Below are positions 1-64,000 of a stretch of 64,000 nt of DNA, in pieces. Under the pieces are notes generated by a model that worked only from the letters and a program-made list of their open reading frames with translations, made no database searches and had not been told where the DNA came from. The stretch's first letter is position 1. Every line of letters begins with the position of its first letter. The DNA comes from Methylobacterium organophilum (GTDB taxonomy: Bacteria; Pseudomonadota; Alphaproteobacteria; Rhizobiales; Beijerinckiaceae). Location of the stretch: NCBI RefSeq assembly GCF_022179465.1, contig NZ_BPQV01000002.1:496001-560000 (forward strand). Reading direction: 5' to 3'. The position numbers and the translations under genes are program-made.

Positions 1-1080
1 GCCGAGCTGCATCTGCATGGCGGGCTCGCCGTGCGCGCGGCGGTGCTGCGGGCGCTGCACGCCTTTCCCGGCTGCCGGGCGGCGGAGCCGGGTGAGTTCG
101 CCCGACGGGCCTTTCTGGCCGGGCGCATCGACCTGACCGAGGCGGAGGCCACCGCCGACCTGATCGACGCCGAGACCGAGGCCCAGCGCCGGCAGGCCCT
201 GCGCCAGCTCGAGGGCGCCCTGGGCCGCCAAGTCGCGGAATGGCGCGAGACCGCGATCGGGCTCCTCGCCCAGGCCGAGGCCGCCCTCGATTTCGCCGAC
301 GAGGGCGATGTCGCGGACGAGGCGCTGGACGCGGCCCTCGGCCGAGCTGCTTCCGCCCTGCGCGACGCGATCCGCGCCGCGCTTCGCGACGGGCGCCGGG
401 GCGAGCGCCTGCGCGAGGGCTTCTGCGTGGTGCTGGCCGGCCCGCCCAATGCCGGCAAATCGACCCTGCTCAACACCCTGGCCGGCCGCGACGCGGCCAT
501 CGTCTCCCACATCCCCGGCACCACCCGGGACGTGATCGAGGTGCGCTGCGATCTCGGCGGGCTGCCCGTGGTGCTCGTCGACACGGCGGGCCTGCGCGAG
601 ACCACCGACCCGATCGAGGCCGAGGGCGTCGCCCGCACCCGCCGCCGCATCGCCTCCGCCGACCTCGTCCTGCATCTCGTCCCACCGGAGGGAGCGGAGG
701 AGCAGGCACAGGGCGGGGTGCCCTGCCTCGTCGTGCGCACCAAGGCGGATCTCGGGGAGGGGGGAGCGGGGGAGGCCGACGCCCTCGCCCTCTCCGCCAA
801 GACCGGGGAGGGGATCGAGGCCCTGCTCGCGGCGATCCAGCGGAGCGCCGAATCCGCCCTCGGCGGCGGCGAGGCCCTGGTCACCCGCGAGCGTCACCGC
901 GACGCCCTCACCCGCGCCGCCGCGCATCTCGACCGCGTCGCCGCGCCCGCGACCGACCTGCCGGAGCTGATCGCCGAGGACCTGCGCCTCGCCGTGCGCG
1001 CCCTGGGCGAGGTCGGCGGCCATGTCGGTGTCGAGGAAATGCTCGACCGGCTGTTTTCGGGGTTCTGTATCGGGAAGTAG
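1..1080 (+). CDS. mnmE: tRNA modification GTPase MnmE (5' end outside window)
   Basis: MnmE, with MnmG, installs the 5-carboxymethylaminomethyl group on the wobble uridine of certain tRNAs. The reading frame is open from base 1, so the gene starts upstream and about 360 codons of the usual ~440 are visible. The first residues (HLHGG) and the PGEFARRAFLAGRIDLTEAEA region belong to the conserved N-terminal/helical part. The GTPase domain shows the P-loop GPPNAGKSTLLN, switch GTTRD, DTAG and TKAD. The protein ends with the invariant C-terminal CIGK, whose cysteine is needed for the modification. It is followed by a repeat block rather than another gene. Confidence 0.97.
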   Translation, partial: AELHLHGGLAVRAAVLRALHAFPGCRAAEPGEFARRAFLAGRIDLTEAEATADLIDAETEAQRRQALRQLEGALGRQVAEWRETAIGLLAQAEAALDFADEGDVADEALDAALGRAASALRDAIRAALRDGRRGERLREGFCVVLAGPPNAGKSTLLNTLAGRDAAIVSHIPGTTRDVIEVRCDLGGLPVVLVDTAGLRETTDPIEAEGVARTRRRIASADLVLHLVPPEGAEEQAQGGVPCLVVRTKADLGEGGAGEADALALSAKTGEGIEALLAAIQRSAESALGGGEALVTRERHRDALTRAAAHLDRVAAPATDLPELIAEDLRLAVRALGEVGGHVGVEEMLDRLFSGFCIGK

Positions 1081-1083
1081 CGG

Positions 1084-1692
1084 AGGCGCCTCCGCGGTGT
1101 CCGGCTGGGCACGCCGGCCGCGCGCAGTCCCTCTCTCCGCGTGCGGGGAGAGGAGGGCGCCTCTGCGGTTTTCGGCTCGCGCGTCGGTCATGTGCATCCC
1201 CTCTCTCCGCTTGCGGGGAGAGGGCCGGGACGACCTCGTCGTCAGCGCGGCGAGGCGGCAGCCGAGGGTGAGGGGGCTCAGCCGGATGAGACTCCTCCGG
1301 AATCGCCCCCTCACCGCCGCTCCGGCTGCGCCTCCGCTCCCCGCATGGACGACGGGTCCATGCGGGCCTCTCCCCGCGTGCGGGGAGAGGGGGGCGCCTC
1401 CGCGGTTTTCGGCTCCCGCGTTGGTGGTGTGCGCAGCCCCTCGCCCCGCTTGCGGGGAGAGGGCCGCGACGACCTCGTTGTCGGCGCGGCGAGGCGGCAG
1501 CCGAGGGTGAGGGGGCTCAGCCGGATGAGACTCTTCCGGAATCGCCCCCTCACCCCCGCTCCGGCTACGCCTCCGCTCCCCACATGGACGACAAGGTCCA
1601 TGCGGGCCTCTCCCCGCGTGCGGGGAGAGGGGGGGTGCTTCTGCGGTGTCCGGCTGGGCGTGTCGGTCGCGTGCAGCCCCTCGCCCCGCTTC
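1084..1692. repeat. Tandem ~240-bp repeat with embedded REP-like palindromes
   Basis: The gap between mnmE and the next gene is about 690 bp and holds no convincing gene. A palindrome with arms ctctccccgc/gcggggagag occurs perfectly at 1368-1389 and 1608-1629 and imperfectly at 1133-1152. A second, imperfect hairpin (ccgcttgcggggagaggg) starts near 1207 and 1446. Spacing gives a period of about 235-240 bp, with two near-complete units (1133-1367, 1368-1607), a partial left copy from 1084 and a partial right copy to about 1692. Units differ at scattered bases, so the duplication is not brand new. The same palindrome core reappears near 26564-26592. Confidence 0.85.
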
Positions 1693-1720
1693 CCACGCTC
1701 CGATCCGGCCGAAAGCCGTC

Positions 1721-1750
1721 CCGAACGAGAACGGGCCCCAAAAGGGGCCC
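1721..1750 (-). terminator. Hairpin downstream of the 1776-2192 gene
   Basis: The arms gggcccc and ggggccc (1733-1750) form a perfect 7-bp stem with an AAAA/TTTT loop, just past the stop codon of the leftward gene. The following T-tract is weak (gttctcgttc), so it may act as an mRNA end stabiliser rather than an efficient terminator. Confidence 0.6.
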
Positions 1751-1775
1751 GCTTCGTGTCCGTGGCCGCGGCGGC

Positions 1776-2192
1776 TTACCGGTAGGGGTTCAGGCCGGTG
1801 CGGGAGACGTAGGAGGTCGGGTCGATCGCGTCGACCGCCGAGAAGTCGACGTTGCGGATCGCGGTCGAGCGGGCGCCGATGAACGGGCCGTTGGTGATCG
1901 GGTCGGGCAGGTTCGAGCCGCCATAGAGGTCGTTGCGGCCGTAGACCGGGCTCAGGGCGTTCGAGGCGGCGATGAAGGCCGGGTTGGTGGCCGGGTTCAT
2001 CACGGAGCCGTTGCCGGGCTCGGTCACGTTGCCGGCGTCGAGCCAGCTGCGCGGACGGATGCGGATCGGCAGCGGCTGGCTCACGCGCACGTAGCCCGGA
2101 TTGCCGTAGGGGCCCTGTGCCTCGGCGGCCGTGCCGAAACCGATGGCGGAGAGCGTAAGGGCGCCCAGCAGGGCTATCTTGGTCGAGCGCAT
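1776..2192 (-). CDS. Exported protein of unknown function, 138 aa
   Basis: I do not recognise a family. The first ~26 residues form a Sec signal peptide (charged MRSTK, a hydrophobic stretch and a cleavage site around AEAQG). The mature part is about 110 aa, rich in Asn, Pro and Gly, with no Cys and no catalytic motif. The gene stands alone, leftward, with a hairpin behind it. Start chosen because it begins the signal peptide. The protein is probably periplasmic or secreted. Confidence 0.75.
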   Translation of the reverse strand: MRSTKIALLGALTLSAIGFGTAAEAQGPYGNPGYVRVSQPLPIRIRPRSWLDAGNVTEPGNGSVMNPATNPAFIAASNALSPVYGRNDLYGGSNLPDPITNGPFIGARSTAIRNVDFSAVDAIDPTSYVSRTGLNPYR

Positions 2193-2290
2193 AGGACCAC
2201 CTTGTTGAAACCGGGGACAGTATGGCCAAGCTTCCTTAAGGAATCCGGCCTTTGGCGAATAGACGTGTGAGCGGGGCCGTTGTTCCGGCC

Positions 2291-3211
2291 CTAGCGCGAA
2301 GCTTGTGCGTTTTGCCGCAATAACGCCTCATTTTTTCGTGCGCGTTTCTGAGCGGCGGAATGCGCGGTGGGTTTCCCGGCTTTCGCAGGGGTGATCGAGC
2401 CGGTGGCCTCCCCCGCCTGGGCCGCCTCGGCGCCCGTGCCGGCCTTGCAGGAGGGGTCGCGCCGCGCCTCGGCTTGGGTGAAGGCGGTCTCCAGCGGCGA
2501 CACCGATGTGCCCTTCAGCACCAGCCGATCGACGGCGCAGGCCAGATCCCGCGGTTCCGGCATCTGGCCGAGGATGCCGCAGAGCCAGCCATCGAGGCGC
2601 ATGGCCTGGGTCTCCAGGCTCTGGAAGCCGAGGCAGGCCCGGCTGCCCTCGCCGGACAGCGTCGCCGCCACGGTCTCGAAGGCGCCGAACTTGGTGGCGA
2701 GCTGCCCGCGCTCGCCCGTGCGCGTCACGGCGAGGCCGCGCCCGTCCGCCGCCCGGCGGGCGAGGGTGACGAACAGGCTCGACCCGGTCTCGGCGCCATC
2801 GGTCATGGTCAGCACCAGATAGGGCGCCTCGATCGCGTCGAAGCTGCCCGAGGTCAGCGCGTCCTCGCGCAGGCCCGTGGCGGCGTTCCAGCGGGGCGGC
2901 TCCGTGCGCAGGGGCAGGTCCGGCTGCGCCGGCTCCAGGCCGAGCAGGGGCCCGCCGGCGGCCACGGGCGTGGCCGCGCGGACGGGGGCGAGCGCCCGGG
3001 GCGGGTCGCTCCAGGGCGCCGGGGCCGGGGGCGCCGGGCCGCGGTCCCGGGCCACCAGGGCGAGGCCGGCGATCAGGGCGGCGGCGCTGGCGAGCTGGCC
3101 GGCGCGCCGCAGGCGGCGGAAGGGTTTGGCCCGCACCAGCAGGCGCGGGGCGGGCTCCTCGGCGGCGCTCTCGTCGGGCTCGAAGCTCGGCTCTCTGCGC
3201 ATCGGCGGCAC
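2291..3211 (-). CDS. Membrane-anchored protein of unknown function, 306 aa
   Basis: No family recognised. A cytoplasmic N-terminus of about 38 residues (basic around KPFRRLRRAG) precedes one membrane segment at roughly residues 41-57. A Pro/Ala-rich linker and a periplasmic domain of about 190 residues with several cysteines (ACLGF, WLCGI, LACAV, PSCKA) follow, then a basic tail. This is a single-pass, N-in topology. It is transcribed leftward, away from asd, and may share a divergent control region with it. Codon usage matches the neighbours. Confidence 0.75.
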   Translation of the reverse strand: MPPMRREPSFEPDESAAEEPAPRLLVRAKPFRRLRRAGQLASAAALIAGLALVARDRGPAPPAPAPWSDPPRALAPVRAATPVAAGGPLLGLEPAQPDLPLRTEPPRWNAATGLREDALTSGSFDAIEAPYLVLTMTDGAETGSSLFVTLARRAADGRGLAVTRTGERGQLATKFGAFETVAATLSGEGSRACLGFQSLETQAMRLDGWLCGILGQMPEPRDLACAVDRLVLKGTSVSPLETAFTQAEARRDPSCKAGTGAEAAQAGEATGSITPAKAGKPTAHSAAQKRARKNEALLRQNAQASR

Positions 3212-3393
3212 TCCCGAAAGGGGGCGGAAGGCAGCGCGCCTTCCCGGCCTTCCGCTGTGCGGCCGCGGGCCCCAAGCTTCGGTTTCCGGGGGAAGGGACG
3301 GGCCGGATTCGTCCCCGGCTGCCTCCGGTTACAGTGAACGCTTTCTTTCGTCTCGCCTCCGGCAGGATCCTGCCGGTCGCCCCGGGGCCGCCC

Positions 3394-3470
3394 TTGACAG
3401 CACGCGCGCGTGGGCGCTTTGTGCACCCGCGAACGGAGCCCACCCCGCCTGAGCGGGGGCGGGCTCGTTT
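3394..3470 (+). promoter_or_regulatory. Candidate asd promoter and leader hairpin
   Basis: The 400-bp gap 3212-3611 has no convincing gene. It contains a consensus -35 box TTGACA (3394-3399), with a weak -10 about 17 bp later (TTGTGC or TTTGTG). About 40 bp further is a strong GC hairpin, gagcccaccccgc...gcgggggcgggctc (3436-3466), followed by gtttgctt. The layout resembles an attenuator in the asd leader, but no leader peptide or riboswitch consensus was recognised. Confidence 0.35.
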
Positions 3471-3611
3471 GCTTGGGGCACCCGCGATCCCGGCTTTCCG
3501 GAACGGCAGGCCCGCCCCTTTCGGCAAGGCCGCCCGCCGCGAGGGTCGCGACGAGGCGGCACGGTCCCTTCGGCGCAGAACGCCCGGGACCCGCGAAGCG
3601 GAGCGGATGAG

Positions 3612-4646
3612 ATGGGTTACAAGGTCGCCGTCGTCGGAGCCACGGGCAATGTGGGCCGCGAGATGCTCGACATCCTGGCCGAGCGCGCCTTCCCGGCCGA
3701 CGAGGTCGTGGCGCTGGCCTCGCGCCGCAGCCAGGGCCAGGAAGTCTCCTTCGGCGACAAGATTCTCAAGGTCAAAGCCCTCGACACCTACGACTTCACC
3801 GACACGGACATCTGCCTGATGTCGGCCGGCGGCGAGGCCTCGAAAGAGTGGAGCCCCCGCATCGGCCAGCAGGGCTGCGTGGTGATCGATAACTCCTCGG
3901 CCTTCCGCTACGACGCCGACGTGCCGCTGATCGTGCCCGAGGTGAATGCCGACGCGGTGGTGGGCTTCACCAAGCGCAACATCATCGCCAACCCGAACTG
4001 CTCCACGGCGCAGCTCGTGGTCGCGCTCAAGCCGCTGCACGAGGCGGCGACCATCAAGCGCGTGGTGGTCTCGACCTATCAGTCGGTCTCCGGCGCCGGC
4101 AAGGACGCCATGGACGAGCTGTTCAACCAGACCCGCGCGGTCTTCACCGCCGGCGAGGTGGTGCAGAAGAAGTTCACCAAGCGGATCGCCTTCAACGTCA
4201 TCCCCCACATCGACGTGTTCATGGAGGATGGCTACACGAAGGAAGAGTGGAAGATGGTCGCCGAGACCAAGAAGATGCTCGATCCCAAGATCAAGCTCAC
4301 GGCCACCGCGGTGCGGGTGCCGGTCTTCATCGGCCATGCCGAGTCGGTGAACATCGAGTTCGAGCGCCCGCTCTCCCCCGAGCAGGCGACTGAGATCCTG
4401 CGTGCGGCCCCGGGCGTGCTCGTGATCGATAAGCGCGAGAACGGCGGCTACATGACCCCGCACGAGGCGGCGGGCGAGGACGCCACCTACATCTCCCGCA
4501 TCCGCGAGGACGCCACCATCGAGAACGGCCTGAACTTCTGGTGCGTCTCCGACAACCTGCGCAAGGGCGCGGCGCTGAACGCGGTGCAGATCGCCGAGGT
4601 GCTGATCAACCGCAAGCTGCTGCAGAAGAGCCAGCAGGCGGCCTGA
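3612..4646 (+). CDS. asd: Aspartate-semialdehyde dehydrogenase
   Basis: Reduces aspartyl-4-phosphate to aspartate-4-semialdehyde with NADPH, the branch point to lysine/diaminopimelate, threonine and methionine. At 344 aa it has the usual length. The N-terminus carries the Rossmann motif VVGATGNVGREM, the catalytic cysteine lies in NPNCSTAQLV, and a conserved basic/His region (ATAVRVPVFIGHAESVN) follows. The start fits a conserved N-terminus (MGYKVAVVG). It is monocistronic, and a strong hairpin closes it at 4673. Confidence 0.97.
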   Translation: MGYKVAVVGATGNVGREMLDILAERAFPADEVVALASRRSQGQEVSFGDKILKVKALDTYDFTDTDICLMSAGGEASKEWSPRIGQQGCVVIDNSSAFRYDADVPLIVPEVNADAVVGFTKRNIIANPNCSTAQLVVALKPLHEAATIKRVVVSTYQSVSGAGKDAMDELFNQTRAVFTAGEVVQKKFTKRIAFNVIPHIDVFMEDGYTKEEWKMVAETKKMLDPKIKLTATAVRVPVFIGHAESVNIEFERPLSPEQATEILRAAPGVLVIDKRENGGYMTPHEAAGEDATYISRIREDATIENGLNFWCVSDNLRKGAALNAVQIAEVLINRKLLQKSQQAA

Positions 4647-4672
4647 TCCGGCCCTCACAGAGGACTAAGTTC

Positions 4673-4706
4673 GAGAGGCGCCGCTCCGAAAGGGGCGGCG
4701 CCTCTC
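4673..4706. terminator. Bidirectional terminator between asd and crtC
   Basis: Arms gagaggcgccgctcc and ggggcggcgcctctc around GAAA form a long, nearly perfect hairpin between two convergent genes. It can serve both asd (+) and crtC (-). Confidence 0.75.
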
Positions 4707-4710
4707 GCGT

Positions 4711-5622
4711 TCAGCCGGGCACCCGCGGCATCCGGAACGGCAGCATCAGCTGCACCAAAGGGTTGCGGAAGCGGGTGAGCGACAGGCTCTCGTGCACCGG
4801 CCGCACCGCCTCGCCGTCGAGGCGGGTGGCGAGCAGGGAGCGGGCGTAGAAGGGGGTGTCCTCGAAGGTGCGCAGCACCCGGGCGGCGCCGTCGTCGCTG
4901 CGGGTCGAGCGGCCCATGCGCCAGAGCCGCGTCGGCGGCAGAGCGGCGGGGAGCGGCGGGCGCCATTCCCGGCGGCGGCCGTCCCGGGCGAAGCGCAGGG
5001 ACAGGTTCTGGCCGCTGCCGTCCGTCCGGCGCACGTCGTAGAGGATGGCCGCCCCCTCGGAGAGGTCGGCCCGGCACCAGGTCCAGTCGGAGAAGGTGTC
5101 CTCCAGGCGGCCGTCGCCGTCGTTCGTGTCGAAATAGCCGGTGCCGCGCCAGCGCAGGGCCGGCTCTTCCAGCGCGACCTCGACCGCGGAGGAGGGCGCC
5201 ATCGGCCACCAGCGATGCAGGCCCGGCGCGTCGAGGGTGAAGGGGCCTTCCGTGATCCCGTGGGGGGTGAGCCGTATGGTGCCGCGGATCGGGTAGGGCA
5301 GGGGCGCGGCCCGCTCGTCGAGGCGGATCGTCAGCGCCGTGCCGTCCCATTCCATGGCGCTCGCGCCGATGGCGATCGAGGCGGCGTCGCGGGCAAGCGC
5401 CCGGGCACCGCGCTCGGTCATGGCGAAGCGGTTCGCCCGCTCGCCGTAGAGCACCACGTTCATGGCGCAATGGGCGAAGGGGTCCTGGGCGCGGTCGAGG
5501 ACGTAATAGGGCGAGAACACGCTGCCGATGAAGGCGATGACGGTCAGCCCCTGGCGCCCGTCCGCGCTCAGCGCGTCGACATACCACCAGGCATAGCCGC
5601 CCGTCGCGACCGGGCCGTCGAA
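4711..5622 (-). CDS. crtC: Carotenoid 1,2-hydratase CrtC (start unresolved)
   Basis: Adds water across the 1,2 double bond of neurosporene/lycopene-type carotenes, an early step of the spheroidene/spirilloxanthin branch. Family features visible are GGYAWWYVDALS, the segment around IAFIGSVFSPYY, HCAMNVVLYG and the C-terminal TPFYARSLL region. Homology begins in frame at about 5622 while the upstream crtD gene is still being read in another frame. No ATG, GTG or TTG precedes the homologous region nearby. The options are a non-standard start, for example CTG at 5571 overlapping the crtD stop as CTGA (about 286 aa), or a start at GTG 5520 that loses conserved sequence. Coordinates cover the homologous reading frame. 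Confidence 0.85.
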   Translation of the reverse strand, partial: FDGPVATGGYAWWYVDALSADGRQGLTVIAFIGSVFSPYYVLDRAQDPFAHCAMNVVLYGERANRFAMTERGARALARDAASIAIGASAMEWDGTALTIRLDERAAPLPYPIRGTIRLTPHGITEGPFTLDAPGLHRWWPMAPSSAVEVALEEPALRWRGTGYFDTNDGDGRLEDTFSDWTWCRADLSEGAAILYDVRRTDGSGQNLSLRFARDGRRREWRPPLPAALPPTRLWRMGRSTRSDDGAARVLRTFEDTPFYARSLLATRLDGEAVRPVHESLSLTRFRNPLVQLMLPFRMPRVPG

Positions 5623-7103
5623 GCGAGGTCGGCGAGCACCGCCTGGGCCGCCAGCCGCCCGGACTGGGCCGCCATCGGAACGCCCGGCCCCGGATGCACG
5701 CTCCCCCCCGCCAGGTAGAGGCCCGGCAGGCGGGTGCGCGCCCCCTGGCGCTTGAAGGTCGCGCTCCAACCGTGGGAGGCCCGGCCGTAGAGGGCGCCCC
5801 CCGTCCCCGGGAACAGCGCTTCGAAGCCCTCCGGCGTGGTGATCGCCGGGGCCGCCGCCGGGGTCAGAGTGAGCCCGCAGGCCGAGAGCCGTTCCGTCAG
5901 AGTCCTCTCGCATCGGGCGATCTCCGGGCTGGTGGGCGGGCGCTCGCGCCCATCGGCGGGGGCGTTGACGAGGACGAGCAGGCGCTCCGGCCCCGAAACC
6001 GCGCCGCCCTCCGCCGCCCGATCCTGGGCGCAGACATAGACGGTCGGGTCGGAGGGGAGCTGGCGCCGGGTCAGGATCTCGGCGAACTCGGCCCGGTAAT
6101 CGGCGGAGAAGAACACGTTGTGGTGGGCGAGGGGAAACCCCTCGGCCCGCGCGTTCAGGCAGAGGGTGAGGGCGGAGAGCGAGCGCTCCGGCGGCGCGAT
6201 CCGGTCGCCGGCGCAGGCCGCCGCGCGTCCGAACAGGCCGAGCCCGAAGGCCGCCGCATCGGCATTGGCGACGACCACGTCCGCAGGGATGCGCTCGCCG
6301 CTGGCGAGCAGCACGCCGGTCACGCTCCCGGCCTCGGTGAGGATGCGGTCGACCTGCGCGCCGTAGCGCAGCCGCGCCCCGTTCTCGGCGGCGAGCGCCG
6401 CCAGCACCCGGGCGAGGCCGGAGAGGCCGCCCTCGAGGGTCCAGAGCCCGGCCTGCTCGACATGGGCGACGAGCATCAGGGTGGCGGGGGCGGCGAAGGG
6501 CGAGGCGCCGCAATAGGTGGCGTAGCGGCCGAAGAGCTGGCGCAGGCGCGGATCGCGAAAGTACTCGCCGAGCGCCGACCAGAGCGTGGCGAAGGGCTGG
6601 ATGCGCCAGAGGTCGCCGAGGCCCGACAGGCCGACCCGCCGGCCGAGCTCGACCGGCCCCGGCCGCTCGCCGCGGATGAAGGGACCTTCGAGGGTGCGGT
6701 AGACCTCCGCCGCCCGGACACAGAAGCGGCGATAGCCCTCGGCCTCGCGGGCCCCGGCGAAGTCGGCGATGGCCCGGGCCGAGGCTTCCTCGTCAGCGAA
6801 GAGGTCGAGCCGCTCGGTCCGGCTCCAGGCGTGGCGGGCGATCAGGCGCGCGGGCGTCAGGCACACCCTCTCCTCCAGGGCCGCGCCCACCTCGGAAAAG
6901 ATCTCGTCAAAGACCCAGCGCATGGTGAAGACGGTTGGCCCGGCCTCGACCAGGCGGCCATCGACCTTGAGGCTGCGCATCTTGCCGCCCGGGCGGGCGG
7001 CCCGCTCCAGCAGCAGCACGTCGAGCCCGGCATGGGCGAGCCGCAGGGCGGCGACGAGCCCCGCCACCCCGGCTCCGACCACGACGATCCGCTCGGAGGC
7101 CAC
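5568..7103 (-). CDS. crtD: Hydroxyneurosporene/methoxyneurosporene desaturase CrtD
   Basis: FAD-dependent C-3,4 desaturase of hydroxylated or methoxylated carotenoids. At 511 aa the length is usual. The dinucleotide-binding motif VVVGAGVAGLVAALRLAHAG is at the N-terminus. The GGKMRS and GPTVFTMR segments follow, and the C-terminal flavin motif LYLAGGSVHPGPGVPM is intact. Start taken as GTG at 7103 (MASERIVVVGAG), close to the Rossmann fold as in relatives. It is divergent from crtE across a 99-bp control region with a PpsR/CrtJ palindrome, and overlaps the start region of crtC. Confidence 0.94.
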   Translation of the reverse strand: MASERIVVVGAGVAGLVAALRLAHAGLDVLLLERAARPGGKMRSLKVDGRLVEAGPTVFTMRWVFDEIFSEVGAALEERVCLTPARLIARHAWSRTERLDLFADEEASARAIADFAGAREAEGYRRFCVRAAEVYRTLEGPFIRGERPGPVELGRRVGLSGLGDLWRIQPFATLWSALGEYFRDPRLRQLFGRYATYCGASPFAAPATLMLVAHVEQAGLWTLEGGLSGLARVLAALAAENGARLRYGAQVDRILTEAGSVTGVLLASGERIPADVVVANADAAAFGLGLFGRAAACAGDRIAPPERSLSALTLCLNARAEGFPLAHHNVFFSADYRAEFAEILTRRQLPSDPTVYVCAQDRAAEGGAVSGPERLLVLVNAPADGRERPPTSPEIARCERTLTERLSACGLTLTPAAAPAITTPEGFEALFPGTGGALYGRASHGWSATFKRQGARTRLPGLYLAGGSVHPGPGVPMAAQSGRLAAQAVLADLASTARSRRAAMPGGMSTR

Positions 7104-7145
7104 GATCCCACGCTCCTGGCGGCCATTGATCCGGACGCCATTAAG

Positions 7146-7163
7146 TGTCAATCTTTGTTGACA
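7146..7163. promoter_or_regulatory. PpsR/CrtJ palindrome between crtD and crtE
   Basis: TGT-N12-ACA (TGTCAATCTTTGTTGACA) is the known operator of the redox/light-responsive repressor PpsR/CrtJ. It lies in the middle of the 99-bp divergent region. TTGACA at 7158-7163 inside the palindrome could be the -35 box of crtE, in which case repressor binding would block RNA polymerase. Confidence 0.8.
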
Positions 7164-7202
7164 TACAAGAGCGACAAACAAACGACACACCGGGAGAGAG
7201 CC

Positions 7203-8072
7203 ATGGATGCCGGCGGACGGATCGAGGCGGCGCTCGATATGGCGGTGGCGCGGGCGGAGGCGCCGGGGGCGCCGCCGCGGCTGGCGGAGGCGATCCGGTA
7301 CGCGGTGTTTCCCGGGGGCCACCGGATCCGGCCGCGGCTCTGCCTGGCGGTGGCGCGGGCCTGCGGCGACGACGATCCCGAAGCCTCCGACGCGGCGGCC
7401 GGCGCGATCGAGCTGCTGCACTGCGCCTCGCTGGTGCATGACGACCTGCCCTGTTTCGATGACGCGCCGATGCGCCGGCAGAAGCCGAGCGTGCACGTGG
7501 CCTTCGGCGAGCCCCTGGCGGTGCTGACGGGGGACGCCTTGATCGTGCTGGCCTTCGACACGCTGGCCCGGGGCGCCGCCCGGCGGCCCTCGCGCCTCGC
7601 GGCCCTGGTCGGGCTGGTCGCCCGGGCGGTGGGTTCGCCCGCCGGCATCTGCGCCGGCCAGGCCTGGGAATCGGAGCCGACGGTGGCGCTCAGCGACTAC
7701 CAGCAGGCCAAGACCGGCGCCCTGTTCGCCGCGGCCACGGTGGCGGGCGCCACCGCGGCGGGGGAGGCGGCCCTGCCCTGGCGGCTGCTCGGGGAATGCC
7801 TGGGCGAGGCCTATCAGGTCGCCGACGACCTGCGGGACGTGGCCTGCCGCCAGGAGGAGATCGGCAAGCCCGCCGGCCGCGACGTGACCCTCGGCCGGCC
7901 GAACGCCGCGGCCCTGCTCGGCATGGGCGGGGCCATCGAGCGCCTGCGCCGGCTCTGCCGCGACGCGATCGAGGTGATCCCGGATTGCCCCGGCGCCGAG
8001 GCGCTGCGCGCGGAGATCACCGCGCAGACCCGGCTGTTCCTGCCGGCGAGCCTGCGCCTGGCCCCGGCCTGA
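7203..8072 (+). CDS. crtE: Geranylgeranyl diphosphate synthase CrtE
   Basis: Condenses isopentenyl units to GGPP, the precursor of carotenoids and the (bacterio)chlorophyll tail. At 289 aa it is a normal trans-prenyltransferase. The first Asp-rich motif DDLPCFDD sits in LVHDDLPCFDDAPMRR and the second, QVADDLRDV, lies about 140 residues later. PGGHRIRPRLCLAVA near the N-terminus is the conserved allylic-substrate region. ATG at 7203 follows the GAGAGAGCC leader. It is the first gene of the rightward crtEF unit, 11 bp before crtF. Confidence 0.95.
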   Translation: MDAGGRIEAALDMAVARAEAPGAPPRLAEAIRYAVFPGGHRIRPRLCLAVARACGDDDPEASDAAAGAIELLHCASLVHDDLPCFDDAPMRRQKPSVHVAFGEPLAVLTGDALIVLAFDTLARGAARRPSRLAALVGLVARAVGSPAGICAGQAWESEPTVALSDYQQAKTGALFAAATVAGATAAGEAALPWRLLGECLGEAYQVADDLRDVACRQEEIGKPAGRDVTLGRPNAAALLGMGGAIERLRRLCRDAIEVIPDCPGAEALRAEITAQTRLFLPASLRLAPA

Positions 8073-8083
8073 CGGAGCGCGCC

Positions 8084-9235
8084 ATGCCCGCTTCCCCCGC
8101 GGAAGCCCGAGCGGTGGCGGCGCTCCCCTGGCGCGAGCGGGTGCTCGCCTGGCGCAACCGGCTGGTGGCGAGCCCCCGCTTCCAGCTCTGGGCGGCGGGC
8201 TTCCCCCTGACCCGGGGGCGGGCGCGGCGCAACACCCGCGCCCTGTTCGATCTCTGCGCCGGCTTCGTCTACGCGCAGGTGCTGTTCGCCTGCGTGCGGC
8301 TCGACCTGTTCCGCCTGCTCCAGGCCGGCCCGCTCGCGGCGGAGGCGGTGGCGCGGCGCCGGGACTTGCCGCCGGAACGGGCCGAGCGCCTGCTCAAGGC
8401 GGCCGTCTCCCTCGGCCTGCTGCACCGGCTGAAGGACGGCCGCTTCGCCCTGGCCGATCTCGGGGCGGCGATGATCGGCAATCCGGCGATCGCGGCGATG
8501 ATCGAGCATCACGCCCTGCTCTATGCCGACCTCGCCGATCCGGTGGCCCTGCTGCGCGGGACGGGCGGCCTGACCCGCCTCGCACGCTATTGGCCCTATG
8601 CGGAAAACCGCGATGCCGAGGCGATCCAGGAGGCGGCGGTCGCCCCCTATGGCGGGCTGATGGCGGCCTCCCAGGCCATGATCGCGCAGGACGTGCTCGA
8701 CGCGATCTCGCTCCAGGGCCGCAGCGGCCTGCTCGATGTCGGGGGCGGGGAGGGCGCCTTCGCCGCCTCGGTGGCGCGGCGCTACCCGGACCTGCCCCTC
8801 GCCCTGTTCGACCTGCCCGCGGTCGCCCGCCGGGCGCAGAGGCGGCTGGCGGAGGAGGGGCTCGGCGGCCGGGTCGCCTGCCATGGCGGCAGCTTCCATG
8901 CCGATCCGCTGCCGCGGGGCTACGACGCGGTCTCCCTGGTCCGCATCGTCCACGACCACGACGATGCGGAGGCGCTGCATCTCCTGCGTGCCGCGTACAC
9001 CGCCCTGCCACCGGGGGGACGGCTGATCCTGGCGGAACCCATGGCCGGGACGAAGGGGGCCGAGCCGATCGGCGACGCGTATTTCGGATTCTACCTGCTC
9101 GCCATGGGCAGCGGACGGCCCCGCACCGCCTCGGAGCTGGCTTCGATGCTGGCTTCGGCCGGCTTCGAGGCCATCCGCGAAGCCGGCACCCGCCGGCCGC
9201 TGCTGGTGCGGGTGCTGATCGCGGATCGAGGTTGA
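8084..9235 (+). CDS. crtF: Demethylspheroidene-type O-methyltransferase CrtF
   Basis: SAM-dependent methylation of the 1-hydroxy group of carotenoids, the step after CrtC/CrtD. At 383 aa it combines an N-terminal winged-helix dimerisation domain with a C-terminal Rossmann methyltransferase. SAM motif I is LLDVGGGEGAFAASVARR, followed by the DLP loop (ALFDLPAVA). The HDHDD segment after VRIV holds the conserved His/Asp region of this O-methyltransferase family. ATG at 8084 is preceded by GGAG and lies close behind crtE. Confidence 0.93.
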   Translation: MPASPAEARAVAALPWRERVLAWRNRLVASPRFQLWAAGFPLTRGRARRNTRALFDLCAGFVYAQVLFACVRLDLFRLLQAGPLAAEAVARRRDLPPERAERLLKAAVSLGLLHRLKDGRFALADLGAAMIGNPAIAAMIEHHALLYADLADPVALLRGTGGLTRLARYWPYAENRDAEAIQEAAVAPYGGLMAASQAMIAQDVLDAISLQGRSGLLDVGGGEGAFAASVARRYPDLPLALFDLPAVARRAQRRLAEEGLGGRVACHGGSFHADPLPRGYDAVSLVRIVHDHDDAEALHLLRAAYTALPPGGRLILAEPMAGTKGAEPIGDAYFGFYLLAMGSGRPRTASELASMLASAGFEAIREAGTRRPLLVRVLIADRG

Positions 9236-9251
9236 AAGTCGTAAGTTATAC

Positions 9252-9283
9252 TTGACGTCGTGAAGTGTCATTCTAAACTTACA
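9252..9283 (+). promoter_or_regulatory. bchC promoter overlapped by a PpsR/CrtJ palindrome
   Basis: A sigma-70-type promoter is visible: -35 TTGACG (9252-9257), 16-bp spacer, -10 TAAACT (9274-9279). A perfect TGT-N12-ACA palindrome (9266-9283) covers the -10 box. The -35 region also carries TGAC-N10-GTCA, a possible second half-site arrangement. This fits repression of the bchCXYZ-puf superoperon under oxygen or light. Confidence 0.75.
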
Positions 9284-9406
9284 CTCAACGACAACGTCCC
9301 TTGACGGAGTCGCCCGGTCGCCAGGGAGCGTCCGGACAGGCCAGGCGCCGGCGGCCCGAGCAAATCGGGCCGAAGACGGCGACCGGGAAGAGCGGAGGCT
9401 CCAGCC

Positions 9407-10345
9407 ATGGACGCACTCGCCGTCATCCTCGAACGTCCCGAGCGGCTGGCCCTGACCCGCCTGCCGCTGACGGAGGCCGGCGCGGCCGATGCGGTGGTGG
9501 CGATCGCCTGGAGTGGGATCAGCACCGGCACGGAGCGGCTGCTCTGGTCGGGCCGGATGCCCGCCTTCCCCGGCATGGGCTACCCCCTGGTGCCCGGCTA
9601 CGAGTCGGTCGGCACCGTGGCCTGGGCCGGCCCCGAATCGGGGCTGCGCACCGGGGAGACGGTGTTCGTGCCCGGCGCCCGCTGCTTCGGCGAGGTGCGG
9701 GGCCTGTTCGGCGGCGCCGCCTCGCATCTGGTGGTGCCCGGCGCCCGCCTCGTCCCCGTTTCCCCGGCGCTCGGCGAGCGGGCCTGCCTGATCGCGCTCG
9801 CCGCCACCGCCTACCGCGCCCTGTCCGGCGTCACCCCCGGCGAGCCCGCCCTCATCGTCGGCCACGGCGTGCTCGGGCGGCTGCTCGCACGCCTCACCCG
9901 GGCCGCGGGCGGCCAGCCGGTGGTCTGGGAGACGAGCCCGGTCCGCCGCGACGGGGAATTCGGCTACCCGGTCCTCGCCCCGGGGGAGGACCCGCAGGGC
10001 GCCTACGCCACCATCACCGATGCCAGCGGCGATGCGAGCGGGCTCGACACCCTGATCGCCCGCCTGGCGCCCGGCGGCGAGATCGTGCTCGCCGGCTTCT
10101 ACGAGGCGCCCCTCGCCTTCGCCTTCCCCCCCGCCTTCCTGCGGGAGGCCCGCATCCGCGTCTCGGCGGAGTTCAAGCCGGGCGACCTCGCCGCGGTGAC
10201 CGCGCTCATCACCGGCGGCCGCCTCTCCCTCGACGGCCTGATCACCCACCGCCTGCCCGCGGCCAGGGCCGAGGAGGCCTACCGCACGGCCTTCGGCGAT
10301 CCGGCCTGCCTGAAGATGATCCTCGACTGGAGAGCCTGTTCATGA
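9407..10345 (+). CDS. bchC: 2-desacetyl-2-hydroxyethyl bacteriochlorophyllide a dehydrogenase BchC
   Basis: Oxidises the C3 hydroxyethyl group to acetyl in bacteriochlorophyll a synthesis. At 312 aa it is a medium-chain dehydrogenase-like protein. The N-terminal half has WSGISTGTERLLWSG and the GYPLVPGYESVG region. The cofactor-binding segment LIVGHGVLGRLLARL follows near residue 150. Its stop overlaps the bchX start as ATGA, which suggests translational coupling. It is the first gene after the PpsR-controlled promoter. Confidence 0.95.
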   Translation: MDALAVILERPERLALTRLPLTEAGAADAVVAIAWSGISTGTERLLWSGRMPAFPGMGYPLVPGYESVGTVAWAGPESGLRTGETVFVPGARCFGEVRGLFGGAASHLVVPGARLVPVSPALGERACLIALAATAYRALSGVTPGEPALIVGHGVLGRLLARLTRAAGGQPVVWETSPVRRDGEFGYPVLAPGEDPQGAYATITDASGDASGLDTLIARLAPGGEIVLAGFYEAPLAFAFPPAFLREARIRVSAEFKPGDLAAVTALITGGRLSLDGLITHRLPAARAEEAYRTAFGDPACLKMILDWRACS

Positions 10346-11346
10346 ACCTGCAGTTGAACAAGGCCGCCCTGGAAGCCGCCGCGCATCTGCGCGCCGAGGC
10401 CGCCATCGCCCCCGATCCCGTCGCCACCGCCCCGGCGAAGAAGGAGACGCAGATCATCGCGATCTACGGCAAGGGCGGCATCGGCAAGTCCTTCACCCTG
10501 GCCAATCTCAGCTACATGATGGCCCAGCAGGGCAAGCGGGTGCTGCTGATCGGCTGCGACCCGAAGAGCGACACCACCTCGCTGCTCTTCGGCGGCCGGG
10601 CCTGCCCGACCATCATCGAGACCTCGACCCGGAAGAAGCTCGCCGGCGAACCGGTCGCCATCGGCGACGTCTGCTTCAAGCGCGACGGCGTCTACGCGAT
10701 GGAGCTCGGCGGGCCGGAGGTCGGCCGCGGCTGCGGCGGGCGCGGCATCATCCACGGCTTCGAGCTCTTGGAGAAGCTCGGCTTCCACGACTGGGGCTTC
10801 GACTACGTCCTGCTCGACTTCCTGGGCGACGTGGTCTGCGGCGGCTTCGGCCTGCCGATCGCCCGGGACATGTGCCAGAAGGTCATCGTCGTCGGCTCCA
10901 ACGACCTGCAATCCCTCTACGTCGCCAACAACGTCTGCTCGGCGGTGGAGTATTTCCGCAAGCTCGGCGGCAATGTCGGCGTCGGCGGCCTCGTCATCAA
11001 CAAGGACGACGGCACCGGGGAGGCGCAGGCCTTCGCCGAGGCCGCGGGCATCCCCGTCCTGGCCTCGATCCCCGCCGACGACGACATCCGCCGCAAGAGC
11101 GCGAATTACGAGATCATCGGCAAGCCGGACGGGCGCTGGGGGCCGCTCTTCGCGGAGCTGGCGCAGAACGTTGCGCAGGCCGCCCCGCACCAGCCGAAGC
11201 CCCTCACGCAGGACGGGCTGCTCGGCCTGTTCGCCGGCGAGACGGTGGGCCGCGACGTGGTGCTGGAGCCGGCCACCCTGGCCGACATGTGCGGCGCGGC
11301 CAGCCTCGAGAAGCCGTCCCTCGAAGTCGTCTACGACGAGGTCTGA
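10342..11346 (+). CDS. bchX: Chlorophyllide a reductase iron protein subunit BchX
   Basis: Nitrogenase-like Fe protein that hydrolyses ATP and passes electrons to BchYZ for reduction of ring B. At 334 aa it shows the P-loop YGKGGIGKSFTLANLS and GCDPKSDTTSLL. The two cysteines binding the inter-subunit 4Fe-4S cluster lie in GRGCGGRGI and GDVVCGGFGLP. A ~35-residue N-terminal extension rich in Ala precedes the P-loop, as is usual for BchX. Start overlaps the bchC stop by 4 bp. Confidence 0.97.
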   Translation: MNLQLNKAALEAAAHLRAEAAIAPDPVATAPAKKETQIIAIYGKGGIGKSFTLANLSYMMAQQGKRVLLIGCDPKSDTTSLLFGGRACPTIIETSTRKKLAGEPVAIGDVCFKRDGVYAMELGGPEVGRGCGGRGIIHGFELLEKLGFHDWGFDYVLLDFLGDVVCGGFGLPIARDMCQKVIVVGSNDLQSLYVANNVCSAVEYFRKLGGNVGVGGLVINKDDGTGEAQAFAEAAGIPVLASIPADDDIRRKSANYEIIGKPDGRWGPLFAELAQNVAQAAPHQPKPLTQDGLLGLFAGETVGRDVVLEPATLADMCGAASLEKPSLEVVYDEV

Positions 11347-11349
11347 GGC

Positions 11350-12933
11350 ATGGCCGTCACCCTCGACATCGCCGATCTGCGCGCCCGCCGCGACAAGGCC
11401 CCCACGCCGCCCCGGCCGGAGGGCCAAGCGGGCACCGAAGCGGGCGCCGAGGTGATCAACCTCGACGCCACCCGCGGCGACGGCCTCGGCTGCCATGCCG
11501 GCAAGGACGCGATGCGCGCCGCGGCCGAATCCGCCGGGATGTCGGAGACGCTGGAGCGCTACGCCGCCGATTACCCGACCGGGCCGCACGACCAGCCCCA
11601 GAGCATGTGCCCGGCCTTCGGCTCCCTGCGGGTGGGCCTGCGCATGCGCCGCACCGCCACGATCCTGTCGGGCTCCGCCTGCTGCGTCTACGGCCTCACC
11701 TTCACCGCGCATTTCTACGGGGCGCGCCGCAGCGTCGGCTACGTGCCCTTCAATTCCGAGACCCTGGTCACGGGCAAGCTGTTCGAGGACATCCGCGAGG
11801 CGGTGTACGCCACCGCCAGGCCGGAGGCGTGCGACGCCGTCGTCGTCATCAATCTCTGCGTGCCGACCGCCTCCGGCGTGCCGCTCCGGCTCCTGCCCAA
11901 GGCCATCGACGGGGTGCGGGTGATCGGCATCGACGTGCCGGGCTTCGGCGTGCCGACCCATGCCGAGGCCAAGGACGTGCTGGCCGGCGCCATGCTCAAA
12001 TTCGCCCGGACGGAGGCCGAGCAGGGTCCCGTCCCGGCGCCCCGGGGCGGGCGCGCCGACCGGCCCACGGTGACGCTGCTCGGCGAGATGTTCCCGGCCG
12101 ATCCCGTGGTGATCGGCGGCCTGCTCGAACCCCTCGGCCTGGCGGCGGGGCCGGTGGTGCCGACGCGGGAATGGCGCGAGCTCTACGCCGCCCTCGACGG
12201 GGCGGCGGTGGCGGCGATCCACCCCTTCTACACGGCCTCGATCCGCGAATTCGCGGCGGCGGGCCGGCCCGTGATCGGCTCGGCCCCGGTCGGGCATGAC
12301 GGCACCGCCGAATGGCTCGCGGCCATCGGCCGGGCCTGCGACGTGACGCCGGAGGTGATCGCCGCCGCCCAGAACCGGCTGCTGCCGGCGATCCGCGGGG
12401 CGCTCGCCGCCCGGCCGATCCGCGGCCGCATCACACTCTCGGGCTACGAGGGCTCGGAACTGCTGGTCGCCCGTCTGCTGGTCGAGAGCGGGGCCGAGGT
12501 GCCCTATGTCGGCACCGCCTGCCCGAAGACGCCCTGGTCCGAGCCCGACCGGGTCTGGCTCGAAGAGCGCGGCGTTTCGGTGCGCTACCGCGCCTCCTTG
12601 GAGGACGACCTCGCCGCCCTGACCACGTTCCGGCCCGATCTCGCCATCGGCACCACGCCGGTGGTGCAGAAGGCGAAGGAGCGGGCGATCCCCGCGCTTT
12701 ACTTCACGAACCTGATCTCCGCCCGCCCGCTGATGGGGGCGGCCGGGGCCGGCTCGCTGGCCCAGGTCGTCAACGCGGCGCTGGCCAGCGGCCCGCGCTT
12801 CTCCGCCATGCGACAGTTCTTCGAGGGCGTCGGCACCGGCCACGCCGCCGGCATCTGGCAGGAGGTGCCCCGCGCCAAGGCAGCGCCCAAGGCGAAGACG
12901 GCCAGCACGGCGCCGATCGGGGAGATGGCCTGA
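11350..12933 (+). CDS. bchY: Chlorophyllide a reductase subunit BchY
   Basis: Alpha-like subunit of the catalytic NB-type protein of chlorophyllide reductase, homologous to NifD/BchN. At 527 aa the length is normal. Conserved cysteines lie in [25 protein letters not shown] and NLCVPTASG, consistent with the 4Fe-4S ligands shared with BchZ. The start is 3 bp after bchX and the stop overlaps bchZ as TGATG, so BchX, Y and Z are probably made in step. Confidence 0.96.
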
Positions 12934-14399
12934 TGCTCGTCCTCGATCACGACCGGGCCGGGGGCTATTGGGGCGCCGTCTACGTCTTCACGGCGATCAA
13001 GGGCCTGCAGGTCGTCATCGACGGCCCCGTCGGCTGCGAGAACCTGCCCGTGACCTCGGTGCTGCACTACACCGACGCCCTGCCGCCCCACGAACTGCCC
13101 ATCGTCGTCACCGGGCTCGCCGAGGAGGAGCTCGGCCGCCACGGCACGGAAGGGGCGATGAAGCGGGCGCACGCCACCCTCGACCCGGCCCAGCCGAGCG
13201 TGGTGGTGACGGGCTCCATCGCGGAGATGATCGGCGGCGGGGTGACGCCGGAGGGCACCAACCTCCAGCGCTTCCTGCCGCGCACCATCGACGAGGACCA
13301 GTGGCAGGCGGCCGACCGGGCCATCGCCTGGCTCTGGCAGGAATACGGCGCCAGGCGTTTCGCCAAGAAGGGTATCCCGGCCCGGCCCGAGCGCAAGCCC
13401 GGGGAGAAGCCGCGGGTCAACATCATCGGCCCGGCCTATGGCTGCTTCAACCTGGCGAGCGACCTCGCGGAGATCCGCCGGCTGGTGGAGGGCATCGGGG
13501 CGGAGGTGAACCTGACCTTCCCCCTGGGCAGCCACCTCGCCGACGTGCCGAAGCTGGTGAACGCGGACGCCAATGTCTGCCTCTACCGGGAATTCGGCCG
13601 GCTGCTCTGCGAGAGCCTGGAGCGGCCCTACCTGCAGGCGCCGATCGGGGTGCTCTCGACCACCAAGTTCCTGCGCGCGCTCGGCGCGCTCCTCGATCTC
13701 GATCCCGAGCCCTTCATCGAACGGGAGAAGCACACCACGATCAAGCCGGTCTGGGATCTCTGGCGCTCGGTGACGCAGGACTTCTTCGGCACCGCGAGCT
13801 TCGGCGTCGTCGCCACCGAGACCTATGCGAGAGGCCTGCGCCACTTCCTCGAGGAGGAGCTGGGCCTGCCCTGCCAGTTCAGCTTCGCCCGCAGCGCCGG
13901 CCAGAAGCCCGACAACGCGGCGGTGCGCGCGGCCATCGCCGAGACCCCGCCGCTGGTGCTGTTCGGCTCCTACAACGAGCGCATGTACCTCGCCGAGACC
14001 GGCGGCCGGGCGGCCTATGTCCCGGCCTCCTTCCCCGGCGCCCTGGTCCGGCGGCATACCGGCACGCCCTTCATGGGCTACGCAGGGGCGACCTACCTGG
14101 TCCAGGAGGTCTGCAACGCCCTGTTCGACATGCTCTTCCACATCCTGCCGCTCGCCCGCGACATGGATGCGGTCGAGGCCACGCCGGCGCGGATGCAGCG
14201 CCCGCTGCCCTGGGACGCGGCGGCCCGCGCCCGGCTCGACGCCCTGATCGAGACCCTCCCCGTGCTGGTGCGCATCTCCGCGACCAAGCGCCTGCGCGAC
14301 GCGGCCGAGCGCCTGGCCCGCACCGAGGGCGCGGCGGAGATCGGCCTGCCCCATCTCGCCCGCGCCCGCGCCGAACTCGCCCCCGGAGCCGCCGCATGA
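12933..14399 (+). CDS. bchZ: Chlorophyllide a reductase subunit BchZ
   Basis: Beta-like subunit of chlorophyllide reductase. At 488 aa it opens with [21 protein letters not shown], and the cluster-ligand cysteine is in [13 protein letters not shown]. The last ~60 residues ([18 protein letters not shown] onward) form the small PCP_red-type helical domain found at the C-terminus of BchB/BchZ. ATG at 12933 shares its A with the bchY stop (TGATG), and the stop overlaps the next gene as ATGA. Confidence 0.95.
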
Positions 14400-14686
14400 G
14401 CGCCCCCCTCGCCCTGTCCCGCATCCATCGCCCGGCGCCCGCCGCCGCGCGCAACCCGGAGAGACCGGCCATGCAACGTTCGATGCCGTCGCCGTCGCGC
14501 CTGCACGCGGAGGCGTTCCAGTTCCGGCTCATCCTGGCCGCGACCTACCCGTTCTTCCTCGCCGCGGCCCTGTTGCAGCGCCTGCTGCCGCAGCGGGGCC
14601 CGCGCTACCCGGCGCCGCGCCGCTCCGTCTTCGCGGAGGCCCGCGCCATGGCCGTCTCCGCCATCCCCTTCGCCTTCATGGGCTGA
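14396..14686 (+). CDS. pufQ: PufQ-like membrane protein
   Basis: A 96-aa product sits exactly where pufQ lies in purple bacteria, between bchZ and pufB. After a Pro/Arg-rich N-terminus it has one membrane segment ([20 protein letters not shown]) and a conserved-looking C-terminus ([18 protein letters not shown]) resembling the FARAWREA end of Rhodobacter PufQ. PufQ is thought to help bacteriochlorophyll synthesis or delivery. It overlaps the bchZ stop as ATGA; an internal ATG at 14471 would give a shorter form. The 171-bp gap to pufB contains only GC-rich inverted repeats. Confidence 0.65.
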
Positions 14687-14857
14687 GCCTGGGGTGATCT
14701 TCGGGCCGGTCCCCGGGCCGGCTCACGGGGTGAGTTCGACCCCGCGAAGCTTCCGTCCGCTCACACGGGAGGAAGATTGCCGCGGCGACCTCGGCGCCAC
14801 GGCAGAACCCGCAGCGGTCCCTCGGGGCCGCAGCCAAGAGAAACGGAGGTTCCATCG

Positions 14858-15091
14858 ATGGCAAGCGGAGTATCCACCGAGAGACCGAGCAGCCTGTCCG
14901 GGCTGACGGAAGCCGAAGCCAAGGAGTTCCACGCGATCTTCCTGACGAGCTTCATCATCTTCACGGCGATCGCCGTGGTCGCCCACATCCTGGTCTGGCT
15001 GTGGCGGCCCTGGCTCCCCGGCCCGCAGGGCTACGCCTCGCTCGACGGCGTGACCGATGCGGCCCGGGCGCTCGCGACGATGATCGGCTGA
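14858..15091 (+). CDS. pufB: Light-harvesting 1 antenna beta subunit PufB
   Basis: At 77 aa it is a single-span protein that binds bacteriochlorophyll in the LH1 ring. The core [10 protein letters not shown]...[16 protein letters not shown] followed by WRPWLPG is the classic beta signature; the His in VVAHILVW ligates the pigment. ATG at 14858 has a strong AACGGAGG ribosome site. The C-terminal tail of about 20 residues ([19 protein letters not shown]) is longer than in many relatives. Confidence 0.96.
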
Positions 15092-15104
15092 GGGAGGCCC
15101 GACC

Positions 15105-15293
15105 ATGCACAAGATCTGGCTTCTCTTCGATCCGCGGCGGACCCTCGTCGCGCTGTTCACCTTCCTGTTCGTCCTGGCCCTGCTGATCCACTTCATCCTG
15201 CTCAGCACCGACCGGTTCAACTGGCTGGAAGGCCCCAAGGCCGCCAAGGCGGCGGCCGCGCACAGCCTCGTCCTCCCGACGATGCCCTCCTGA
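15105..15293 (+). CDS. pufA: Light-harvesting 1 antenna alpha subunit PufA
   Basis: At 62 aa it has the alpha signature [12 protein letters not shown] at the cytoplasmic end, one membrane span, the bacteriochlorophyll-ligating His in [17 protein letters not shown] and a short periplasmic tail. It lies 13 bp behind pufB with AGGGAGG upstream. A hairpin region separates it from pufL. Confidence 0.96.
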
Positions 15294-15302
15294 CGGAGCG
15301 GC

Positions 15303-15365
15303 CGCGTCGCGCCTCGACGAGACGCGCCCGCGGACGGGCCGCCGGGTCTCCGGCCCCGCCCGCGG
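15303..15365 (+). promoter_or_regulatory. Intercistronic hairpins between pufA and pufL
   Basis: Two inverted repeats lie in the 110-bp pufA-pufL gap: cgcgtc (15303-15308) with gacgcg (15321-15326), and a larger one with ccgcgg arms at 15328-15333 and 15360-15365 plus an inner cgggcc/ggcccc stem. In Rhodobacter, hairpins at this place protect the pufBA part of the mRNA and give antenna proteins in excess over reaction centres; the same role is inferred here. Confidence 0.6.
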
Positions 15366-15403
15366 AAACCTGAACCCCCACCTCCAGCGCGAGGGCTGCC
15401 GCC

Positions 15404-16231
15404 ATGGCGATGCTGAGCTTCGAGAGGAAATACCGCGTCCGCGGCGGCACCCTGATCGGCGGCGACCTGTTCGATTTCTGGCTGGGGCCGTTCTATGTCG
15501 GCTTCTTCGGGGTGACGACGATCTTCTTCTCCGTGCTCGGCACGGCGCTGATCGTCTACGGGGCCGCCCTCGGCCCGACCTGGAACATCTGGCAGATCAA
15601 CATCGCGCCCCCCGACCTGAAATACGGGCTGGCCCTGGCACCGCTGAAGGAAGGCGGCCTCTGGCAGATCATCACCTTCTGCGCGGTCGGGGCCTTCGGC
15701 TCCTGGGCGCTGCGCGAGGTCGAGATCTGCCGCAAGCTGGGCATCGGCTACCACGTGCCCTTCGCCTTCTCGGTGGCGATCTTCGCCTACGTGACCCTGG
15801 TGGTGATCCGGCCGTTCCTGATGGGCGCCTGGGGCTACGGCTTCCCCTACGGCATCCTGAGCCACCTCGATTGGGTCTCGAACACCGGCTACCAGTATCT
15901 GCACTTCCACTACAATCCGGCGCACATGCTGGCGGTGTCGTTCTTCTTCACGACGACCTTCGCCCTGGCCCTGCACGGCTCGCTGATCCTGTCCTCGACC
16001 AACCCGCCGCGCGACAGCGACGTGGTGAAGACGCCCGAGCACGAGGACACCTATTTCCGCGACACGATCGGCTACTCGATCGGCACCCTCGGCATCCACC
16101 GCCTCGGCCTGTTCCTGGCCCTCTCGGCGGGCTTCTGGAGCGCGGTCTGCATCGTGATCAGCGGTCCGTTCTGGACGCGCGGCTGGCCCGAATGGTGGGG
16201 CTGGTGGCTCAATCTCCCGGTCTGGCGCTGA
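15404..16231 (+). CDS. pufL: Photosynthetic reaction centre L subunit PufL
   Basis: One of the two five-helix subunits that hold the special pair, bacteriopheophytins and quinones. At 275 aa the length is usual. The start [20 protein letters not shown] is the standard L N-terminus. The special-pair His region [16 protein letters not shown] and the iron/quinone-side His residues in [11 protein letters not shown] and [11 protein letters not shown] are present. The C-terminus [11 protein letters not shown] is typical. It is followed 23 bp later by pufM. Confidence 0.97.
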
Positions 16232-16254
16232 CCGGCGGAAGGGAGGACGCGCCG

Positions 16255-17232
16255 ATGACCTATTACCAGAACATCTTCACCCAGGTGCAGGTCCGGCCGG
16301 TGGAGCCGGAGCGCGGCATCCCCGTCGCCACGGACAACCGTGTCGGCAAGGCCTTCAACAGCTACCTGTTCGGTCTCTTCGGCAACAGCCAGGTCGGGCC
16401 GATCTACGGCGGCTATCTCGGCGCCCTGTCCCTGACCTGCGGCCTGATCGCCTTCGAGATCATCGGCCTCAACATGTGGGCGAGCGTGAATTGGGATCCG
16501 ATCCAGTTCGTGCGGCAACTGCCCTGGCTCGCCCTGGAGCCGCCGCGCCCGCAATACGGCCTCAAGGTGCTGCCCCCCCTCGCCGAGGGCGGCTGGTGGC
16601 TGATCGCCGGCTTCTTCCTCACCACCTCGATCCTGCTCTGGTGGGTGCGGATGTACCGCCGGGCCCGGGCCCTGGGGCTCGGCACCCACGTGCCCTGGGC
16701 CTTCGCCTCCGCGATCTGGCTCTACCTCGTGCTCGGCTTCATCCGGCCGCTGCTGATGGGCTCGTGGTCGGAGGCGGTGCCCTTCGGCATCTTCCCCCAT
16801 CTCGATTGGACCGCGGCCTTCTCGCTGCGCTACGGCAACCTGTTCTACAACCCGTTCCACATGCTCTCGATCGTCTTCCTCTACGGATCGACGCTGCTCT
16901 TCGCGATGCATGGCGGCACCATCCTGGCCTGCTCCCGCTACGGGGCGGAGCGGGAGATCGACCAGATCGTCAACCGCGGCACGGCCACGGAGCGGGCCGC
17001 CCTGTTCTGGCGCTGGACCATGGGCTTCAACGCCACCATGGAATCCATCCACCGCTGGGCCTGGTGGTTCGCGGTGCTCACCACGCTCACCGGCGGCATC
17101 GGCATCCTGCTCACCGGCACGGTCGTCGACAACTGGTACCTCTGGGCGGTCAAGCACGGCGTCGCCCCCGCCTATCCGCACGTCTTCGGGCCGGTGACCG
17201 ACCCGCTCAACCCGGCCGGAGGCACGCCATGA
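16255..17232 (+). CDS. pufM: Photosynthetic reaction centre M subunit PufM
   Basis: Partner of PufL; 325 aa with five membrane helices. Diagnostic segments are [13 protein letters not shown] at the N-terminus, the special-pair His in [15 protein letters not shown], the iron-ligand region [11 protein letters not shown] and the helix [17 protein letters not shown], with a Glu/His set for the non-haem iron. ATG at 16255 follows GGGAGGA. Its stop overlaps pufC as ATGA. Confidence 0.97.
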
Positions 17233-18326
17233 GGACGCTGCTCGTTGTCGCCGCCGGCGTGGTCGCGCTGTTCCTGACCATCGCCCAGTTCGGCACCGCC
17301 GGCTGGACGAAGCCGCCCATCCTCGCCCAGCAGCACGGCTTCCGCGGCACCGGCATGGACCAGATCCAGACCCGCCGGGAGGCCGAAGAGATCAAGGCCG
17401 CCAACCTGCCGCCGACCCCGGCCGACCCGGTCGAGGCCGGCACCGACAAGGCCGGCGCCGTCTACCAGAACGTGAAGGTGCTCCAGGACGTCAGCGTGGA
17501 GGAGTTCAACCGGCTGATGACCTCGATGACGGAATGGGTCAGCCCCGAGCAGGGCTGCACCTATTGCCACAACACCGAGAACATGGCCGACGACAGCCTC
17601 TACCAGAAGAAGGTCGCCCGGCGGATGCTGCAGATGGTGCAGCACATCAACACCGCCTGGAAGGAGAAGCATGTCGGCGAGGCCGGCGTGACCTGCTACA
17701 CCTGCCACCGCGGCCAGCCGGTGCCGCAGCATGTCTGGTTCGACAATCCGGGGCCGACCTACAAGACCGGCTTCAAGCCCCGCAACAACGGCCAGAACCT
17801 GGCCTCGCCCTCCGTCGGCCTGTCCTCGCTGCCCTACAACACCCTCGAGACCTTCCTGGCGAAGAAGGACACCGACCAGAACCTGATCCGCGTCAACGCC
17901 ACCACGGCCCTGCCCGAGAGCAAGGGCAAGCCGATCCAGGACGCGGAGAAGACCTACGGCCTGATGATCCACATGTCGGAATCGCTGGGGGTGAACTGCA
18001 CCTACTGCCACAACACCCGGGCGATCTCGAACTGGTCGCAATCGACCCCGCAGCGGACGCTGGCCTGGCACGGCATCCGGATGGTGCGGGACCTGAACGG
18101 CGACTACATCACGCCGCTGACCGCGACCTTCCCGGCCAACCGCCTCGGCCCGACCGGGGACGCCCCGAAGATCAACTGCGCCACCTGCCATAACGGCCAG
18201 AGCAAGCCGATGGCCGGGGCCCATGTGGTCGAGCCCTATCCGGAACTCGCCAAGGTGACGGAGACGGGCGAGGCACCGAAGGCGCCCGACACCCAACCGG
18301 CCGAACCGGCCCCCGCGCCGCAATAG
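17229..18326 (+). CDS. pufC: Reaction-centre tetraheme cytochrome c subunit PufC
   Basis: Periplasmic electron donor to the oxidised special pair. At 365 aa it has one N-terminal membrane anchor ([17 protein letters not shown]) and four CxxCH haem sites, in order CTYCH, CYTCH, CTYCH and CATCH, with Met/His axial-ligand candidates between them. The Pro/Glu-rich C-terminal tail is low complexity. It is the last gene of the puf operon; about 100 bp separate it from the convergent 18426-19295 gene, with no strong terminator seen. Confidence 0.96.
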
Positions 18327-18425
18327 CCGGCCCGGGGCGGATCGGTGAACCGACAGCGGCAAGCCGGGCGCGGGGAGGCGCGCTCGGCCGCAGCGATGAT
18401 CCTGAAACGGTGTGAGGGCCTGCTC

Positions 18426-19295
18426 CTACCGCTTCGCGTCCCCGACCAGGGCGGCGATGCCCTCGCGATAGGTCGGGTAGGCCAGCTCGACCGCGAGCTC
18501 GGAGCGGATCAGGCGGTTCTCCACCCGCTTGTTCTCGCCGTAGAAGCTGCGCGCCATCGGGCTCAGCTCCGCGGTCTCGAAATCGACGGCCGGGGGCAAC
18601 GGCAGGCCGGTCAGCGCGGCCGCGTAGGCGATCACGTCCTGCGGCGGGGCCGGCTCGTCGTCGGTGACGTTGTAGATCGCCCCGTTGCGGGGCCGCTCGA
18701 TCGAGGCGGCCAGCGTACGGGCGATGTCCTCGACATGGATGCGGTTGAAGACCTGGCCCGGCTTGATGATGCGCTGGGTCTTGCCCTCGCGCAGCTTCAC
18801 GATCGGGTTGCGGCCCGGCCCGTAGATGCCGGAGAGGCGGAAGATCTGCACCGCCTGGCCGGTCTCCTTGCCGAGCGCCTGCCAAGCCTTCTCCACCGCC
18901 AGGCGCTCCCGGGAGCGATCGCTGGTCGGTACCGCCGGGACGCGCTCGTCGATCCAGGCGCCGCCCTGGTCGCCATAGACGCCGATGGTCGAGAGATAGC
19001 CGATCCAGCGGATGCGGCTCTGCGCGATCGCCCGGCGGTAGCGCCGCAGCACGCTGTCCCCGTCCCGGGTCGGCGGGGCCGAGACGAGCAGGATGTCGGT
19101 GTCGGCGAGGGCCTCGGCGATGCGGGGATCGTCCGCCTCCGGCCCGAAGGTGTAGACCGGGAAGCCCGCCTCCGCCGCGAGCTGCCCGGCCCGCCCGGCC
19201 TCGGTGACGGTGGCGCGGACCGCGCCGAACCGGGCGCGGTCGCGCTCGACGAAATGGCGCGCGGAGAAGCCGAGCCCGAAGACGAAGAGGTTCAT
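18426..19295 (-). CDS. NAD-dependent epimerase/SDR family protein (YeeZ-like)
   Basis: An extended-type Rossmann protein of 289 aa from MNLFVFGLGFSARHF, where GxGxxxxH replaces the usual GxxGxxG. LSTIGVYGDQGGAWIDE and IFRLSGIYGPGRNPI are typical of NAD-dependent epimerases, yet the YxxxK active-site motif is not clear (VEKAWQ follows instead). Relatives are annotated as YeeZ-like reductases of unknown substrate. Start chosen at 19295 because it begins the nucleotide-binding strand; an upstream ATG would add ten unstructured residues. Confidence 0.8.
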   Translation of the reverse strand: MNLFVFGLGFSARHFVERDRARFGAVRATVTEAGRAGQLAAEAGFPVYTFGPEADDPRIAEALADTDILLVSAPPTRDGDSVLRRYRRAIAQSRIRWIGYLSTIGVYGDQGGAWIDERVPAVPTSDRSRERLAVEKAWQALGKETGQAVQIFRLSGIYGPGRNPIVKLREGKTQRIIKPGQVFNRIHVEDIARTLAASIERPRNGAIYNVTDDEPAPPQDVIAYAAALTGLPLPPAVDFETAELSPMARSFYGENKRVENRLIRSELAVELAYPTYREGIAALVGDAKR

Positions 19296-19346
19296 GCCGT
19301 TCCAGTCCGATGCGCTGTCCATCACCGGCCGCTGCGGACGATGTCC

Positions 19347-20516
19347 TCAGGCGGCATCCGGGTTCCCTATAGCAGGGCCGCGCCCGGGCGGCAGAAGCGC
19401 GCGCCATTCCGCCCGCACGCTCGCCTCGGCCTCGTCCCTGCCGTGCCGCGCATAGGCCGCCTCCAGGCTCTCCGCGTCGAGCAGGCGCCCGCAGGCCCAG
19501 ACGGCGGCGCCGCGCACCAGGGCCGAGGGATCGGACAGGCCGCGCAGGGCCTCCTCCGCCAGGGCCGGCGCGCCGGAATTGCCGATGGCGATCAGCACGT
19601 TGCGCAGGAAGCGGTCCCGGCCGGTCCGCTTCACCGGCGTGTTGGCGAAGCGGGCGCGGAAGGCGGCGTCGTCGAGCCGGGCGAGTTCGGCGAGCGGCGG
19701 GGCGAGGAGGTCGTCGCGGGCCGCCATCCGTGCCTCCTGCGCCGCGCCGGCGAACTTGTTCCAGGGGCAGACGGCCAGGCAATCGTCGCAGCCGAAGACG
19801 CGGTTGCCCATCGCCTCCCGGAATTCGACCGGGATCGGGCCGGCATGCTCGATGGTGAGGTAGGACAGGCAGCGCCGCGCATCGAGCCGGAAGGGCGCCG
19901 GGAAGGCGTCGGTCGGGCAGATGTCGAGGCAGCGCCGGCAGGAGCCGCAGCGCTCCTGGGCCGGGGCGTCGTGGGGCAGCGCCACGCTCGTGTAGATCGC
20001 CCCGAGCAGCAGCCAGTTGCCGTGCTCCCGGGAGATCAGCACGGTGTGCTTGCCCTGCCAGCCGAGGCCGGCGGCCTCCGCCAGGGGCTTTTCCATCACC
20101 GGGGCGGTGTCGACGAAGACCTTCACCGGGCCGCCGCTCCGGGCGGAGATGAAACCGCCGAGCTCCTTCAGCTTGCCCTTGACCACCTCGTGGTAGTCCC
20201 GCCGCTGCGCGTAGGTGGCGATGGCGGCGTGCTCCCGCCGGGCGAGGAGCGCGAGCGGGTCGGCCTCCGGCCCGGCATTCATGCCGAGCATGATCACGCT
20301 ACGGACCTCGCTCCAGAGCGCCTTCGGGTCGCTGCGCTGCGCGGCCCGCTCCGCCATCCAGTCCATGGAGCCGTGATGCTGCGCGGCGAGCCATTGCGGC
20401 AGGCGTTCGCGCAGGGCCGGCACCGCCTCGGGGGTCGTGACGGCGAAGGCGTCGAAGCCGAGCCTGCGCGCCCGCTCCTCGATGATTCGGCGCAGGGGCG
20501 CCCCGGTGGCCTTCAG
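19347..20516 (-). CDS. queG: Epoxyqueuosine reductase QueG (probable CTG start)
   Basis: Cobalamin and iron-sulfur enzyme that reduces epoxyqueuosine to queuosine in tRNA. Two ferredoxin-type cysteine clusters are visible (CGSCRRCLDICPTDAF and the VFGCDDCLAVCPWNKF segment), followed by HEAT-like repeats. The family's N-terminal part, RRIIEERARRLGFDAFAVT, begins only a few residues after the end of the upstream gst gene. In this frame no ATG/GTG/TTG occurs between 20642 and the conserved region. CTG at 20516 overlaps the gst stop as CTGA and gives 389 aa, a normal length. An ATG at 20642 would add 42 residues read inside gst. Confidence 0.9.
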   Translation of the reverse strand: MKATGAPLRRIIEERARRLGFDAFAVTTPEAVPALRERLPQWLAAQHHGSMDWMAERAAQRSDPKALWSEVRSVIMLGMNAGPEADPLALLARREHAAIATYAQRRDYHEVVKGKLKELGGFISARSGGPVKVFVDTAPVMEKPLAEAAGLGWQGKHTVLISREHGNWLLLGAIYTSVALPHDAPAQERCGSCRRCLDICPTDAFPAPFRLDARRCLSYLTIEHAGPIPVEFREAMGNRVFGCDDCLAVCPWNKFAGAAQEARMAARDDLLAPPLAELARLDDAAFRARFANTPVKRTGRDRFLRNVLIAIGNSGAPALAEEALRGLSDPSALVRGAAVWACGRLLDAESLEAAYARHGRDEAEASVRAEWRALLPPGRGPAIGNPDAA

Positions 20517-21205
20517 AAATCCAGATCCGGATAATGCGCCGCCGGCGCCATGCCCGGCACCCGGTCGGCCAGCACCCCGCGGAAGGACGGGCGCGACTTG
20601 ATCCGCGCGTACCAGTCCCTCGCCATCTCGTCCTCGTCCCATGGCACGTCGCCGAGATAATCCACGCAGGACAGATGGGCCGCGGCCGCGAGATCGGCGT
20701 AGGTCAGATGGTCGCCGGCGATCCAGCGGCGCCGCCCGATCAGATAGCCGAGATATTTCAGATGGTAGCGCACATTGGTGCGCGCCGCGCGGATGGCGCC
20801 CATGTCCGGCGGGCCGCCCCCCTCGGCGCTGGTCATGAAGCGCTTATGGATCTTCTCGGTGACGAGATACTCCGTGACCTCGGCGTGGAACTTCACCAGG
20901 AACCAGTCGAGCAGCCGGCGCACCTCGACCCGCGCCGCGGTCGTGTCCGGCAGGAGGCGGCGGTCGGCGAGGCCGAGGCCCCGCGTCTCGTCGAGATATT
21001 CGGCGATCACCCCCGCCCCGGGGATGGCGAGCCCGGTCTGCTCCACCAGCACCGGCGTGGTGCCGGCGGGGTTCAGCATCAGGAAGTCCTCCCGGCGCTC
21101 CCAGGGCCGCTCTTCGACCAGCGCCGGCTCCATGCCCATCTCGGCCAGGGCGAGCCGTATGAAGCGCGAGTTGGGGCAGAAGGGAGAGTGGTGGAGCGTC
21201 GCCAT
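20513..21205 (-). CDS. Glutathione S-transferase family protein
   Basis: At 230 aa it has a thioredoxin-like N-terminal domain: [20 protein letters not shown] holds the candidate active Ser/Cys, and [21 protein letters not shown] carries the cis-Pro. An all-helical C-terminal domain with [21 protein letters not shown] (the N-capping/hydrophobic staple region) follows. The substrate is unknown. Start at 21205 ([12 protein letters not shown]) matches the family. It lies directly upstream of queG and its stop overlaps that gene's presumed CTG start. Confidence 0.88.
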
Positions 21206-21467
21206 CGAGGCCGTGCTGGGCGGTGGGGGTCGGCGCGATGGCACCGGAGGGGCGGACCCGCAAGAGGCGGGCGCATCGCCCCAGCGTTATGACCCGTTCC
21301 TTGCCGCCTCCTTAACACGCTCGCAGGCAATCGGTAACTGCCCGTCAACCGCCGCGACTCAAAGCTTGGCAAATCCGGGACGGCACGGCATGGGAAGACG
21401 TGCGGCCGGGCCTCCCCGGCACGATCCCGTTCCGATCAACGGATCTCTGCTAGACACGGGCGGCCCC

Positions 21468-22271
21468 ATGGACTTCGTGAACATCGTGAAGGCCCTCGTG
21501 CTGGCCCTGGTGGAGGGCGCGACCGAGTTCATTCCGGTCTCGTCCACGGGGCACCAGCTCCTCATCGGCCATTTCATCGGCTTCCACTCGCCCAACAACA
21601 CCTTCGAGGTGCTGATCCAGCTCGGCGCGATCCTGGCGATCCTGTTCGCCTATTTCGGCCGGCTCCTCGGCATCGCCAAGGCGGTCCCGAACGATCCGCG
21701 GGCGCGCCGCTTCGTGCTCGCGATCCTGGTCGCCTTCCTGCCCGCCGCCATCATCGGCGGCATCTTCTCGAAGGCGATCAAGGCCTACCTGTTCAATCCC
21801 TGGATCGTCTGCGCCACGCTGGTGGCGGGCGGCCTGGTGCTGCTCGTGGTCGACGAGACCGACCTCGACCAGCGCAAGGACGACGTCTTCGACTTCAGCC
21901 TGCCGATGGCGCTCAAGATCGGCATCTTCCAGTGCTTCGCCATGATCCCCGGCGTGTCCCGCTCGGGGGCGACCATCGTCGGGGCGATGCTGATGGGCGC
22001 CAACAAGCGCGCGGCCACGGAGTTCTCGTTCTACCTCGCCATGCCGACCATGGCCGGCGCCTTCGCCAAGGACCTGCTCGACAACTACAAGAACCTGTCG
22101 AGCAACGACGCGCTGCTGATCGTGATCGGCTTCGTCGCGGCCTTCGTCTCGGCCCTGATCGTCGTGCGCACGGTGCTCGATTACGTCTCCCGCCACGGCT
22201 TCCAGCTGTTTGCCTGGTGGCGCATCATCGTCGGCTCGCTCGGCTTCGCCGGACTGATTCTTTTTGGTTGA
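21468..22271 (+). CDS. uppP: Undecaprenyl-diphosphatase UppP (BacA)
   Basis: Recycles undecaprenyl pyrophosphate to the monophosphate carrier used for peptidoglycan; overexpression of such genes gives bacitracin resistance. The 267-aa integral membrane protein has the two family motifs, [14 protein letters not shown] near the N-terminus and [15 protein letters not shown] in the second half. ATG at 21468 starts the first conserved helix. It is transcribed away from gst; the 260-bp gap upstream shows no clear gene. A T-rich stretch follows the stop. Confidence 0.95.
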
Positions 22272-22415
22272 GCCTTCAGGTTTTTTCGTCGGTTCGAGAG
22301 GGGTGTACTGGACTAAAGTCGGTTGCGGCCGGTGCGATGGCCGTGCGAGGGCTTGCGGCAAAGCACGAGGCCTCGCATGAGGCCGGGAAACGACCACCGA
22401 CAAGGTTCCGACGCC

Positions 22416-24236
22416 ATGGAAGACCGCCCCCTCGCCGAGCTGTTCGCGCCCGCGACCGAAGCGCGCTGGCGCAGCGCCGTCGAGGCGGCTCTCAAGGGTG
22501 GCGATTTCGAGAAGCGCCTCGTCACCAGGACGGTGGACGGCCTGCGGATCGAGCCGCTCTACCCGGCCGCGGATCCGGTGGTGCAGCCGGTCCGCGCCCC
22601 CGGCCCCTGGCGCCTGGCGCAGCGGGTGGACCACCCCGACTCCGACAAGGCCGCCGCCCAGGCCCTGACCGACCTGGAGGGCGGCGCCGACGCCCTGGTG
22701 CTCGTGGGCGAGGGAGCGCCCGCCGCCCGGGGCTTCGGCCTCGCCCTCGATTCGGCGCAGGCCCTCGACGCGGCGCTCAAGGGCACGATGCTGCCGCTGA
22801 TCGCCCTGCGCCTCGATGCCGGGCCGCAGGGCTTCGCCGCCGCGGCCGCCCTGAAGGACCTCGTCGGCCGCCGCGGCGACGACCCGGCCGCCCTCGACCT
22901 CGATCTCGGCCTCGACCCGATCGGCAGCTTCGCCGCGACCGGTGCGCTCGAGGCGGATTGGGAGGCCCGGCTCTCCGCCACGCTCGCCGCCTTCGCCGGC
23001 CATCGCGGCCGCGTCGCCCTGGCCGATGGCCGGCCCTATCACGAGGCCGGTTGCAGCGAGGTCCAGGAGCTCGCCGCGGTGCTCGCCGCCGCGGTCGCCT
23101 ATCTCCGGGCCTTCGAGGCGGGCGGCCATTCTCTGGAGGCGGCCCGCGACGCCCTCGCCGTCCTGCTCGTGGCGGATGCGGGCGAGTTCCTGACCATCGC
23201 CAAGTTCCGCGCGATCCGCCGCCTCTGGGCGCGGGTCGAGGAGGCCTGCGGCCTGGAGCCGAAGCCCCTGCGGGTCCATGCCGAGACCGCCTGGCGGATG
23301 ATGACCCGCCGCGATCCCTTCGTGAACATCCTGCGCACGACCATGGCCTCGGCCTCGGCGGGCCTCGGCGGGGCGGATTCCGTGACCGCGCTGCCCTACA
23401 CCCTGGCCCTTGGCCTGCCGGACGCCTTCGCCCGCCGGGTGGTGCGCAACAGCCAGATCATCCTGCTCGAGGAATCGAACCTCGCCCGCGTCTCCGATCC
23501 CGCGGCCGGCGCCGGCGGCTTCGAGGCGCTGACCCAGCAGCTGACCGAGCAGGCCTGGGCCGCCTTCCAGGAGATCGAAAAGGAGGGCGGCCTGCTCGCC
23601 AGCCTGAAGGCCGGCGCGCTGCCCGGCCGCATCGCCCAGCTCCGCGAGACCCGTGCCCGGCGCATCGCCACCCGGCAGGAGCCGCTGACCGGATCGAGCG
23701 AGTTCCCCTTCCTCGCCGAGAAGCCGGTGACGGTGCTCGATATCGCGCCCCGCCCGGCGGCGGCCGGGGGCGTGCTGCCGTCCCTGCGCCTCGCCGAACC
23801 CTTCGAGGCCCTGCGCGACGCCTCCGACGCGGCCCTGGCCGCGAACGGGCGCCGGCCCTCGGTGTTCCTGGCCAATCTCGGCCCGGTGGCAGTTCACAAC
23901 GCCCGCTCCACCTTCGCCGCCAACGCCTTCGCGGCGGGCGGCATCGAGGCGCAGACCAACGACGGCTTCGAAGCCTCCGCGGAGCTCGCGGAAGCCTTCA
24001 AAGCTTCCGACACCCCCATCGCCTGCCTCTGCTCCTCCGACGCGCTCTACGCCACCGAGGCCGTCCCCGCGGCCGAGGCCCTGAAGGCGGCGGGTGCCCG
24101 CTTCGTCTACCTCGCCGGCCGTCCGGCGGAGGCGGAGGCGCTGAAGGCGGCGGGCGTCGATGCCTTCCTCTATGCCGGCTGCGACCTGCTGGCCCTGCTC
24201 GCCGAGGCGCAGCGGCAGAGCCGGGCCTCCGCCTGA
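22416..24236 (+). CDS. mutA: Methylmalonyl-CoA mutase small (beta) subunit
   Basis: At 606 aa, a normal length for the non-catalytic subunit, it aligns in outline with the mutase TIM-barrel followed by a degenerate B12-binding fold. The segment TAWRMMTRRDPFVNILRTT is a mutase-family hallmark. The C-terminus lacks the DxHxxG cobalamin-binding motif, as expected for the small subunit. With the large subunit it isomerises methylmalonyl-CoA and succinyl-CoA, which in methylotrophs belongs to the ethylmalonyl-CoA route. The catalytic large-subunit gene is not next to it. Confidence 0.9.
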   Translation: MEDRPLAELFAPATEARWRSAVEAALKGGDFEKRLVTRTVDGLRIEPLYPAADPVVQPVRAPGPWRLAQRVDHPDSDKAAAQALTDLEGGADALVLVGEGAPAARGFGLALDSAQALDAALKGTMLPLIALRLDAGPQGFAAAAALKDLVGRRGDDPAALDLDLGLDPIGSFAATGALEADWEARLSATLAAFAGHRGRVALADGRPYHEAGCSEVQELAAVLAAAVAYLRAFEAGGHSLEAARDALAVLLVADAGEFLTIAKFRAIRRLWARVEEACGLEPKPLRVHAETAWRMMTRRDPFVNILRTTMASASAGLGGADSVTALPYTLALGLPDAFARRVVRNSQIILLEESNLARVSDPAAGAGGFEALTQQLTEQAWAAFQEIEKEGGLLASLKAGALPGRIAQLRETRARRIATRQEPLTGSSEFPFLAEKPVTVLDIAPRPAAAGGVLPSLRLAEPFEALRDASDAALAANGRRPSVFLANLGPVAVHNARSTFAANAFAAGGIEAQTNDGFEASAELAEAFKASDTPIACLCSSDALYATEAVPAAEALKAAGARFVYLAGRPAEAEALKAAGVDAFLYAGCDLLALLAEAQRQSRASA

Positions 24237-24388
24237 GGCGCGATGTGCGGGGGCGCTCTCCGCGGCCCGGCAGGCCGCCCCCGAGCAAGCTTGGCGCGGA
24301 AACCGACCGGCCTCTCGGGCGTTCCCCGCTGCGGCCGAGGTGGCCGCGCCGGACTCCGAAGCCAGTGTCCGAAGCGTCGGGAAGAGAC

Positions 24389-24778
24389 ATGAGACTTGCG
24401 ATCCTCGCTGCCGCCCTCGCCGTCACGGCCACCGGGATCGGCGATGCCTACGCCGCCAAGCGCAAGGTGGCGGTGCCGCATCGGTTCGACGGGCGCTGGA
24501 GCATCGAGGTTCTGACCCAGGACGGCCCCTGCGACCGCGCCTATCGCTACGGCGTGCAGATCGACCGGGGCGAGGCGAGCTATGCCGGCGGCGAGTTCGC
24601 CATCAACGGCCGCGTCTCGTCGTCGGGGGCGGTGCGGGCGGTCATCTCCCGGGGCCAGGACGCGGCCCAGGTCTCCGGCCAGCTCCGCAAGAACGGCGTC
24701 GGCGACGGCATCTGGCAGACCGCGGGCAACGGCCCGTTCAGCTGCAGCGGCACCTGGAGCGCCGTGAAGCGGGGCTGA
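24389..24778 (+). CDS. Small exported protein of unknown function, 129 aa
   Basis: A signal peptide (MRLAILAAALAVTATG... ending near DAYAAK) precedes about 105 residues. RFDGRWSIEVLTQDGPCD and ISRGQDAAQVSG are recognisable in exported proteins common in Rhizobiales. It has two cysteines (DGPCD and PFSCSG) that could form a disulfide, and a Trp/Gly-rich small beta-fold is likely. It follows mutA by 150 bp. Function unknown. Confidence 0.8.
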   Translation: MRLAILAAALAVTATGIGDAYAAKRKVAVPHRFDGRWSIEVLTQDGPCDRAYRYGVQIDRGEASYAGGEFAINGRVSSSGAVRAVISRGQDAAQVSGQLRKNGVGDGIWQTAGNGPFSCSGTWSAVKRG

Positions 24779-24921
24779 GCCCGCCGCGTCGCGGCCCTGT
24801 GCCCGGGCGGTGACAGGCGCCGGCCGAAAGCGGGCCGGCCGCAATTTCCGCCGAGGATCGCCCTGTTCCAGGCCCAATTCTCGCTGAATATTCGGGAGTG
24901 GCGTGGTTCGAGGCCCTCTCG

Positions 24922-25383
24922 ATGAAAGCTCTGCTGTTTTCCGTCGTCGCGACCATGGTTCTCGGGGGCGTGGCGCAGGCCCGGCCTGCCGCGCGCGTCA
25001 ACACGAATGCCGAGGCCGTCCTCGCGCCCCTGCGCGAGGCGGCGACCACCTGCTTCGCCGAGACCGTGATGTCTAATCCCAAGGCCACGCGATTGGCGCA
25101 GGAGGGCCGCTGGGTCGAGGCGGCCGGCGTGATCGGCTTCGTCTGCCGTCCGGAAGTGGCGAACATGATGCGCACCCACGACCGGCTCTACGGCCGGGGC
25201 ACCGGGGAGCGCTATTTCGAGGGCCCCTATGCGCGCCATCTCGACAAGGCCCTGGCCGAGCGCCTGGAGCCGATGCTGACCCGCAAGTCCGTCGCCAGCG
25301 CCGAACCCCCGGCGGACAAGACCCTGGTCTCCGACCATCCCACCGAGGCCGAGGCCACCGCGGGCGGCGACGCCGTTCACTGA
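24922..25383 (+). CDS. Exported protein of unknown function, 153 aa
   Basis: A clear signal peptide runs from MKALLFSVVATMVLGG to about AQARP. The mature protein has two cysteines (TTCFAET, GFVCRPE) and ends in an acidic low-complexity tail. An upstream ATG at 24898 would add eight residues before the signal peptide, so 24922 is preferred. No family recognised; conserved polar residues around YGRGTGERYFEGPYARHLD suggest a structured domain. Probably periplasmic. Confidence 0.75.
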   Translation: MKALLFSVVATMVLGGVAQARPAARVNTNAEAVLAPLREAATTCFAETVMSNPKATRLAQEGRWVEAAGVIGFVCRPEVANMMRTHDRLYGRGTGERYFEGPYARHLDKALAERLEPMLTRKSVASAEPPADKTLVSDHPTEAEATAGGDAVH

Positions 25384-25446
25384 GTTTCCGTCTTTTCTCC
25401 CCGTCGGGGGAGGTGGCCGCGAAGCGGACGTGAGGGGGCGGCCGCC

Positions 25447-26520
25447 TTATTCCTGCAGCTTCGCCCGGTCCGCGGCCAGCCTCTCCGCGCGGCTGCGCTC
25501 GTCGGCGGAGAGGCCCGACAGGGTCTGGTCGAGCCAGGCGTCGGACAGGCCCTGGGCCGCGGCGGCGAGGTTCCAGGCGGCGGCCTCGACGAGGTTCTTC
25601 GGCACGCCCCGGCCGACCGCGTAAAGGCGGGCGACGCGGTTCTGGGCGATGGCGTTGCCGCGGGCGGCGGCATGCAGGAACAGGCGGGCGGCCCGGGTCT
25701 CGTCCTTGTTCGTGCCCGTCCCGTTGAAGAGCAGGATCGCGAACTCGACCTCGCCGGCGAGGTCGCCGTTATTGGCCGCGCGCTGGAACCAGGCCGCCGC
25801 CTGGGCCGGGTCCTTGGGCAGGCCCCGCCCTTGAAGGTAGAGCACGCCGAGATCGTGCTGGGCCGGGCCGAGCTCGGCCTCCGCGGCCTTGCGCAGATTG
25901 GCCGCCGCCGCCGTCAGATCCTCGGGCTTGCCGGTGCCGATCTGGATCAGGGCGAGATTGTAGGCCGCCGTCGCCTCGCCCTTGGCGGCCGCCTTCTCCA
26001 GCCAGACGCGCCCCGCCTTCGGGTCCTTCGGCTGGCCACGCCCGTCCATGGCCATCAGGCCGAGGGAGGCCATGGCGTGGGCATCCCCCTCGTTGGCGGC
26101 GAGGCGGTACCATTCCAGGGCGCGCTTCGGATCCTGCTTCACCCCGAGACCCTGGTTGTAGAGCTCGCCGAGCAGGGTCAGGGCGGCGGCGTCCTTCGGG
26201 TTTCGCTCGATCCGCGTCGTCGCCTCGCGGAAGGCGGTGTTGTAGCGCCCGCGCTGATAGGCGCCGTAGGCGAGGTCGACCTGATCGCTGAGGCGCGGAT
26301 GCAGACCCTCGGCATTGGGCGTGTAGGGCGTCGGCAGCTCACGCTTGAGCCCGTCCGCCGAGAGCCGCGCCGGCCCCGCGGGCACGGGCTTGGCGGCCGA
26401 TCCGGGCACCAACGAACCGGGGGGCCCTGCATCCTTCGCGGCGGGCGCGGGCTCCTTGGGCGCCGCCAGCGCCTGCGCCGCCGAAACGGCGAGCACGCCC
26501 GCGAGGGCCAATCGTATCAT
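25447..26520 (-). CDS. Exported Sel1-repeat (TPR-like) protein
   Basis: At 357 aa it has an N-terminal signal peptide (MIRLALAGVLAVSAAQALA). A Pro/Ala-rich linker follows, then a run of about six Sel1-like repeats of ~36 residues, for example LGELYNQGLGVKQDPKRAL, LGLMAMDGRGQPKDPKAG and LGVLYLQGRGLPKDPAQA. Such solenoids act as adaptor or scaffold proteins in the envelope, sometimes in polysaccharide or stress pathways. The gene stands before thiE on the same strand. A REP-like palindrome (ctctccgc...gcggggagag) lies just upstream at 26564-26592. Confidence 0.85.
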   Translation of the reverse strand: MIRLALAGVLAVSAAQALAAPKEPAPAAKDAGPPGSLVPGSAAKPVPAGPARLSADGLKRELPTPYTPNAEGLHPRLSDQVDLAYGAYQRGRYNTAFREATTRIERNPKDAAALTLLGELYNQGLGVKQDPKRALEWYRLAANEGDAHAMASLGLMAMDGRGQPKDPKAGRVWLEKAAAKGEATAAYNLALIQIGTGKPEDLTAAAANLRKAAEAELGPAQHDLGVLYLQGRGLPKDPAQAAAWFQRAANNGDLAGEVEFAILLFNGTGTNKDETRAARLFLHAAARGNAIAQNRVARLYAVGRGVPKNLVEAAAWNLAAAAQGLSDAWLDQTLSGLSADERSRAERLAADRAKLQE

Positions 26521-26642
26521 GCCGGTTCCGTTCGATCGGAGCGGGTGAAGCCAGCGCCCCCCTCTCCGCGCAGGCGGGGAGAGGGGAGACTCGGGCCGGC
26601 CGAAGCCACCAAGCGGAAACGGTCTCAGACGTGCCGGCCCCG

Positions 26643-27305
26643 TCATGCCGGGCCGGCCGCCTTCCGCAGGAGCGCCTGGGCGTCGCCGACCGCCGCCGCG
26701 TCGTCGAGCCAGATCCCGCTTTCCAGCCCGACGAACTCGGCGCCGGTGGCGGCGAGGTCGTCGATCTCGGAGGCCTGCGTGGCCACCGCGATGCAGGGCG
26801 TCTCGAAGATCTCGGCCCACCAGGCGGCCCGCTCGCGGACCAGCTCCGGGTCCGGCGCCGTGCCGTCCGGGTAGAGGCCGCCGAACATCAGGTAGTCGGC
26901 GCCGGTCTCGCCGGCCGCCATGGCCTCGTGCTTCGAGTTGAGGAAGCCGCCCGCCCCGAGGATGCGGCCATCGCGCAGGCGGCCGCGTAGGTCGCGCAGG
27001 CCGCTCTCCGCCGCCTTCTCCACATGCACGCCGTCCGCGCCCCCGCGGGCGGCGACGCTGACGAGATCCCCGGTGAAGCCCTGTGCCGCGACGAGCACCG
27101 CCGCCCCGTGCTCCTGCGCGGGCGGGGCGAGGCGCTTGACGAGGCTCGTCAGGCCGCGCTCGTCCCCCGGCGCGAGCCGGAGCAGCACCGCTGCGATATC
27201 GGCCGCGGCGCAGGCCCGTTCCAGGGCCTGGGCCAGTCGGTCCGTCTGCCCGGCCTCGACGCCATGGGGCGACAGCAGGGCGAGACGGGTGAAGGCTTCC
27301 GCCAT
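26643..27305 (-). CDS. thiE: ThiE/TenI-like thiamine phosphate synthase family protein
   Basis: A 220-aa TIM-barrel protein of the thiamine phosphate synthase family. The phosphate-binding end (GADYLMFGGLYPDG, VATQASEIDDLAATGAEFVGL) is recognisable. The usual GVHLGQxD segment is replaced by GVHVEKAAES, so some substrate residues are changed and a role other than thiamine phosphate synthesis is possible. It lies 40 bp downstream of fba on the same strand, as in other Rhizobiales where a ThiE-like gene follows aldolase. Confidence 0.75.
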   Translation of the reverse strand: MAEAFTRLALLSPHGVEAGQTDRLAQALERACAAADIAAVLLRLAPGDERGLTSLVKRLAPPAQEHGAAVLVAAQGFTGDLVSVAARGGADGVHVEKAAESGLRDLRGRLRDGRILGAGGFLNSKHEAMAAGETGADYLMFGGLYPDGTAPDPELVRERAAWWAEIFETPCIAVATQASEIDDLAATGAEFVGLESGIWLDDAAAVGDAQALLRKAAGPA

Positions 27306-27345
27306 CGACAGAGGATCTCCGCTGTTTTTCGTGTCGGGGACGGTC

Positions 27346-28413
27346 TCAGCCGTCGATGCGCGGGTCGAGGGAGCCGTTCGCGTAGCGCGCGGCCATCTGC
27401 GCGACCGAGATCGGGCGGATCTTCGCGCCGTTGCCGGCGGTGCCGAACTCCTCGAAGCGCTGCTTGCAGAGCTTGGTCATCGCCTCCATGGCGGGCTTCA
27501 GGTACTTGCGCGGGTCGAACTCGGCCGGGCTCTCGGTGAGGATCTTCCGGATCTGGCCGGTCATCGCCATGCGGTTGTCGGTGTCGATGTTGATCTTGCG
27601 CACGCCGTGCTTGATGCCGCGCTGGATCTCCTCGACCGGCACGCCCCAGGTCGGCTTCATGGCGCCGCCATACTGGTTGATGATGTCCTGCAGCTCCTGC
27701 GGCACGGAGGAGGAGCCGTGCATGACGAGGTGCGTGTTCGGCAGGCGGCGGTGGATCTCCTCGATCACGTTCATCGCGAGCACGGCGCCGTCGGGCTTCT
27801 TCGTGAACTTGTAGGCACCGTGGCTGGTGCCCATGGCGACGGCCAGCGCGTCGACCTTGGTCTCGCGCACGAACTTCACCGCCTCGTCCGGGTCGGTCAG
27901 GAGCTGGTCGTGGGAGAGCTCGCCCTCGGCGCCGTGGCCGTCCTCGGCCTCGCCGGTGCCGCTCTCCAGGGAGCCGAGCACGCCGAGCTCGCCCTCCACC
28001 GAGACGCCGGCCCAATGGGCCATCTTGGTGACGTTGCGGGTGATCTCGACATTGTAGGCGTAGTCGGCCGGGGTCTTGCCGTCGGCCTTGAGCGAGCCGT
28101 CCATCATCACGGAGGTGAAGCCGTACTGGATGGCGGTGGCGCAGGTGGCCTCGTTGTTCCCGTGGTCGAGGTGCATGCAGACCGGGATGTGCGGATAGAT
28201 CTCGACGAGGCCGTCGATCAGCTTGGCCAGCACCACGTCGTTGGCATAGGCGCGGGCGCCGCGGCTCGCCTGGAGGATCACCGGCGAATCGGTGGCGTCG
28301 GCCGCGGCCATGATGGCCAGGCCCTGCTCCATGTTGTTCAGGTTGAAGGCGGGCACGCCGTAGCCGTGCTCGGCGGCGTGGTCGAGGAGCTGCCGAAGGG
28401 TGATGCGTGCCAT
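27346..28413 (-). CDS. fba: Class II fructose-bisphosphate aldolase
   Basis: Zn-dependent aldolase of 355 aa. Metal and substrate residues occur in [48 protein letters not shown] and [11 protein letters not shown]. The start [24 protein letters not shown] matches the CbbA-type subgroup common in autotrophs and methylotrophs. It serves gluconeogenesis in a serine-cycle organism as well as glycolysis. It lies in a leftward gap-(unknown)-pgk-fba-thiE series. Confidence 0.97.
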
Positions 28414-28533
28414 GTCTCGATGCCTCGTGCGGTCGGGCCTGCGCAAAGGCCCATGATAGATCACCTGGAGGTCCCGCTCTTCCCCCTCCGAAGGAGGAGG
28501 GCGGCGGGGAATTCGGTCGTCGTCGGAAGGGCG

Positions 28534-29736
28534 TCAGCCCTTGGCCCGTAGGGCCTCCACGCCCGGCAGCGCCTTGCCCTCCAGCCATTCGAGGAAGGCG
28601 CCGCCCGCGGTCGAGACGTAGGAGAAATCCTCGCCGACGCCGGCATGGTTGAGGGCGGCCACGGTGTCGCCGCCGCCGGCCACGGTCACGAGCTGGCCGG
28701 CCTTGGTGCGCCGGGCGGCGTGCTGGGCCACGGCCACGGTGCCGGTGTCGAAGGGCGTCAGCTCGAAGGCGCCGAGGGGGCCGTTCCAGACCAGCGTCGC
28801 GGCGCGGTCGATGGCGCCGTCGACGGTGGCGATGGAGGCGGCGCCGACATCGAGGATCATCGCGTCCTCCGGCACCGCGTCGACGCGCACCGTCTCGTTC
28901 TCGGCATTCGCCTTGAACTCGCGGGCGACGAGGGCGTCCGCCGGCAGGATGATCTCGCAGCCCTCGGCCTCGGCCTTTGCCAGGATGCGGCGGGCGGTGT
29001 CGGCGAGGTCCTTCTCGCAGAGGGACTTGCCCACCGCCTTGCCCTGCGCGTGCAGGAAGGTGTTGGCCATGCCGCCGCCGATCACCAGCATGTCGACCTT
29101 GGCGACGAGGTTCTCGAGGAGGTCGATCTTGGTCGAGACCTTGGCGCCGCCGACGATGGCGATGAGCGGGCGCTTGGGATCCTCGAGGCCCTGGGTGAGG
29201 GCGTCGAGCTCCGCCTGCATCAGCCGGCCGGCATAGGCCGGCAGCCGGTGGGCGAGGCCCTCGGTGGAGGCGTGGGCCCGGTGGGCGGCGGAGAAGGCCT
29301 CGTTGACGTAGAGGTCGCCGTTGGCGGCGAGCGCCCTGGTGAAGTCCGCGTCGTTCTTCTCCTCGCCCGCATGGTAGCGGGTGTTCTCGAGGAGGAGCAC
29401 GTCGCCGTCCTGCAGGGCCGCGACCGCCTGGGCCGCGGCCTCGCCGACGCAATCCTCGGCGAAGGCCACCGGGCGGCCGAGCTGCTCGGAGAGCGTCGGC
29501 AGGATCGGCTTCAGGCTCTCCTTGGGATCGGGCTTGCCCTTCGGACGGCCGAAATGCGCGAGCAGGACGACCTTGCCGCCCTTGTCCGCGATCTCCTTGA
29601 TGGTCGGCACCACCCGCGCGATGCGGGTGGCGTCGGTGACCCGGCCCCCCTCCATCGGCACGTTGAGGTCGACGCGCAGGAGGACGCGCTTGCCCTTGAG
29701 GGCGCCGGCATCGTCGAGGGTGCGGAAGGCGCTCAT
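28534..29736 (-). CDS. pgk: Phosphoglycerate kinase
   Basis: At 400 aa it is the monomeric two-domain kinase. [12 protein letters not shown] and [14 protein letters not shown] lie at the N-terminus, the hinge region is [15 protein letters not shown], and the nucleotide site reads [11 protein letters not shown] with [12 protein letters not shown] near the C-terminus. It is transcribed in the gap-pgk-fba direction. A small hairpin (cctcc/ggagg) lies between it and fba near 28485-28503. Confidence 0.97.
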
Positions 29737-29779
29737 CCTGTCGTTCTGGTCCGGTTGTTCGAGGGCGTGGGGAAGGGAG

Positions 29780-30286
29780 TTATTGGGGGTTGGCCGGGGC
29801 GGTGGTCTGCCCCGCGGGGGCGCCCGCGCGCGGCGGCAGCAGATGGTCGAGGTTGAGCCGCTGCACGGCCACCATCAGCACCACGGTGAGCACGGAGGTG
29901 ATGATCGCGGTGAGCACCAGGGCGCCGGTGCCGGGCATGCGCCGCACCCGGTCGCTCATGCCGCGGAGCTCGCCGCGCAGGGAGGCGAGGTCCGACTGGC
30001 GCGCCGCCTCGTTCATGCGGGCGGCCGCCGCCTCGACCTTCTCCTCAACCCGGGAGAGCAGCGCCTCGGAGCGGGCGTATTTGTCCTCGATCCGGGCGGT
30101 CTTGTCCTCGATCCGGGCGAGCTGGTCGCCGTGGACGGAGGGCGGCGGGGGAAGCTCGGCCTTGCCCACGGCCGGGGTCCGGGGAGCCGGGGGCTGTGCC
30201 GGATTCGTGCTGGCGGGCGGGTGGGTCGGGGACGCGTCCGGGATGAAGGGGCCCCCGGCGGGCGCGTTCGGCGAGGTCTCGGTCAT
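29780..30286 (-). CDS. Membrane protein with coiled coil, unknown function
   Basis: At 168 aa the order is a Pro-rich cytoplasmic N-terminus (~45 aa), then a heptad-like coiled coil ([20 protein letters not shown] repeats the unit RIEDK), then one membrane span ([20 protein letters not shown]) and a short Pro/Ala tail. It sits between pgk and gap on the same strand. No family recognised; possibly a structural or tethering protein. Confidence 0.75.
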
Positions 30287-30403
30287 GTCGGCACACCACG
30301 CTTCCTGTCGGGAGGGGCGGCCCGTCCTGCGCGCCGCCCGTCCATGTCCAGAGGGCGCCGCGCGAGGCAGCGCGCGGGAGCCCGGCGGGCTCCCGCTTCC
30401 GGC

Positions 30404-31411
30404 TCAGATGAGCTTCGCCATGGCAACGGCGGTGTCGGCCATCCGGTTCGAGAAGCCCCACTCGTTGTCGTACCAAGACAGGATGCGCACGAAGGTGCCG
30501 TCCATGACCTTGGTCTGGTCGAGGTGGAAGGTGGAGGAGTGCGGGTCGTGGTTGAAGTCGATCGACACGTTCGGCTGGTCGGTCACGCCGAGCACGCCCT
30601 TGAGCGGCCCTGCGGCGGCGGCCTTGATCGCGTCGTTGACCTCTTGGACCGAGGTGGCGCGCTTGGCGGTGAAGACGAGGTCCACGGCCGAGACGTTCGG
30701 GGTCGGCACGCGGATCGAGGTGCCGTCGAGCTTGCCCTTCAGCTCCGGCAGCACCAGGCCGACGGCCTTGGCGGCGCCGGTGGAGGTCGGGATCATCGAC
30801 AGGGCCGCGGCGCGGGCCCGGTAGAGGTCCTTGTGCATCTGGTCCAGCGAGGGCTGGTCGTTGGTGTAGGAGTGGATCGTGGTCATGAAGCCGCGCTCGA
30901 TCCCGATCGCCTCGTTCAGCACCTTGGCGACGGGGGCGAGGCAGTTCGTGGTGCAGGAGGCGTTCGAGACGACGAGGTGCTCGGCCGAGAGCAGCTGGTG
31001 GTTCACGCCGTAGACCACGGTGAGGTCGGCGCCGTCGGCCGGGGCCGAGACGAGGACGCGCTTGGCGCCGGCGTCGAGATGGGCCTTGGCCTTCTCCTTG
31101 GCGGTGAAGATGCCGGTGCATTCCAGGGCGATGTCGACGCCGAGGTCGCGGTGGGGCAGCTCGGCCGGGTTGCGGATCGCGGTGACCTTGATGCGCTTGC
31201 CGTCGATGAGGATGCAGTCGCCGTCCACGGCGACCTGGCCCGGGTAGCGGCCGTGCACGGAATCGTAGCGCAGCAGGTGGGCGTTGGTCTCGACCGGGCC
31301 GAGATCGTTGATCGCCACGACCTCGATGTCGGTGCGGCCGGCCTCGTGGATGGCGCGCAGCACGTTGCGGCCGATGCGACCGAATCCGTTGATGGCAACC
31401 TTGACCGTCAC
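30404..31411 (-). CDS. gap: Glyceraldehyde-3-phosphate dehydrogenase
   Basis: At 335 aa the NAD-binding start is [19 protein letters not shown], the active cysteine lies in [17 protein letters not shown], and [10 protein letters not shown] and [12 protein letters not shown] complete the signature. The start is GTG at 31411, supported by AAGGAG just upstream; no ATG is closer to the conserved N-terminus. It is transcribed away from the DUF4164 gene across a 630-bp intergenic region. Confidence 0.97.
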
Positions 31412-31729
31412 GGCGTGACTCCTTCGTAGTGTGAGCGGGCGCGTCGCGCCGTTCGTCCTGATGTAGGGTTGCGGCCCGGGCGCCGCATCGGTGTCCGTCG
31501 GCTGCGGCGAAGCCGCATCGCCCCCGCTCCATGACCGGCGGGCTTGAACCGGAGATGAACCGCGGTCCCGTGCCCCGCGTCGGACGCCGCGCCACGCGCG
31601 GACCGGCGACCGGATCCTGCGTGCGAGGGGCTTCCTGGGGTCACGATCGTCATGCTCCGGCAGGCGTCCCGCCCGGCAAGCGGGGGCAGGCCGCGGCGGC
31701 ATCGGGCGGGCGCCGGCTGTCTAGCATGG

Positions 31730-31953
31730 GGAGGGGGGCTGTCAAAGGCGAAGCGGGGCAGCGATCGCCGGTTGTAACTGTTGTGGAGAACGCAGGCGCC
31801 GGCACGCGATGCCCGGGCGACACACGGACTTCGCCGTTCCGCGAGGATGAACTCCGCCCCTCCACCCGTTCACATCGTATCTCCGAGCCCCCCTCGGAGT
31901 GTTCGAGACGTGCACCTTCCCCCACCCGGCCTCCGCCGCGGTGGGGGTTTTTC
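31730..31953 (+). ncRNA. Candidate structured RNA upstream of the DUF4164 gene
   Basis: The 633-bp gap between gap and the DUF4164 gene has no credible gene. Within it, gaggggggct (31732-31741) is fully complementary to agcccccctc (31888-31897). Further pairing inside is possible: ggggc with gcccc, and an upper hairpin around 31799-31830. The block ends in a strong intrinsic terminator. A ~165-nt rod-like RNA of this size resembles 6S RNA in architecture, but I see no sequence signature that proves it. The long leader could equally be 5' UTR. Confidence 0.3.
31919..31953 (+). terminator. Intrinsic terminator before the DUF4164 gene
   Basis: cccccacc (31919-31926) pairs with ggtggggg (31940-31947), followed by TTTTTC. 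It reads rightward about 90 bp before the next start codon although no protein gene lies upstream in that direction, so it ends either a small RNA or an attenuated leader. Confidence 0.75.
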
Positions 31954-32044
31954 TTGCGGGCAGCGGCGCCCGCGCGGCGGCGATTTGCCGGACGGCGCTG
32001 GAATTTTCCCCGCCGCTGTCGGAAAACCCTTCCCCTACGGAGGG

Positions 32045-32323
32045 ATGATGCCGGCACTCGAGGAAGCTCTGTCGAAGCTCGACGCGGCGCTGACGCGGCT
32101 CGAAGCCGCCGTGGCGCGGCGCGTGGAGGCCGAGGAGAACCGGGCCGACCACGAGACCGAGCTCGCCCTGATGGAGGAGGACCGCGCCCGCCTCGCCGCC
32201 GAGCTCGACGCCGCGAGCGCGCGCCTCGCCCGGGTCACGGCGACCACCGGCGACGTCGCCCGCCGCCTGGACCGGGCGATCGGCACGGTCGAAGGCGTGC
32301 TGGGCGGCGAGGAGCCGCGCTAG
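32045..32323 (+). CDS. DUF4164 family coiled-coil protein
   Basis: A 92-aa, highly charged, fully helical protein (ALSKLDAALTRLEAAVARRV..., EEDRARLAAELDAASARLAR). It matches the small DUF4164 proteins that Rhizobiales encode beside zapA and gap. No zapA follows here. A second in-frame ATG at 32048 is equally possible; GGAGG lies directly upstream. Function unknown; its usual neighbourhood hints at the cell-division region. Confidence 0.8.
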   Translation: MMPALEEALSKLDAALTRLEAAVARRVEAEENRADHETELALMEEDRARLAAELDAASARLARVTATTGDVARRLDRAIGTVEGVLGGEEPR

Positions 32324-32347
32324 CGTGTCTCGCCCCGGGCGGCTTTC

Positions 32348-33499
32348 TCAGGAAAAGTGCTTCGAGAGCTTGAGGCCCTGGGCCTGGTAGTTCGAGCCGG
32401 CGCCGGCGCCGTAGAGGGTCTCCGGCAGGGCCGCCATCCGCTCGTAGACGAGGCGGCCGACGATCTGGCCGTCCTCGAGCAGGAAGGGCACGTCGCGGGA
32501 GCGCACCTCCAGCACCGCCCGGGCGCCGGTGCCCCCCGCCGCCTCGTGGCCGAAGCCGGGATCGAAGAAGCCCGCGTAATGCACGCGGAACTCGCCCACC
32601 AGCGGATCGAAGGGCACCATCTCGGCGGCGTGGTCCGGGGGCACCTGCACGGCTTCCTTGGAGGCCAGGATGTAGAACTGGCCGGGATCGAGGATCAGCG
32701 TGCCGCGCCCGTCGGCGGGCAGCGGCTCCCAGAAATCGGCGGTGGCGTGGTCGCGGGGGCGGTCCACGTCGATGAGGCCCGTGTGGCGCTTGCCGCGATA
32801 GCCGATCAGCCCGTCGAAGCCGGCGAGGTCCACCGAGACGGCGACGCCGCCCTGGAAGGAGGGCGCGGGCGCGCTCACCAGGGGCACGCGGGCATGGAGC
32901 GCGGAGAGCTCGGCATCGCTGAGCCGCGGGTCGCCCCGGCGGAAGCGGATCTGGGAGAGCCGGGAGCCGGTGCGCACCAGCACGGGGAAGGTGCGCGGCG
33001 AGATCTCGGCATAGAGCGGGCCGGCATAGCCCGGCTCGACCTGGTCGAAGGCCGCGGCCCGGTCGGCGATCACCCGGGTGAAGACGTCGATGCGGCCGGT
33101 GGAGCTCTTCGGGTTGGCGCTGGCGCTGAGGGCGGCGGGCAGCGCCAGGCTCTCCTGCAATTCGGCGATGTAGACGCAGCCCGTCTCCAGCACCGCGCCC
33201 TGGGTCAGGTCGATCGGATGGAGGGCCAGCGTCTCGACGCAGGCCGCGACGGTGCGGCTCCGGCCCGGCAGGAAGCTCGTGCGCACCCGGTAGGCCCGGG
33301 CGCCGAGGCGCAGGTCGAGACTCGCCGGCTGGATCTGGTCCGAGGCATAGGGGCTCGCCGGGCGGATCGCGCCCGCTTCGGTCAGGGCCGCGATGGCCTG
33401 GCCCGGCTGGATCCCGTCCCTGATCTCGGCTGCGCCCAAAGCCGGCCCCCGCATTTCCTCAAGCGATTCGGGCATCGGCGCCGCGGGGGCCGCCGTCAA
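32348..33499 (-). CDS. dcd: dCTP deaminase (double-domain form)
   Basis: 2'-deoxycytidine 5'-triphosphate deaminase supplies dUTP for dTMP synthesis. At 383 aa it is the long alphaproteobacterial form with two dUTPase-like barrels. The first contains [11 protein letters not shown] and [14 protein letters not shown] with [11 protein letters not shown]. The second contains [37 protein letters not shown] and [16 protein letters not shown]. Start overlaps the upstream membrane-protein stop by 4 bp. Confidence 0.92.
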
Positions 33500-33978
33500 G
33501 GGTCGGCTGCCTGTTCCCTGAGGGAAAGCACGATGCGGGCGAGGGACAAGTGCGCGAAGGCGCTCATGGCGAGCAGCCCCGCGGCGAGCCCGAGGAGCAG
33601 GGCCAGCCGCTCGGGCCAGGCGGCGAGGCAGACGAGCAGGGCGAGGGCGCAGACCCCCGGCAGCCGGCCGGCGGCGAGCACCAGGGAGGGCAGCCCGCGC
33701 AGGGCCACGCGGAGCCCGACCCGCCGGGTGGCGGCGGCCATGGCGAGGCGGCCGGCCACCTCCAGCGCCAGGGCCGCGGCGAGCGTCGCGGCGGGGGCGG
33801 CGACCTGCGGATGGACCAGGGCGCTCAGGCCCGCGACGAGCAGCAGCGCCCCGGCTCCGAGGCCGAAGCGCAGGCGCCTCGTGCCGGCCGTCTCCCCCGC
33901 CTTCCCGGCAGCGGGATCAGCCGAGATCGACCCTACGCTCACGCAAACCCTGTCGTATTTCGCCGCGATTGACGCCAT
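33496..33978 (-). CDS. Small integral membrane protein of unknown function
   Basis: About 160 aa with four predicted membrane segments ([69 protein letters not shown]). The start is uncertain: ATG at 33978 or GTG at 33942, the latter having a slightly better ribosome site; further upstream ATGs run into the divergent apaG region. Its stop overlaps the dcd start (ATGA), so the two are probably cotranscribed. No family recognised. Confidence 0.65.
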
Positions 33979-34054
33979 CGGGGGCGGCACGTACCACGTC
34001 GCGTTGCGGATGTCGCTCGCGGCCCGCCACCGATCACGGAGACGCTTTCCCGCG

Positions 34055-34447
34055 ATGTACAAGGCCGAGACGCGCGGCATCACGGTGACCGTGGAGCCTC
34101 GTTTCGTGGAGGAGGAATCCTCCCCGGGCGAGAGCCGCTACTTCTTCGCCTACACGGTCGAGATCGTGAACAACGGGCCGGAGCAGGTGCAGTTGCGCTC
34201 CCGGCACTGGCGGATCATCGACGGCCGCGGCGCCTGTCAGGAGGTGCGCGGCGCCGGCGTCGTCGGCAAGCAGCCGGTGCTCGAGCCGGGCGAGTCCTTC
34301 AGCTACACCAGCGGCTGCCCTCTCACCACGCCCGACGGCCTGATGGCGGGCAGCTACACCATGGCGACGCCGGCCGGCGAGAGCTTCGAGGCGGAGATCC
34401 CGGCCTTCTCGCTCGACTCGCCGCATGTCCGCCGCAGCGTCCATTAG
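34055..34447 (+). CDS. apaG: ApaG family protein (Co2+/Mg2+ efflux protein ApaG)
   Basis: At 130 aa it has the complete ApaG fold: [70 protein letters not shown] and the [10 protein letters not shown] loop. It is a fibronectin-III-like beta sandwich; its biochemical role is not settled. The argE start lies inside its last codons or 5 bp after its stop. Confidence 0.93.
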
Positions 34448-35618
34448 CGGGATGCGCGCGGGCGACCGCTACGCGCCGCTCGACCTGCTCGCCCGGCTCG
34501 TCGCCTTCGACACCGAGAGTTCGAAGTCGAACATCGCCCTGATCGACTTCGTCGCCGCCTATCTCGACGGCTGGGGCGTCTCCTATCTCCGCGTGCCGAA
34601 CGCGGCCGGCGACAAGCAGGCCCTGTTCGCCACCATCGGCCCGAACAGCGACGGCGGCGTCGTGCTCTCCGGCCATACCGATGTGGTGCCCGTCACCGGC
34701 CAGGCCTGGACGGGCGACCCCTTCACCCTCCGGGTCGAGGGCGGCAAGGCCTATGGCCGCGGCGCCGTCGACATGAAGGGCTTCGACGCCCTCGTCCTGG
34801 CTGCGGTGCCGGACATGCTCGCCGCCGATCTGGCGCGGCCGATCCACATCCTGCTCTCCTACGACGAGGAGACGACCTGCCTCGGCGTCGCCGACACCAT
34901 CGCCCGCTTCGGGGCCGACCTGCCGCGCCCCGGCGCGGTGATCGTCGGGGAGCCGACCGACATGGCGGTGGCGGATGCGCACAAGAGCATCGTCACCTAT
35001 CTCACCACCGTGCACGGGCACGAGGCGCATTCGGCCAAGCCCATGCTCGGGGCCAATGCGGTGATGGCCGCGGCCGAGCTCGTCTCTGAGCTCAACGCCA
35101 TCGCCGACGACATGATCGCCCGGGGCGACGCCTCCGGCCGCTTCGATCCGCCCGCCACCACGGTGCATGTCGGCACGATCCAGGGCGGCACCGCCCGCAA
35201 CATCCTGCCCAAGCTCTGCGCCTTCCATTGGGAGTTCCGCGGCCTGCCCGACCTCGACATGGCCGAGATCCCCGCGCGCTTCGCGAAAGCCTGCGCCCGC
35301 GTCACCGCCGAGCGGCTCAACCGCTACGGCGATTACGGGCGCATCGAGACGGTGGAGGAGGTGGCGGTGCCGGGCCTCGCGCCCGATCCCGGCTCGGAGG
35401 CCGAGCGTCTGGCCCTGCGGCTGGCGGAGAAGAACGCGACGATCAGCGTGCCCTACGCCACAGAAGCCGGCCGCTTCCAGCGGGCCGGCCTGCCGACCGT
35501 GGTCTGCGGCCCCGGCTCCATCGACCAGGCCCACCAGCCCGACGAGTTCATCACCCTGGAGGCCTTCGCCAAGGGCGAGGCCTTCCTGCGCCGGCTGATC
35601 CGGGACTGCGCGGGCTGA
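34425..35618 (+). CDS. argE: Acetylornithine deacetylase
   Basis: M20 zinc peptidase-family enzyme releasing ornithine from N-acetylornithine in arginine synthesis. At 397 aa, metal ligands appear in [31 protein letters not shown] and GEPTDM, with the C-terminal His in [12 protein letters not shown]. The dimerisation domain occupies about residues 180-290. Start uncertain: ATG at 34425 overlaps apaG by 23 bp, while ATG at 34452 ([13 protein letters not shown]) avoids overlap and better matches the family N-terminus. Confidence 0.93.
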
Positions 35619-35712
35619 GCCCCGCGCGCCGTTCTCTACCTTAAATGAGGTATTCGCCGCCGCGTGCGGCGCCGCATCCTCCATGGACCCGACCCGCAAC
35701 GGAGGCGTTCCC

Positions 35713-35937
35713 ATGACCAGGTTGCGCTGCTTCGACATCGTCGTCTGTGTTGCCGCTTTGGCATCCACGAGCACGTCCGTGATGGCGACGCCGTCACGGC
35801 ATCACAGCCGCCCGGCTTACGTGTCGCTCGAGGCGAACCGGGCGGCCCCCACCGCCGTCCCGGCCCCCGGGAGCGGCAATCCGAACGCGGATTCGGCCAT
35901 GCGATGGCAGGATTCCCTCCATGGCGAGATGAACTGA
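35713..35937 (+). CDS. Small exported protein of unknown function, 74 aa
   Basis: The start at 35713 has AACGGAGG upstream and opens a signal peptide (MTRLRCFDIVVCVAALAST... cleaved near SVMA-TPS). The mature part is about 50 residues, Pro/Asn-rich, with no Cys. Ten more in-frame residues upstream would spoil the signal peptide. No family recognised. It lies just before the AT-rich segment. Confidence 0.6.
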   Translation: MTRLRCFDIVVCVAALASTSTSVMATPSRHHSRPAYVSLEANRAAPTAVPAPGSGNPNADSAMRWQDSLHGEMN

Positions 35938-35984
35938 TCGGACCCGCCTCGGCCGCCGCAGATCCAGGCCGGCGGCCGAACCGG

Positions 35985-36135
35985 ATCCGAAAAGATCTTT
36001 TGATACGATCCGAGTGTCAAAATCTGTGTTTCGATCGAGAATTTTGCTCGGAAGCGATTTGTGTAAGACACAATATTTCAGCAAATGTTAATTGTGTTCA
36101 AAATCAACATCACGAATAAATGATCGATTGTGATT
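35985..36135. promoter_or_regulatory. AT-rich control region upstream of a LuxR-type regulator
   Basis: About 150 bp with strikingly low GC compared with everything around. It contains the perfect palindrome AAAAGATCTTTT (35990-36001), the inverted repeat TTGTGT-AAG-ACACAA (36059-36073) and further TTGTG-type motifs (aatctgtgttt, taattgtgttc, gattgtgattt). No gene is convincing here. It probably holds promoter and binding sites for the gene at 36206, and its composition suggests acquisition from elsewhere. Confidence 0.55.
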
Positions 36136-36205
36136 TGCGGCCCCTGTTCATTGCTGGATTATAGCCGGCGAAGGATCCTCCGGGATCTTCGGGGCGAAGC
36201 CTGCG

Positions 36206-37015
36206 ATGGCCGCTGCCGAAGGTTCGCCCCTCATCGGGGCCAGTCACGCGGCGACGCTCGGTCCCGCCGCCTGGACGGGGGTGCTGGCGACGCTCGGCAC
36301 CGGTTTCGACGCCCGCGGCCCTTTCCTGAGGCCGCGGGAGCCGGTCCGGGTGCCGGCGGCTTTGTGCTCCTCCTCCCTCGACGCGATCGCCTTCGGGGCG
36401 ATCTTCCTCGACGGTTCGGCCCGGGTCGTGCACGTCACGCGGGCGGCTGCCGATCTGATCAAGGGATGCCTGCGGATCGACCGGAGCGGCTGCCTGCACA
36501 GCCTCGGGCGGACGGAGCGGCCGCGCTTCGACCGTCTCCTGGGCGCCGCCACGGGGGGCATCGGCCCGCCCGGCGAGGCGGCCATGCTGCTCAAGGGCGA
36601 CGGGACGCGCCGGCCGATTCATGTCGAGCTGATCCCGCAGAGAGGGCCGGACGCGGCCCCGGCGAGCCCCCTCCCTGCGGAGGGCGGCGCCATCCTGCTG
36701 CTCAGGGATATCTTCGCCCCCGCGATCCGGCCGATCGCGGGCCTGCTGCAGCAACTCGGCCTGCCCCCCTGCGAGGCCGGCACGGCGACGCTGATCGGGC
36801 GCGGCGCCTCCCCGCGGGAGGCCGCCCGCGCCCTCCTCGTGTCGGAGGCCACGATCCGGGTGCATCTGCGCGCCTGCTTCGCCAAGCTCGGCCTCGACCG
36901 GCAGAGCGAGCTCGCGGTCCTCGTGACGCGGCTGGATTGCGCCGGGGCTCAGGCCGAGGCCGCCGGCCCCTCCGACGGCACCGCGTCGGCGCCCTCGTCC
37001 CCCTGGGATGCGTAG
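36206..37015 (+). CDS. LuxR-type HTH transcriptional regulator with PAS-like domain
   Basis: At 269 aa the middle part (SSSLDAIAFGAIFLDGSARVVHVTRAAADLI) looks like a PAS-type sensor found in HTH proteins of Methylobacterium. The C-terminal ~60 residues carry a LuxR/GerE HTH (IGRGASPREAARALLVSEATIRVHLRACFAKLGL). The recognition helix starts at SEATIRVHL. The signal is unknown. It is preceded by an AT-rich region, and its 3' end overlaps the convergent ArsR gene by 67 bp. Confidence 0.75.
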   Translation: MAAAEGSPLIGASHAATLGPAAWTGVLATLGTGFDARGPFLRPREPVRVPAALCSSSLDAIAFGAIFLDGSARVVHVTRAAADLIKGCLRIDRSGCLHSLGRTERPRFDRLLGAATGGIGPPGEAAMLLKGDGTRRPIHVELIPQRGPDAAPASPLPAEGGAILLLRDIFAPAIRPIAGLLQQLGLPPCEAGTATLIGRGASPREAARALLVSEATIRVHLRACFAKLGLDRQSELAVLVTRLDCAGAQAEAAGPSDGTASAPSSPWDA

Positions 37016-37323
37016 GCGTTCATGATCGCCGACAGCAGGCCCGGAAAGCGGGCCTCCACCTCGGCGCAGCGCGAATGGTTGCGCATCTCCACGCCGTGGC
37101 GCTCGCAGCGGATCAGGCCGGCCTCGCGCAAAACCTTGACGTGGCTGGACAGGGAGGATTTCGGGATGACCCGGTCCCCCACCGCCGAGAGGGTCGAGCA
37201 GGCCTCCACGCAGCCCGCCCGCGCGATCCGGGCGAAGATCGCCGCGCGGCAGGGATCGGACAGCGCGTGGAGGATCGCGCCCGGCCGGACATCCTCGATC
37301 GCGGGGTGGAACAGGGGCCTCAT
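36949..37323 (-). CDS. ArsR-family transcriptional regulator
   Basis: A 124-aa winged-helix repressor: ILHALSDPCRAAIFARIARAG at the start, then the HTH (IPKSSLSSHVKVLREAGLIRCERHG). Three cysteines (DPCRA, AGCVEACS) plus a later one (IRCER) could sense metal or redox, but the classical CxC metal motif is absent. It is divergent from the SDR gene, with a shared palindromic operator at 37359-37379. ATG at 37323 chosen because the family N-terminus follows directly. Confidence 0.85.
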   Translation of the reverse strand: MRPLFHPAIEDVRPGAILHALSDPCRAAIFARIARAGCVEACSTLSAVGDRVIPKSSLSSHVKVLREAGLIRCERHGVEMRNHSRCAEVEARFPGLLSAIMNAYASQGDEGADAVPSEGPAASA

Positions 37324-37358
37324 GATTGATCCATATGGGGGCTTGAACCGCGTCCCGT

Positions 37359-37379
37359 TAGTTCCGAAATTCCGAACTA
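37359..37379. promoter_or_regulatory. Palindromic operator between the ArsR and SDR genes
   Basis: TAGTTCCGAAATTCCGAACTA is a 21-bp palindrome with a single mismatched pair. Outside it, GTCCC (37352-37356) and GGGAC (37381-37385) extend the symmetry with a one-base offset. It lies 35 bp from the ArsR start and about 50 bp from the SDR start, ideal for autoregulation and control of both genes. Confidence 0.7.
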
Positions 37380-37430
37380 TGGGACTAGCGGCACCATTCC
37401 GGAGCCTTCCCATGTCGAAGGTTAGCACAG

Positions 37431-38177
37431 ATGTCGAAGCTTGACGGCAAGGTCGCCGTGGTGACCGGCGCATCCAAGGGGATCGGCGCGGCGATCGCCA
37501 AGGCATTGGCGAAGGACGGCGCGGCGGTCGTGGTCAATTACGCGTCGAGCCGGGCGGGCGCGGACGCGGTCGTCGAGGCCATCACGGCGGAGGGCGGCAA
37601 GGCGGTCGCGGTGCAGGGCGACGTCTCCAAGGCTGCGGAGGCGGAGGCGCTGATCGAGGCGGCGGTGACGCGGTTCGGCCGGCTCGACGTGCTGGTCAAC
37701 AATTCCGGCGTCTACGAATTCGCGCCGATCGAGGCGATCACCGAGGAGCATTACCGGCGCCACTTCGACATCAACGTGCTGGGCGTGCTGCTGACCACGA
37801 AGGCCGCCACCAAGCATCTCGGCGAGGGAAGCAGCATCATCAACATCTCGTCGGTCGTCACCAGCATCCAGCCGGCGACGATGGCGGTCTATACCGGGAC
37901 CAAGGGCGCGGTGGACGCCATCTCGGGCGTCCTCGCCAACGAGTTGGCCCCGCGCCGGATCCGGGTCAACGTGGTCAGCCCGGGCTTCGTGGTGACCGAG
38001 GGCACCCACACGGCCGGCATCGCGGGCTCGGAGATGGAGGCCGCCCTGGTCGCGCAGATCCCCCTCGGCCGCGCGGGCCGACCGGACGACATCGCCGGCG
38101 TGGTGGCCTTCCTTGCCTCCGACGACGCCCGCTGGGTGACCGGCGAGGTGATCAACGTCGGCGGCGGCACGCGCTGA
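37431..38177 (+). CDS. SDR-family oxidoreductase (3-oxoacyl-ACP reductase-like)
   Basis: A classical short-chain dehydrogenase of 248 aa: cofactor motif VVTGASKGIGAAIAKAL, NNSG, catalytic Ser in INISSV, and YTGTK giving the YxxxK pair. The C-terminus GEVINVGGGTR is typical. Substrate unknown; regulation by the divergent ArsR protein is likely. It resembles the second SDR at 39254. Confidence 0.9.
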   Translation: MSKLDGKVAVVTGASKGIGAAIAKALAKDGAAVVVNYASSRAGADAVVEAITAEGGKAVAVQGDVSKAAEAEALIEAAVTRFGRLDVLVNNSGVYEFAPIEAITEEHYRRHFDINVLGVLLTTKAATKHLGEGSSIINISSVVTSIQPATMAVYTGTKGAVDAISGVLANELAPRRIRVNVVSPGFVVTEGTHTAGIAGSEMEAALVAQIPLGRAGRPDDIAGVVAFLASDDARWVTGEVINVGGGTR

Positions 38178-38229
38178 CGGCGACGGGCGCGGGGGGCGGC
38201 TTCGGCACGAGCCGGCGCCCCGCGCGCCT

Positions 38230-39135
38230 TCACCGCGGCGCGGGCAGGTTGGCGGCCAGGAAATCCACGAAGGCCCGCACCCGGCGGGGGACGCGGGCGC
38301 CGCCGACATGGAGCGCCTGGATCGGCTCGGTCTCGCCGCTGTCATGGGCGTCGAGCAGAGTGACGAGGCGGCCCGCTTCGAGATCGTCGCGCACCAGGAA
38401 GGCGCCGAGCCGGGCGATGCCGAGCCCGGCCACGCAGAGGGCGCGCAGGGTCTCGCCATTGTTCGCCTCCACATTGCCGGAGACCGCGACCACCCGGCGG
38501 GCCCCCTCCACCCGGAACGGCCAGCCGCGGGCGGCGCGGGCGAAGTTGAGTTCCAGGCAATTGTGCCCGGCCAGATCCTCGGGTGCCTGCGGCGTGCCGT
38601 GCCGGGCGAGATAGGCGGGGGCGGCGACCACGAGGCGGCGATTGTCGAGGAGCTTGCGGGCCATCAGCCCGCTATCGGGCAGATGCCCGACCCGGATCGC
38701 CACGTCGGTGCGCGCGTCGACGAGGTCGCTCACCCGGTCGGAGAGGGTGAGGTCGATCCGGATGCCGGGATGGGCCGCCAGGAAGGCCGGCAGCAGCGGC
38801 ACGATGCAACGCTGCCCGAACGGCAGGGTGGCATCGACCCGCACGCGGCCCCGCAGGGCGCCGCCCTCCGTCGCCTCGCGCTCCGCCTCGTCGAGATCGG
38901 CCAGGATGCGCGTGGCGGCCCAGTGATAGGCCTCGCCCTCCGGCGTTAGGGAGAGCCGCCTTGTCGTGCGCACCACCAGCCGCACCCCGAGCCGCGCCTC
39001 CAGCCGGTCGAGGATGCGGCTGACCCCGGAGGGCGAGAGCTTGAGGACCCGCGCCGCCCCCGAGAGGGAGCCGCAAGTCACGATGCGGGCCAGCACCTCC
39101 ATCTCCCAGGCACGGTCCGCCTGCTCCCGGCTCAT
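38230..39135 (-). CDS. LysR-family transcriptional regulator
   Basis: At 301 aa the N-terminal winged HTH is complete (CGSLSGAARVLKLSPSGVSR with the recognition helix at PSGVSRILDRLE). The effector-binding half (RVRVDATLPFGQRCIVPLL, VAIRVGHLPDSGLMAR) is that of the CrgA-like subgroup. It is divergent from the SDR gene at 39254 and probably controls it across the 118-bp gap. The effector is unknown. Confidence 0.92.
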   Translation of the reverse strand: MSREQADRAWEMEVLARIVTCGSLSGAARVLKLSPSGVSRILDRLEARLGVRLVVRTTRRLSLTPEGEAYHWAATRILADLDEAEREATEGGALRGRVRVDATLPFGQRCIVPLLPAFLAAHPGIRIDLTLSDRVSDLVDARTDVAIRVGHLPDSGLMARKLLDNRRLVVAAPAYLARHGTPQAPEDLAGHNCLELNFARAARGWPFRVEGARRVVAVSGNVEANNGETLRALCVAGLGIARLGAFLVRDDLEAGRLVTLLDAHDSGETEPIQALHVGGARVPRRVRAFVDFLAANLPAPR

Positions 39136-39253
39136 CTGTGCGCTCCGCTCAAAGATGCTTGGACGGCCCGAGCGCTACCCGGCCGCGGGCCCCGCGTCCA
39201 TCTCCGGTCCATCGCGGCGCGCCCAGGCCGCTGCCCCTAAGCGGAGTGCAGAG

Positions 39254-40033
39254 ATGGACCTTCAGCTCACAGGCAAGATTGCCCTCGTCACCGGCTCCAC
39301 CGCCGGCATCGGCCTCGCGATCGCCCGGAGGCTCGCGGAGGAAGGGGTGGCGGTCGCGATCACCGGGCGCACACCGGACAAGCTCGCGGCGGCGGCCGAC
39401 AAGATCGGCGGGAAAGTCCGGACCATCGCGGCCGATCCCGCCACGGCGGAGGGCGCGGAGACCCTGGTCGCGGCCTTGCCGGCGGTCGACATCCTCGTGA
39501 ACAATCTCGGAATCTACGAGAGCAAGGCCTTCGAAGAGATCAGCGACGCCGATTGGCGGCGCTTCTTCGAGGTCAACGTGCTCTCCGGCGCGCGGCTCGC
39601 CCGGGCCTATTTCCCCGGCATGCTCGCCCGCGGCTGGGGCCGGATCGTCTTCGTGGCGAGCGAATCCGCCCTGCTCGTCCCCCCGGACATGATCCATTAC
39701 GGCATGACCAAGACGGCCCAGCTCGCCATCGCCCGCGGCCTCGCGGCCCGGACCCGGGGCAGCCGGGTCACCGTGAATTCCGTGCTGCCCGGGACCACCC
39801 GCTCCGAGGGAATCGAGGACTTCCTGCGCAGCGTCGCCTCGGATCCGGAGGCGCCCCCGGCGGCGATCGAGCAGGAATTCTTCGCCAAGGAGCGCCCGAC
39901 CTCCCTGATCCAGCGCATGATCGAGCCGGAGGAGGTGGCGAGCCTCGTCGCCTACCTCGCCAGCCCCCTGGCCGCGGCCACCAACGGCGCGGCCCTGCGC
40001 GTCGATGGCGGCATCACCCCGACGATCGTGTGA
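39254..40033 (+). CDS. SDR-family oxidoreductase
   Basis: A 259-aa short-chain dehydrogenase: VTGSTAGIGLAIARRLAEEG, NNLG in place of NNAG, catalytic Ser in FVASES, and YGMTK. The C-terminal part has an insert (EQEFFAKERPTSLIQRMIEPEE) also seen in the subgroup annotated as 3-oxoacyl-ACP reductase-like. ATG at 39254 follows GAGTGCAGAG. It is paired divergently with a LysR regulator; substrate unknown. Confidence 0.9.
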   Translation: MDLQLTGKIALVTGSTAGIGLAIARRLAEEGVAVAITGRTPDKLAAAADKIGGKVRTIAADPATAEGAETLVAALPAVDILVNNLGIYESKAFEEISDADWRRFFEVNVLSGARLARAYFPGMLARGWGRIVFVASESALLVPPDMIHYGMTKTAQLAIARGLAARTRGSRVTVNSVLPGTTRSEGIEDFLRSVASDPEAPPAAIEQEFFAKERPTSLIQRMIEPEEVASLVAYLASPLAAATNGAALRVDGGITPTIV

Positions 40034-40039
40034 GCGCCC

Positions 40040-40774
40040 TCAGACCGAGGCCCGGCTCAGGCGCCCATCGGCGAAGCCGAGGGCGTCGGCCAGGGTGTTG
40101 CGGGCGCGGCTGACCCGGCTCTTCACCGTGCCGACCTGGCAGCCGATCAGGTCGGCGGCATCCTCGTAGGTCATGCCGTGGGCGCCCACCAGCAGCAGCG
40201 CCTCCCGCTGGGAGGCGGGCAGCTTGGCGAGGTTGGTCCAGACGTTCTGCAATTCGACCCGGTCGACCTGATCGGGCAGCGCGATCAGCCCCGAGGCGGC
40301 GATGCCGTCCGCATCCTCCACCTCGCGGCGGTGCTTGCGGATCTCGCTGTAGAAGTGGTTGCGCAGGATCGTGAACAGCCAGGCCAGGAAGTTCGTGCCC
40401 GGCTGGAATTTCTCCCGGTTCGCCCAGGCCTTCAGCATGGTCTCCTGCACGAGGTCGTCGGCCTTGGCGGCGCTCACGGCCAGGGACAGGGCGAAGCCGC
40501 GCAGGGCGGGAAGCGCGGCGATCAGCTCCTTGCCGAAGCCGGAGCGGGCATCGGCGTCGAGGGCGTCGAGCGCCGCGCTGAGGCGGGCGACGAGCTCGGT
40601 GAGGCGCTGGCTCTCGGTGTCGGAGACGGCGGTGTAGAGGTCGCGCAGCTGAGCCCCGAGGTGATCGCGGGCCGCCTGGGGCAGCCGTCCGCGACGCGGG
40701 GCGCCCGGCCCGCTTGCGGGCGATGCGGTCTCTGCTATCTCACCCCGAGGTTGTGTCCGTTTGCGGCCGTCCAT
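40040..40774 (-). CDS. NepR-EcfG-like fusion: general stress response sigma factor
   Basis: At 244 aa, residues ~80-240 form an EcfG-type sigma factor. Region 2 contains DDLVQETMLKAWANREKFQPG and LAWLFTILRNHFYSEIRKHRREVEDADG; region 4 contains SQREALLLVGAHGMTYEDAA and GTVKSRVSRARNTL. Residues ~36-70 (LGAQLRDLYTAVSDTESQRL, TELVARL) have the LR-x-x-Y...V...R...L pattern of NepR, the anti-sigma factor that PhyR removes under stress. Joining the two in one chain would be a self-inhibited sigma factor. Direct repeats GGGATTATC (40816, 40839) lie upstream. Confidence 0.75.
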   Translation of the reverse strand: MDGRKRTQPRGEIAETASPASGPGAPRRGRLPQAARDHLGAQLRDLYTAVSDTESQRLTELVARLSAALDALDADARSGFGKELIAALPALRGFALSLAVSAAKADDLVQETMLKAWANREKFQPGTNFLAWLFTILRNHFYSEIRKHRREVEDADGIAASGLIALPDQVDRVELQNVWTNLAKLPASQREALLLVGAHGMTYEDAADLIGCQVGTVKSRVSRARNTLADALGFADGRLSRASV

Positions 40775-40893
40775 CGCTCGTGCTGTCCTCCCGCGAATCA
40801 GGTATTCCGCGTGCCGGGATTATCCGGAAACTTGGTGCGGGATTATCTGGCAGTCAGCAGGTGAACGGAGTCTGACTGGAATTATTTCAGTTC

Positions 40894-40927
40894 AACAAAA
40901 AGGCCGCCCTCCGGGAGGAGAGCGGCC
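40894..40927 (-). terminator. Intrinsic terminator of sodB
   Basis: GGCCGC (40902-40907) pairs with GCGGCC (40922-40927), with inner CCTCC/GGAGG pairing. On the minus strand the hairpin is followed by TTTTTGTT. It lies 40 bp past the sodB stop codon. Confidence 0.85.
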
Positions 40928-40966
40928 CTGGCCCGGGCGGTCACGCCCGGCGGTTGCAGGCGAGGA

Positions 40967-41563
40967 TCAGGCGGCCTCGCCGTAGAGCTTCTCGACGTAT
41001 TCCCAGTTCACCAGGTTCTCGAGGAAGGCCTTGAGGTAGTCGGGCCGGCGGTTGCGGTAGTCGATGTAGTAGGAGTGCTCCCAGACGTCGACGCCGAGGA
41101 TCGGCTTGGCGCCGTGCACCAGCGGGTTCTCGCCGTTCGGGGTCTTCTGGATGAGGAGCTTGCCGTCCTTGACCGCGAGCCAGGCCCAGCCCGAGCCGAA
41201 CTGGCCGATGCCGGCCTGGATGAAGTCCGCCTTGAACTTCTCGAAGCCGCCGAGATCCTCGTCGATCTTCTTGGCGAGGGCGGCCGGCGGGGTGCCGCCG
41301 CCATTGGGCTTCATCCAGTTCCAGAAATGGAGGTGGTTGAAGTGCTGGCCGGCATTGTTGAACAGGGCCTGGTTGGTCCCGTAGGAGGCCTTCACGATCT
41401 CCTCGACGCTCTTGCCTTGGAGATCGGTGCCCTCGAGCAGCTTGTTGCCCGTGTCGACATAGGCCTTGTGGTGCTTGTCGTGGTGAAACTCGAGGGTTTC
41501 CTTGGACATGTACGGCCCCAGCGCATCGTAGGCGTAGGGCAGCTCGGGGAGGGTGAAGGTCAT
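40967..41563 (-). CDS. sodB: Superoxide dismutase (Fe/Mn family)
   Basis: At 198 aa the metal ligands are His in LEFHHDKHHKAYV and NHLHFWNW, and the Asp/His in DVWEHSYYIDYRNRRPDYL. The residues around GSGWAWLAVKDG are as in Fe/Mn enzymes; metal choice cannot be told from sequence alone. Start MTFTLPELPYAYDALGP is the standard N-terminus. It is monocistronic, with a terminator behind it and the sigma-factor gene following on the same strand. Confidence 0.96.
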   Translation of the reverse strand: MTFTLPELPYAYDALGPYMSKETLEFHHDKHHKAYVDTGNKLLEGTDLQGKSVEEIVKASYGTNQALFNNAGQHFNHLHFWNWMKPNGGGTPPAALAKKIDEDLGGFEKFKADFIQAGIGQFGSGWAWLAVKDGKLLIQKTPNGENPLVHGAKPILGVDVWEHSYYIDYRNRRPDYLKAFLENLVNWEYVEKLYGEAA

Positions 41564-41838
41564 GCGTCTCTCCGGGTCGTTCGGGCCCCGCGGCAGGGTC
41601 GTCCTGCACCGCTTCCCTCCGGCGGTCCCGCCGGATTCGCGTGCATGCCGCCGGGGCGGCCCGCGGTTACGTAAGTCGCTGGGTGCGCCGCGGCAACGCC
41701 GCACCTTCGCCCGAAATGGCCGTCAGGGCGCGCCGTCCACCGCTGATGAGGCGGAAAACATCGTCGTGCGGTTTTGAAAAACCGCACCAACGCCTTATCG
41801 TGCCGCTCCGAAGTGACGGCCGTTTGCCCGAGAGTACC

Positions 41839-42738
41839 ATGATCATCGCGCTGTTCGCGCTCAGCCTCGTCATGATCATCGGCGGTGCCGCCGCCGTGAT
41901 CCAGGGTTTCCCCTATGTGAGGCTGGAGAGCGGGCTCGCCATGGTGGTGGGGGGGTCCACCGCGGCCTCCGCCGGGGTGATCCTGCTCGGCCTCGCGGTG
42001 CTGGCCCTGCGCCTGGGGCGGATCGAGCGCCTGCTCGCCGGCGGCGCGGCGCCCCGCGCGTCCGCCCCCGCCCTGCCTCCGCTGCCGCATCCCTCCGAGA
42101 GCGTGACGCTGACGCCGCCGAGCCTTCCGGCCGAGCGCCCGGCCCTGGCCGGCGCGGCAGGGCTCGCCGGCCTCACCGTGGGTGCGGCCGGCCTGGGCGT
42201 GGGTCTTGGCGCGGGCCTGCGCGGGCCGGAGCCGGTCTTCGACGATCCGCCCCTGCCCGGCAACGACCCGGCCCCCGAGAACGCTGCCGCGCGGGCGGAG
42301 GAGCCGCTGCTGCCCGACCTGCTGCCGCCCGAGGCGGAGGCCGCGGCCCCGGAGCCCCTGCACGCGGCCTCGGACGAGGCGGCGGAGCCCGAATTCCTGC
42401 CGGAGGGCGAAGAGCGGCCGGAGGACGAGGACCTGTTCGCCGCCGAGCTGCGCCCGGCCCTCGACGCGCCCCCGCCGGCCTCCGAGCCCGAGCCGGCCAT
42501 GGCCGAGGACGCTCCGGCGGCGCCCGAGACGCCGGAAGCGCCCGAAGCCGCCGCGCCGCGGGTGGAGGAGCGCCAGGTCGTCGGCACCTATTCCTCCGGC
42601 GGCAACACCTACGTGATGTTCTCCGACGGCAAGATCGAGGCCGAGACCCCGCGCGGCCGCTTCACCTTCGATTCCCTCGAAGAGCTGAAGACCTTCGTCG
42701 ATTCCGGCGGCGAGGCGAACGCCCGCGGCGCCGCGTGA
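41839..42738 (+). CDS. Membrane-anchored acidic protein of unknown function, 299 aa
   Basis: Two N-terminal membrane segments (LFALSLVMIIGGAAAVIQ and GVILLGLAVLALRLG) precede a long Pro/Glu/Ala-rich, intrinsically disordered acidic region. A compact C-terminal piece (VVGTYSSGGNTYVMFSDGKI, ETPRGRFTFDSLEELKTFVD) ends the protein. That last piece recurs, as I remember, at the end of many Rhizobiales proteins. ATG at 41839 starts the first membrane segment. The 275-bp gap upstream, shared with sodB, shows no clear gene. Confidence 0.75.
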   Translation: MIIALFALSLVMIIGGAAAVIQGFPYVRLESGLAMVVGGSTAASAGVILLGLAVLALRLGRIERLLAGGAAPRASAPALPPLPHPSESVTLTPPSLPAERPALAGAAGLAGLTVGAAGLGVGLGAGLRGPEPVFDDPPLPGNDPAPENAAARAEEPLLPDLLPPEAEAAAPEPLHAASDEAAEPEFLPEGEERPEDEDLFAAELRPALDAPPPASEPEPAMAEDAPAAPETPEAPEAAAPRVEERQVVGTYSSGGNTYVMFSDGKIEAETPRGRFTFDSLEELKTFVDSGGEANARGAA

Positions 42739-42854
42739 GGCGGGGACCGCGTCCCTTTCCTTAAGCGCCTGACCGATCTCCGCGACGGTCTTTCCTGCCC
42801 TCTCTCCGACAGTCCGCGGAGGGGCGGGACGCGGCCGAAGGAGTCCCCTTCCCC

Positions 42855-43487
42855 TCAGAGCGTCGCCGGGATCGGCGCCCAGCCGCCCGCGCCGTCCGGG
42901 GCGAATTGCGGGATATGGGCGAGGCTGTGCACCAGGGCGGCGTCGGGGCCGAGCACCGGCTCCCAGTCATGGGCCTCGGTCAGCACCACGCCGATGCCGA
43001 CGACCTCCGCCCCCGCCTGGCGGGCGAGCGCCACGGAGCCCTTGAGGCTGCCGCCGCTGGCGATCACGTCGTCCACCACCACCGTGCGCTTGCCCGCGAG
43101 CAGGGGCACCGCCCGCGGGTCGAGGAGCAGGCGCTGCTCGCCATGGGAGGTGATCGAGCGGATCGGCTGGGTCAGGGCGTTGGCGAGATGGAGCTTGGGC
43201 GATTTCTGCAGCACGACGTAGTCGTTCAGGCCGAGCGCCCGGCTCACCTCGATGGCGACGGGGATGCCGAGGGTCGCCGCCCCCACCACCACCTCCGGTT
43301 CGAGGGGCGCCAGCTTCTCGGCGAGCTTCTGCCCGATATGGGCGCCGAAGCGCACGCCGAGATCGATGATCATCATCAGCGAGATCGCGAAATCCGGCTT
43401 GATCGCCACGATCGGCAGGTCGAGCGGATAGCCGGCGACGTCGACGGGCCAGGCATGGCCGGTGAAGGGGGGCTCGGCGGAGGTCAT
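42855..43487 (-). CDS. Purine-type phosphoribosyltransferase in an ECF importer operon
   Basis: At 210 aa it is a type I phosphoribosyltransferase: the PRPP motif VVVDDVIASGGSLKGSVAL follows a five-stranded core (VVVGAATLGIPVAIEVSRALG, YVVLQKSPKLHL). Such enzymes attach ribose-5-phosphate to adenine, guanine, xanthine or related bases; which base is not deducible here. Its start overlaps the stop of the T-component gene as ATGA. It is the last gene of a four-gene unit S-AA'-T-PRTase, so it probably traps the imported base as a nucleotide. Confidence 0.82.
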   Translation of the reverse strand: MTSAEPPFTGHAWPVDVAGYPLDLPIVAIKPDFAISLMMIIDLGVRFGAHIGQKLAEKLAPLEPEVVVGAATLGIPVAIEVSRALGLNDYVVLQKSPKLHLANALTQPIRSITSHGEQRLLLDPRAVPLLAGKRTVVVDDVIASGGSLKGSVALARQAGAEVVGIGVVLTEAHDWEPVLGPDAALVHSLAHIPQFAPDGAGGWAPIPATL

Positions 43488-44158
43488 GGCTGGGCGGGTT
43501 TCCGGGGCAGGCGGTCTTCGACGAGGAGCCCGACGCCGCGCCAGCTCGTGCGCTTCGCCCGGGTATCGTAGCCGGAGACGGTGAGGGAGACGGAGATGGC
43601 GTGCGCCATGCGCACCGCCTGCACCAGCAGCGGCACGCCGCGGGCCAGGGCGAAGCGCAGGCGCAGGTGGAAGGGCGCGGCGTCGATGTCGAGGCCGCGG
43701 GCGCGCTGCGCATCGGCGATCTGCTCGAATTCCCGGCGCAGCATCGGCACGATGCCGAACATCAGCGAGAGCACCAGCGTCGCCGTCGGCGGCAGCCGGG
43801 CGGCGCTCGCCGCGGCCATGATCGCGCCGGGGGTGCTGGTCTCGACCACGAAGAAGAAGGCGCCCGTCGTGGCCACCAGCCGCGCCGCCATGCGCAGCGC
43901 CGTGAGCGCCGCCTCGGGCAACGGCATCCCCTGCAGCGACAGGTTCAGGAGCCAGGAGGCCACTACCAGCACGACGAGGATCGCCGCGCCCTTCAGGTAG
44001 CCGCGCAGCCCCGGCAGCCGCAGCAGGCTCAGGACGAGGACGACGAGGGCGGCGATGGCCGCGGTCATCCAGGCCTGCGGCGCGAGCCAGGCCGCGAGCA
44101 TCACCGCGAAGGCCCCGGCGAGCTTCACGAAGAAGTTCAGGCGCAAAAGCGTGCTCAT
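43484..44158 (-). CDS. ECF transporter T component (EcfT-like)
   Basis: Membrane subunit joining ATPases to the substrate-binding S component. At 224 aa it has about five membrane helices and a cytoplasmic coupling region with the ARG motif (DAQRARGLDIDAAPF) and a second motif (SLTVSGYDTRAKRTSW). MLRREFEQIADA precedes the first motif as in EcfT. Start and stop overlap both neighbours by 4 bp, indicating one operon. Confidence 0.88.
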   Translation of the reverse strand: MSTLLRLNFFVKLAGAFAVMLAAWLAPQAWMTAAIAALVVLVLSLLRLPGLRGYLKGAAILVVLVVASWLLNLSLQGMPLPEAALTALRMAARLVATTGAFFFVVETSTPGAIMAAASAARLPPTATLVLSLMFGIVPMLRREFEQIADAQRARGLDIDAAPFHLRLRFALARGVPLLVQAVRMAHAISVSLTVSGYDTRAKRTSWRGVGLLVEDRLPRKPAQP

Positions 44159-45687
44159 GCGGCGCGCTCCAGATCCGCATAGGGCCGCGGCCAGCCGAGG
44201 CGGGCGAAGGCCGGCGCCGCCCAGGCCTCTCCGGTCGGGCCGTCGAAGCCGATCCGGCCCTCCTCCAGGATCATGACCCGGTCGGCCACGTCGTCGACGA
44301 GTTCGAGGTCGTGCGAGATCAGGATCGCCGCCCGCCCCTGCGCCCGGCCCGCGGCCAGGAAGCGCTCCAGCATGGCCCGGCCGAGGGCGTCGCGGGCGAG
44401 CAGGGGCTCGTCGAGGATGGCGACGGGGCTCTCCGCCGCCTCCAGGCAGGCGAGGCCGAGCAGCGCCTGCTCCCTGGCCGAGAGCGCGAAGGGATTGGCC
44501 TCCGTCTTCCCGGCGAGGCCGTAGGTGTCGAGGGCGGCGCGCGCCCGCGCCGCCACCGCGGGCTCCTTGAGGCGGCGCGTCTCCGCGCAGACCGCGAAGG
44601 CCGCCTCGTCGATCACGCTGAGGTTGAACAGCACCCGGCGCATGTTCTGCGGCATGTAGCCGATGCGCCGGGCCCGCCTGGCCGGCGTCCAGTCGCGGGC
44701 CTCCTCCCCGGCGATCAGGATCCGCCCCGCCGCGGCCCGGGCGAGGCCGAGCACGGTCTGGAACAGGGTGGTCTTGCCGGCACCGTTGCGGCCGACGAGG
44801 CCCAGCACCTCGCCGCGGCGAAGGCCGAAGCTGACCGCGTCGAGCACCGGCGCCCCGGTGCCGCGGCGCAGGACCGAGCGCAGGTCGAAGACGTCGAGCA
44901 GGCTCTCCCCCGGCGCGCCCTGCGCCCGGCAGGGCCGCCGGCGGGAAGGGGGCAGGATGCCGGCCTCGTCCCAGGACCCCGGGCGGGCCATCGCCTCCGC
45001 CCGGGGCAGGGCGGCGCCGAGGCGGCCCTCCGTCAGGAAGGCGATGCGGTCCATGGCCGGGGCCAGGGCGGCGGCGTCCTGGTCGGCGGCGAGGAGCGCC
45101 GGGGCCTCGGGCGCGGCCCGCAGGGCGGTCAGGATGCCGAGAAGCCGGGCGCGGGCGGCCGGGTCGAGGCCGGTGGTCGGCTCGTCGAGGGCGAGGAGCC
45201 GCGGCCGCCCAGCCAGCGCCGCCGCCAGCGCCACCATGCGCCGCTCGCCCCCGGACAGGTCGAGCACCATCCGGCCCGAGAGCGGCCAGAGGGCGAAGAG
45301 ATCCATCAGTTCGGCGACGCGGCGGCGCAGGGCCGCCCGCTCCATCCGCCGGTTCTCGAGGGGAAAGGCGATCAGGTCCTCGACGCTCAGGTTCCAGAGC
45401 TGGTCGTCGAGATTCTGGAAGACCGGGCTCACGGCGCGGAACAGGTCGGCGGCCCCCAGGCCGGAGAGCGGCGCGCCGTGCAGGCGCACCTCCCCCTGCC
45501 ACAACCGGGGCTTCACCAGCCGCGGGATCACCCCGGCCGCGGCGGCGAGCAGCACGGATTTTCCCGAGGCGCCCGCCCCGCAGACGAGGGCGGCCTCCCC
45601 CTCCCCGAGGGCGAGGCCGATCCGATCGAGCGCCGGCCGGCTCGCCCCGAAGCCGACCGTCAGGTCCTGGATGTCGAGCAACGCCAC
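44155..45687 (-). CDS. ECF transporter ATPase with two fused ABC domains
   Basis: At 510 aa it carries two ATP-binding cassettes in one chain. First: Walker A CGAGASGKSVLL, signature LSGGERRMVAL, Walker B LLALDEPTTGLDP. Second (from about residue 270): Walker A GLVGRNGAGKTTLF, a degenerate signature ALSAREQALLGL, Walker B VAILDEPLLARD. ECF systems usually have two separate A proteins, so this is a fused A-A' form. It is 45 bp downstream of the S component and overlaps the T-component start by 4 bp. Confidence 0.9.
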   Translation of the reverse strand: MALLDIQDLTVGFGASRPALDRIGLALGEGEAALVCGAGASGKSVLLAAAAGVIPRLVKPRLWQGEVRLHGAPLSGLGAADLFRAVSPVFQNLDDQLWNLSVEDLIAFPLENRRMERAALRRRVAELMDLFALWPLSGRMVLDLSGGERRMVALAAALAGRPRLLALDEPTTGLDPAARARLLGILTALRAAPEAPALLAADQDAAALAPAMDRIAFLTEGRLGAALPRAEAMARPGSWDEAGILPPSRRRPCRAQGAPGESLLDVFDLRSVLRRGTGAPVLDAVSFGLRRGEVLGLVGRNGAGKTTLFQTVLGLARAAAGRILIAGEEARDWTPARRARRIGYMPQNMRRVLFNLSVIDEAAFAVCAETRRLKEPAVAARARAALDTYGLAGKTEANPFALSAREQALLGLACLEAAESPVAILDEPLLARDALGRAMLERFLAAGRAQGRAAILISHDLELVDDVADRVMILEEGRIGFDGPTGEAWAAPAFARLGWPRPYADLERAA

Positions 45688-45732
45688 GTACCTTGAATAT
45701 CCGAACCCTGGCCGTCCTCCGGTCCGCCGCGG

Positions 45733-46305
45733 TCAGAACCGGGTGAAGCCGCCGGGATGGGCGCTCTCCAGCACCTTCGTGGCGGGCAGAACCAGGAGCG
45801 GCGTGCCCACCAGCATCGGCACCACGTCGGACAGGCCGAGATAGGTGACCGCCCACCAGAACGGGAAGATGCCGAGATAGGCGAGGCTCGCCGAGACGGC
45901 GACGACCATGACGAGGCCCACGGCGAGGCAGGTGGCGGCGAGCTTGGCGAGCCAGACCTTGTCCGTCGTCTGCTTGCCGGGATCGAACAGGAAGCCGGGC
46001 ACGAAGCCCGTCAGGCCCACCATGATGCCGTCGACGATCAGCGAATGGGCGGGGATGAAGGTGCCGGCCAGCAGCGACCAGACGATGGTGCCGAGATAGC
46101 CGGCGATGAAGCCGCTGCGCGCGCCCAGCAGCACGCCGATCAGCGGCGGCAGGAAGGCGAAGATGCGCCACTGGATGACGCCCGGCACCAGCTGGATCGG
46201 GTTGGCATAGGCCCAGAGCACGCCGGTGGCGGCGGCGCCGGCCAGCGACAGGATGAGGGGAAACAGGACATTGCCCTCGGGAGGGCTGGCGGCCGACGAT
46301 TGCAT
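45733..46305 (-). CDS. ECF transporter S component (substrate unknown)
   Basis: A 190-aa hydrophobic protein with about six membrane helices, e.g. LILSLAGAAATGVLWAYA, IFAFLPPLIGVLLGARSG and LVMVVAVSASLAYLGIF. This is the size and layout of substrate-capture proteins of energy-coupling factor importers. The loop GARSGFIAGYLGTIVWSLLA holds the small-residue surface expected for contact with the T protein. It is the first gene of the operon. ATG at 46305 has GGAG 8 bp upstream; GTG at 46314 is an alternative. Specificity cannot be read directly; operon partner and promoter point to a nitrogen-rich nucleobase-like compound. Confidence 0.8.
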   Translation of the reverse strand: MQSSAASPPEGNVLFPLILSLAGAAATGVLWAYANPIQLVPGVIQWRIFAFLPPLIGVLLGARSGFIAGYLGTIVWSLLAGTFIPAHSLIVDGIMVGLTGFVPGFLFDPGKQTTDKVWLAKLAATCLAVGLVMVVAVSASLAYLGIFPFWWAVTYLGLSDVVPMLVGTPLLVLPATKVLESAHPGGFTRF

Positions 46306-46347
46306 GGCGATCACTCCGGATGATGGTCATCCATCCGCAGGAAAGAT

Positions 46348-46364
46348 CCGCAAGCCATGTGCCA
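46348..46364 (-). promoter_or_regulatory. Sigma-54 promoter of the ECF importer-PRTase operon
   Basis: On the minus strand the sequence is TGGCACATGGCTTGCGG: -24 box TGGCAC, 5-bp spacer, -12 box TTGCG, with exact GG-N10-GC spacing. It matches the RpoN consensus almost completely. The start of transcription would be about 30 bp before the S-component start codon. No clear NtrC site was recognised further upstream. Confidence 0.75.
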
Positions 46365-46451
46365 GCTTGACCGTCGCGGCGGATCATGGACCTTGGCCCG
46401 TCCTCTGCCTCTTCTCCCGGCATCTCCGCTCAAGACGGAACCGAATCGCGC

Positions 46452-46652
46452 ATGAAGCACCTGCAATGGCTCGGCCTGCTGCCGTTTCTCGGCATGCTCG
46501 GCGGCCCCTTCGTGTTCAACCGGGTCGAGCCTTTGGTGCTCGGCATGCCGTTCCTGCTCGCCTGGCTCGTCGGCTGCACGGTGGCGACCGCGGCGATCAT
46601 GGGGGTGATCTACCTCACCGATCCGGCCAACCGCCCGGGCTCCGACCGATGA
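46452..46652 (+). CDS. DUF3311 small membrane protein
   Basis: At 66 aa with two membrane spans (LGLLPFLGMLGGPFVFNR, PFLLAWLVGCTVATAAIMGVI) and the conserved FVFNRVEPLVLGMPFLLAW centre, it fits the DUF3311 proteins encoded before a sodium:solute symporter. The stop overlaps the symporter start as ATGA, so it is likely an accessory subunit. Confidence 0.9.
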   Translation: MKHLQWLGLLPFLGMLGGPFVFNRVEPLVLGMPFLLAWLVGCTVATAAIMGVIYLTDPANRPGSDR

Positions 46653-48103
46653 ACGCGGCGCTTCCGATCATCGGGCTGGCCGTCCTCGTGGCCCTCGGCC
46701 TCGGCCTGCTGGCCCGGGCCGGCCGCGACATGGACATGGAGCAGTGGAGCGTGGGCGGCCGCGGCTTCGGCACGGCTCTGGTCTTCCTGCTGATGGCGGG
46801 GGAGATCTACACCACCTTCGCCTTCCTCGGCGGCTCGGGCTGGGCCTACGGCAAGGGCGGCCCGACCTACTACATCCTCTGCTATCTCAGCCTGATCTAC
46901 GTGATCTCCTACTGGCTGCTGCCGCCGATCTGGCGCTACGCCAAGGCGCGCAACCTGTTCTCGCAGCCGGATTTCTTCGCCGCGAAATACGACAGCCCGG
47001 CCCTCGGCGTGCTGGTGGCCCTGGTCGGGATCGTCTCCCTCGTCCCCTACATGGTGCTGCAGCTGAAGGGCCTCGGCATCATCGTGTCCACCGCCTCCTA
47101 CGGCGCGATCCCGCCGACCGTGGCGATCTGGATCGGGGCGGCGGTCGTCACCGTCTACGTGACGGTCTCCGGCGTGCGCGGCTCCGCCTGGACGGCGGTG
47201 CTCAAGGACATGATGATCCTCGGCGTGGTCGTCTTCCTGGGGATCTACCTGCCGTATCACTACTATGGCGGCATCGGGGAGATGTTCCGGGCGATCGACC
47301 AGGCCAAGCCCGGCTTCCTCGCCCTTCCGGAGCGGGGCCAGAGCGCCTCCTGGTTCGCCTCGACGACGCTGCTCACGGCCCTCGGGGGCTGGATGTTCCC
47401 GCACACCTTCGCCTCGCTCTACACGGCGCGGGAGCCGGGGGTGTTCCGCCGCAACGCGGTGCTGCTGCCGCTCTACCAGCTGATGCTGCTGTTCGTGTTC
47501 TTCGCAGGCTTCTCCGCGGTGCTGCAGGTGCCGGGGCTGAAGGGGCCGGATGTCGACCTGTCGCTGTTCAAGATCGCCCTGGAGACCTTCCCGCCGTGGT
47601 TCGTCGGGGTGATCGGGGCGACCGGCGTGTTCACGGCCCTGGTGCCGGGCTCGATGATCCTGATCGCGGGGGCGACGCTCACGGCCAACACCCTGCTCCG
47701 CCCGCTCCTGCGCGGGCGGGCGGATGCCTCCACGGGCACCCTGGCGCGGCTCACCGCGCCGGTTCTGGCGCTGGTCTGCGTCGCCTTCACCCTGCACGGG
47801 GGCGAGACGATCGTGCAGCTGCTGCTGATGGGCTACAGCTTCGTCACCCAGCTCTTCCCGGCCCTGTTCGCGAGCCTGCTTCCCCGCAACCCCCTGACCA
47901 AGGCGGGGGCCATGGCGGGCATCCTCGCGGGTGTCGGCACCGTGGCGGTGACGACCTCGGGCGGCTGGACCATGGCGAGCCTGTTCCCGGGGCTGCCGGG
48001 GGCGATCCAGGACGTCAATATCGGCGCCGTGGCGCTGATCCTGAACGTCGCCGTCGCCCTGCTCGTCAGCCTCGCGACGCGGCGCGCCGCGACGGCCGCC
48101 TGA
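46649..48103 (+). CDS. Sodium:solute symporter (SSS family; MctP-like)
   Basis: At 484 aa it has about 13 membrane helices. Family landmarks are WSVGGRGFGTALVFLLMAGE at helix 2, FLGGSGWAYGKGGPTYYI, and YVTVSGVRGSAWTAVLKD, the SSS signature region. Relatives with a DUF3311 partner carry short monocarboxylates such as lactate, pyruvate or acetate; substrate here is inferred. It forms a two-gene operon with DUF3311, divergent from the ECF operon. Confidence 0.88.
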   Translation: MNAALPIIGLAVLVALGLGLLARAGRDMDMEQWSVGGRGFGTALVFLLMAGEIYTTFAFLGGSGWAYGKGGPTYYILCYLSLIYVISYWLLPPIWRYAKARNLFSQPDFFAAKYDSPALGVLVALVGIVSLVPYMVLQLKGLGIIVSTASYGAIPPTVAIWIGAAVVTVYVTVSGVRGSAWTAVLKDMMILGVVVFLGIYLPYHYYGGIGEMFRAIDQAKPGFLALPERGQSASWFASTTLLTALGGWMFPHTFASLYTAREPGVFRRNAVLLPLYQLMLLFVFFAGFSAVLQVPGLKGPDVDLSLFKIALETFPPWFVGVIGATGVFTALVPGSMILIAGATLTANTLLRPLLRGRADASTGTLARLTAPVLALVCVAFTLHGGETIVQLLLMGYSFVTQLFPALFASLLPRNPLTKAGAMAGILAGVGTVAVTTSGGWTMASLFPGLPGAIQDVNIGAVALILNVAVALLVSLATRRAATAA

Positions 48104-48113
48104 GCCGAACCGG

Positions 48114-48251
48114 CTAGGCGCGGCTGGCGGCGCGGGACCGGGCCAGCACGCGCACCGCCGAGACCGGCAGGAGCAGCGTCTTCACCACGGCGGTGACGGC
48201 AAGGACGGCGATGACAGGAAGGACTGCGACGCAGAGGCCAACGACGGGCAT
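48114..48251 (-). CDS. Small hydrophobic protein, 45 aa
   Basis: From ATG at 48251 with AGGAGC upstream, the product is almost wholly hydrophobic for 30 residues (VVGLCVAVLPVIAVLAVTAV) and ends in a basic tail (RVLARSRAASRA). It looks like a single-span membrane peptide. The gene converges on the symporter with only 10 bp between. No family recognised. Confidence 0.45.
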   Translation of the reverse strand: MPVVGLCVAVLPVIAVLAVTAVVKTLLLPVSAVRVLARSRAASRA

Positions 48252-48408
48252 GGGCTGCTCCTGATCGGCGAGGCGGACCGAGAAGCCGGGCCGCCTTGTT
48301 GGTAACCATAGCGCCACGCAATCGCGGCGAGACAAAGGACGCGGGATGGCTCCACTGGAATTTCGAGCCGGCTTGTCACGGTTTTCCGTCCCGGGCGCGG
48401 CATCGCGC

Positions 48409-49395
48409 TCACGGGACCACGCGCCCGGCGCGGGGATGGGCGGCCTCGAAGGCGCTCATCAGGCGGGCGGCGTCGACCTTGGTGTAGAGCTGCGTGGTTG
48501 AGAGCGAGGCGTGGCCCATCAGCTCCTGGATCGCCCGCAGCTCCCCCTGGCGGGCGAGCAGATGCGTGGCGAAGGAGTGGCGCAGGGCGTGCGGCGTCGC
48601 GCTGTCGGGCAGGCCGAGCGCCCCGCGCAGGGTGGCGACGGCGTATTGCACCACCCGCGGCGAGAGCGGGCCACCCTTGGCGCCCACGAAGAGCGCGTCC
48701 TCCTCGTCGAGAGGGTAGGGGCAGGCGGCGAGGTAATCGGCGACCGCCTGCGCCACCGCGGGCAGCACCGGCACGGCGCGCACCTTGCCGCCCTTGCCGG
48801 TCACCCGCACCTCGTCGATCCCCGGCAGGGGCGCGTCCTTGCGGGTGAGGCCGAGGGCCTCGGAGATGCGCAGGCCGGAGCCGTAGAGCAGCGCGATCAC
48901 CGCGGCGTCCCGGGCGAGCACCCAGGGCTCCTTGGCCTCGCCGGCCCTCGTCTCGGCCCGGGTCATGGCCAGGGCCGCCGGCACCGGCAGGGGGCGCGGC
49001 AGGCGCCGCTCGACCTTGGGCGAGCGCACCGCGCCGAGGGCCGCCACGCCGCCATGCCCCTCCCGCTCCAGGTAGCGGGCGAAGGAGCGCAGGCCCGCGA
49101 GCATCCGCATCAGCGAGCGCCCGCCGATGCCCTCCGCCCGCCGCGCCGCCATGAAGGCGCGCAGGTCCCGCGGCGTCAGGGCGGTGATGAGGGCGAGGGT
49201 CGGGGTGCCGCGGCGCTGGTCGAGATGGACCAGGAACTGGCGCAGGTCGCGGGCATAGGCCTCGACCGTATTCTCTGCCATGCGCCGCTCGCGGACGAGG
49301 GCGTCCCGCCAGCCGAGGAAGGCGGCCTGCAGGCCGGCATCGCCCGGGGGCAAGAGGCCGGCGGCGTCGGGTCCGTGGGGATTCGGGGCGAGCAT
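48409..49395 (-). CDS. xerC: Tyrosine recombinase XerC
   Basis: Resolves chromosome dimers at dif together with XerD. At 328 aa the N-terminal SAM-like core-binding domain (AENTVEAYARDLRQFLVHL) precedes the catalytic domain. The active residues are present: Arg in YGSGLRISEALGL, Lys in VTGKGGKVRAVPV, His/Arg in TPHALRHSFATHLL, His in MGHASLSTTQ and Tyr in LYTKVD. No mobile-element neighbours support a different integrase role. About 30 N-terminal residues before the core domain are variable. Confidence 0.9.
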   Translation of the reverse strand: MLAPNPHGPDAAGLLPPGDAGLQAAFLGWRDALVRERRMAENTVEAYARDLRQFLVHLDQRRGTPTLALITALTPRDLRAFMAARRAEGIGGRSLMRMLAGLRSFARYLEREGHGGVAALGAVRSPKVERRLPRPLPVPAALAMTRAETRAGEAKEPWVLARDAAVIALLYGSGLRISEALGLTRKDAPLPGIDEVRVTGKGGKVRAVPVLPAVAQAVADYLAACPYPLDEEDALFVGAKGGPLSPRVVQYAVATLRGALGLPDSATPHALRHSFATHLLARQGELRAIQELMGHASLSTTQLYTKVDAARLMSAFEAAHPRAGRVVP

Positions 49396-49532
49396 CGCGC
49401 CCCCAGAGACGCCCCGTAAGGTTGACGTCCCGTTAAGGATGACGGGGCCTTTCCGTCGCGCCCCATTCGCGCCAGATGGGCGGGGCGCCCCGGCCCGGCC
49501 GGCGCGCCGCGAACCGACTTCGAGGAACCTCC

Positions 49533-49928
49533 ATGTCCAAGCCCGTCCACTCGATGATCCGCGTCCTCGACGAGCAGCGCTCGCGCGACTTCTACGCCCG
49601 CGCCTTCGGCCTCGCGGTGGCGGACCGGATCGACTTCCCGGATTTCACGCTGATCTACCTGCGCGACCCGTCCTCGCCCTTCGAGCTGGAGCTGACGGTG
49701 AACAAGGGCCGCAGCGAGCCCTACAATCTCGGCGACGGCTACGGGCATTTCGCCGTCACCGTGGAGGATGTCGAGGCCGAGCATGCCCGCTTCGAACGCG
49801 AGGGCCTGCCCGCCACCCCCGTGAAGGCGCTGAAGCACGGCGACACGCCGCTCGCGAAGTTCTTCTTCACCACCGATCCGGACGGCTACAAGATCGAGGT
49901 CATCCAGCGCGGCGGCCGGTTCGTCTGA
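49533..49928 (+). CDS. VOC/glyoxalase I family protein (lactoylglutathione lyase-like)
   Basis: At 131 aa with two VOC half-barrels. Metal-ligand candidates are His in KPVHSMIRVLD, Glu in PFELELTVN, His in GYGHFAVTVED and Glu in YKIEVIQ, the usual four of glyoxalase I (GloA). Length and the start MSKPVHSMIRV also fit. GGAACC precedes the ATG. It would detoxify methylglyoxal. Confidence 0.85.
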   Translation: MSKPVHSMIRVLDEQRSRDFYARAFGLAVADRIDFPDFTLIYLRDPSSPFELELTVNKGRSEPYNLGDGYGHFAVTVEDVEAEHARFEREGLPATPVKALKHGDTPLAKFFFTTDPDGYKIEVIQRGGRFV

Positions 49929-49955
49929 GCGCGGCCCACTCCCCAAAAAGCCGCC

Positions 49956-50552
49956 TCAGCGGATCTCCGCCCCCGTGGGCGCGATCACCGCGAACAAATC
50001 GCCCAGGGCCGCGAGGCTCGCGGCCTGGAGGGCGGCGGCGGGGACGATGCTGCCGTCCGGCCCCGGCAGGGCGCGGGTGGCGGTGGCGGCGGCGACCACG
50101 GTGGGGCGGAAGCCCAGGTTGAAGGCGCTGCGGGCGGTGGAGTTGACGCACATATGCGTCATGAAGCCCGCCAGGATCACGTCCTTCACTCCGGCCGCCT
50201 CCAGCTTCTGCTGCAGGTCGGTGCCGACGAAGGAGCTCGGATAGTTCTTGGTGACGACCGGCTCGCCAGGAATCGGGGCGACCTCGTCGCTGATCTGGCC
50301 GATGGCCGCGCTCACGTCGTAGGGCGAGCCGGGGCCGGCATCGTGGCGCACGTGGAAGACCGGGATGCCCGCCTGCCGCGCCCGGCCGAGCAGGGTCTGG
50401 GCCTCCCGCACCGCCGCCTCGACGCCTTCGAGCGTCATCAGCCCCTGGCGATAGGTGTTCTGCAGGTCGATCAGCACCAGGGCGGAGCCCTTCAGCCCAG
50501 CCGGCTCCGACCCGAGCCCGGACACGTCGCGCAGCGTCTTCAGATCGGCCAT
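49956..50552 (-). CDS. Isochorismatase-family cysteine hydrolase
   Basis: At 198 aa it has the nicotinamidase-like fold. Catalytic Asp lies in LVLIDLQNTY, Lys in VTKNYPSSFVGTDL, and the Cys in GFMTHMCVNSTARSA with the preceding cis-peptide. The C-terminus GPDGSIVPAAALQAASLAAL is typical of the family that hydrolyses amide-type small molecules. The substrate is unknown. It is convergent with the glyoxalase gene. Confidence 0.88.
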   Translation of the reverse strand: MADLKTLRDVSGLGSEPAGLKGSALVLIDLQNTYRQGLMTLEGVEAAVREAQTLLGRARQAGIPVFHVRHDAGPGSPYDVSAAIGQISDEVAPIPGEPVVTKNYPSSFVGTDLQQKLEAAGVKDVILAGFMTHMCVNSTARSAFNLGFRPTVVAAATATRALPGPDGSIVPAAALQAASLAALGDLFAVIAPTGAEIR

Positions 50553-50661
50553 GGGCGTTTTTCTCCGTGGTGATGGCGCGGCCAGCACAGCCCCCGGCCC
50601 GGCCGCCGTCAATCGAACTTTCGGCCGGGTCGGGGTGCCATCATGCGCTGGCGCAGGCGCC

Positions 50662-51027
50662 CTACTCGCCCGTCTCCAGGGCGGAGAAGCCGGCGAGCGC
50701 CGTCTCGCAGAAGGCCGGGGCCTCCGGCTTCGGCAGGCTCGTTTCGAAGGCGATGGCGTCGTTGAGGGCGAGCACGTAGCGCTCCTGGGTCAGGGCCACG
50801 CCGACCGCCCGCTGCATCGCTTCGCGCCGGCTCCGCAGCAGGGCGTCGACCCGCTCCGGAGCGACGCCGCAGAGGATCGCCCGGCCGACGACGCGGCCCT
50901 GCCGCGCCCCGGCCTCCTGCGGGATCACCAGGGGCTTTCTCGCCGCCTGCTGGGCTGCCTCCTGGGCCGATACCGGGTGAGCGAGGGCGAGGAGCGCGAG
51001 GCCGGCGCCCGCGAGCACGGCCCGCAT
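50662..51027 (-). CDS. Exported protein of unknown function, 121 aa
   Basis: A signal peptide (MRAVLAGAGLALLALAHPVSA-QE) precedes about 100 residues with two cysteines (AILCGVA, PAFCETA) and an Arg-rich helix (ALLRSRREAMQRAVG). Its ATG shares one base with the stop of the RMF-like gene (TGATG), so the two are coupled. No family recognised. Confidence 0.75.
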   Translation of the reverse strand: MRAVLAGAGLALLALAHPVSAQEAAQQAARKPLVIPQEAGARQGRVVGRAILCGVAPERVDALLRSRREAMQRAVGVALTQERYVLALNDAIAFETSLPKPEAPAFCETALAGFSALETGE

Positions 51028-51209
51028 CAGGCGAAATCCGCGATGTCGTCGGCGATCTCGTCCGGCGCGGTGACGGCGGCGAAGCCCGCCTGCCAGGCCT
51101 CGTGCTCCGGGCTGCCCGGCGGATGCGGGTTGCGCGAGCGCGGCTCCCGCGCCTCCGCGGCGGCCTTGCCCGCGCGATAGGCCTCGCTCTGCTGCGGATC
51201 CTCGGCCAT
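51027..51209 (-). CDS. Ribosome modulation factor-like small protein
   Basis: A 60-aa product with the pattern AYRAGKAAAEAR...RNPHPPGSPEHEAWQAGFA. This matches the RMF arrangement of an AYxxG helix, a short basic loop and an AWxxGF helix. RMF dimerises ribosomes in stationary phase; the acidic C-terminal tail (DEIADDIADFA) is extra. ATG at 51209 has GGAGGG upstream. It is cotranscribed with the following exported protein. Confidence 0.65.
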   Translation of the reverse strand: MAEDPQQSEAYRAGKAAAEAREPRSRNPHPPGSPEHEAWQAGFAAVTAPDEIADDIADFA

Positions 51210-51404
51210 GCGTCCCTCCCGTCCTGGTCGGGTTCCTAAAACGACGGGAACCCGATGCCTGTCACGCGAAATCCGGTCCGTCTCCGGCTCAACGGCGTTC
51301 GGTTTCGGAGGGCTCCCCCGCGCCGATGCGACAGCGTTCACGTGTCGCACGCCTTTGCTCAGGGCAGCACGGCGCGCCTGCGCAGCCCCCACCCGCCGGG
51401 CTCC

Positions 51405-51563
51405 CTGGCCTGGCTGTCCTGGATCGTGGCCCGGCACGGCGGCTGGAACGTCGCCGGCAAGCCACCGGGGGCCAAGACCATGGCCCGCGGCTGGAAGCGC
51501 TTCGCCGCCCTCCTCGCCGGCGCCCTCCTCGCCACCCAGGACTCACTTCCGCAAAGGCCGTAG
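51405..51563 (+). pseudogene. Remnant of an IS4-type transposase C-terminus
   Basis: The translation LAWLSWIVARHGGWNVAGKP, continuing PPGAKTMARGWKRFAALLAG, matches the C-terminal end of IS4/Tn5-type DDE transposases (pattern LAW..W.IAR.GGW....PPG...M..G...F). Only about 50 residues remain and no start, DDE residues or terminal inverted repeats were found nearby. It is a decayed insertion-sequence fragment. The 195 bp between it and the RMF-like gene hold nothing else recognisable. Confidence 0.6.
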
Positions 51564-51606
51564 CCCCAGGGAGAGGAAAGGCCGACGCGATCGGCCCGAC
51601 TCGGCC

Positions 51607-52359
51607 TCAGAGCAGCTCCCGCTGCCCCTTGCCGTAGCGCTCGAAATAGAACGGGATCGGTAGATGCGGGGCGAAATCCGCGCCGGCCGCGGCCTCGAGG
51701 TCGTCGAGCACGGCGCGGGTGATGCGCGGCAGGTCGAGCTGGCGCGCCTCGTCGAGGCCGACCCAGGCGAGCTCCGTCAGCTCCGAATCCGGTCCCACGA
51801 TGCCGGCGCGCTCGACCGCGATCGACCGGCGGTCGGCGACGAAGAAGCGGGTGTCGAAGCGGCGGGGCCGGCCGGGGGGCGTGATCGCCCGGGCCACGAG
51901 GCTGAGGGCTTCGAGATCCGGCAGCACGCCCTCGTCGCGGAAGGCCGTCCAGGGTCCCTCGGGCACGGAATCCGGCGAGCCGTAATCGCGGGTGCCGAGC
52001 ATCAGGCCCGTTTCCTCGAAGGTCTCGCGGATCGCGGCCAGGGCGAGGATGCGCCCGAGATCGCCGCTCGCGCGGGCGACGCGGGCGGCCAGGGCCGCCT
52101 CGCTGCGGCCGGGCAGGGCGCCCATCACCGGCATCTTGCGGTCGGTGGGCTCGATGCGGCCGCCGGGGAAGACGAACTTGCCGCCCATGAAGGCGAGGCG
52201 GGCATTGCGCCGGCCCATGAGCACGCGCAGCCGCTTGCGCGAGCGGTCCAGCAGGATCAGCGTCGCGGCGTGGCGGGGCTTGAGCGCGGGGGCCTTGCGG
52301 GCGGGGGGCTCAGAGGCGCCCGAAGCCGGCGGCAGGGTTTGCGTGATCGCCGGGTCCAA
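51607..52359 (-). CDS. Nudix hydrolase
   Basis: At 250 aa from TTG at 52359, chosen because AGGAGG lies 6 bp upstream; no ATG or GTG gives a better site. The Nudix box region is FVFPGGRIEPTDRK with the helix ALAAIRETFEETGLMLG, i.e. the RExxEExG core. An insertion of about 30 residues between the two parts is typical of the NUDT7/19-like subgroup acting on CoA or other diphosphates. It overlaps the DUF983 gene by 50 bp. Confidence 0.88.
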   Translation of the reverse strand: MDPAITQTLPPASGASEPPARKAPALKPRHAATLILLDRSRKRLRVLMGRRNARLAFMGGKFVFPGGRIEPTDRKMPVMGALPGRSEAALAARVARASGDLGRILALAAIRETFEETGLMLGTRDYGSPDSVPEGPWTAFRDEGVLPDLEALSLVARAITPPGRPRRFDTRFFVADRRSIAVERAGIVGPDSELTELAWVGLDEARQLDLPRITRAVLDDLEAAAGADFAPHLPIPFYFERYGKGQRELL

Positions 52360-52816
52360 AGCCTGCCTCCTGGGAGCCGTGCCGCTCCGCGTCGGGAGGT
52401 AGCTTGCCGAAGCCGTGCATGCCAAGGGCGTATTGCAGGCCGACGACGGCCCCCTTCACCGGCTGCAGCAGCGCGAGCGCCATCACCAGGGCGAGCAGGG
52501 GCCACAGCAGCATCGAGGCCCAGAGGGGTACGTCGTAGTTCATCTCGACCTTCAGGGCGAGGTAGCCGACGATGTGGCCGACGATGAAGATCACGAGATA
52601 GGGCGGCAGGTCGTCCGCCCGGTGGCCCTGCATCTCGAGCCCGCAGCATTCGCAGGACGGCCGGACCTTCAGGAAGCGGCCGAACATGTGGCCCTTCCCG
52701 CATTCCGGGCAGCGGTTCAGGAAGCCGCGCAGCATCGACCGCGGAACCGGCGGCCGGGCGGGGACGATCTCGGTGGGCGGGGTGTCCATGCCGCCTTCTA
52801 CACCCGCGACGCTCAT
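52310..52816 (-). CDS. DUF983 family membrane protein
   Basis: At 168 aa, two CxxC pairs (RCPECGKG and SCECCGLEM) form a probable zinc knuckle, followed by two membrane helices (YLVIFIVGHIVGYLALKV, ASMLLWPLLALVMALALL). The motif FLNRCPECGKGHMFGRFLKV is typical of DUF983 proteins. It is coupled to rnr upstream by an ATGA overlap and to the Nudix gene downstream. Confidence 0.9.
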   Translation of the reverse strand: MSVAGVEGGMDTPPTEIVPARPPVPRSMLRGFLNRCPECGKGHMFGRFLKVRPSCECCGLEMQGHRADDLPPYLVIFIVGHIVGYLALKVEMNYDVPLWASMLLWPLLALVMALALLQPVKGAVVGLQYALGMHGFGKLPPDAERHGSQEAGFGPGDHANPAAGFGRL

Positions 52817-55167
52817 CCGCGCGAGCCGCGGTGACGCGTGGGCGTGCTGCGTCCGGCGGTGGCCTTCGCGGCGGCCCGGGCGGGCGCCTTGCCGAATTTG
52901 GGCTTGCCGGGACCGGGCTTGCCGGCCTTCGGCCTGGGGCCCTTGCCGAATTTCCGCCCCGCCGATCCGCGGCCGCCGGCCGGGCGGCCCTCGGAGAGCA
53001 GCTCGAAGCGCAGCGCCCCGGCCACCGCCGCCGCCTCGACGAGGCGCACCTCGACCCGGTCGCCCAGGCGGAAGCTCTCGCCGGTACGGTCCCCGACGAG
53101 GGCGTGCCGACCCTCCTCGTGGCGGAAATAGTCGGCCCCCAGGGTCGAGACCGGGACGAAGCCGTCCGCCCCCGTCTCGTCGAGCTTCACGAACAGGCCG
53201 GAGCGGGTGACGCCGGAGATCTGGCCGGAAAAGGTCGCCCCGACCTTATCGGCGAGATGGGCCGCGATCAGCCGGTCGATGGTCTCGCGCTCGGCCGCCA
53301 TGGCCCGGCGCTCGGCCGCCGAGATCTGCTCGCCGATCTGCTCCAGCAGGCCGGCGGTGACGTCGGCGGGCAGGCCGTCCTTGCCGAAGCCCTCCGCGGC
53401 GATCAGCGCCCGGTGCACGATCAGGTCGGCATAGCGCCGGATCGGCGAGGTGAAATGCGCGTAGCGGCGCAGGTTCAGACCGAAATGGCCGAGATTCTGG
53501 CTCGAATAGACGGCCTGGGCCTGGGAGCGCAGCACCACCTCGTTGATGAAGGTGGAATGCTCGGTCTCGGCCACCGAGAGCAGGATCCGGTTGAACAGGG
53601 CGGGCCGCAGCGCCCCCTCCTTCGGCAGCTTGATGCCGATCGAGGCCAGCACCTCGCCGAGCATCCGCATCTTCTCCAGGGCCGGCTCGTCGTGGACGCG
53701 GTAGATGAGGGGCGACTTCGCCTTCTCCAGGGTCTCGGCCGCGGCCACGTTGGCCTGGATCATGAACTCCTCGATCAGCCGATGCGCCTCCAGGCGCTCC
53801 GGCACGATCACCCGGTCGACGCCCCCCTCCGGGGTGAGGAGCACCTTGCGCTCGGGCAGGTCCAGGGCGAGGGGGCCGCGGCTGTCGCGGCCCTTCTTCA
53901 AGACCTCGTAGGCGTCGTAGAGCGGACGCAGCACGCTCGCGAGCAGGGGGCCGGTCTTCTCGTCCGGCCGCCCGTCGATCGCCGCCTGGGCCTGGGCATA
54001 GGCGAGCTTGGCGCGGGAGCGCATGATGACGCGGTGGAAGCTGTGGCGCCGCTTGGCCCCGTCCGCGGAGAAGACCATGCGCACGGCGAGCGCCGGCCGG
54101 TCCTCGGCCTCGCGCAGGGAGCAGAGATCGTTGGAGATGCGCTCCGGCAGCATCGGCACGACCCGGTCGGGGAAATAGACCGAGTTGCCGCGCAGCAGCG
54201 CCTCGCGGTCGAGAGCGGAGCCGGGGCGGACATAAGCCGCGACATCGGCGATGGCGACGGTGACGATGACGCCGCCGGGATTGTTCGGATCCGGGTCGGG
54301 CTCGCCCATCACCGCATCGTCGTGGTCCTTGGCGTCCGGCGGGTCGATGGTCAGGAGCGGCCGGTCGCGCCAATCCTCGCGGCCGCGCAGGGTCGCCTTC
54401 TTCACCGCATCCGCCTCGTCGATCACGGCCTGCGGGAAGACATGGGGGATGTTGTGCAGGTGGAGCGCGATCAGGCTGACCGCCTTCTCCGAGCCGAGGG
54501 TGCCGAGGCGCTCGCGCACCCTTCCCCGGGGCAGGCCGAAGCGGGTCTCCCGCTCGACGCTGACGCTGACGAGATCGCCGTCCCGGGCCTCGCCCTCCTC
54601 GCCGGGGGGAATCGCGATCTCGCGGCCCTGGGAACGCTTCTCCACCGGCTCGATGCGCCCGCCCTCGCGGCTGGCGCGGTAGATGCCGATGATCTCGGCG
54701 CGGTTCTTTCCGATCACCTTGATCACCCGGCCGGTATAGCGGCCGGGGCTCTCGGGATCGGCGGCGACGCGGATCAGGGCGCGGTCGCCGAGGCCCGGAG
54801 CCGGGCCGGCCCCGCGGCGCCCGCGCGGGACCGCGACCAGGATGCGCGGGGCCTCGCCCTCGCCCTCCCATTGCGCGGGCTTGGCGATCAGCTCGCCGTC
54901 GCGGTCGCGGGAGAGGATGTCGGCGAGCACCACGGGGGGCAGGGCCCCGGCCCGGCTGAGGCCGCCCCGGCCGCGCTCGATCGCGCCCGCGTCCTCGATC
55001 TCCTTCAGAAGGCGCTTCAGGCCGATCTTGTCGCCGCCCTTGATGCCGAAGGCCTGGGCGATCTCGCGCTTGCCGACCTTGCCGGGCGACTCGGCGATGA
55101 AGGCGAGGATCTGCTCGCGGGAGGGGAGGGCGGGCGCGCTGCCCGAAGGATGGATGCGTCTGGCCAA
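52813..55167 (-). CDS. rnr: Ribonuclease R
   Basis: A 3'-5' exoribonuclease that degrades structured RNA. From TTG at 55167 it is 784 aa: N-terminal helix-turn-helix (REQILAFIAESPGKVGKREI), cold-shock domains, RNB catalytic domain with TIDPPDAKDHDDAV and GNSVYFPDRVVPMLPE, S1 domain (GQISGVTRSGLFVKLDETGA) and a basic Gly/Lys/Arg tail. Start uncertain: no ATG lies at the start of the conserved region and an upstream ATG at 55365 would overlap the next gene. First gene of an rnr-DUF983-Nudix unit. Confidence 0.93.
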   Translation of the reverse strand: MARRIHPSGSAPALPSREQILAFIAESPGKVGKREIAQAFGIKGGDKIGLKRLLKEIEDAGAIERGRGGLSRAGALPPVVLADILSRDRDGELIAKPAQWEGEGEAPRILVAVPRGRRGAGPAPGLGDRALIRVAADPESPGRYTGRVIKVIGKNRAEIIGIYRASREGGRIEPVEKRSQGREIAIPPGEEGEARDGDLVSVSVERETRFGLPRGRVRERLGTLGSEKAVSLIALHLHNIPHVFPQAVIDEADAVKKATLRGREDWRDRPLLTIDPPDAKDHDDAVMGEPDPDPNNPGGVIVTVAIADVAAYVRPGSALDREALLRGNSVYFPDRVVPMLPERISNDLCSLREAEDRPALAVRMVFSADGAKRRHSFHRVIMRSRAKLAYAQAQAAIDGRPDEKTGPLLASVLRPLYDAYEVLKKGRDSRGPLALDLPERKVLLTPEGGVDRVIVPERLEAHRLIEEFMIQANVAAAETLEKAKSPLIYRVHDEPALEKMRMLGEVLASIGIKLPKEGALRPALFNRILLSVAETEHSTFINEVVLRSQAQAVYSSQNLGHFGLNLRRYAHFTSPIRRYADLIVHRALIAAEGFGKDGLPADVTAGLLEQIGEQISAAERRAMAAERETIDRLIAAHLADKVGATFSGQISGVTRSGLFVKLDETGADGFVPVSTLGADYFRHEEGRHALVGDRTGESFRLGDRVEVRLVEAAAVAGALRFELLSEGRPAGGRGSAGRKFGKGPRPKAGKPGPGKPKFGKAPARAAAKATAGRSTPTRHRGSRG

Positions 55168-55321
55168 GGATGGGCTTTCGGCGCCGAAGCCGATGCCGCC
55201 GGCGCGCAGGGATGTCGAGGGTCGAAGCGGCCGTCGCGACCGCGCTGACGACGAAGATGGGCCTTGAACGGCCCGACAACAACGCCGCCGGGATTGGCGT
55301 GAACAGGTTCCGGCTCGCGGA

Positions 55322-55660
55322 TCAACCCGTCGCGGCGGCTTTGCGGATCTGCTCGACCGCCGCATCCACGTCGAAACCGGGTCCGGTGAGGGCGGCGAGC
55401 GGGATCGGGCAGGCCTCGGGCAGGGTCAGGCTCACCTGCCCCTCCTCGGGGCGCAACACAGGCGACTCGGCGGCCTTCACCGCCAGCATCCAGGCCCCGT
55501 CGATCCGCATGCTGTCCACCGCAGGCGGATCGGCCGCGAGCGCCACGATCCGTTCCGCGGCCGCCTGCCGGAAGGCGAGGCTGCGACCGTCGTCGGAGAC
55601 CAGGGCCGCCCGGACCAGATCGGCCAGGGCGTCCCTGACCCTCTCCACGCTCGCGTTCAT
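55322..55660 (-). CDS. Protein of unknown function, 112 aa
   Basis: A small acidic, mostly helical and then strand-rich protein (VERVRDALADLVRAALVSDD, MRIDGAWMLAVKAAESPV, PEEGQVSLTLPEACPIPLAAL). One cysteine, no signal peptide or membrane segment. It lies 155 bp upstream of rnr on the same strand. No family recognised. Confidence 0.65.
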   Translation of the reverse strand: MNASVERVRDALADLVRAALVSDDGRSLAFRQAAAERIVALAADPPAVDSMRIDGAWMLAVKAAESPVLRPEEGQVSLTLPEACPIPLAALTGPGFDVDAAVEQIRKAAATG

Positions 55661-55724
55661 CGGCTTTCCGCTCTCCGCGCAGGCCCCGGACGATCCGGCC
55701 GGCGCCAGGCGGGGGCGGGCACGC

Positions 55725-56303
55725 TCAATAGGGCGTGCCCTGCGCCCGCCGCGCCTTCAGGGCTTCCGCGTACCAAACCAGCTCGTCGAGGAAGCGGTTC
55801 GCCGATTTCGTCAGCCATTCCTCGGCGGGCTCGCCCGCCTCGTTCACGGCCTTGTGCAGGCGCGGGATCGGCAGGAGGGAAGAGATGCTCGGGCAGCCGA
55901 GCTCGGCCAGCATCGCCCGGAGCTGCATCGCCGCCCGGACGCCGCCGAACTGGCCGGCGGAATAGCAGCAGATTCCCGAAGGACGCCAGAAATACTCCTC
56001 CAGGAAATGGTCGAGGAGGTTCGAGAGCGCCGGCGGGATGGAGTGGTTGTATTCCGCCGAGACAATCAGGAAGGCGTCGGCGCGGGTATAGAGCGCGGCG
56101 AGATCCTGCAGCGCCTGCGGCGCCTCGCCCTTGGGGTATTCCTTGTACATCCGGTCGAGGAGCGGGAGCTTCCGTTCGGCCGGATCGACCAGCGGCGCCT
56201 CGATGCCGCGGGCTTCGAGGCGGGCGACGAGGAAGCGGGCGGCACGGATGCCGATCCGGTCCGTACGCACGCTGCCGAGGAGGACGGGAATCACGAGCGA
56301 CAT
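55725..56303 (-). CDS. NAD(P)H-dependent FMN reductase family protein
   Basis: A 192-aa flavodoxin-like fold: FMN-phosphate loop PVLLGSVRTDRIGIRAARFL, and the second flavin loop SAEYNHSIPPALSNLLDHF, the signature of the FMN-reductase/chromate-reductase group. Likely a cytosolic flavoprotein reducing quinones or azo compounds; substrate unknown. Leftward, following the glnA terminator. Confidence 0.9.
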   Translation of the reverse strand: MSLVIPVLLGSVRTDRIGIRAARFLVARLEARGIEAPLVDPAERKLPLLDRMYKEYPKGEAPQALQDLAALYTRADAFLIVSAEYNHSIPPALSNLLDHFLEEYFWRPSGICCYSAGQFGGVRAAMQLRAMLAELGCPSISSLLPIPRLHKAVNEAGEPAEEWLTKSANRFLDELVWYAEALKARRAQGTPY

Positions 56304-56356
56304 CGGTCGGATCTCCTTGCGGGCCTGCGACGATCAAGTCGGGCGGCGGCCGCACA

Positions 56357-56384
56357 AGAAAAGGGGCCGGATCGCTCCGGCCCC
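56357..56384 (-). terminator. Intrinsic terminator of glnA
   Basis: GGGGCCGGA (56363-56371) and TCCGGCCCC (56376-56384) form a perfect 9-bp stem with a CGAT-type tetraloop. On the minus strand it is followed by TTTTCTTG. It lies about 30 bp past the glnA stop. Confidence 0.9.
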
Positions 56385-56416
56385 TCCAAAGACGTCGCGT
56401 GAGAGCCGGCGAGGGC

Positions 56417-57826
56417 TCAGAGCGAGTAGTAGTGCACGAACTCGATCGGGTGCGGGGTCATCTCGTAGCGCAGCACCTCGGTCATCTTCAGCTCGATGAA
56501 CGAGTCGATCTGGTCGTCCGAGAACACGCCGCCGGCCTTGAGGAAGGCGCGGTCCTTGTCGAGGTTCTGCAGGGCCTCGCGCAGCGAGCCGCAGACGGTC
56601 GGGATCTTCTTCAGCTCCCGCGGGGGCAGGTCGTAGAGATCCTTGTCCATGGCCGGGCCCGGATCGATCTTGTTGATGATGCCGTCGAGGCCGGCCATCA
56701 GCAGGGCCGAGAAGGCGAGGTAGGGGTTGGCCATCGGATCGGGAAAGCGGACCTCGACACGCTTGGCCTTCGGGTTCGTCGTCCACGGAATCCGGCAGGA
56801 GGCCGAGCGGTTGCGGGCCGAGTAGGCCAGGAGAACCGGGGCCTCGTAGCCCGGGACCAGGCGCTTGTAGGAGTTGGTCGACGGGTTGGTGAAGGCGTTG
56901 AGCGCCTTGGCGTGCTTGATGATGCCGCCGATGTACCACAGGCATTCCTGGCTGAGGTCGGCATACTTGTCGCCCGCGAAGAGCGGCTTGCCGTTCTTCC
57001 AGATCGACTGGTGCACGTGCATGCCGGAGCCGTTGTCGCCGTAGACGGGCTTGGGCATGAAGGTCGCGGTCTTGCCGTAGCTCTGCGCGACGTTGTGGAT
57101 GCAGTACTTGTAGATCTGCATGTGGTCGGCGAGCGTGGTCAGCTTGTCGAACTTCATGCCGAGCTCGTGCTGGGCCGAGGCCACCTCGTGGTGGTGCTTC
57201 TCGACCTTCACGCCCATCGACTGCATGGCGGCCAGCATCTCGCCGCGCATGTCCTGCGCCGAATCCTGCGGGGGCACCGGGAAGTAGCCGCCCTTGGTCT
57301 GGACGCGGTGGCCGAGGTTGCCGCCCTCGTACTCGGTCATGCCGTTGATCGGCAGCTCGGTCGAATCGAGCTTGAAGCCGGTGTTGTAGGGATCGGCGGC
57401 GAACTTCACGTCGTCGAACACGAAGAACTCGGCCTCGGGGCCGACGAAGATGTCGTCGCCGATGCCGGTGGAGCGCAGATAGGCCTCGGCCAGCTTGGCG
57501 GTCGAGCGCGGATCGCGGGAATAGGGCTCGCCGGTCGAGGGCTCCAGCACGTCGCAGACGATCGACATGGTGGAGGCCGAGAAGAACGGATCCATGCAGG
57601 CCGTGCTCGGATCGGGCATCAGCAGCATGTCCGACTCGTTGATCGCCTTCCAGCCGGCGATCGACGAACCGTCGAACATCGTGCCTTCGGCGAAGATCTC
57701 GTCGTCGACGAGCGAGACGTCGAAGGTGACGTGCTGCCACTTGCCACGGGGATCGGTGAACCGGAAGTCGACGTACTTGACGTCGTTGTCCTTGATCTCT
57801 CTCAGCACATCAGCTGCGGATTTCAT
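56417..57826 (-). CDS. glnA: Glutamine synthetase type I
   Basis: Main ammonium-assimilating enzyme. At 469 aa the GS-I signatures include [48 protein letters not shown] and [20 protein letters not shown]. The adenylylation Tyr is present in [10 protein letters not shown], so GlnE control is likely. ATG at 57826 matches the family start [20 protein letters not shown]. It is divergent from glnII; the 533-bp gap between them carries a sigma-54 promoter for glnII. Confidence 0.97.
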
Positions 57827-58359
57827 CGGGCGTGGTCTCCAAAGCGATGTCCGAGGGAGAAGCACCGGCGAGCGCTCGGCGACGGACCGCGGCTCCGGCT
57901 CCGCACGGGGCGGGCCTTCGGCGGCAGGCGGGCGGTAGTCGGCCGCGCGCCGTCACGGCGTCGGAAGATCGACCGGTAAAGCCTCCCTCGGCGCGTTTCC
58001 GCGCCCGCCACGCCGATCGTGACGAGCGTGCCGCCCGAGGCTCTTGAAGACACCGGCTCCGGCTGGAAACGGCGGCCCCGCTCGACGGCGGCATCCTGCT
58101 ATCCGCTAAAGCCCTGCCTGTCACCCGTTCTCGAACGGGGAGAGGCGCTTGCCTCCCGCTCCGGGGCCGAATCGGGCGACAAACCGCCCCGAATGTCGAC
58201 TCGTGAAGAAGTTCCTTTCAACGCGGATTTTCCCGATCACGACCGCGTGAGAAGGCGACGCTTGGCATGCGAAATGCTAAACCGTGGGTGGCCGTCGATG
58301 GCTCCGACCTGTCTGAACGTGTGTCAGATTTCGAATGGTCCACGGACGAGAGACCTAGG
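57827..58359. other. Divergent glnA-glnII control region
   Basis: A 533-bp intergenic region without a convincing gene. Besides the sigma-54 promoter near the glnII end, the glnA side is GC-rich with no recognised promoter; the middle has a short hairpin (cccgttc/gaacggg, 58124-58140). A GCATGCGAAATGC stretch overlaps the -24/-12 elements. No clear NtrC palindrome was seen. Confidence 0.5.
58263..58279 (+). promoter_or_regulatory. Sigma-54 promoter of glnII
   Basis: TGGCATGCGAAATGCTA has the -24 (TGGCAT) and -12 (ATGCT) elements with exact GG-N10-GC spacing, about 80 bp before the glnII start codon. In rhizobia glnII is switched on by NtrC with sigma-54 under nitrogen limitation; the same control is inferred. 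Confidence 0.65.
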
Positions 58360-59412
58360 ATGACAAAATACAAGCTCGAGTATATATGGCTCGACGGTTA
58401 TACTCCGGTCCCGAACCTGCGTGGCAAGACGCAGATCAAGGAGTATGAGAGCTTTCCCACGCTGGAGCAGCTTCCGCTCTGGGGCTTCGACGGCAGCTCC
58501 ACGCAGCAGGCCGAGGGTTCCAACTCCGACTGCGTGCTCAAGCCGATCCGCCACTTCCCCGATCCCGCCCGCACCAACGGCGTGCTCGTGCTCTGCGAAG
58601 TGATGATGCCGGACGGCAAGACCCCGCATCCGTCCAACAAGCGCGCCACCATCCTGGACGATTCCGGCGCCTGGTTCGGCTTCGAGCAGGAATACTTCTT
58701 CTACAAGAACGGCCGCCCGCTCGGCTTCCCCGAGAGCGGCTACCCGGCGCCGCAGGGCCCGTACTACACCGGCGTCGGCTACTCGAACGTCGGCTCGGTC
58801 GCGCGCCAGATCGTCGAGGAGCATCTCGACCTCTGCCTCGCCGCCGGCATCAACCACGAGGGCATCAACGCCGAGGTGGCGAAGGGCCAGTGGGAATTCC
58901 AGATCTTCGGCAAGGGCTCCAAGAAGGCCGCCGACGAGATGTGGATGGCCCGCTACCTGATGCAGCGCCTCTGCGAGAAGTACGAGATCGACATCGAGTA
59001 CCACTGCAAGCCGCTCGGCGACACCGACTGGAACGGCTCGGGCATGCACTGCAACTTCTCGACGACGTTCATGCGCGAGACGGGCGGCAAGGAGTACTTC
59101 GAGGCGCTGATGGCGGCCTTCGACAGGAACCTCGAGGACCACATCGCCGTCTACGGCCCGGACAATCACATGCGCCTGACCGGCAAGCATGAGACGGCGC
59201 CGTGGAACAAGTTCAGCTACGGCGTGGCCGACCGCGGCGCGTCGATCCGCGTGCCCCACAGCTTCGTCAACAACGGCTACAAGGGCTACCTCGAGGATCG
59301 CCGCCCGAACTCGCAGGGCGACCCCTACCAGATCGCCTCGCAGGTCCTGAAGACGATCGCCTCCGTGCCGCTCCCCGGCGCCAAGGCCGAGGCCGAGAAG
59401 GCCGTCGCCTAA
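58360..59412 (+). CDS. glnII: Glutamine synthetase type II
   Basis: Eukaryote-like octameric glutamine synthetase typical of Rhizobiales. At 350 aa it opens MTKYKLEYIWLDGYTPVPNL and shows LWGFDGSSTQQAEGSNSDC, WFGFEQEYFFYKNGRPLGFP, GINAEVAKGQWEFQI, DTDWNGSGMHCNFST and the RPNSQGDPYQI loop. It is not adenylylated, unlike GlnA. The ATG at 58360 is preferred to 58267, which lies inside the promoter. A strong terminator follows. Confidence 0.97.
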   Translation: MTKYKLEYIWLDGYTPVPNLRGKTQIKEYESFPTLEQLPLWGFDGSSTQQAEGSNSDCVLKPIRHFPDPARTNGVLVLCEVMMPDGKTPHPSNKRATILDDSGAWFGFEQEYFFYKNGRPLGFPESGYPAPQGPYYTGVGYSNVGSVARQIVEEHLDLCLAAGINHEGINAEVAKGQWEFQIFGKGSKKAADEMWMARYLMQRLCEKYEIDIEYHCKPLGDTDWNGSGMHCNFSTTFMRETGGKEYFEALMAAFDRNLEDHIAVYGPDNHMRLTGKHETAPWNKFSYGVADRGASIRVPHSFVNNGYKGYLEDRRPNSQGDPYQIASQVLKTIASVPLPGAKAEAEKAVA

Positions 59413-59447
59413 GGATCTTCGAGGCCGAATACGGCATCGGACCAGAG

Positions 59448-59482
59448 CCGCTCCCGCCGGAAGGCGGGGGCGGATTTTGTTT
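59448..59482 (+). terminator. Intrinsic terminator of glnII
   Basis: CCGCTCCCGCC (59448-59458) pairs with GGCGGGGGCGG (59463-59473, one GT pair) around a GGAA loop, followed by ATTTTGTTT. It lies about 35 bp past the glnII stop. Confidence 0.88.
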
Positions 59483-59513
59483 GGGCCCGCGCCGCAAGCC
59501 CGGCGGAGGGGCC

Positions 59514-60443
59514 CTAAGCCCCGAAGATCGACCAGCCCATCCGTTTCGTCAGCGACTCCAGGGCGATGCGGCCGAGATGGGAATTGCCGGCGGCGTCGAG
59601 CCCCGGGGACCAGACCGCGATCGAGGCCTTGCCCGGGACGATCGCCAGGATGCCGCCGCCGACCCCGCTCTTGCCCGGCAGGCCGACCCGGTAGGCGAAC
59701 TCGCCCGACCCGTCGTAATGGCCGCAGGTCAGCATCACCGCGTTGATGCGGCGCGCCCGCTCGGCCGAGATCACCGAGTGCCCCGCCAGGGGATGCCGCC
59801 CGCCATAGGCGAGGAACAAGCCGGCGGTGGCGAGCTGCCGGCAGGACATGGCGATGGCGCAGTGGTGGAAATAGACGCCCAGGGTGTAGTCGACCGGGTT
59901 CTCGATCACCCCGAAGGAGCGCATGTAGTTGGCGAGCGCGGCGTTGCGGAAGCCGGTGCGCTTCTCCGAGGCGGCCACGGTCTCGTCGATGACGATGCCG
60001 GAATGGAGCGCCAGGAACTGCATGAAGCGCAGGATCTCGCCGAGCGCCTCCCGCGGCTGGTGGCCCGACAGGATCACGTCCGTGACCGCGATCGCCCCCG
60101 CATTGATGAAGGGATTGCGCGGGATGCCCTGCTCGCGCTCCAGCTGGACGATGGAGTTGAAGGGGCTGCCCGAGGGCTCGCGGCCGACGCGCCGCCAGAG
60201 CCGGTCGCCGACCATGCCGAGCGCCAGGGTGAGGGTGAAGACCTTGGAAATGCTCTGGATCGAGAAGGGGATATCGGCGTCGCCCCCGGCGGCGGCGTGG
60301 CCCTCCGCATCGATCACGACGAGGCCGAAGGCGTTCGGATCGGCCCGGGCCAGTTCGGGGATGTAGCTGGCGACCTCGCCCCGGTCGGGCCGCGCCCGCA
60401 TCTCATCGGCGATCTCCTGGACGACTCGGTCGAGGTCGGGCAC
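59514..60443 (-). CDS. glsA: Glutaminase (GlsA family)
   Basis: Hydrolyses glutamine to glutamate and ammonia, opposing the adjacent glutamine synthetases. At 309 aa it is a serine beta-lactamase-like fold; the catalytic Ser-x-x-Lys is in [17 protein letters not shown]. The segments [44 protein letters not shown] and [17 protein letters not shown] are all family hallmarks. It converges on the glnII terminator and lies between glnII and glnB. Confidence 0.95.
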
Positions 60444-60562
60444 GGCGGGCTCGCTGGTTGCGGCCGCGGCAACGCGCCCCGCGACGCGAGCGATGCGGCG
60501 TCAGGAGGACGGGGAGGCTGTTGGGGACGCGCCGCGCTCGGCCCGGCGCCTCCCGGATCGGG

Positions 60563-61006
<444 letters not shown>

Positions 61007-61060
61007 CTATGCAGATTGCGCGGAAAATTACAGCATTTTGCCGACAAATGATGGATTCTT

Positions 61061-62626
61061 ATGCAGATGGTGGATGGTGCACGGGCAGATTGGGTGCAGG
61101 GCGAGGGGGATGCGTGCCGCCTGCTCACCGTGGAGGCGATGCGGCAGGTGGATGCGACGGCGATCGCGGGCGGCACGCCGGGCCTCGTGCTGATGCGCAA
61201 TGCCGGGGCGGCCGTCGCCGAGCGGGCCCGGGCCCATCTCGGCTCCGGCGGACGCGTGCTGGTGCTGTGCGGTCCGGGCAATAACGGCGGCGACGGCTTC
61301 GAGGCGGCCCGACTTCTCGCCGAAGCCGGCTTCGAGGCCGTCCTGCACCTCCTCGGAGAACGGGAAGCGCTGACGGGCGACGCGGCCGCGGCGGCGGCCG
61401 CCTGGACCGGCCCGGTCGCGGCGATCGAGCCCCTGCCGGATTTTGCCGCCTTCGACCTCGTCATCGACGCCTTGTTCGGCGCCGGGCTGTCGCGGGACAT
61501 CGAGGGCGCGGCGGCCCGCCTGATCGCGGCGCTGAACGCGGCGCGCCGTCCCGTCCTCGCCGTCGACGTGCCAAGCGGCGTCGACGGGGATACCGGCGCG
61601 GTCCGGGGCGTGGCGGTGCGGGCGGACGAGACGGTGACCTTCGTCCGGCTGAAGCCCGGCCATCTGCTGCAGCCGGGGCGGGCGCAATGCGGCGCGCTCT
61701 ACGTGGCGGAGATCGGCACCGGCGCGGCGGCGCTCGCGGCCGGCCTCGCCGTGGCCGTGCCGCCGGCCTACCGCAACGGGCCGGCCCTGTGGGAAAACAG
61801 CTTTCCGCATCTCGAAGCGGCGAGCCACAAATACACCCGCGGCCATGCCGTGGTCGTGTCGGGGCCGGCCCACAAGACCGGGGCGGCGCGGCTCGCCGCG
61901 CGGGGCGCCCTGCGCGTGGGCGCGGGCCTCGTCACCCTCGTCTCGCCCCAGGCGGCCCTGGCGGAGAACGCGGCGCATCTGACGGCGATCATGCTGCGGC
62001 CTTGCGAGGATGCGGACGACCTCGACGACCTGCTGACCGACGAGCGGCTCAACGTGGTTCTGGCCGGGCCGGGGCTCGGGAGCGGGGACCGTACCCGCGA
62101 CATCGTCGCGGTGGCGGCCTCGGCCGGCCGGGGCCTCGTCCTCGACGCCGACGCGCTCACGAGCTTCGCCGGCCAGCTGCCTCTGCTCGCCGCCCATCTG
62201 CGCGACGGCGCGGCCCGGGCCGTGCTCACCCCTCATACCGGCGAATTCGCCCGGCTGTTCAAGGACACCGACGCCGTCGCGGAGGGCCTGCCCAAGCACG
62301 AGCGGGCGCGCCGGGCAGCGGCGCTCAGCGGGGCGGTCGTGGTGCTGAAGGGGGCCGACACGGTGATCGCCGACCCGGACGGGCGCGTGGCGATCAACGA
62401 CCACGGCACGCCCTATCTCGGCACGGCCGGCTCCGGCGACGTGCTCGCCGGGCTCGTCGCGGGGCTGATCGCGCAGGGCATGGCGCCCTTCGAGGCCGCC
62501 GCCGCGGCGGTCTGGCTGCACGGGGATGCCGGCCTGCGCCACGGGCCGGGCCTGATCGCGGAGGACCTGCCCGAGCTGATGCCGGCGGTGCTGCGGGATC
62601 TCGTCCGAGACCGTCCGGTCAGGTGA
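61061..62626 (+). CDS. nnr: Bifunctional NAD(P)H-hydrate repair enzyme Nnr
   Basis: Repairs hydrated NADH/NADPH. At 521 aa it is a fusion: an N-terminal epimerase (VLCGPGNNGGDGFEAARLLA, DALFGAGLSRDIEG, AVDVPSGVDGDTG) and a C-terminal ADP/ATP-dependent dehydratase (KYTRGHAVVVSGP, LAGPGLGSGDRTRD, LTPHTGEFARLF, GTPYLGTAGSGDVLAGLVAG). Start at 61061 or the ATG at 61067 (MVDGARADWV). It lies beside glnB as in many Rhizobiales. Confidence 0.95.
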   Translation: MQMVDGARADWVQGEGDACRLLTVEAMRQVDATAIAGGTPGLVLMRNAGAAVAERARAHLGSGGRVLVLCGPGNNGGDGFEAARLLAEAGFEAVLHLLGEREALTGDAAAAAAAWTGPVAAIEPLPDFAAFDLVIDALFGAGLSRDIEGAAARLIAALNAARRPVLAVDVPSGVDGDTGAVRGVAVRADETVTFVRLKPGHLLQPGRAQCGALYVAEIGTGAAALAAGLAVAVPPAYRNGPALWENSFPHLEAASHKYTRGHAVVVSGPAHKTGAARLAARGALRVGAGLVTLVSPQAALAENAAHLTAIMLRPCEDADDLDDLLTDERLNVVLAGPGLGSGDRTRDIVAVAASAGRGLVLDADALTSFAGQLPLLAAHLRDGAARAVLTPHTGEFARLFKDTDAVAEGLPKHERARRAAALSGAVVVLKGADTVIADPDGRVAINDHGTPYLGTAGSGDVLAGLVAGLIAQGMAPFEAAAAAVWLHGDAGLRHGPGLIAEDLPELMPAVLRDLVRDRPVR

Positions 62627-64000
62627 CCTCGAAGCTCGTCCAGAGCCCGGTGTCGAAGCGCTCCAGCACCGTCGCGCCGAGGAGCCAGCGCCCGGGATTG
62701 TCGGCGATGAAGGCGATGCGGGCGGTCTTGCCCTCGACGAGCTGGAAGGTGTCGAGCCAGTAGGGCTCCCAGCCGTCGTCGAGGGGATGCAGCAGGCGGA
62801 AGACGTGGCCGTGCAGGTGCAGGGCCTGGGTGAAGGCGGTGTCGTTGCGAATCGCCAGCACCACGGCCTGGCCGCGCTTCACCGAGAAGGCCGGGCCGGA
62901 ATCCGGCCCGCCGCTCGCCCCGTTCACCTGCCAAATCCGGGCGGGATCGCCGCTGAAGGCCGGCTCGGCGGCGGGGTTGGCCTTGTCGATCCGGGCGCCC
63001 CCTGTGAGCACGATGTCCCGGCGGAAGGCGTTCTGCAGCTTGATCTCGGCCGGCAGGGCCGTGTTCTCGGGAAGCGCCGCGATCGGCGGGCGCTTCTCCG
63101 TCACCGGCTCGCCCTTGGCGACGAGCTTGGCCAGGACGAAGCCGTTGCCGATCAGCGCGGTGATGCTGCCGCCGCCCGCCATCTCCGCCGGCATGTCGAA
63201 CATCAGGTCGTAGCGCGTGCCGGGCGGGAAGGGCAGGGTGGCCCGCAGGGGCTCGAAGGTGTCCGTCGGCTGCCCGTCCACCGCCACGACATAGACCTTG
63301 AGCCCGTCGAAGCGGATGCGGGTGCTGCGGGCGTTGCAGCCATTGGCGAGGCGCAGCCGCACCCGGGCGCCGGGGCGCAGTTCGATCGTCTCCGGGATCG
63401 GCTTGCCGTTGAGCGTGACGAGGTTGCCGAGGCGGCCGGAGGCGGCGGCGAAGGGCATCGGGCCGAAGGGGGCGAGCCGGCCGTCCTCCTCGAGCCGCCA
63501 ATCCTGCATCAGCAGGCCGAGATCGTGGTCGAGGGCGGGGGGCGCCTTCTCCGCCACCACGAACAGGCCGGCGAGGCCCCGGCCGGAGGGCTCGCTGGCG
63601 CCGCCCACCACGAGGGGGCGGATCAGGCTGGTGCCGGAATCGGGGGGGACGAACTCGTAGGTGAACTCGGCCCCGGGGGCGATCGGCGGCTGCGTGACGC
63701 CCCCGACGCCGTCCATGGCGTTGCGGTTGCGGATGCCGTGCCAGTGCAGGGACAGGGGCTTGGCGGTGCGGTTGGCCACCTTCAGGCGGAAGGGCTCGCC
63801 CTGCCGGCCCCGCAGCAGGGGCGGGGCCGTCTTGCCGTCGAAGCACCAGATCTCGGTCTCCGCCGCCGGCTCCGGCCTGAACCGGACGCGGCCCGGCGCG
63901 GCGGGGAAGGCGGGGGGCGCCTCGGCCGGGGAGGGGGAAGGCGGCGCGGGCGAGGCCGCCGGCTTTCCGGCCTGTGCGAGCGCCCCGGCCGGGAGAAGCG
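62619..64000 (-). CDS. Multicopper oxidase-like protein, copper sites degenerate (5' end outside window)
   Basis: The frame stays open to the window edge, so the true start lies beyond 64000; an internal GTG at 63779 is not the start. About 460 residues are visible: the end of a signal peptide (LLPAGALAQA), a Pro-rich linker and cupredoxin domains. SLHWHGIRNRNAMDG keeps one type 2/3 motif and ALHLHGHVFRLL another. The HSH motif expected after GTS and the C-terminal HCHxxxH are missing (IRPLVVGGASEP and RWLLGATVLERF instead). A laccase-like activity is doubtful; see findings. It converges on nnr with 8 bp overlap. Confidence 0.85.
   Translation of the reverse strand, partial: LLPAGALAQAGKPAASPAPPSPSPAEAPPAFPAAPGRVRFRPEPAAETEIWCFDGKTAPPLLRGRQGEPFRLKVANRTAKPLSLHWHGIRNRNAMDGVGGVTQPPIAPGAEFTYEFVPPDSGTSLIRPLVVGGASEPSGRGLAGLFVVAEKAPPALDHDLGLLMQDWRLEEDGRLAPFGPMPFAAASGRLGNLVTLNGKPIPETIELRPGARVRLRLANGCNARSTRIRFDGLKVYVVAVDGQPTDTFEPLRATLPFPPGTRYDLMFDMPAEMAGGGSITALIGNGFVLAKLVAKGEPVTEKRPPIAALPENTALPAEIKLQNAFRRDIVLTGGARIDKANPAAEPAFSGDPARIWQVNGASGGPDSGPAFSVKRGQAVVLAIRNDTAFTQALHLHGHVFRLLHPLDDGWEPYWLDTFQLVEGKTARIAFIADNPGRWLLGATVLERFDTGLWTSFEVT

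Follow-up and report, generated by a model that had tools for sequence, protein, structure and literature searches.

ECF importers are known for the uptake of vitamins, metals and queuosine precursors. We know of no ECF importer in an NtrC/sigma-54 regulon, and none was found in the open-access literature by title or abstract. A search of the same literature, with subscription papers mostly outside it, returned no ECF system with a dedicated phosphoribosyltransferase (PRTase) or with sigma-54 control, and the S–AA'–T–PRT combination presented below is not described there, including in the accessible parts of PMC3766115 and PMC11130926; the initial annotation's statement that no ECF system of this combination had been described thus holds for open-access sources. 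The operon studied here lies in the window, as we call the whole 64-kb stretch of DNA that was analysed. By a slight balance of probability, we consider it to encode a dedicated ECF importer combined with an intracellular trap, which in the window and in most relatives examined would be switched on via sigma-54, most likely at nitrogen shortage.

An ECF importer operon with a phosphoribosyltransferase gene

The initial annotation had read four leftward genes preceded by a promoter, and gene coordinates, Pfam domains and the box scan bear this out. S, AA', T and PRT follow one another in close order. S (45733..46305, minus strand) codes for a protein of 190 amino acids with six predicted helices, which is the putative subunit that binds the substrate in a dedicated ECF importer; its ATG has CCGGAG just upstream, and translation may instead begin from a GTG at 46314. 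After a spacer of 45 bp comes AA' (44155..45687, minus strand), a fused double ECF ATPase with two ABC_tran stretches (E 7.2e-42), whose motifs were aligned with those of nine homologs. The T component of the CbiQ family (43484..44158, minus strand; PF02361, E 3.9e-14) overlaps AA' by 4 bp, retains the first ARG/SRG motif in an alignment with nine homologs, and is itself overlapped by 4 bp by PRT (PRT1; 42855..43487, minus strand), a type I phosphoribosyltransferase resembling purine PRTases (PF00156 Pribosyltran, E 1.7e-15). ABC_tran, CbiQ and Pribosyltran exceed their Pfam cut-offs in AA', T and PRT1, whereas S shows sub-threshold matches only. The system has the two ATPase domains and the CbiQ/EcfT-type T protein of an ECF importer. 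Being dedicated, its S–AA'–T module would be expected to import a single substrate. The importer had been described as fused to a PRTase operon; the shared operon stands, but the PRTase is a separate gene.

Against the Pfam S families, S of the window scores at best 19 and 17.9 bits (cut-offs 27.8 and 26.7), and in NCBIfam it reaches 16 against a cut-off of 60. It stays under the curated cut-offs of those known vitamin and metal S families that it touches (RibU, FolT and others), and the comparison with ECF specificity families proposed at the outset therefore placed it in no curated vitamin family of Pfam or NCBIfam. Eleven S homologs scanned against family libraries gave a best E-value of 0.00074. 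By sequence, solved structures returned one chance-like match, YfgL (E 0.01), which we set aside. The AlphaFold model (pLDDT 78.9) has the ECF S-component fold, and the best 21 matches in a structure comparison with it, at 9–18% identity, are known or titled as S components. The S of R. etli bears the name ‘aminotriazole resistance protein’, which we treated as propagated; no open-access paper links ‘aminotriazole resistance’ with Rhizobium, and the full protein name leads to fungi and yeasts by title.

Relatives were collected into 42 distinct loci, namely the window, nine of 12 loci of the first search, five of six plasmid records, six others and 21 of 22 loci fetched later. One locus identical to another (L088, to L003) and one plasmid record from the same strain as another were dropped, shorter stretches (L002, L015–L019, L061–L083) were left out of the count, and L014 was rejected as a short chance-like match. 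All 42 loci share the order S–AA'–T–PRT, with the PRTase 3' of T in every one, which answers in the affirmative whether the enzyme belongs to the operon in relatives. Protein clustering recovered S, AA' and PRT in every locus and T in 41, the window's own T being lost because its longest open frame begins far upstream; in L025 the last gene is nearest to a second type of PRTase. Two relatives of PRT1 (L004, L013) stand alone, with no S in the fetched flanks and uninformative scanned neighbours.

A divergent LysR gene is present in 18 of the 42 loci and absent from 24 (L100 is counted among the latter, its LysR being unrelated, at 27% identity and on the same strand). In LysR loci a second PRTase (PRT2) or a SLOG protein sits 5' of S: PRT2 lies between LysR and S in ten of the first 12, with both PRT2 and SLOG in L026, a SLOG protein takes its place in L025 and L030, and PRT2 is found in all six newer loci. 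Beyond LysR, PRT2 and SLOG, no widely recurring neighbour function that could name the substrate was seen across the 42 loci, whose flanks covered about 4 kb in the last 21 and as much as 12 kb in the rest. Clusters of ABC ATPases (9/42 loci) and of a short-chain dehydrogenase (5/42), identified by eye, recur to some extent, and most of the remaining recurrent clusters resemble antisense shadows of the operon genes.

The cassette is a scattered accessory element across soil and marine alphaproteobacteria, its carriers including Rhizobium, Roseobacteraceae, Paracoccaceae and Geminicoccaceae. A core trait of the window's genus is ruled out, since one of 112 genomes carries it, the window's own; the comparison of gene order and box once envisaged for other Methylobacterium genomes met no second carrier among these. 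Wider searches, on genome sets that overlap in part, found it in 2/199 genomes of the family, 6/397 of the order and 1/385 of the class, each including the window's genome, and in 23/394 genomes of the family around a Hoeflea genome, that genome included. Searches centred on G437, G281, G538, G307 and G247 recovered the centre alone (1/69, 1/3, 1/103, 1/18 and 1/5). We read this pattern as probable horizontal spread, because S of the window is closer to relatives of the Hoeflea set (up to 81% identity, in L084) than to the sole relative found in its own family (62%), because the cassette is so rare in the genus, and because six relatives lie on plasmid records.

The sigma-54 box and the divergent LysR

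Upstream of S lies an exact match to the sigma-54 (-24/-12) consensus TGGCAC-N5-TTGC (TGGCACATGGCTTGC; 46350..46364, minus strand) in which GG and GC are correctly spaced (GG-N10-GC); the box runs from 59 bp (first base) to 45 bp (last base) 5' of the S ATG. It is the sole match with at most one mismatch in the 64-kb window; shuffled windows contain 2.87 such matches on average, and its bare occurrence in 64 kb is thus non-significant. Its position is another matter, as 2000 dinucleotide shuffles of the 200 bp upstream produced a 10/10 box in the zone 30–80 bp upstream just once (P = 0.0005). Loci were classed by whether they have the divergent LysR, independently of the box, and in all 24 LysR-free loci a GG-N10-GC box begins 45–62 bp 5' of the S start. 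In the first set, a box matching at least 7/10 consensus positions precedes S in 9/9 LysR-free loci and in 0/12 LysR loci; shuffle P values for the nine single loci range from 0/2000 to 0.115, the latter in L011, the weak one of the set with 7/10. This expectation was recorded before 22 further loci were fetched. Among the 21 distinct ones, all 15 LysR-free loci have boxes scoring 8 to 10, and the prediction held in five of the six LysR loci, the exception being L086, the only one of the 18 LysR loci to reach 7/10 before S. In a zone as wide as the one scanned, the background rate is 6.8–8.8% for 7/10, 1.1–2.3% for 8/10 and 0.04–0.3% for 9/10.

The summed profile of the 24 boxes has an invariant GG (-24) and TGC (-12) and almost no variation at C, A and the first T; it also shows G at position 6 and T/A after the GC, neither of which had been selected for. 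Position and conservation together rule out a chance box, although the plain 64-kb count is non-significant, and on sequence grounds the box of the window is real and conserved at the operon start in LysR-free loci. The RpoN-type promoter of the initial annotation is thereby upheld. Its conservation holds for the LysR-free class; in the remaining 18 of the 42 loci a divergent LysR takes its place. None of the three outcomes that the annotation had named as refuting it came about: S exceeds no curated vitamin-family cut-off, the box is kept in 24/24 LysR-free loci, and the PRTase is present in the operon of all 42. When the 18 LysR loci were scanned upstream of the gene that opens their operon (match start within 20–120 bp, a zone of about 100 bp), an 8/10 match occurred in three (L012, L086, L091) and a 9/10 match in none, which is close to what chance would give; 8/10 matches in L007 and L025 fall outside the zone.

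Since the box is present in every LysR-free locus and rarely in LysR loci, there are two alternative controls for one cassette, a sigma-54 box or a divergent LysR. Control types cluster in the S tree: the best tree has two changes of control (2–3 in bootstraps), of which well-supported branches compel only one, and 12 of the 18 LysR loci fall into one cluster with Rhizobium loci. Sigma-54 control is inessential to the system, given that 18/42 loci use LysR, 12 of them in this cluster. Riboswitch control was rejected: the window operon gave no match at the gathering score and three sub-threshold matches inside genes, and 17 further loci yielded only an ar14 sRNA (L098) and a tRNA (L084).

Activator, substrate and competing explanations

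The signal behind the box is a point on which explanations diverge. Activators were clustered in five LysR-free genomes, using proteins with fetched loci, in a set that lacks six proteins (one of G307 and five of G281, of which one is divided between two rows). At 50% and at 45% identity, one GAFTGA-bearing group occurs in 5/5 genomes and is alone in doing so; its receiver domain and a neighbouring partner lacking GAFTGA lead us to take it for NtrC. A second group occurs in 4/5 genomes, and at a threshold of 42% most activators merge. It is doubtful, although deserving of attention, that the importer is as described but its box is served by another activator, with carbon, redox or a specific ligand as the signal. 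Sigma-54 serves many functions unrelated to nitrogen, the second group and the six proteins outside the clustering offer candidates, and searches 5' of the boxes with an NtrC site pattern, rather than an alphaproteobacterial NtrC site model, and for shared dyads found no NtrC enhancer beyond chance. The initial proposal of nitrogen control is accordingly backed by the box and by the NtrC group common to the five genomes, with no NtrC site to add to them. This group, the one shared by all five, nonetheless speaks against a different activator, as do four loci of Roseobacteraceae and Paracoccaceae, all of the LysR type and without a box before S: a Caulobacter paper (PMC10274813) states that GAFTGA is missing from the NtrC of Rhodobacterales and that the R. 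capsulatus protein is reported to act via sigma-70, with which these boxless loci agree. This trait is not the whole reason for the LysR type, as twelve other LysR loci group with Rhizobium. One exception among the four is L012, with its 8/10 match before the first gene, at -58, which could be a real box.

PRT1 has the type I PRTase fold and the PRPP motif VVVDDVIASGGS, which is intact in the PRTases of the aligned loci. Its nearest solved relatives are Thermus APRT2, Thermus APRT and an adenine phosphopsicosyltransferase, with a similarity of 26–34% to the four nearest structures, and it stays under the NCBIfam cut-offs of PRK07322 (113 against 143) and XPRTase (47.6 against 164). By such similarity PRT1 is closest to purine phosphoribosyltransferases, and a purine would be the substrate by inference from this resemblance; the purine-like base of the initial annotation draws its support from the PRTase, none coming from other genes. 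A PRTase always adjoining the importer, together with the lack of a widely recurring catabolic gene, suggests that a free base is captured by conversion to a nucleotide.

We think it unlikely that the imported compound is an uncommon or modified purine, for instance a 7-deazapurine, a cytokinin or an analogue, and that PRT1 would make it into a ribotide so as to inactivate it or use it further, not as a bulk saving of nitrogen. LOG enzymes liberate cytokinin bases, a SLOG/LOG-like protein is found in the operon of three loci, and several carriers are Rhizobium. S is well conserved, at 62–78% identity to ten relatives (mean column identity 82%) against 46–59% for AA' in comparison with similar relatives; this difference suggests that the ligand is a demanding one. 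ECF transport of 7-deazapurine queuosine precursors exists as well (QueT/QrtT; PMC11130926). On the other side, the carriers among Roseobacteraceae, Paracoccaceae and Geminicoccaceae have no obvious plant association, and the SLOG proteins lack the LOG motif PGGxGT (GLSCGT in the L025 alignment). A role of the PRTase as a PRPP/nucleotide sensor in the manner of PurR/PyrR, gating the transporter or its expression while the substrate is something else, e.g. a vitamin precursor, is improbable, as PRT1 (210 amino acids) has Pribosyltran as its sole Pfam domain and no DNA-binding domain in the Pfam scan, an intact PRPP motif and enzymes as nearest relatives.

In the favoured importer-and-trap explanation, S would bind a free base of the purine type, the first guess being adenine or some other purine substituted at position 6, ATP hydrolysis by A-A' would release it into the cell via T, and PRT1 would join it to PRPP, giving a nucleotide unable to leak out. 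Phosphorylated NtrC would activate the operon under low nitrogen, and in the 18 LysR loci the divergent LysR would replace sigma-54 control, perhaps sensing the base or its nucleotide. Each nucleotide made from a reused purine saves the cell four to five nitrogen atoms, which fits sigma-54 control and would explain both why phosphorylated NtrC activates the operon and why no catabolic gene recurs widely beside it. The more specific proposal, a first ECF importer for a canonical purine, forming with its PRTase a vectorial unit under sigma-54 nitrogen control, in a mobile cassette that swaps sigma-54/NtrC and LysR on passing from lineage to lineage, we put forward tentatively, as a little short of an even chance. 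If true, a canonical-nucleobase ECF importer tied to nitrogen status would broaden the role of the class, and soil and marine alphaproteobacteria would gain a high-affinity route for purine scavenging. The alternation of sigma-54 box and divergent LysR on the same cassette is a clean natural example of promoter replacement.

Comparison with known systems

With the operons for nitrogen scavenging under NtrC and sigma-54, the present one shares a -24/-12 box near the first gene and, in the five genomes tested, an NtrC-group protein, but it differs in that no NtrC enhancer was found for it. S has 9–18% identity to the S components of vitamin ECF importers (4hzu_S, RibU, ThiT, FolT, PanT, BioY) in structural alignments and, in contrast to those importers, its operon has a sigma-54 box in 24/42 loci and no riboswitch where searched. 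PRT1 differs from the Thermus thermophilus enzymes APRT2 and APRT (5zgo, 6fsp) by its tie to a transporter operon, and it falls below both cut-offs (175 and 143) of the NCBIfam models PRK06031 and PRK07322, hence being a curated member of neither. The likeness to QueT/QrtT, with QueT and S compared via family libraries only, lies in the ECF import of a nucleobase-like compound, as given in PMC11130926; that system serves tRNA modification, whereas a purine-PRTase-like gene in the operon is a feature of the present one.

Genes and annotations around the operon

At 46452-48103 on the plus strand of the window, a divergent DUF3311 gene is followed by a symporter-like gene. On visual inspection the protein encoded by the latter resembles a sodium-solute symporter, yet, contrary to expectation, it had no Pfam match at an E-value of 0.01. 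The S component of Rhizobium etli (L020:12001-12573) is annotated as an "aminotriazole resistance protein"; our literature search for the origin of this name on that protein retrieved no supporting paper. Close to the operon of the related locus L098, a match to the alphaproteobacterial sRNA ar14 scores above the gathering threshold (4787-4900, plus strand).

Loci with a divergent LysR gene

Three related loci encode a SLOG cluster4 protein between the LysR and S genes (L025:6915-7544, L026:5647-6216 and L030:6638-7231), which in two of the three takes the position of the second PRTase. Three Rhizobium-type LysR loci carry an exact sigma-54 box on the minus strand, facing the opposite way and directed at the LysR gene (L003:4017-4031, L023:6802-6816 and L024:6813-6827). 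This reverse-facing box may be incidental, since an insertion disrupts it in L022 and it is not present in L005.

ATP sites of the fused ATPase

The AA' protein of the window (44155-45687) was aligned with those of nine related loci (L003 and L005-L012). In all ten proteins, the H-loop histidine is missing from the first half, where EQD or DQD replaces HD, and the signature of the second half is degenerate (LSAREQ or similar). By the general layout of ABC ATPases, these two changes would leave AA' with one ATP site of the consensus type and a second that is degenerate.
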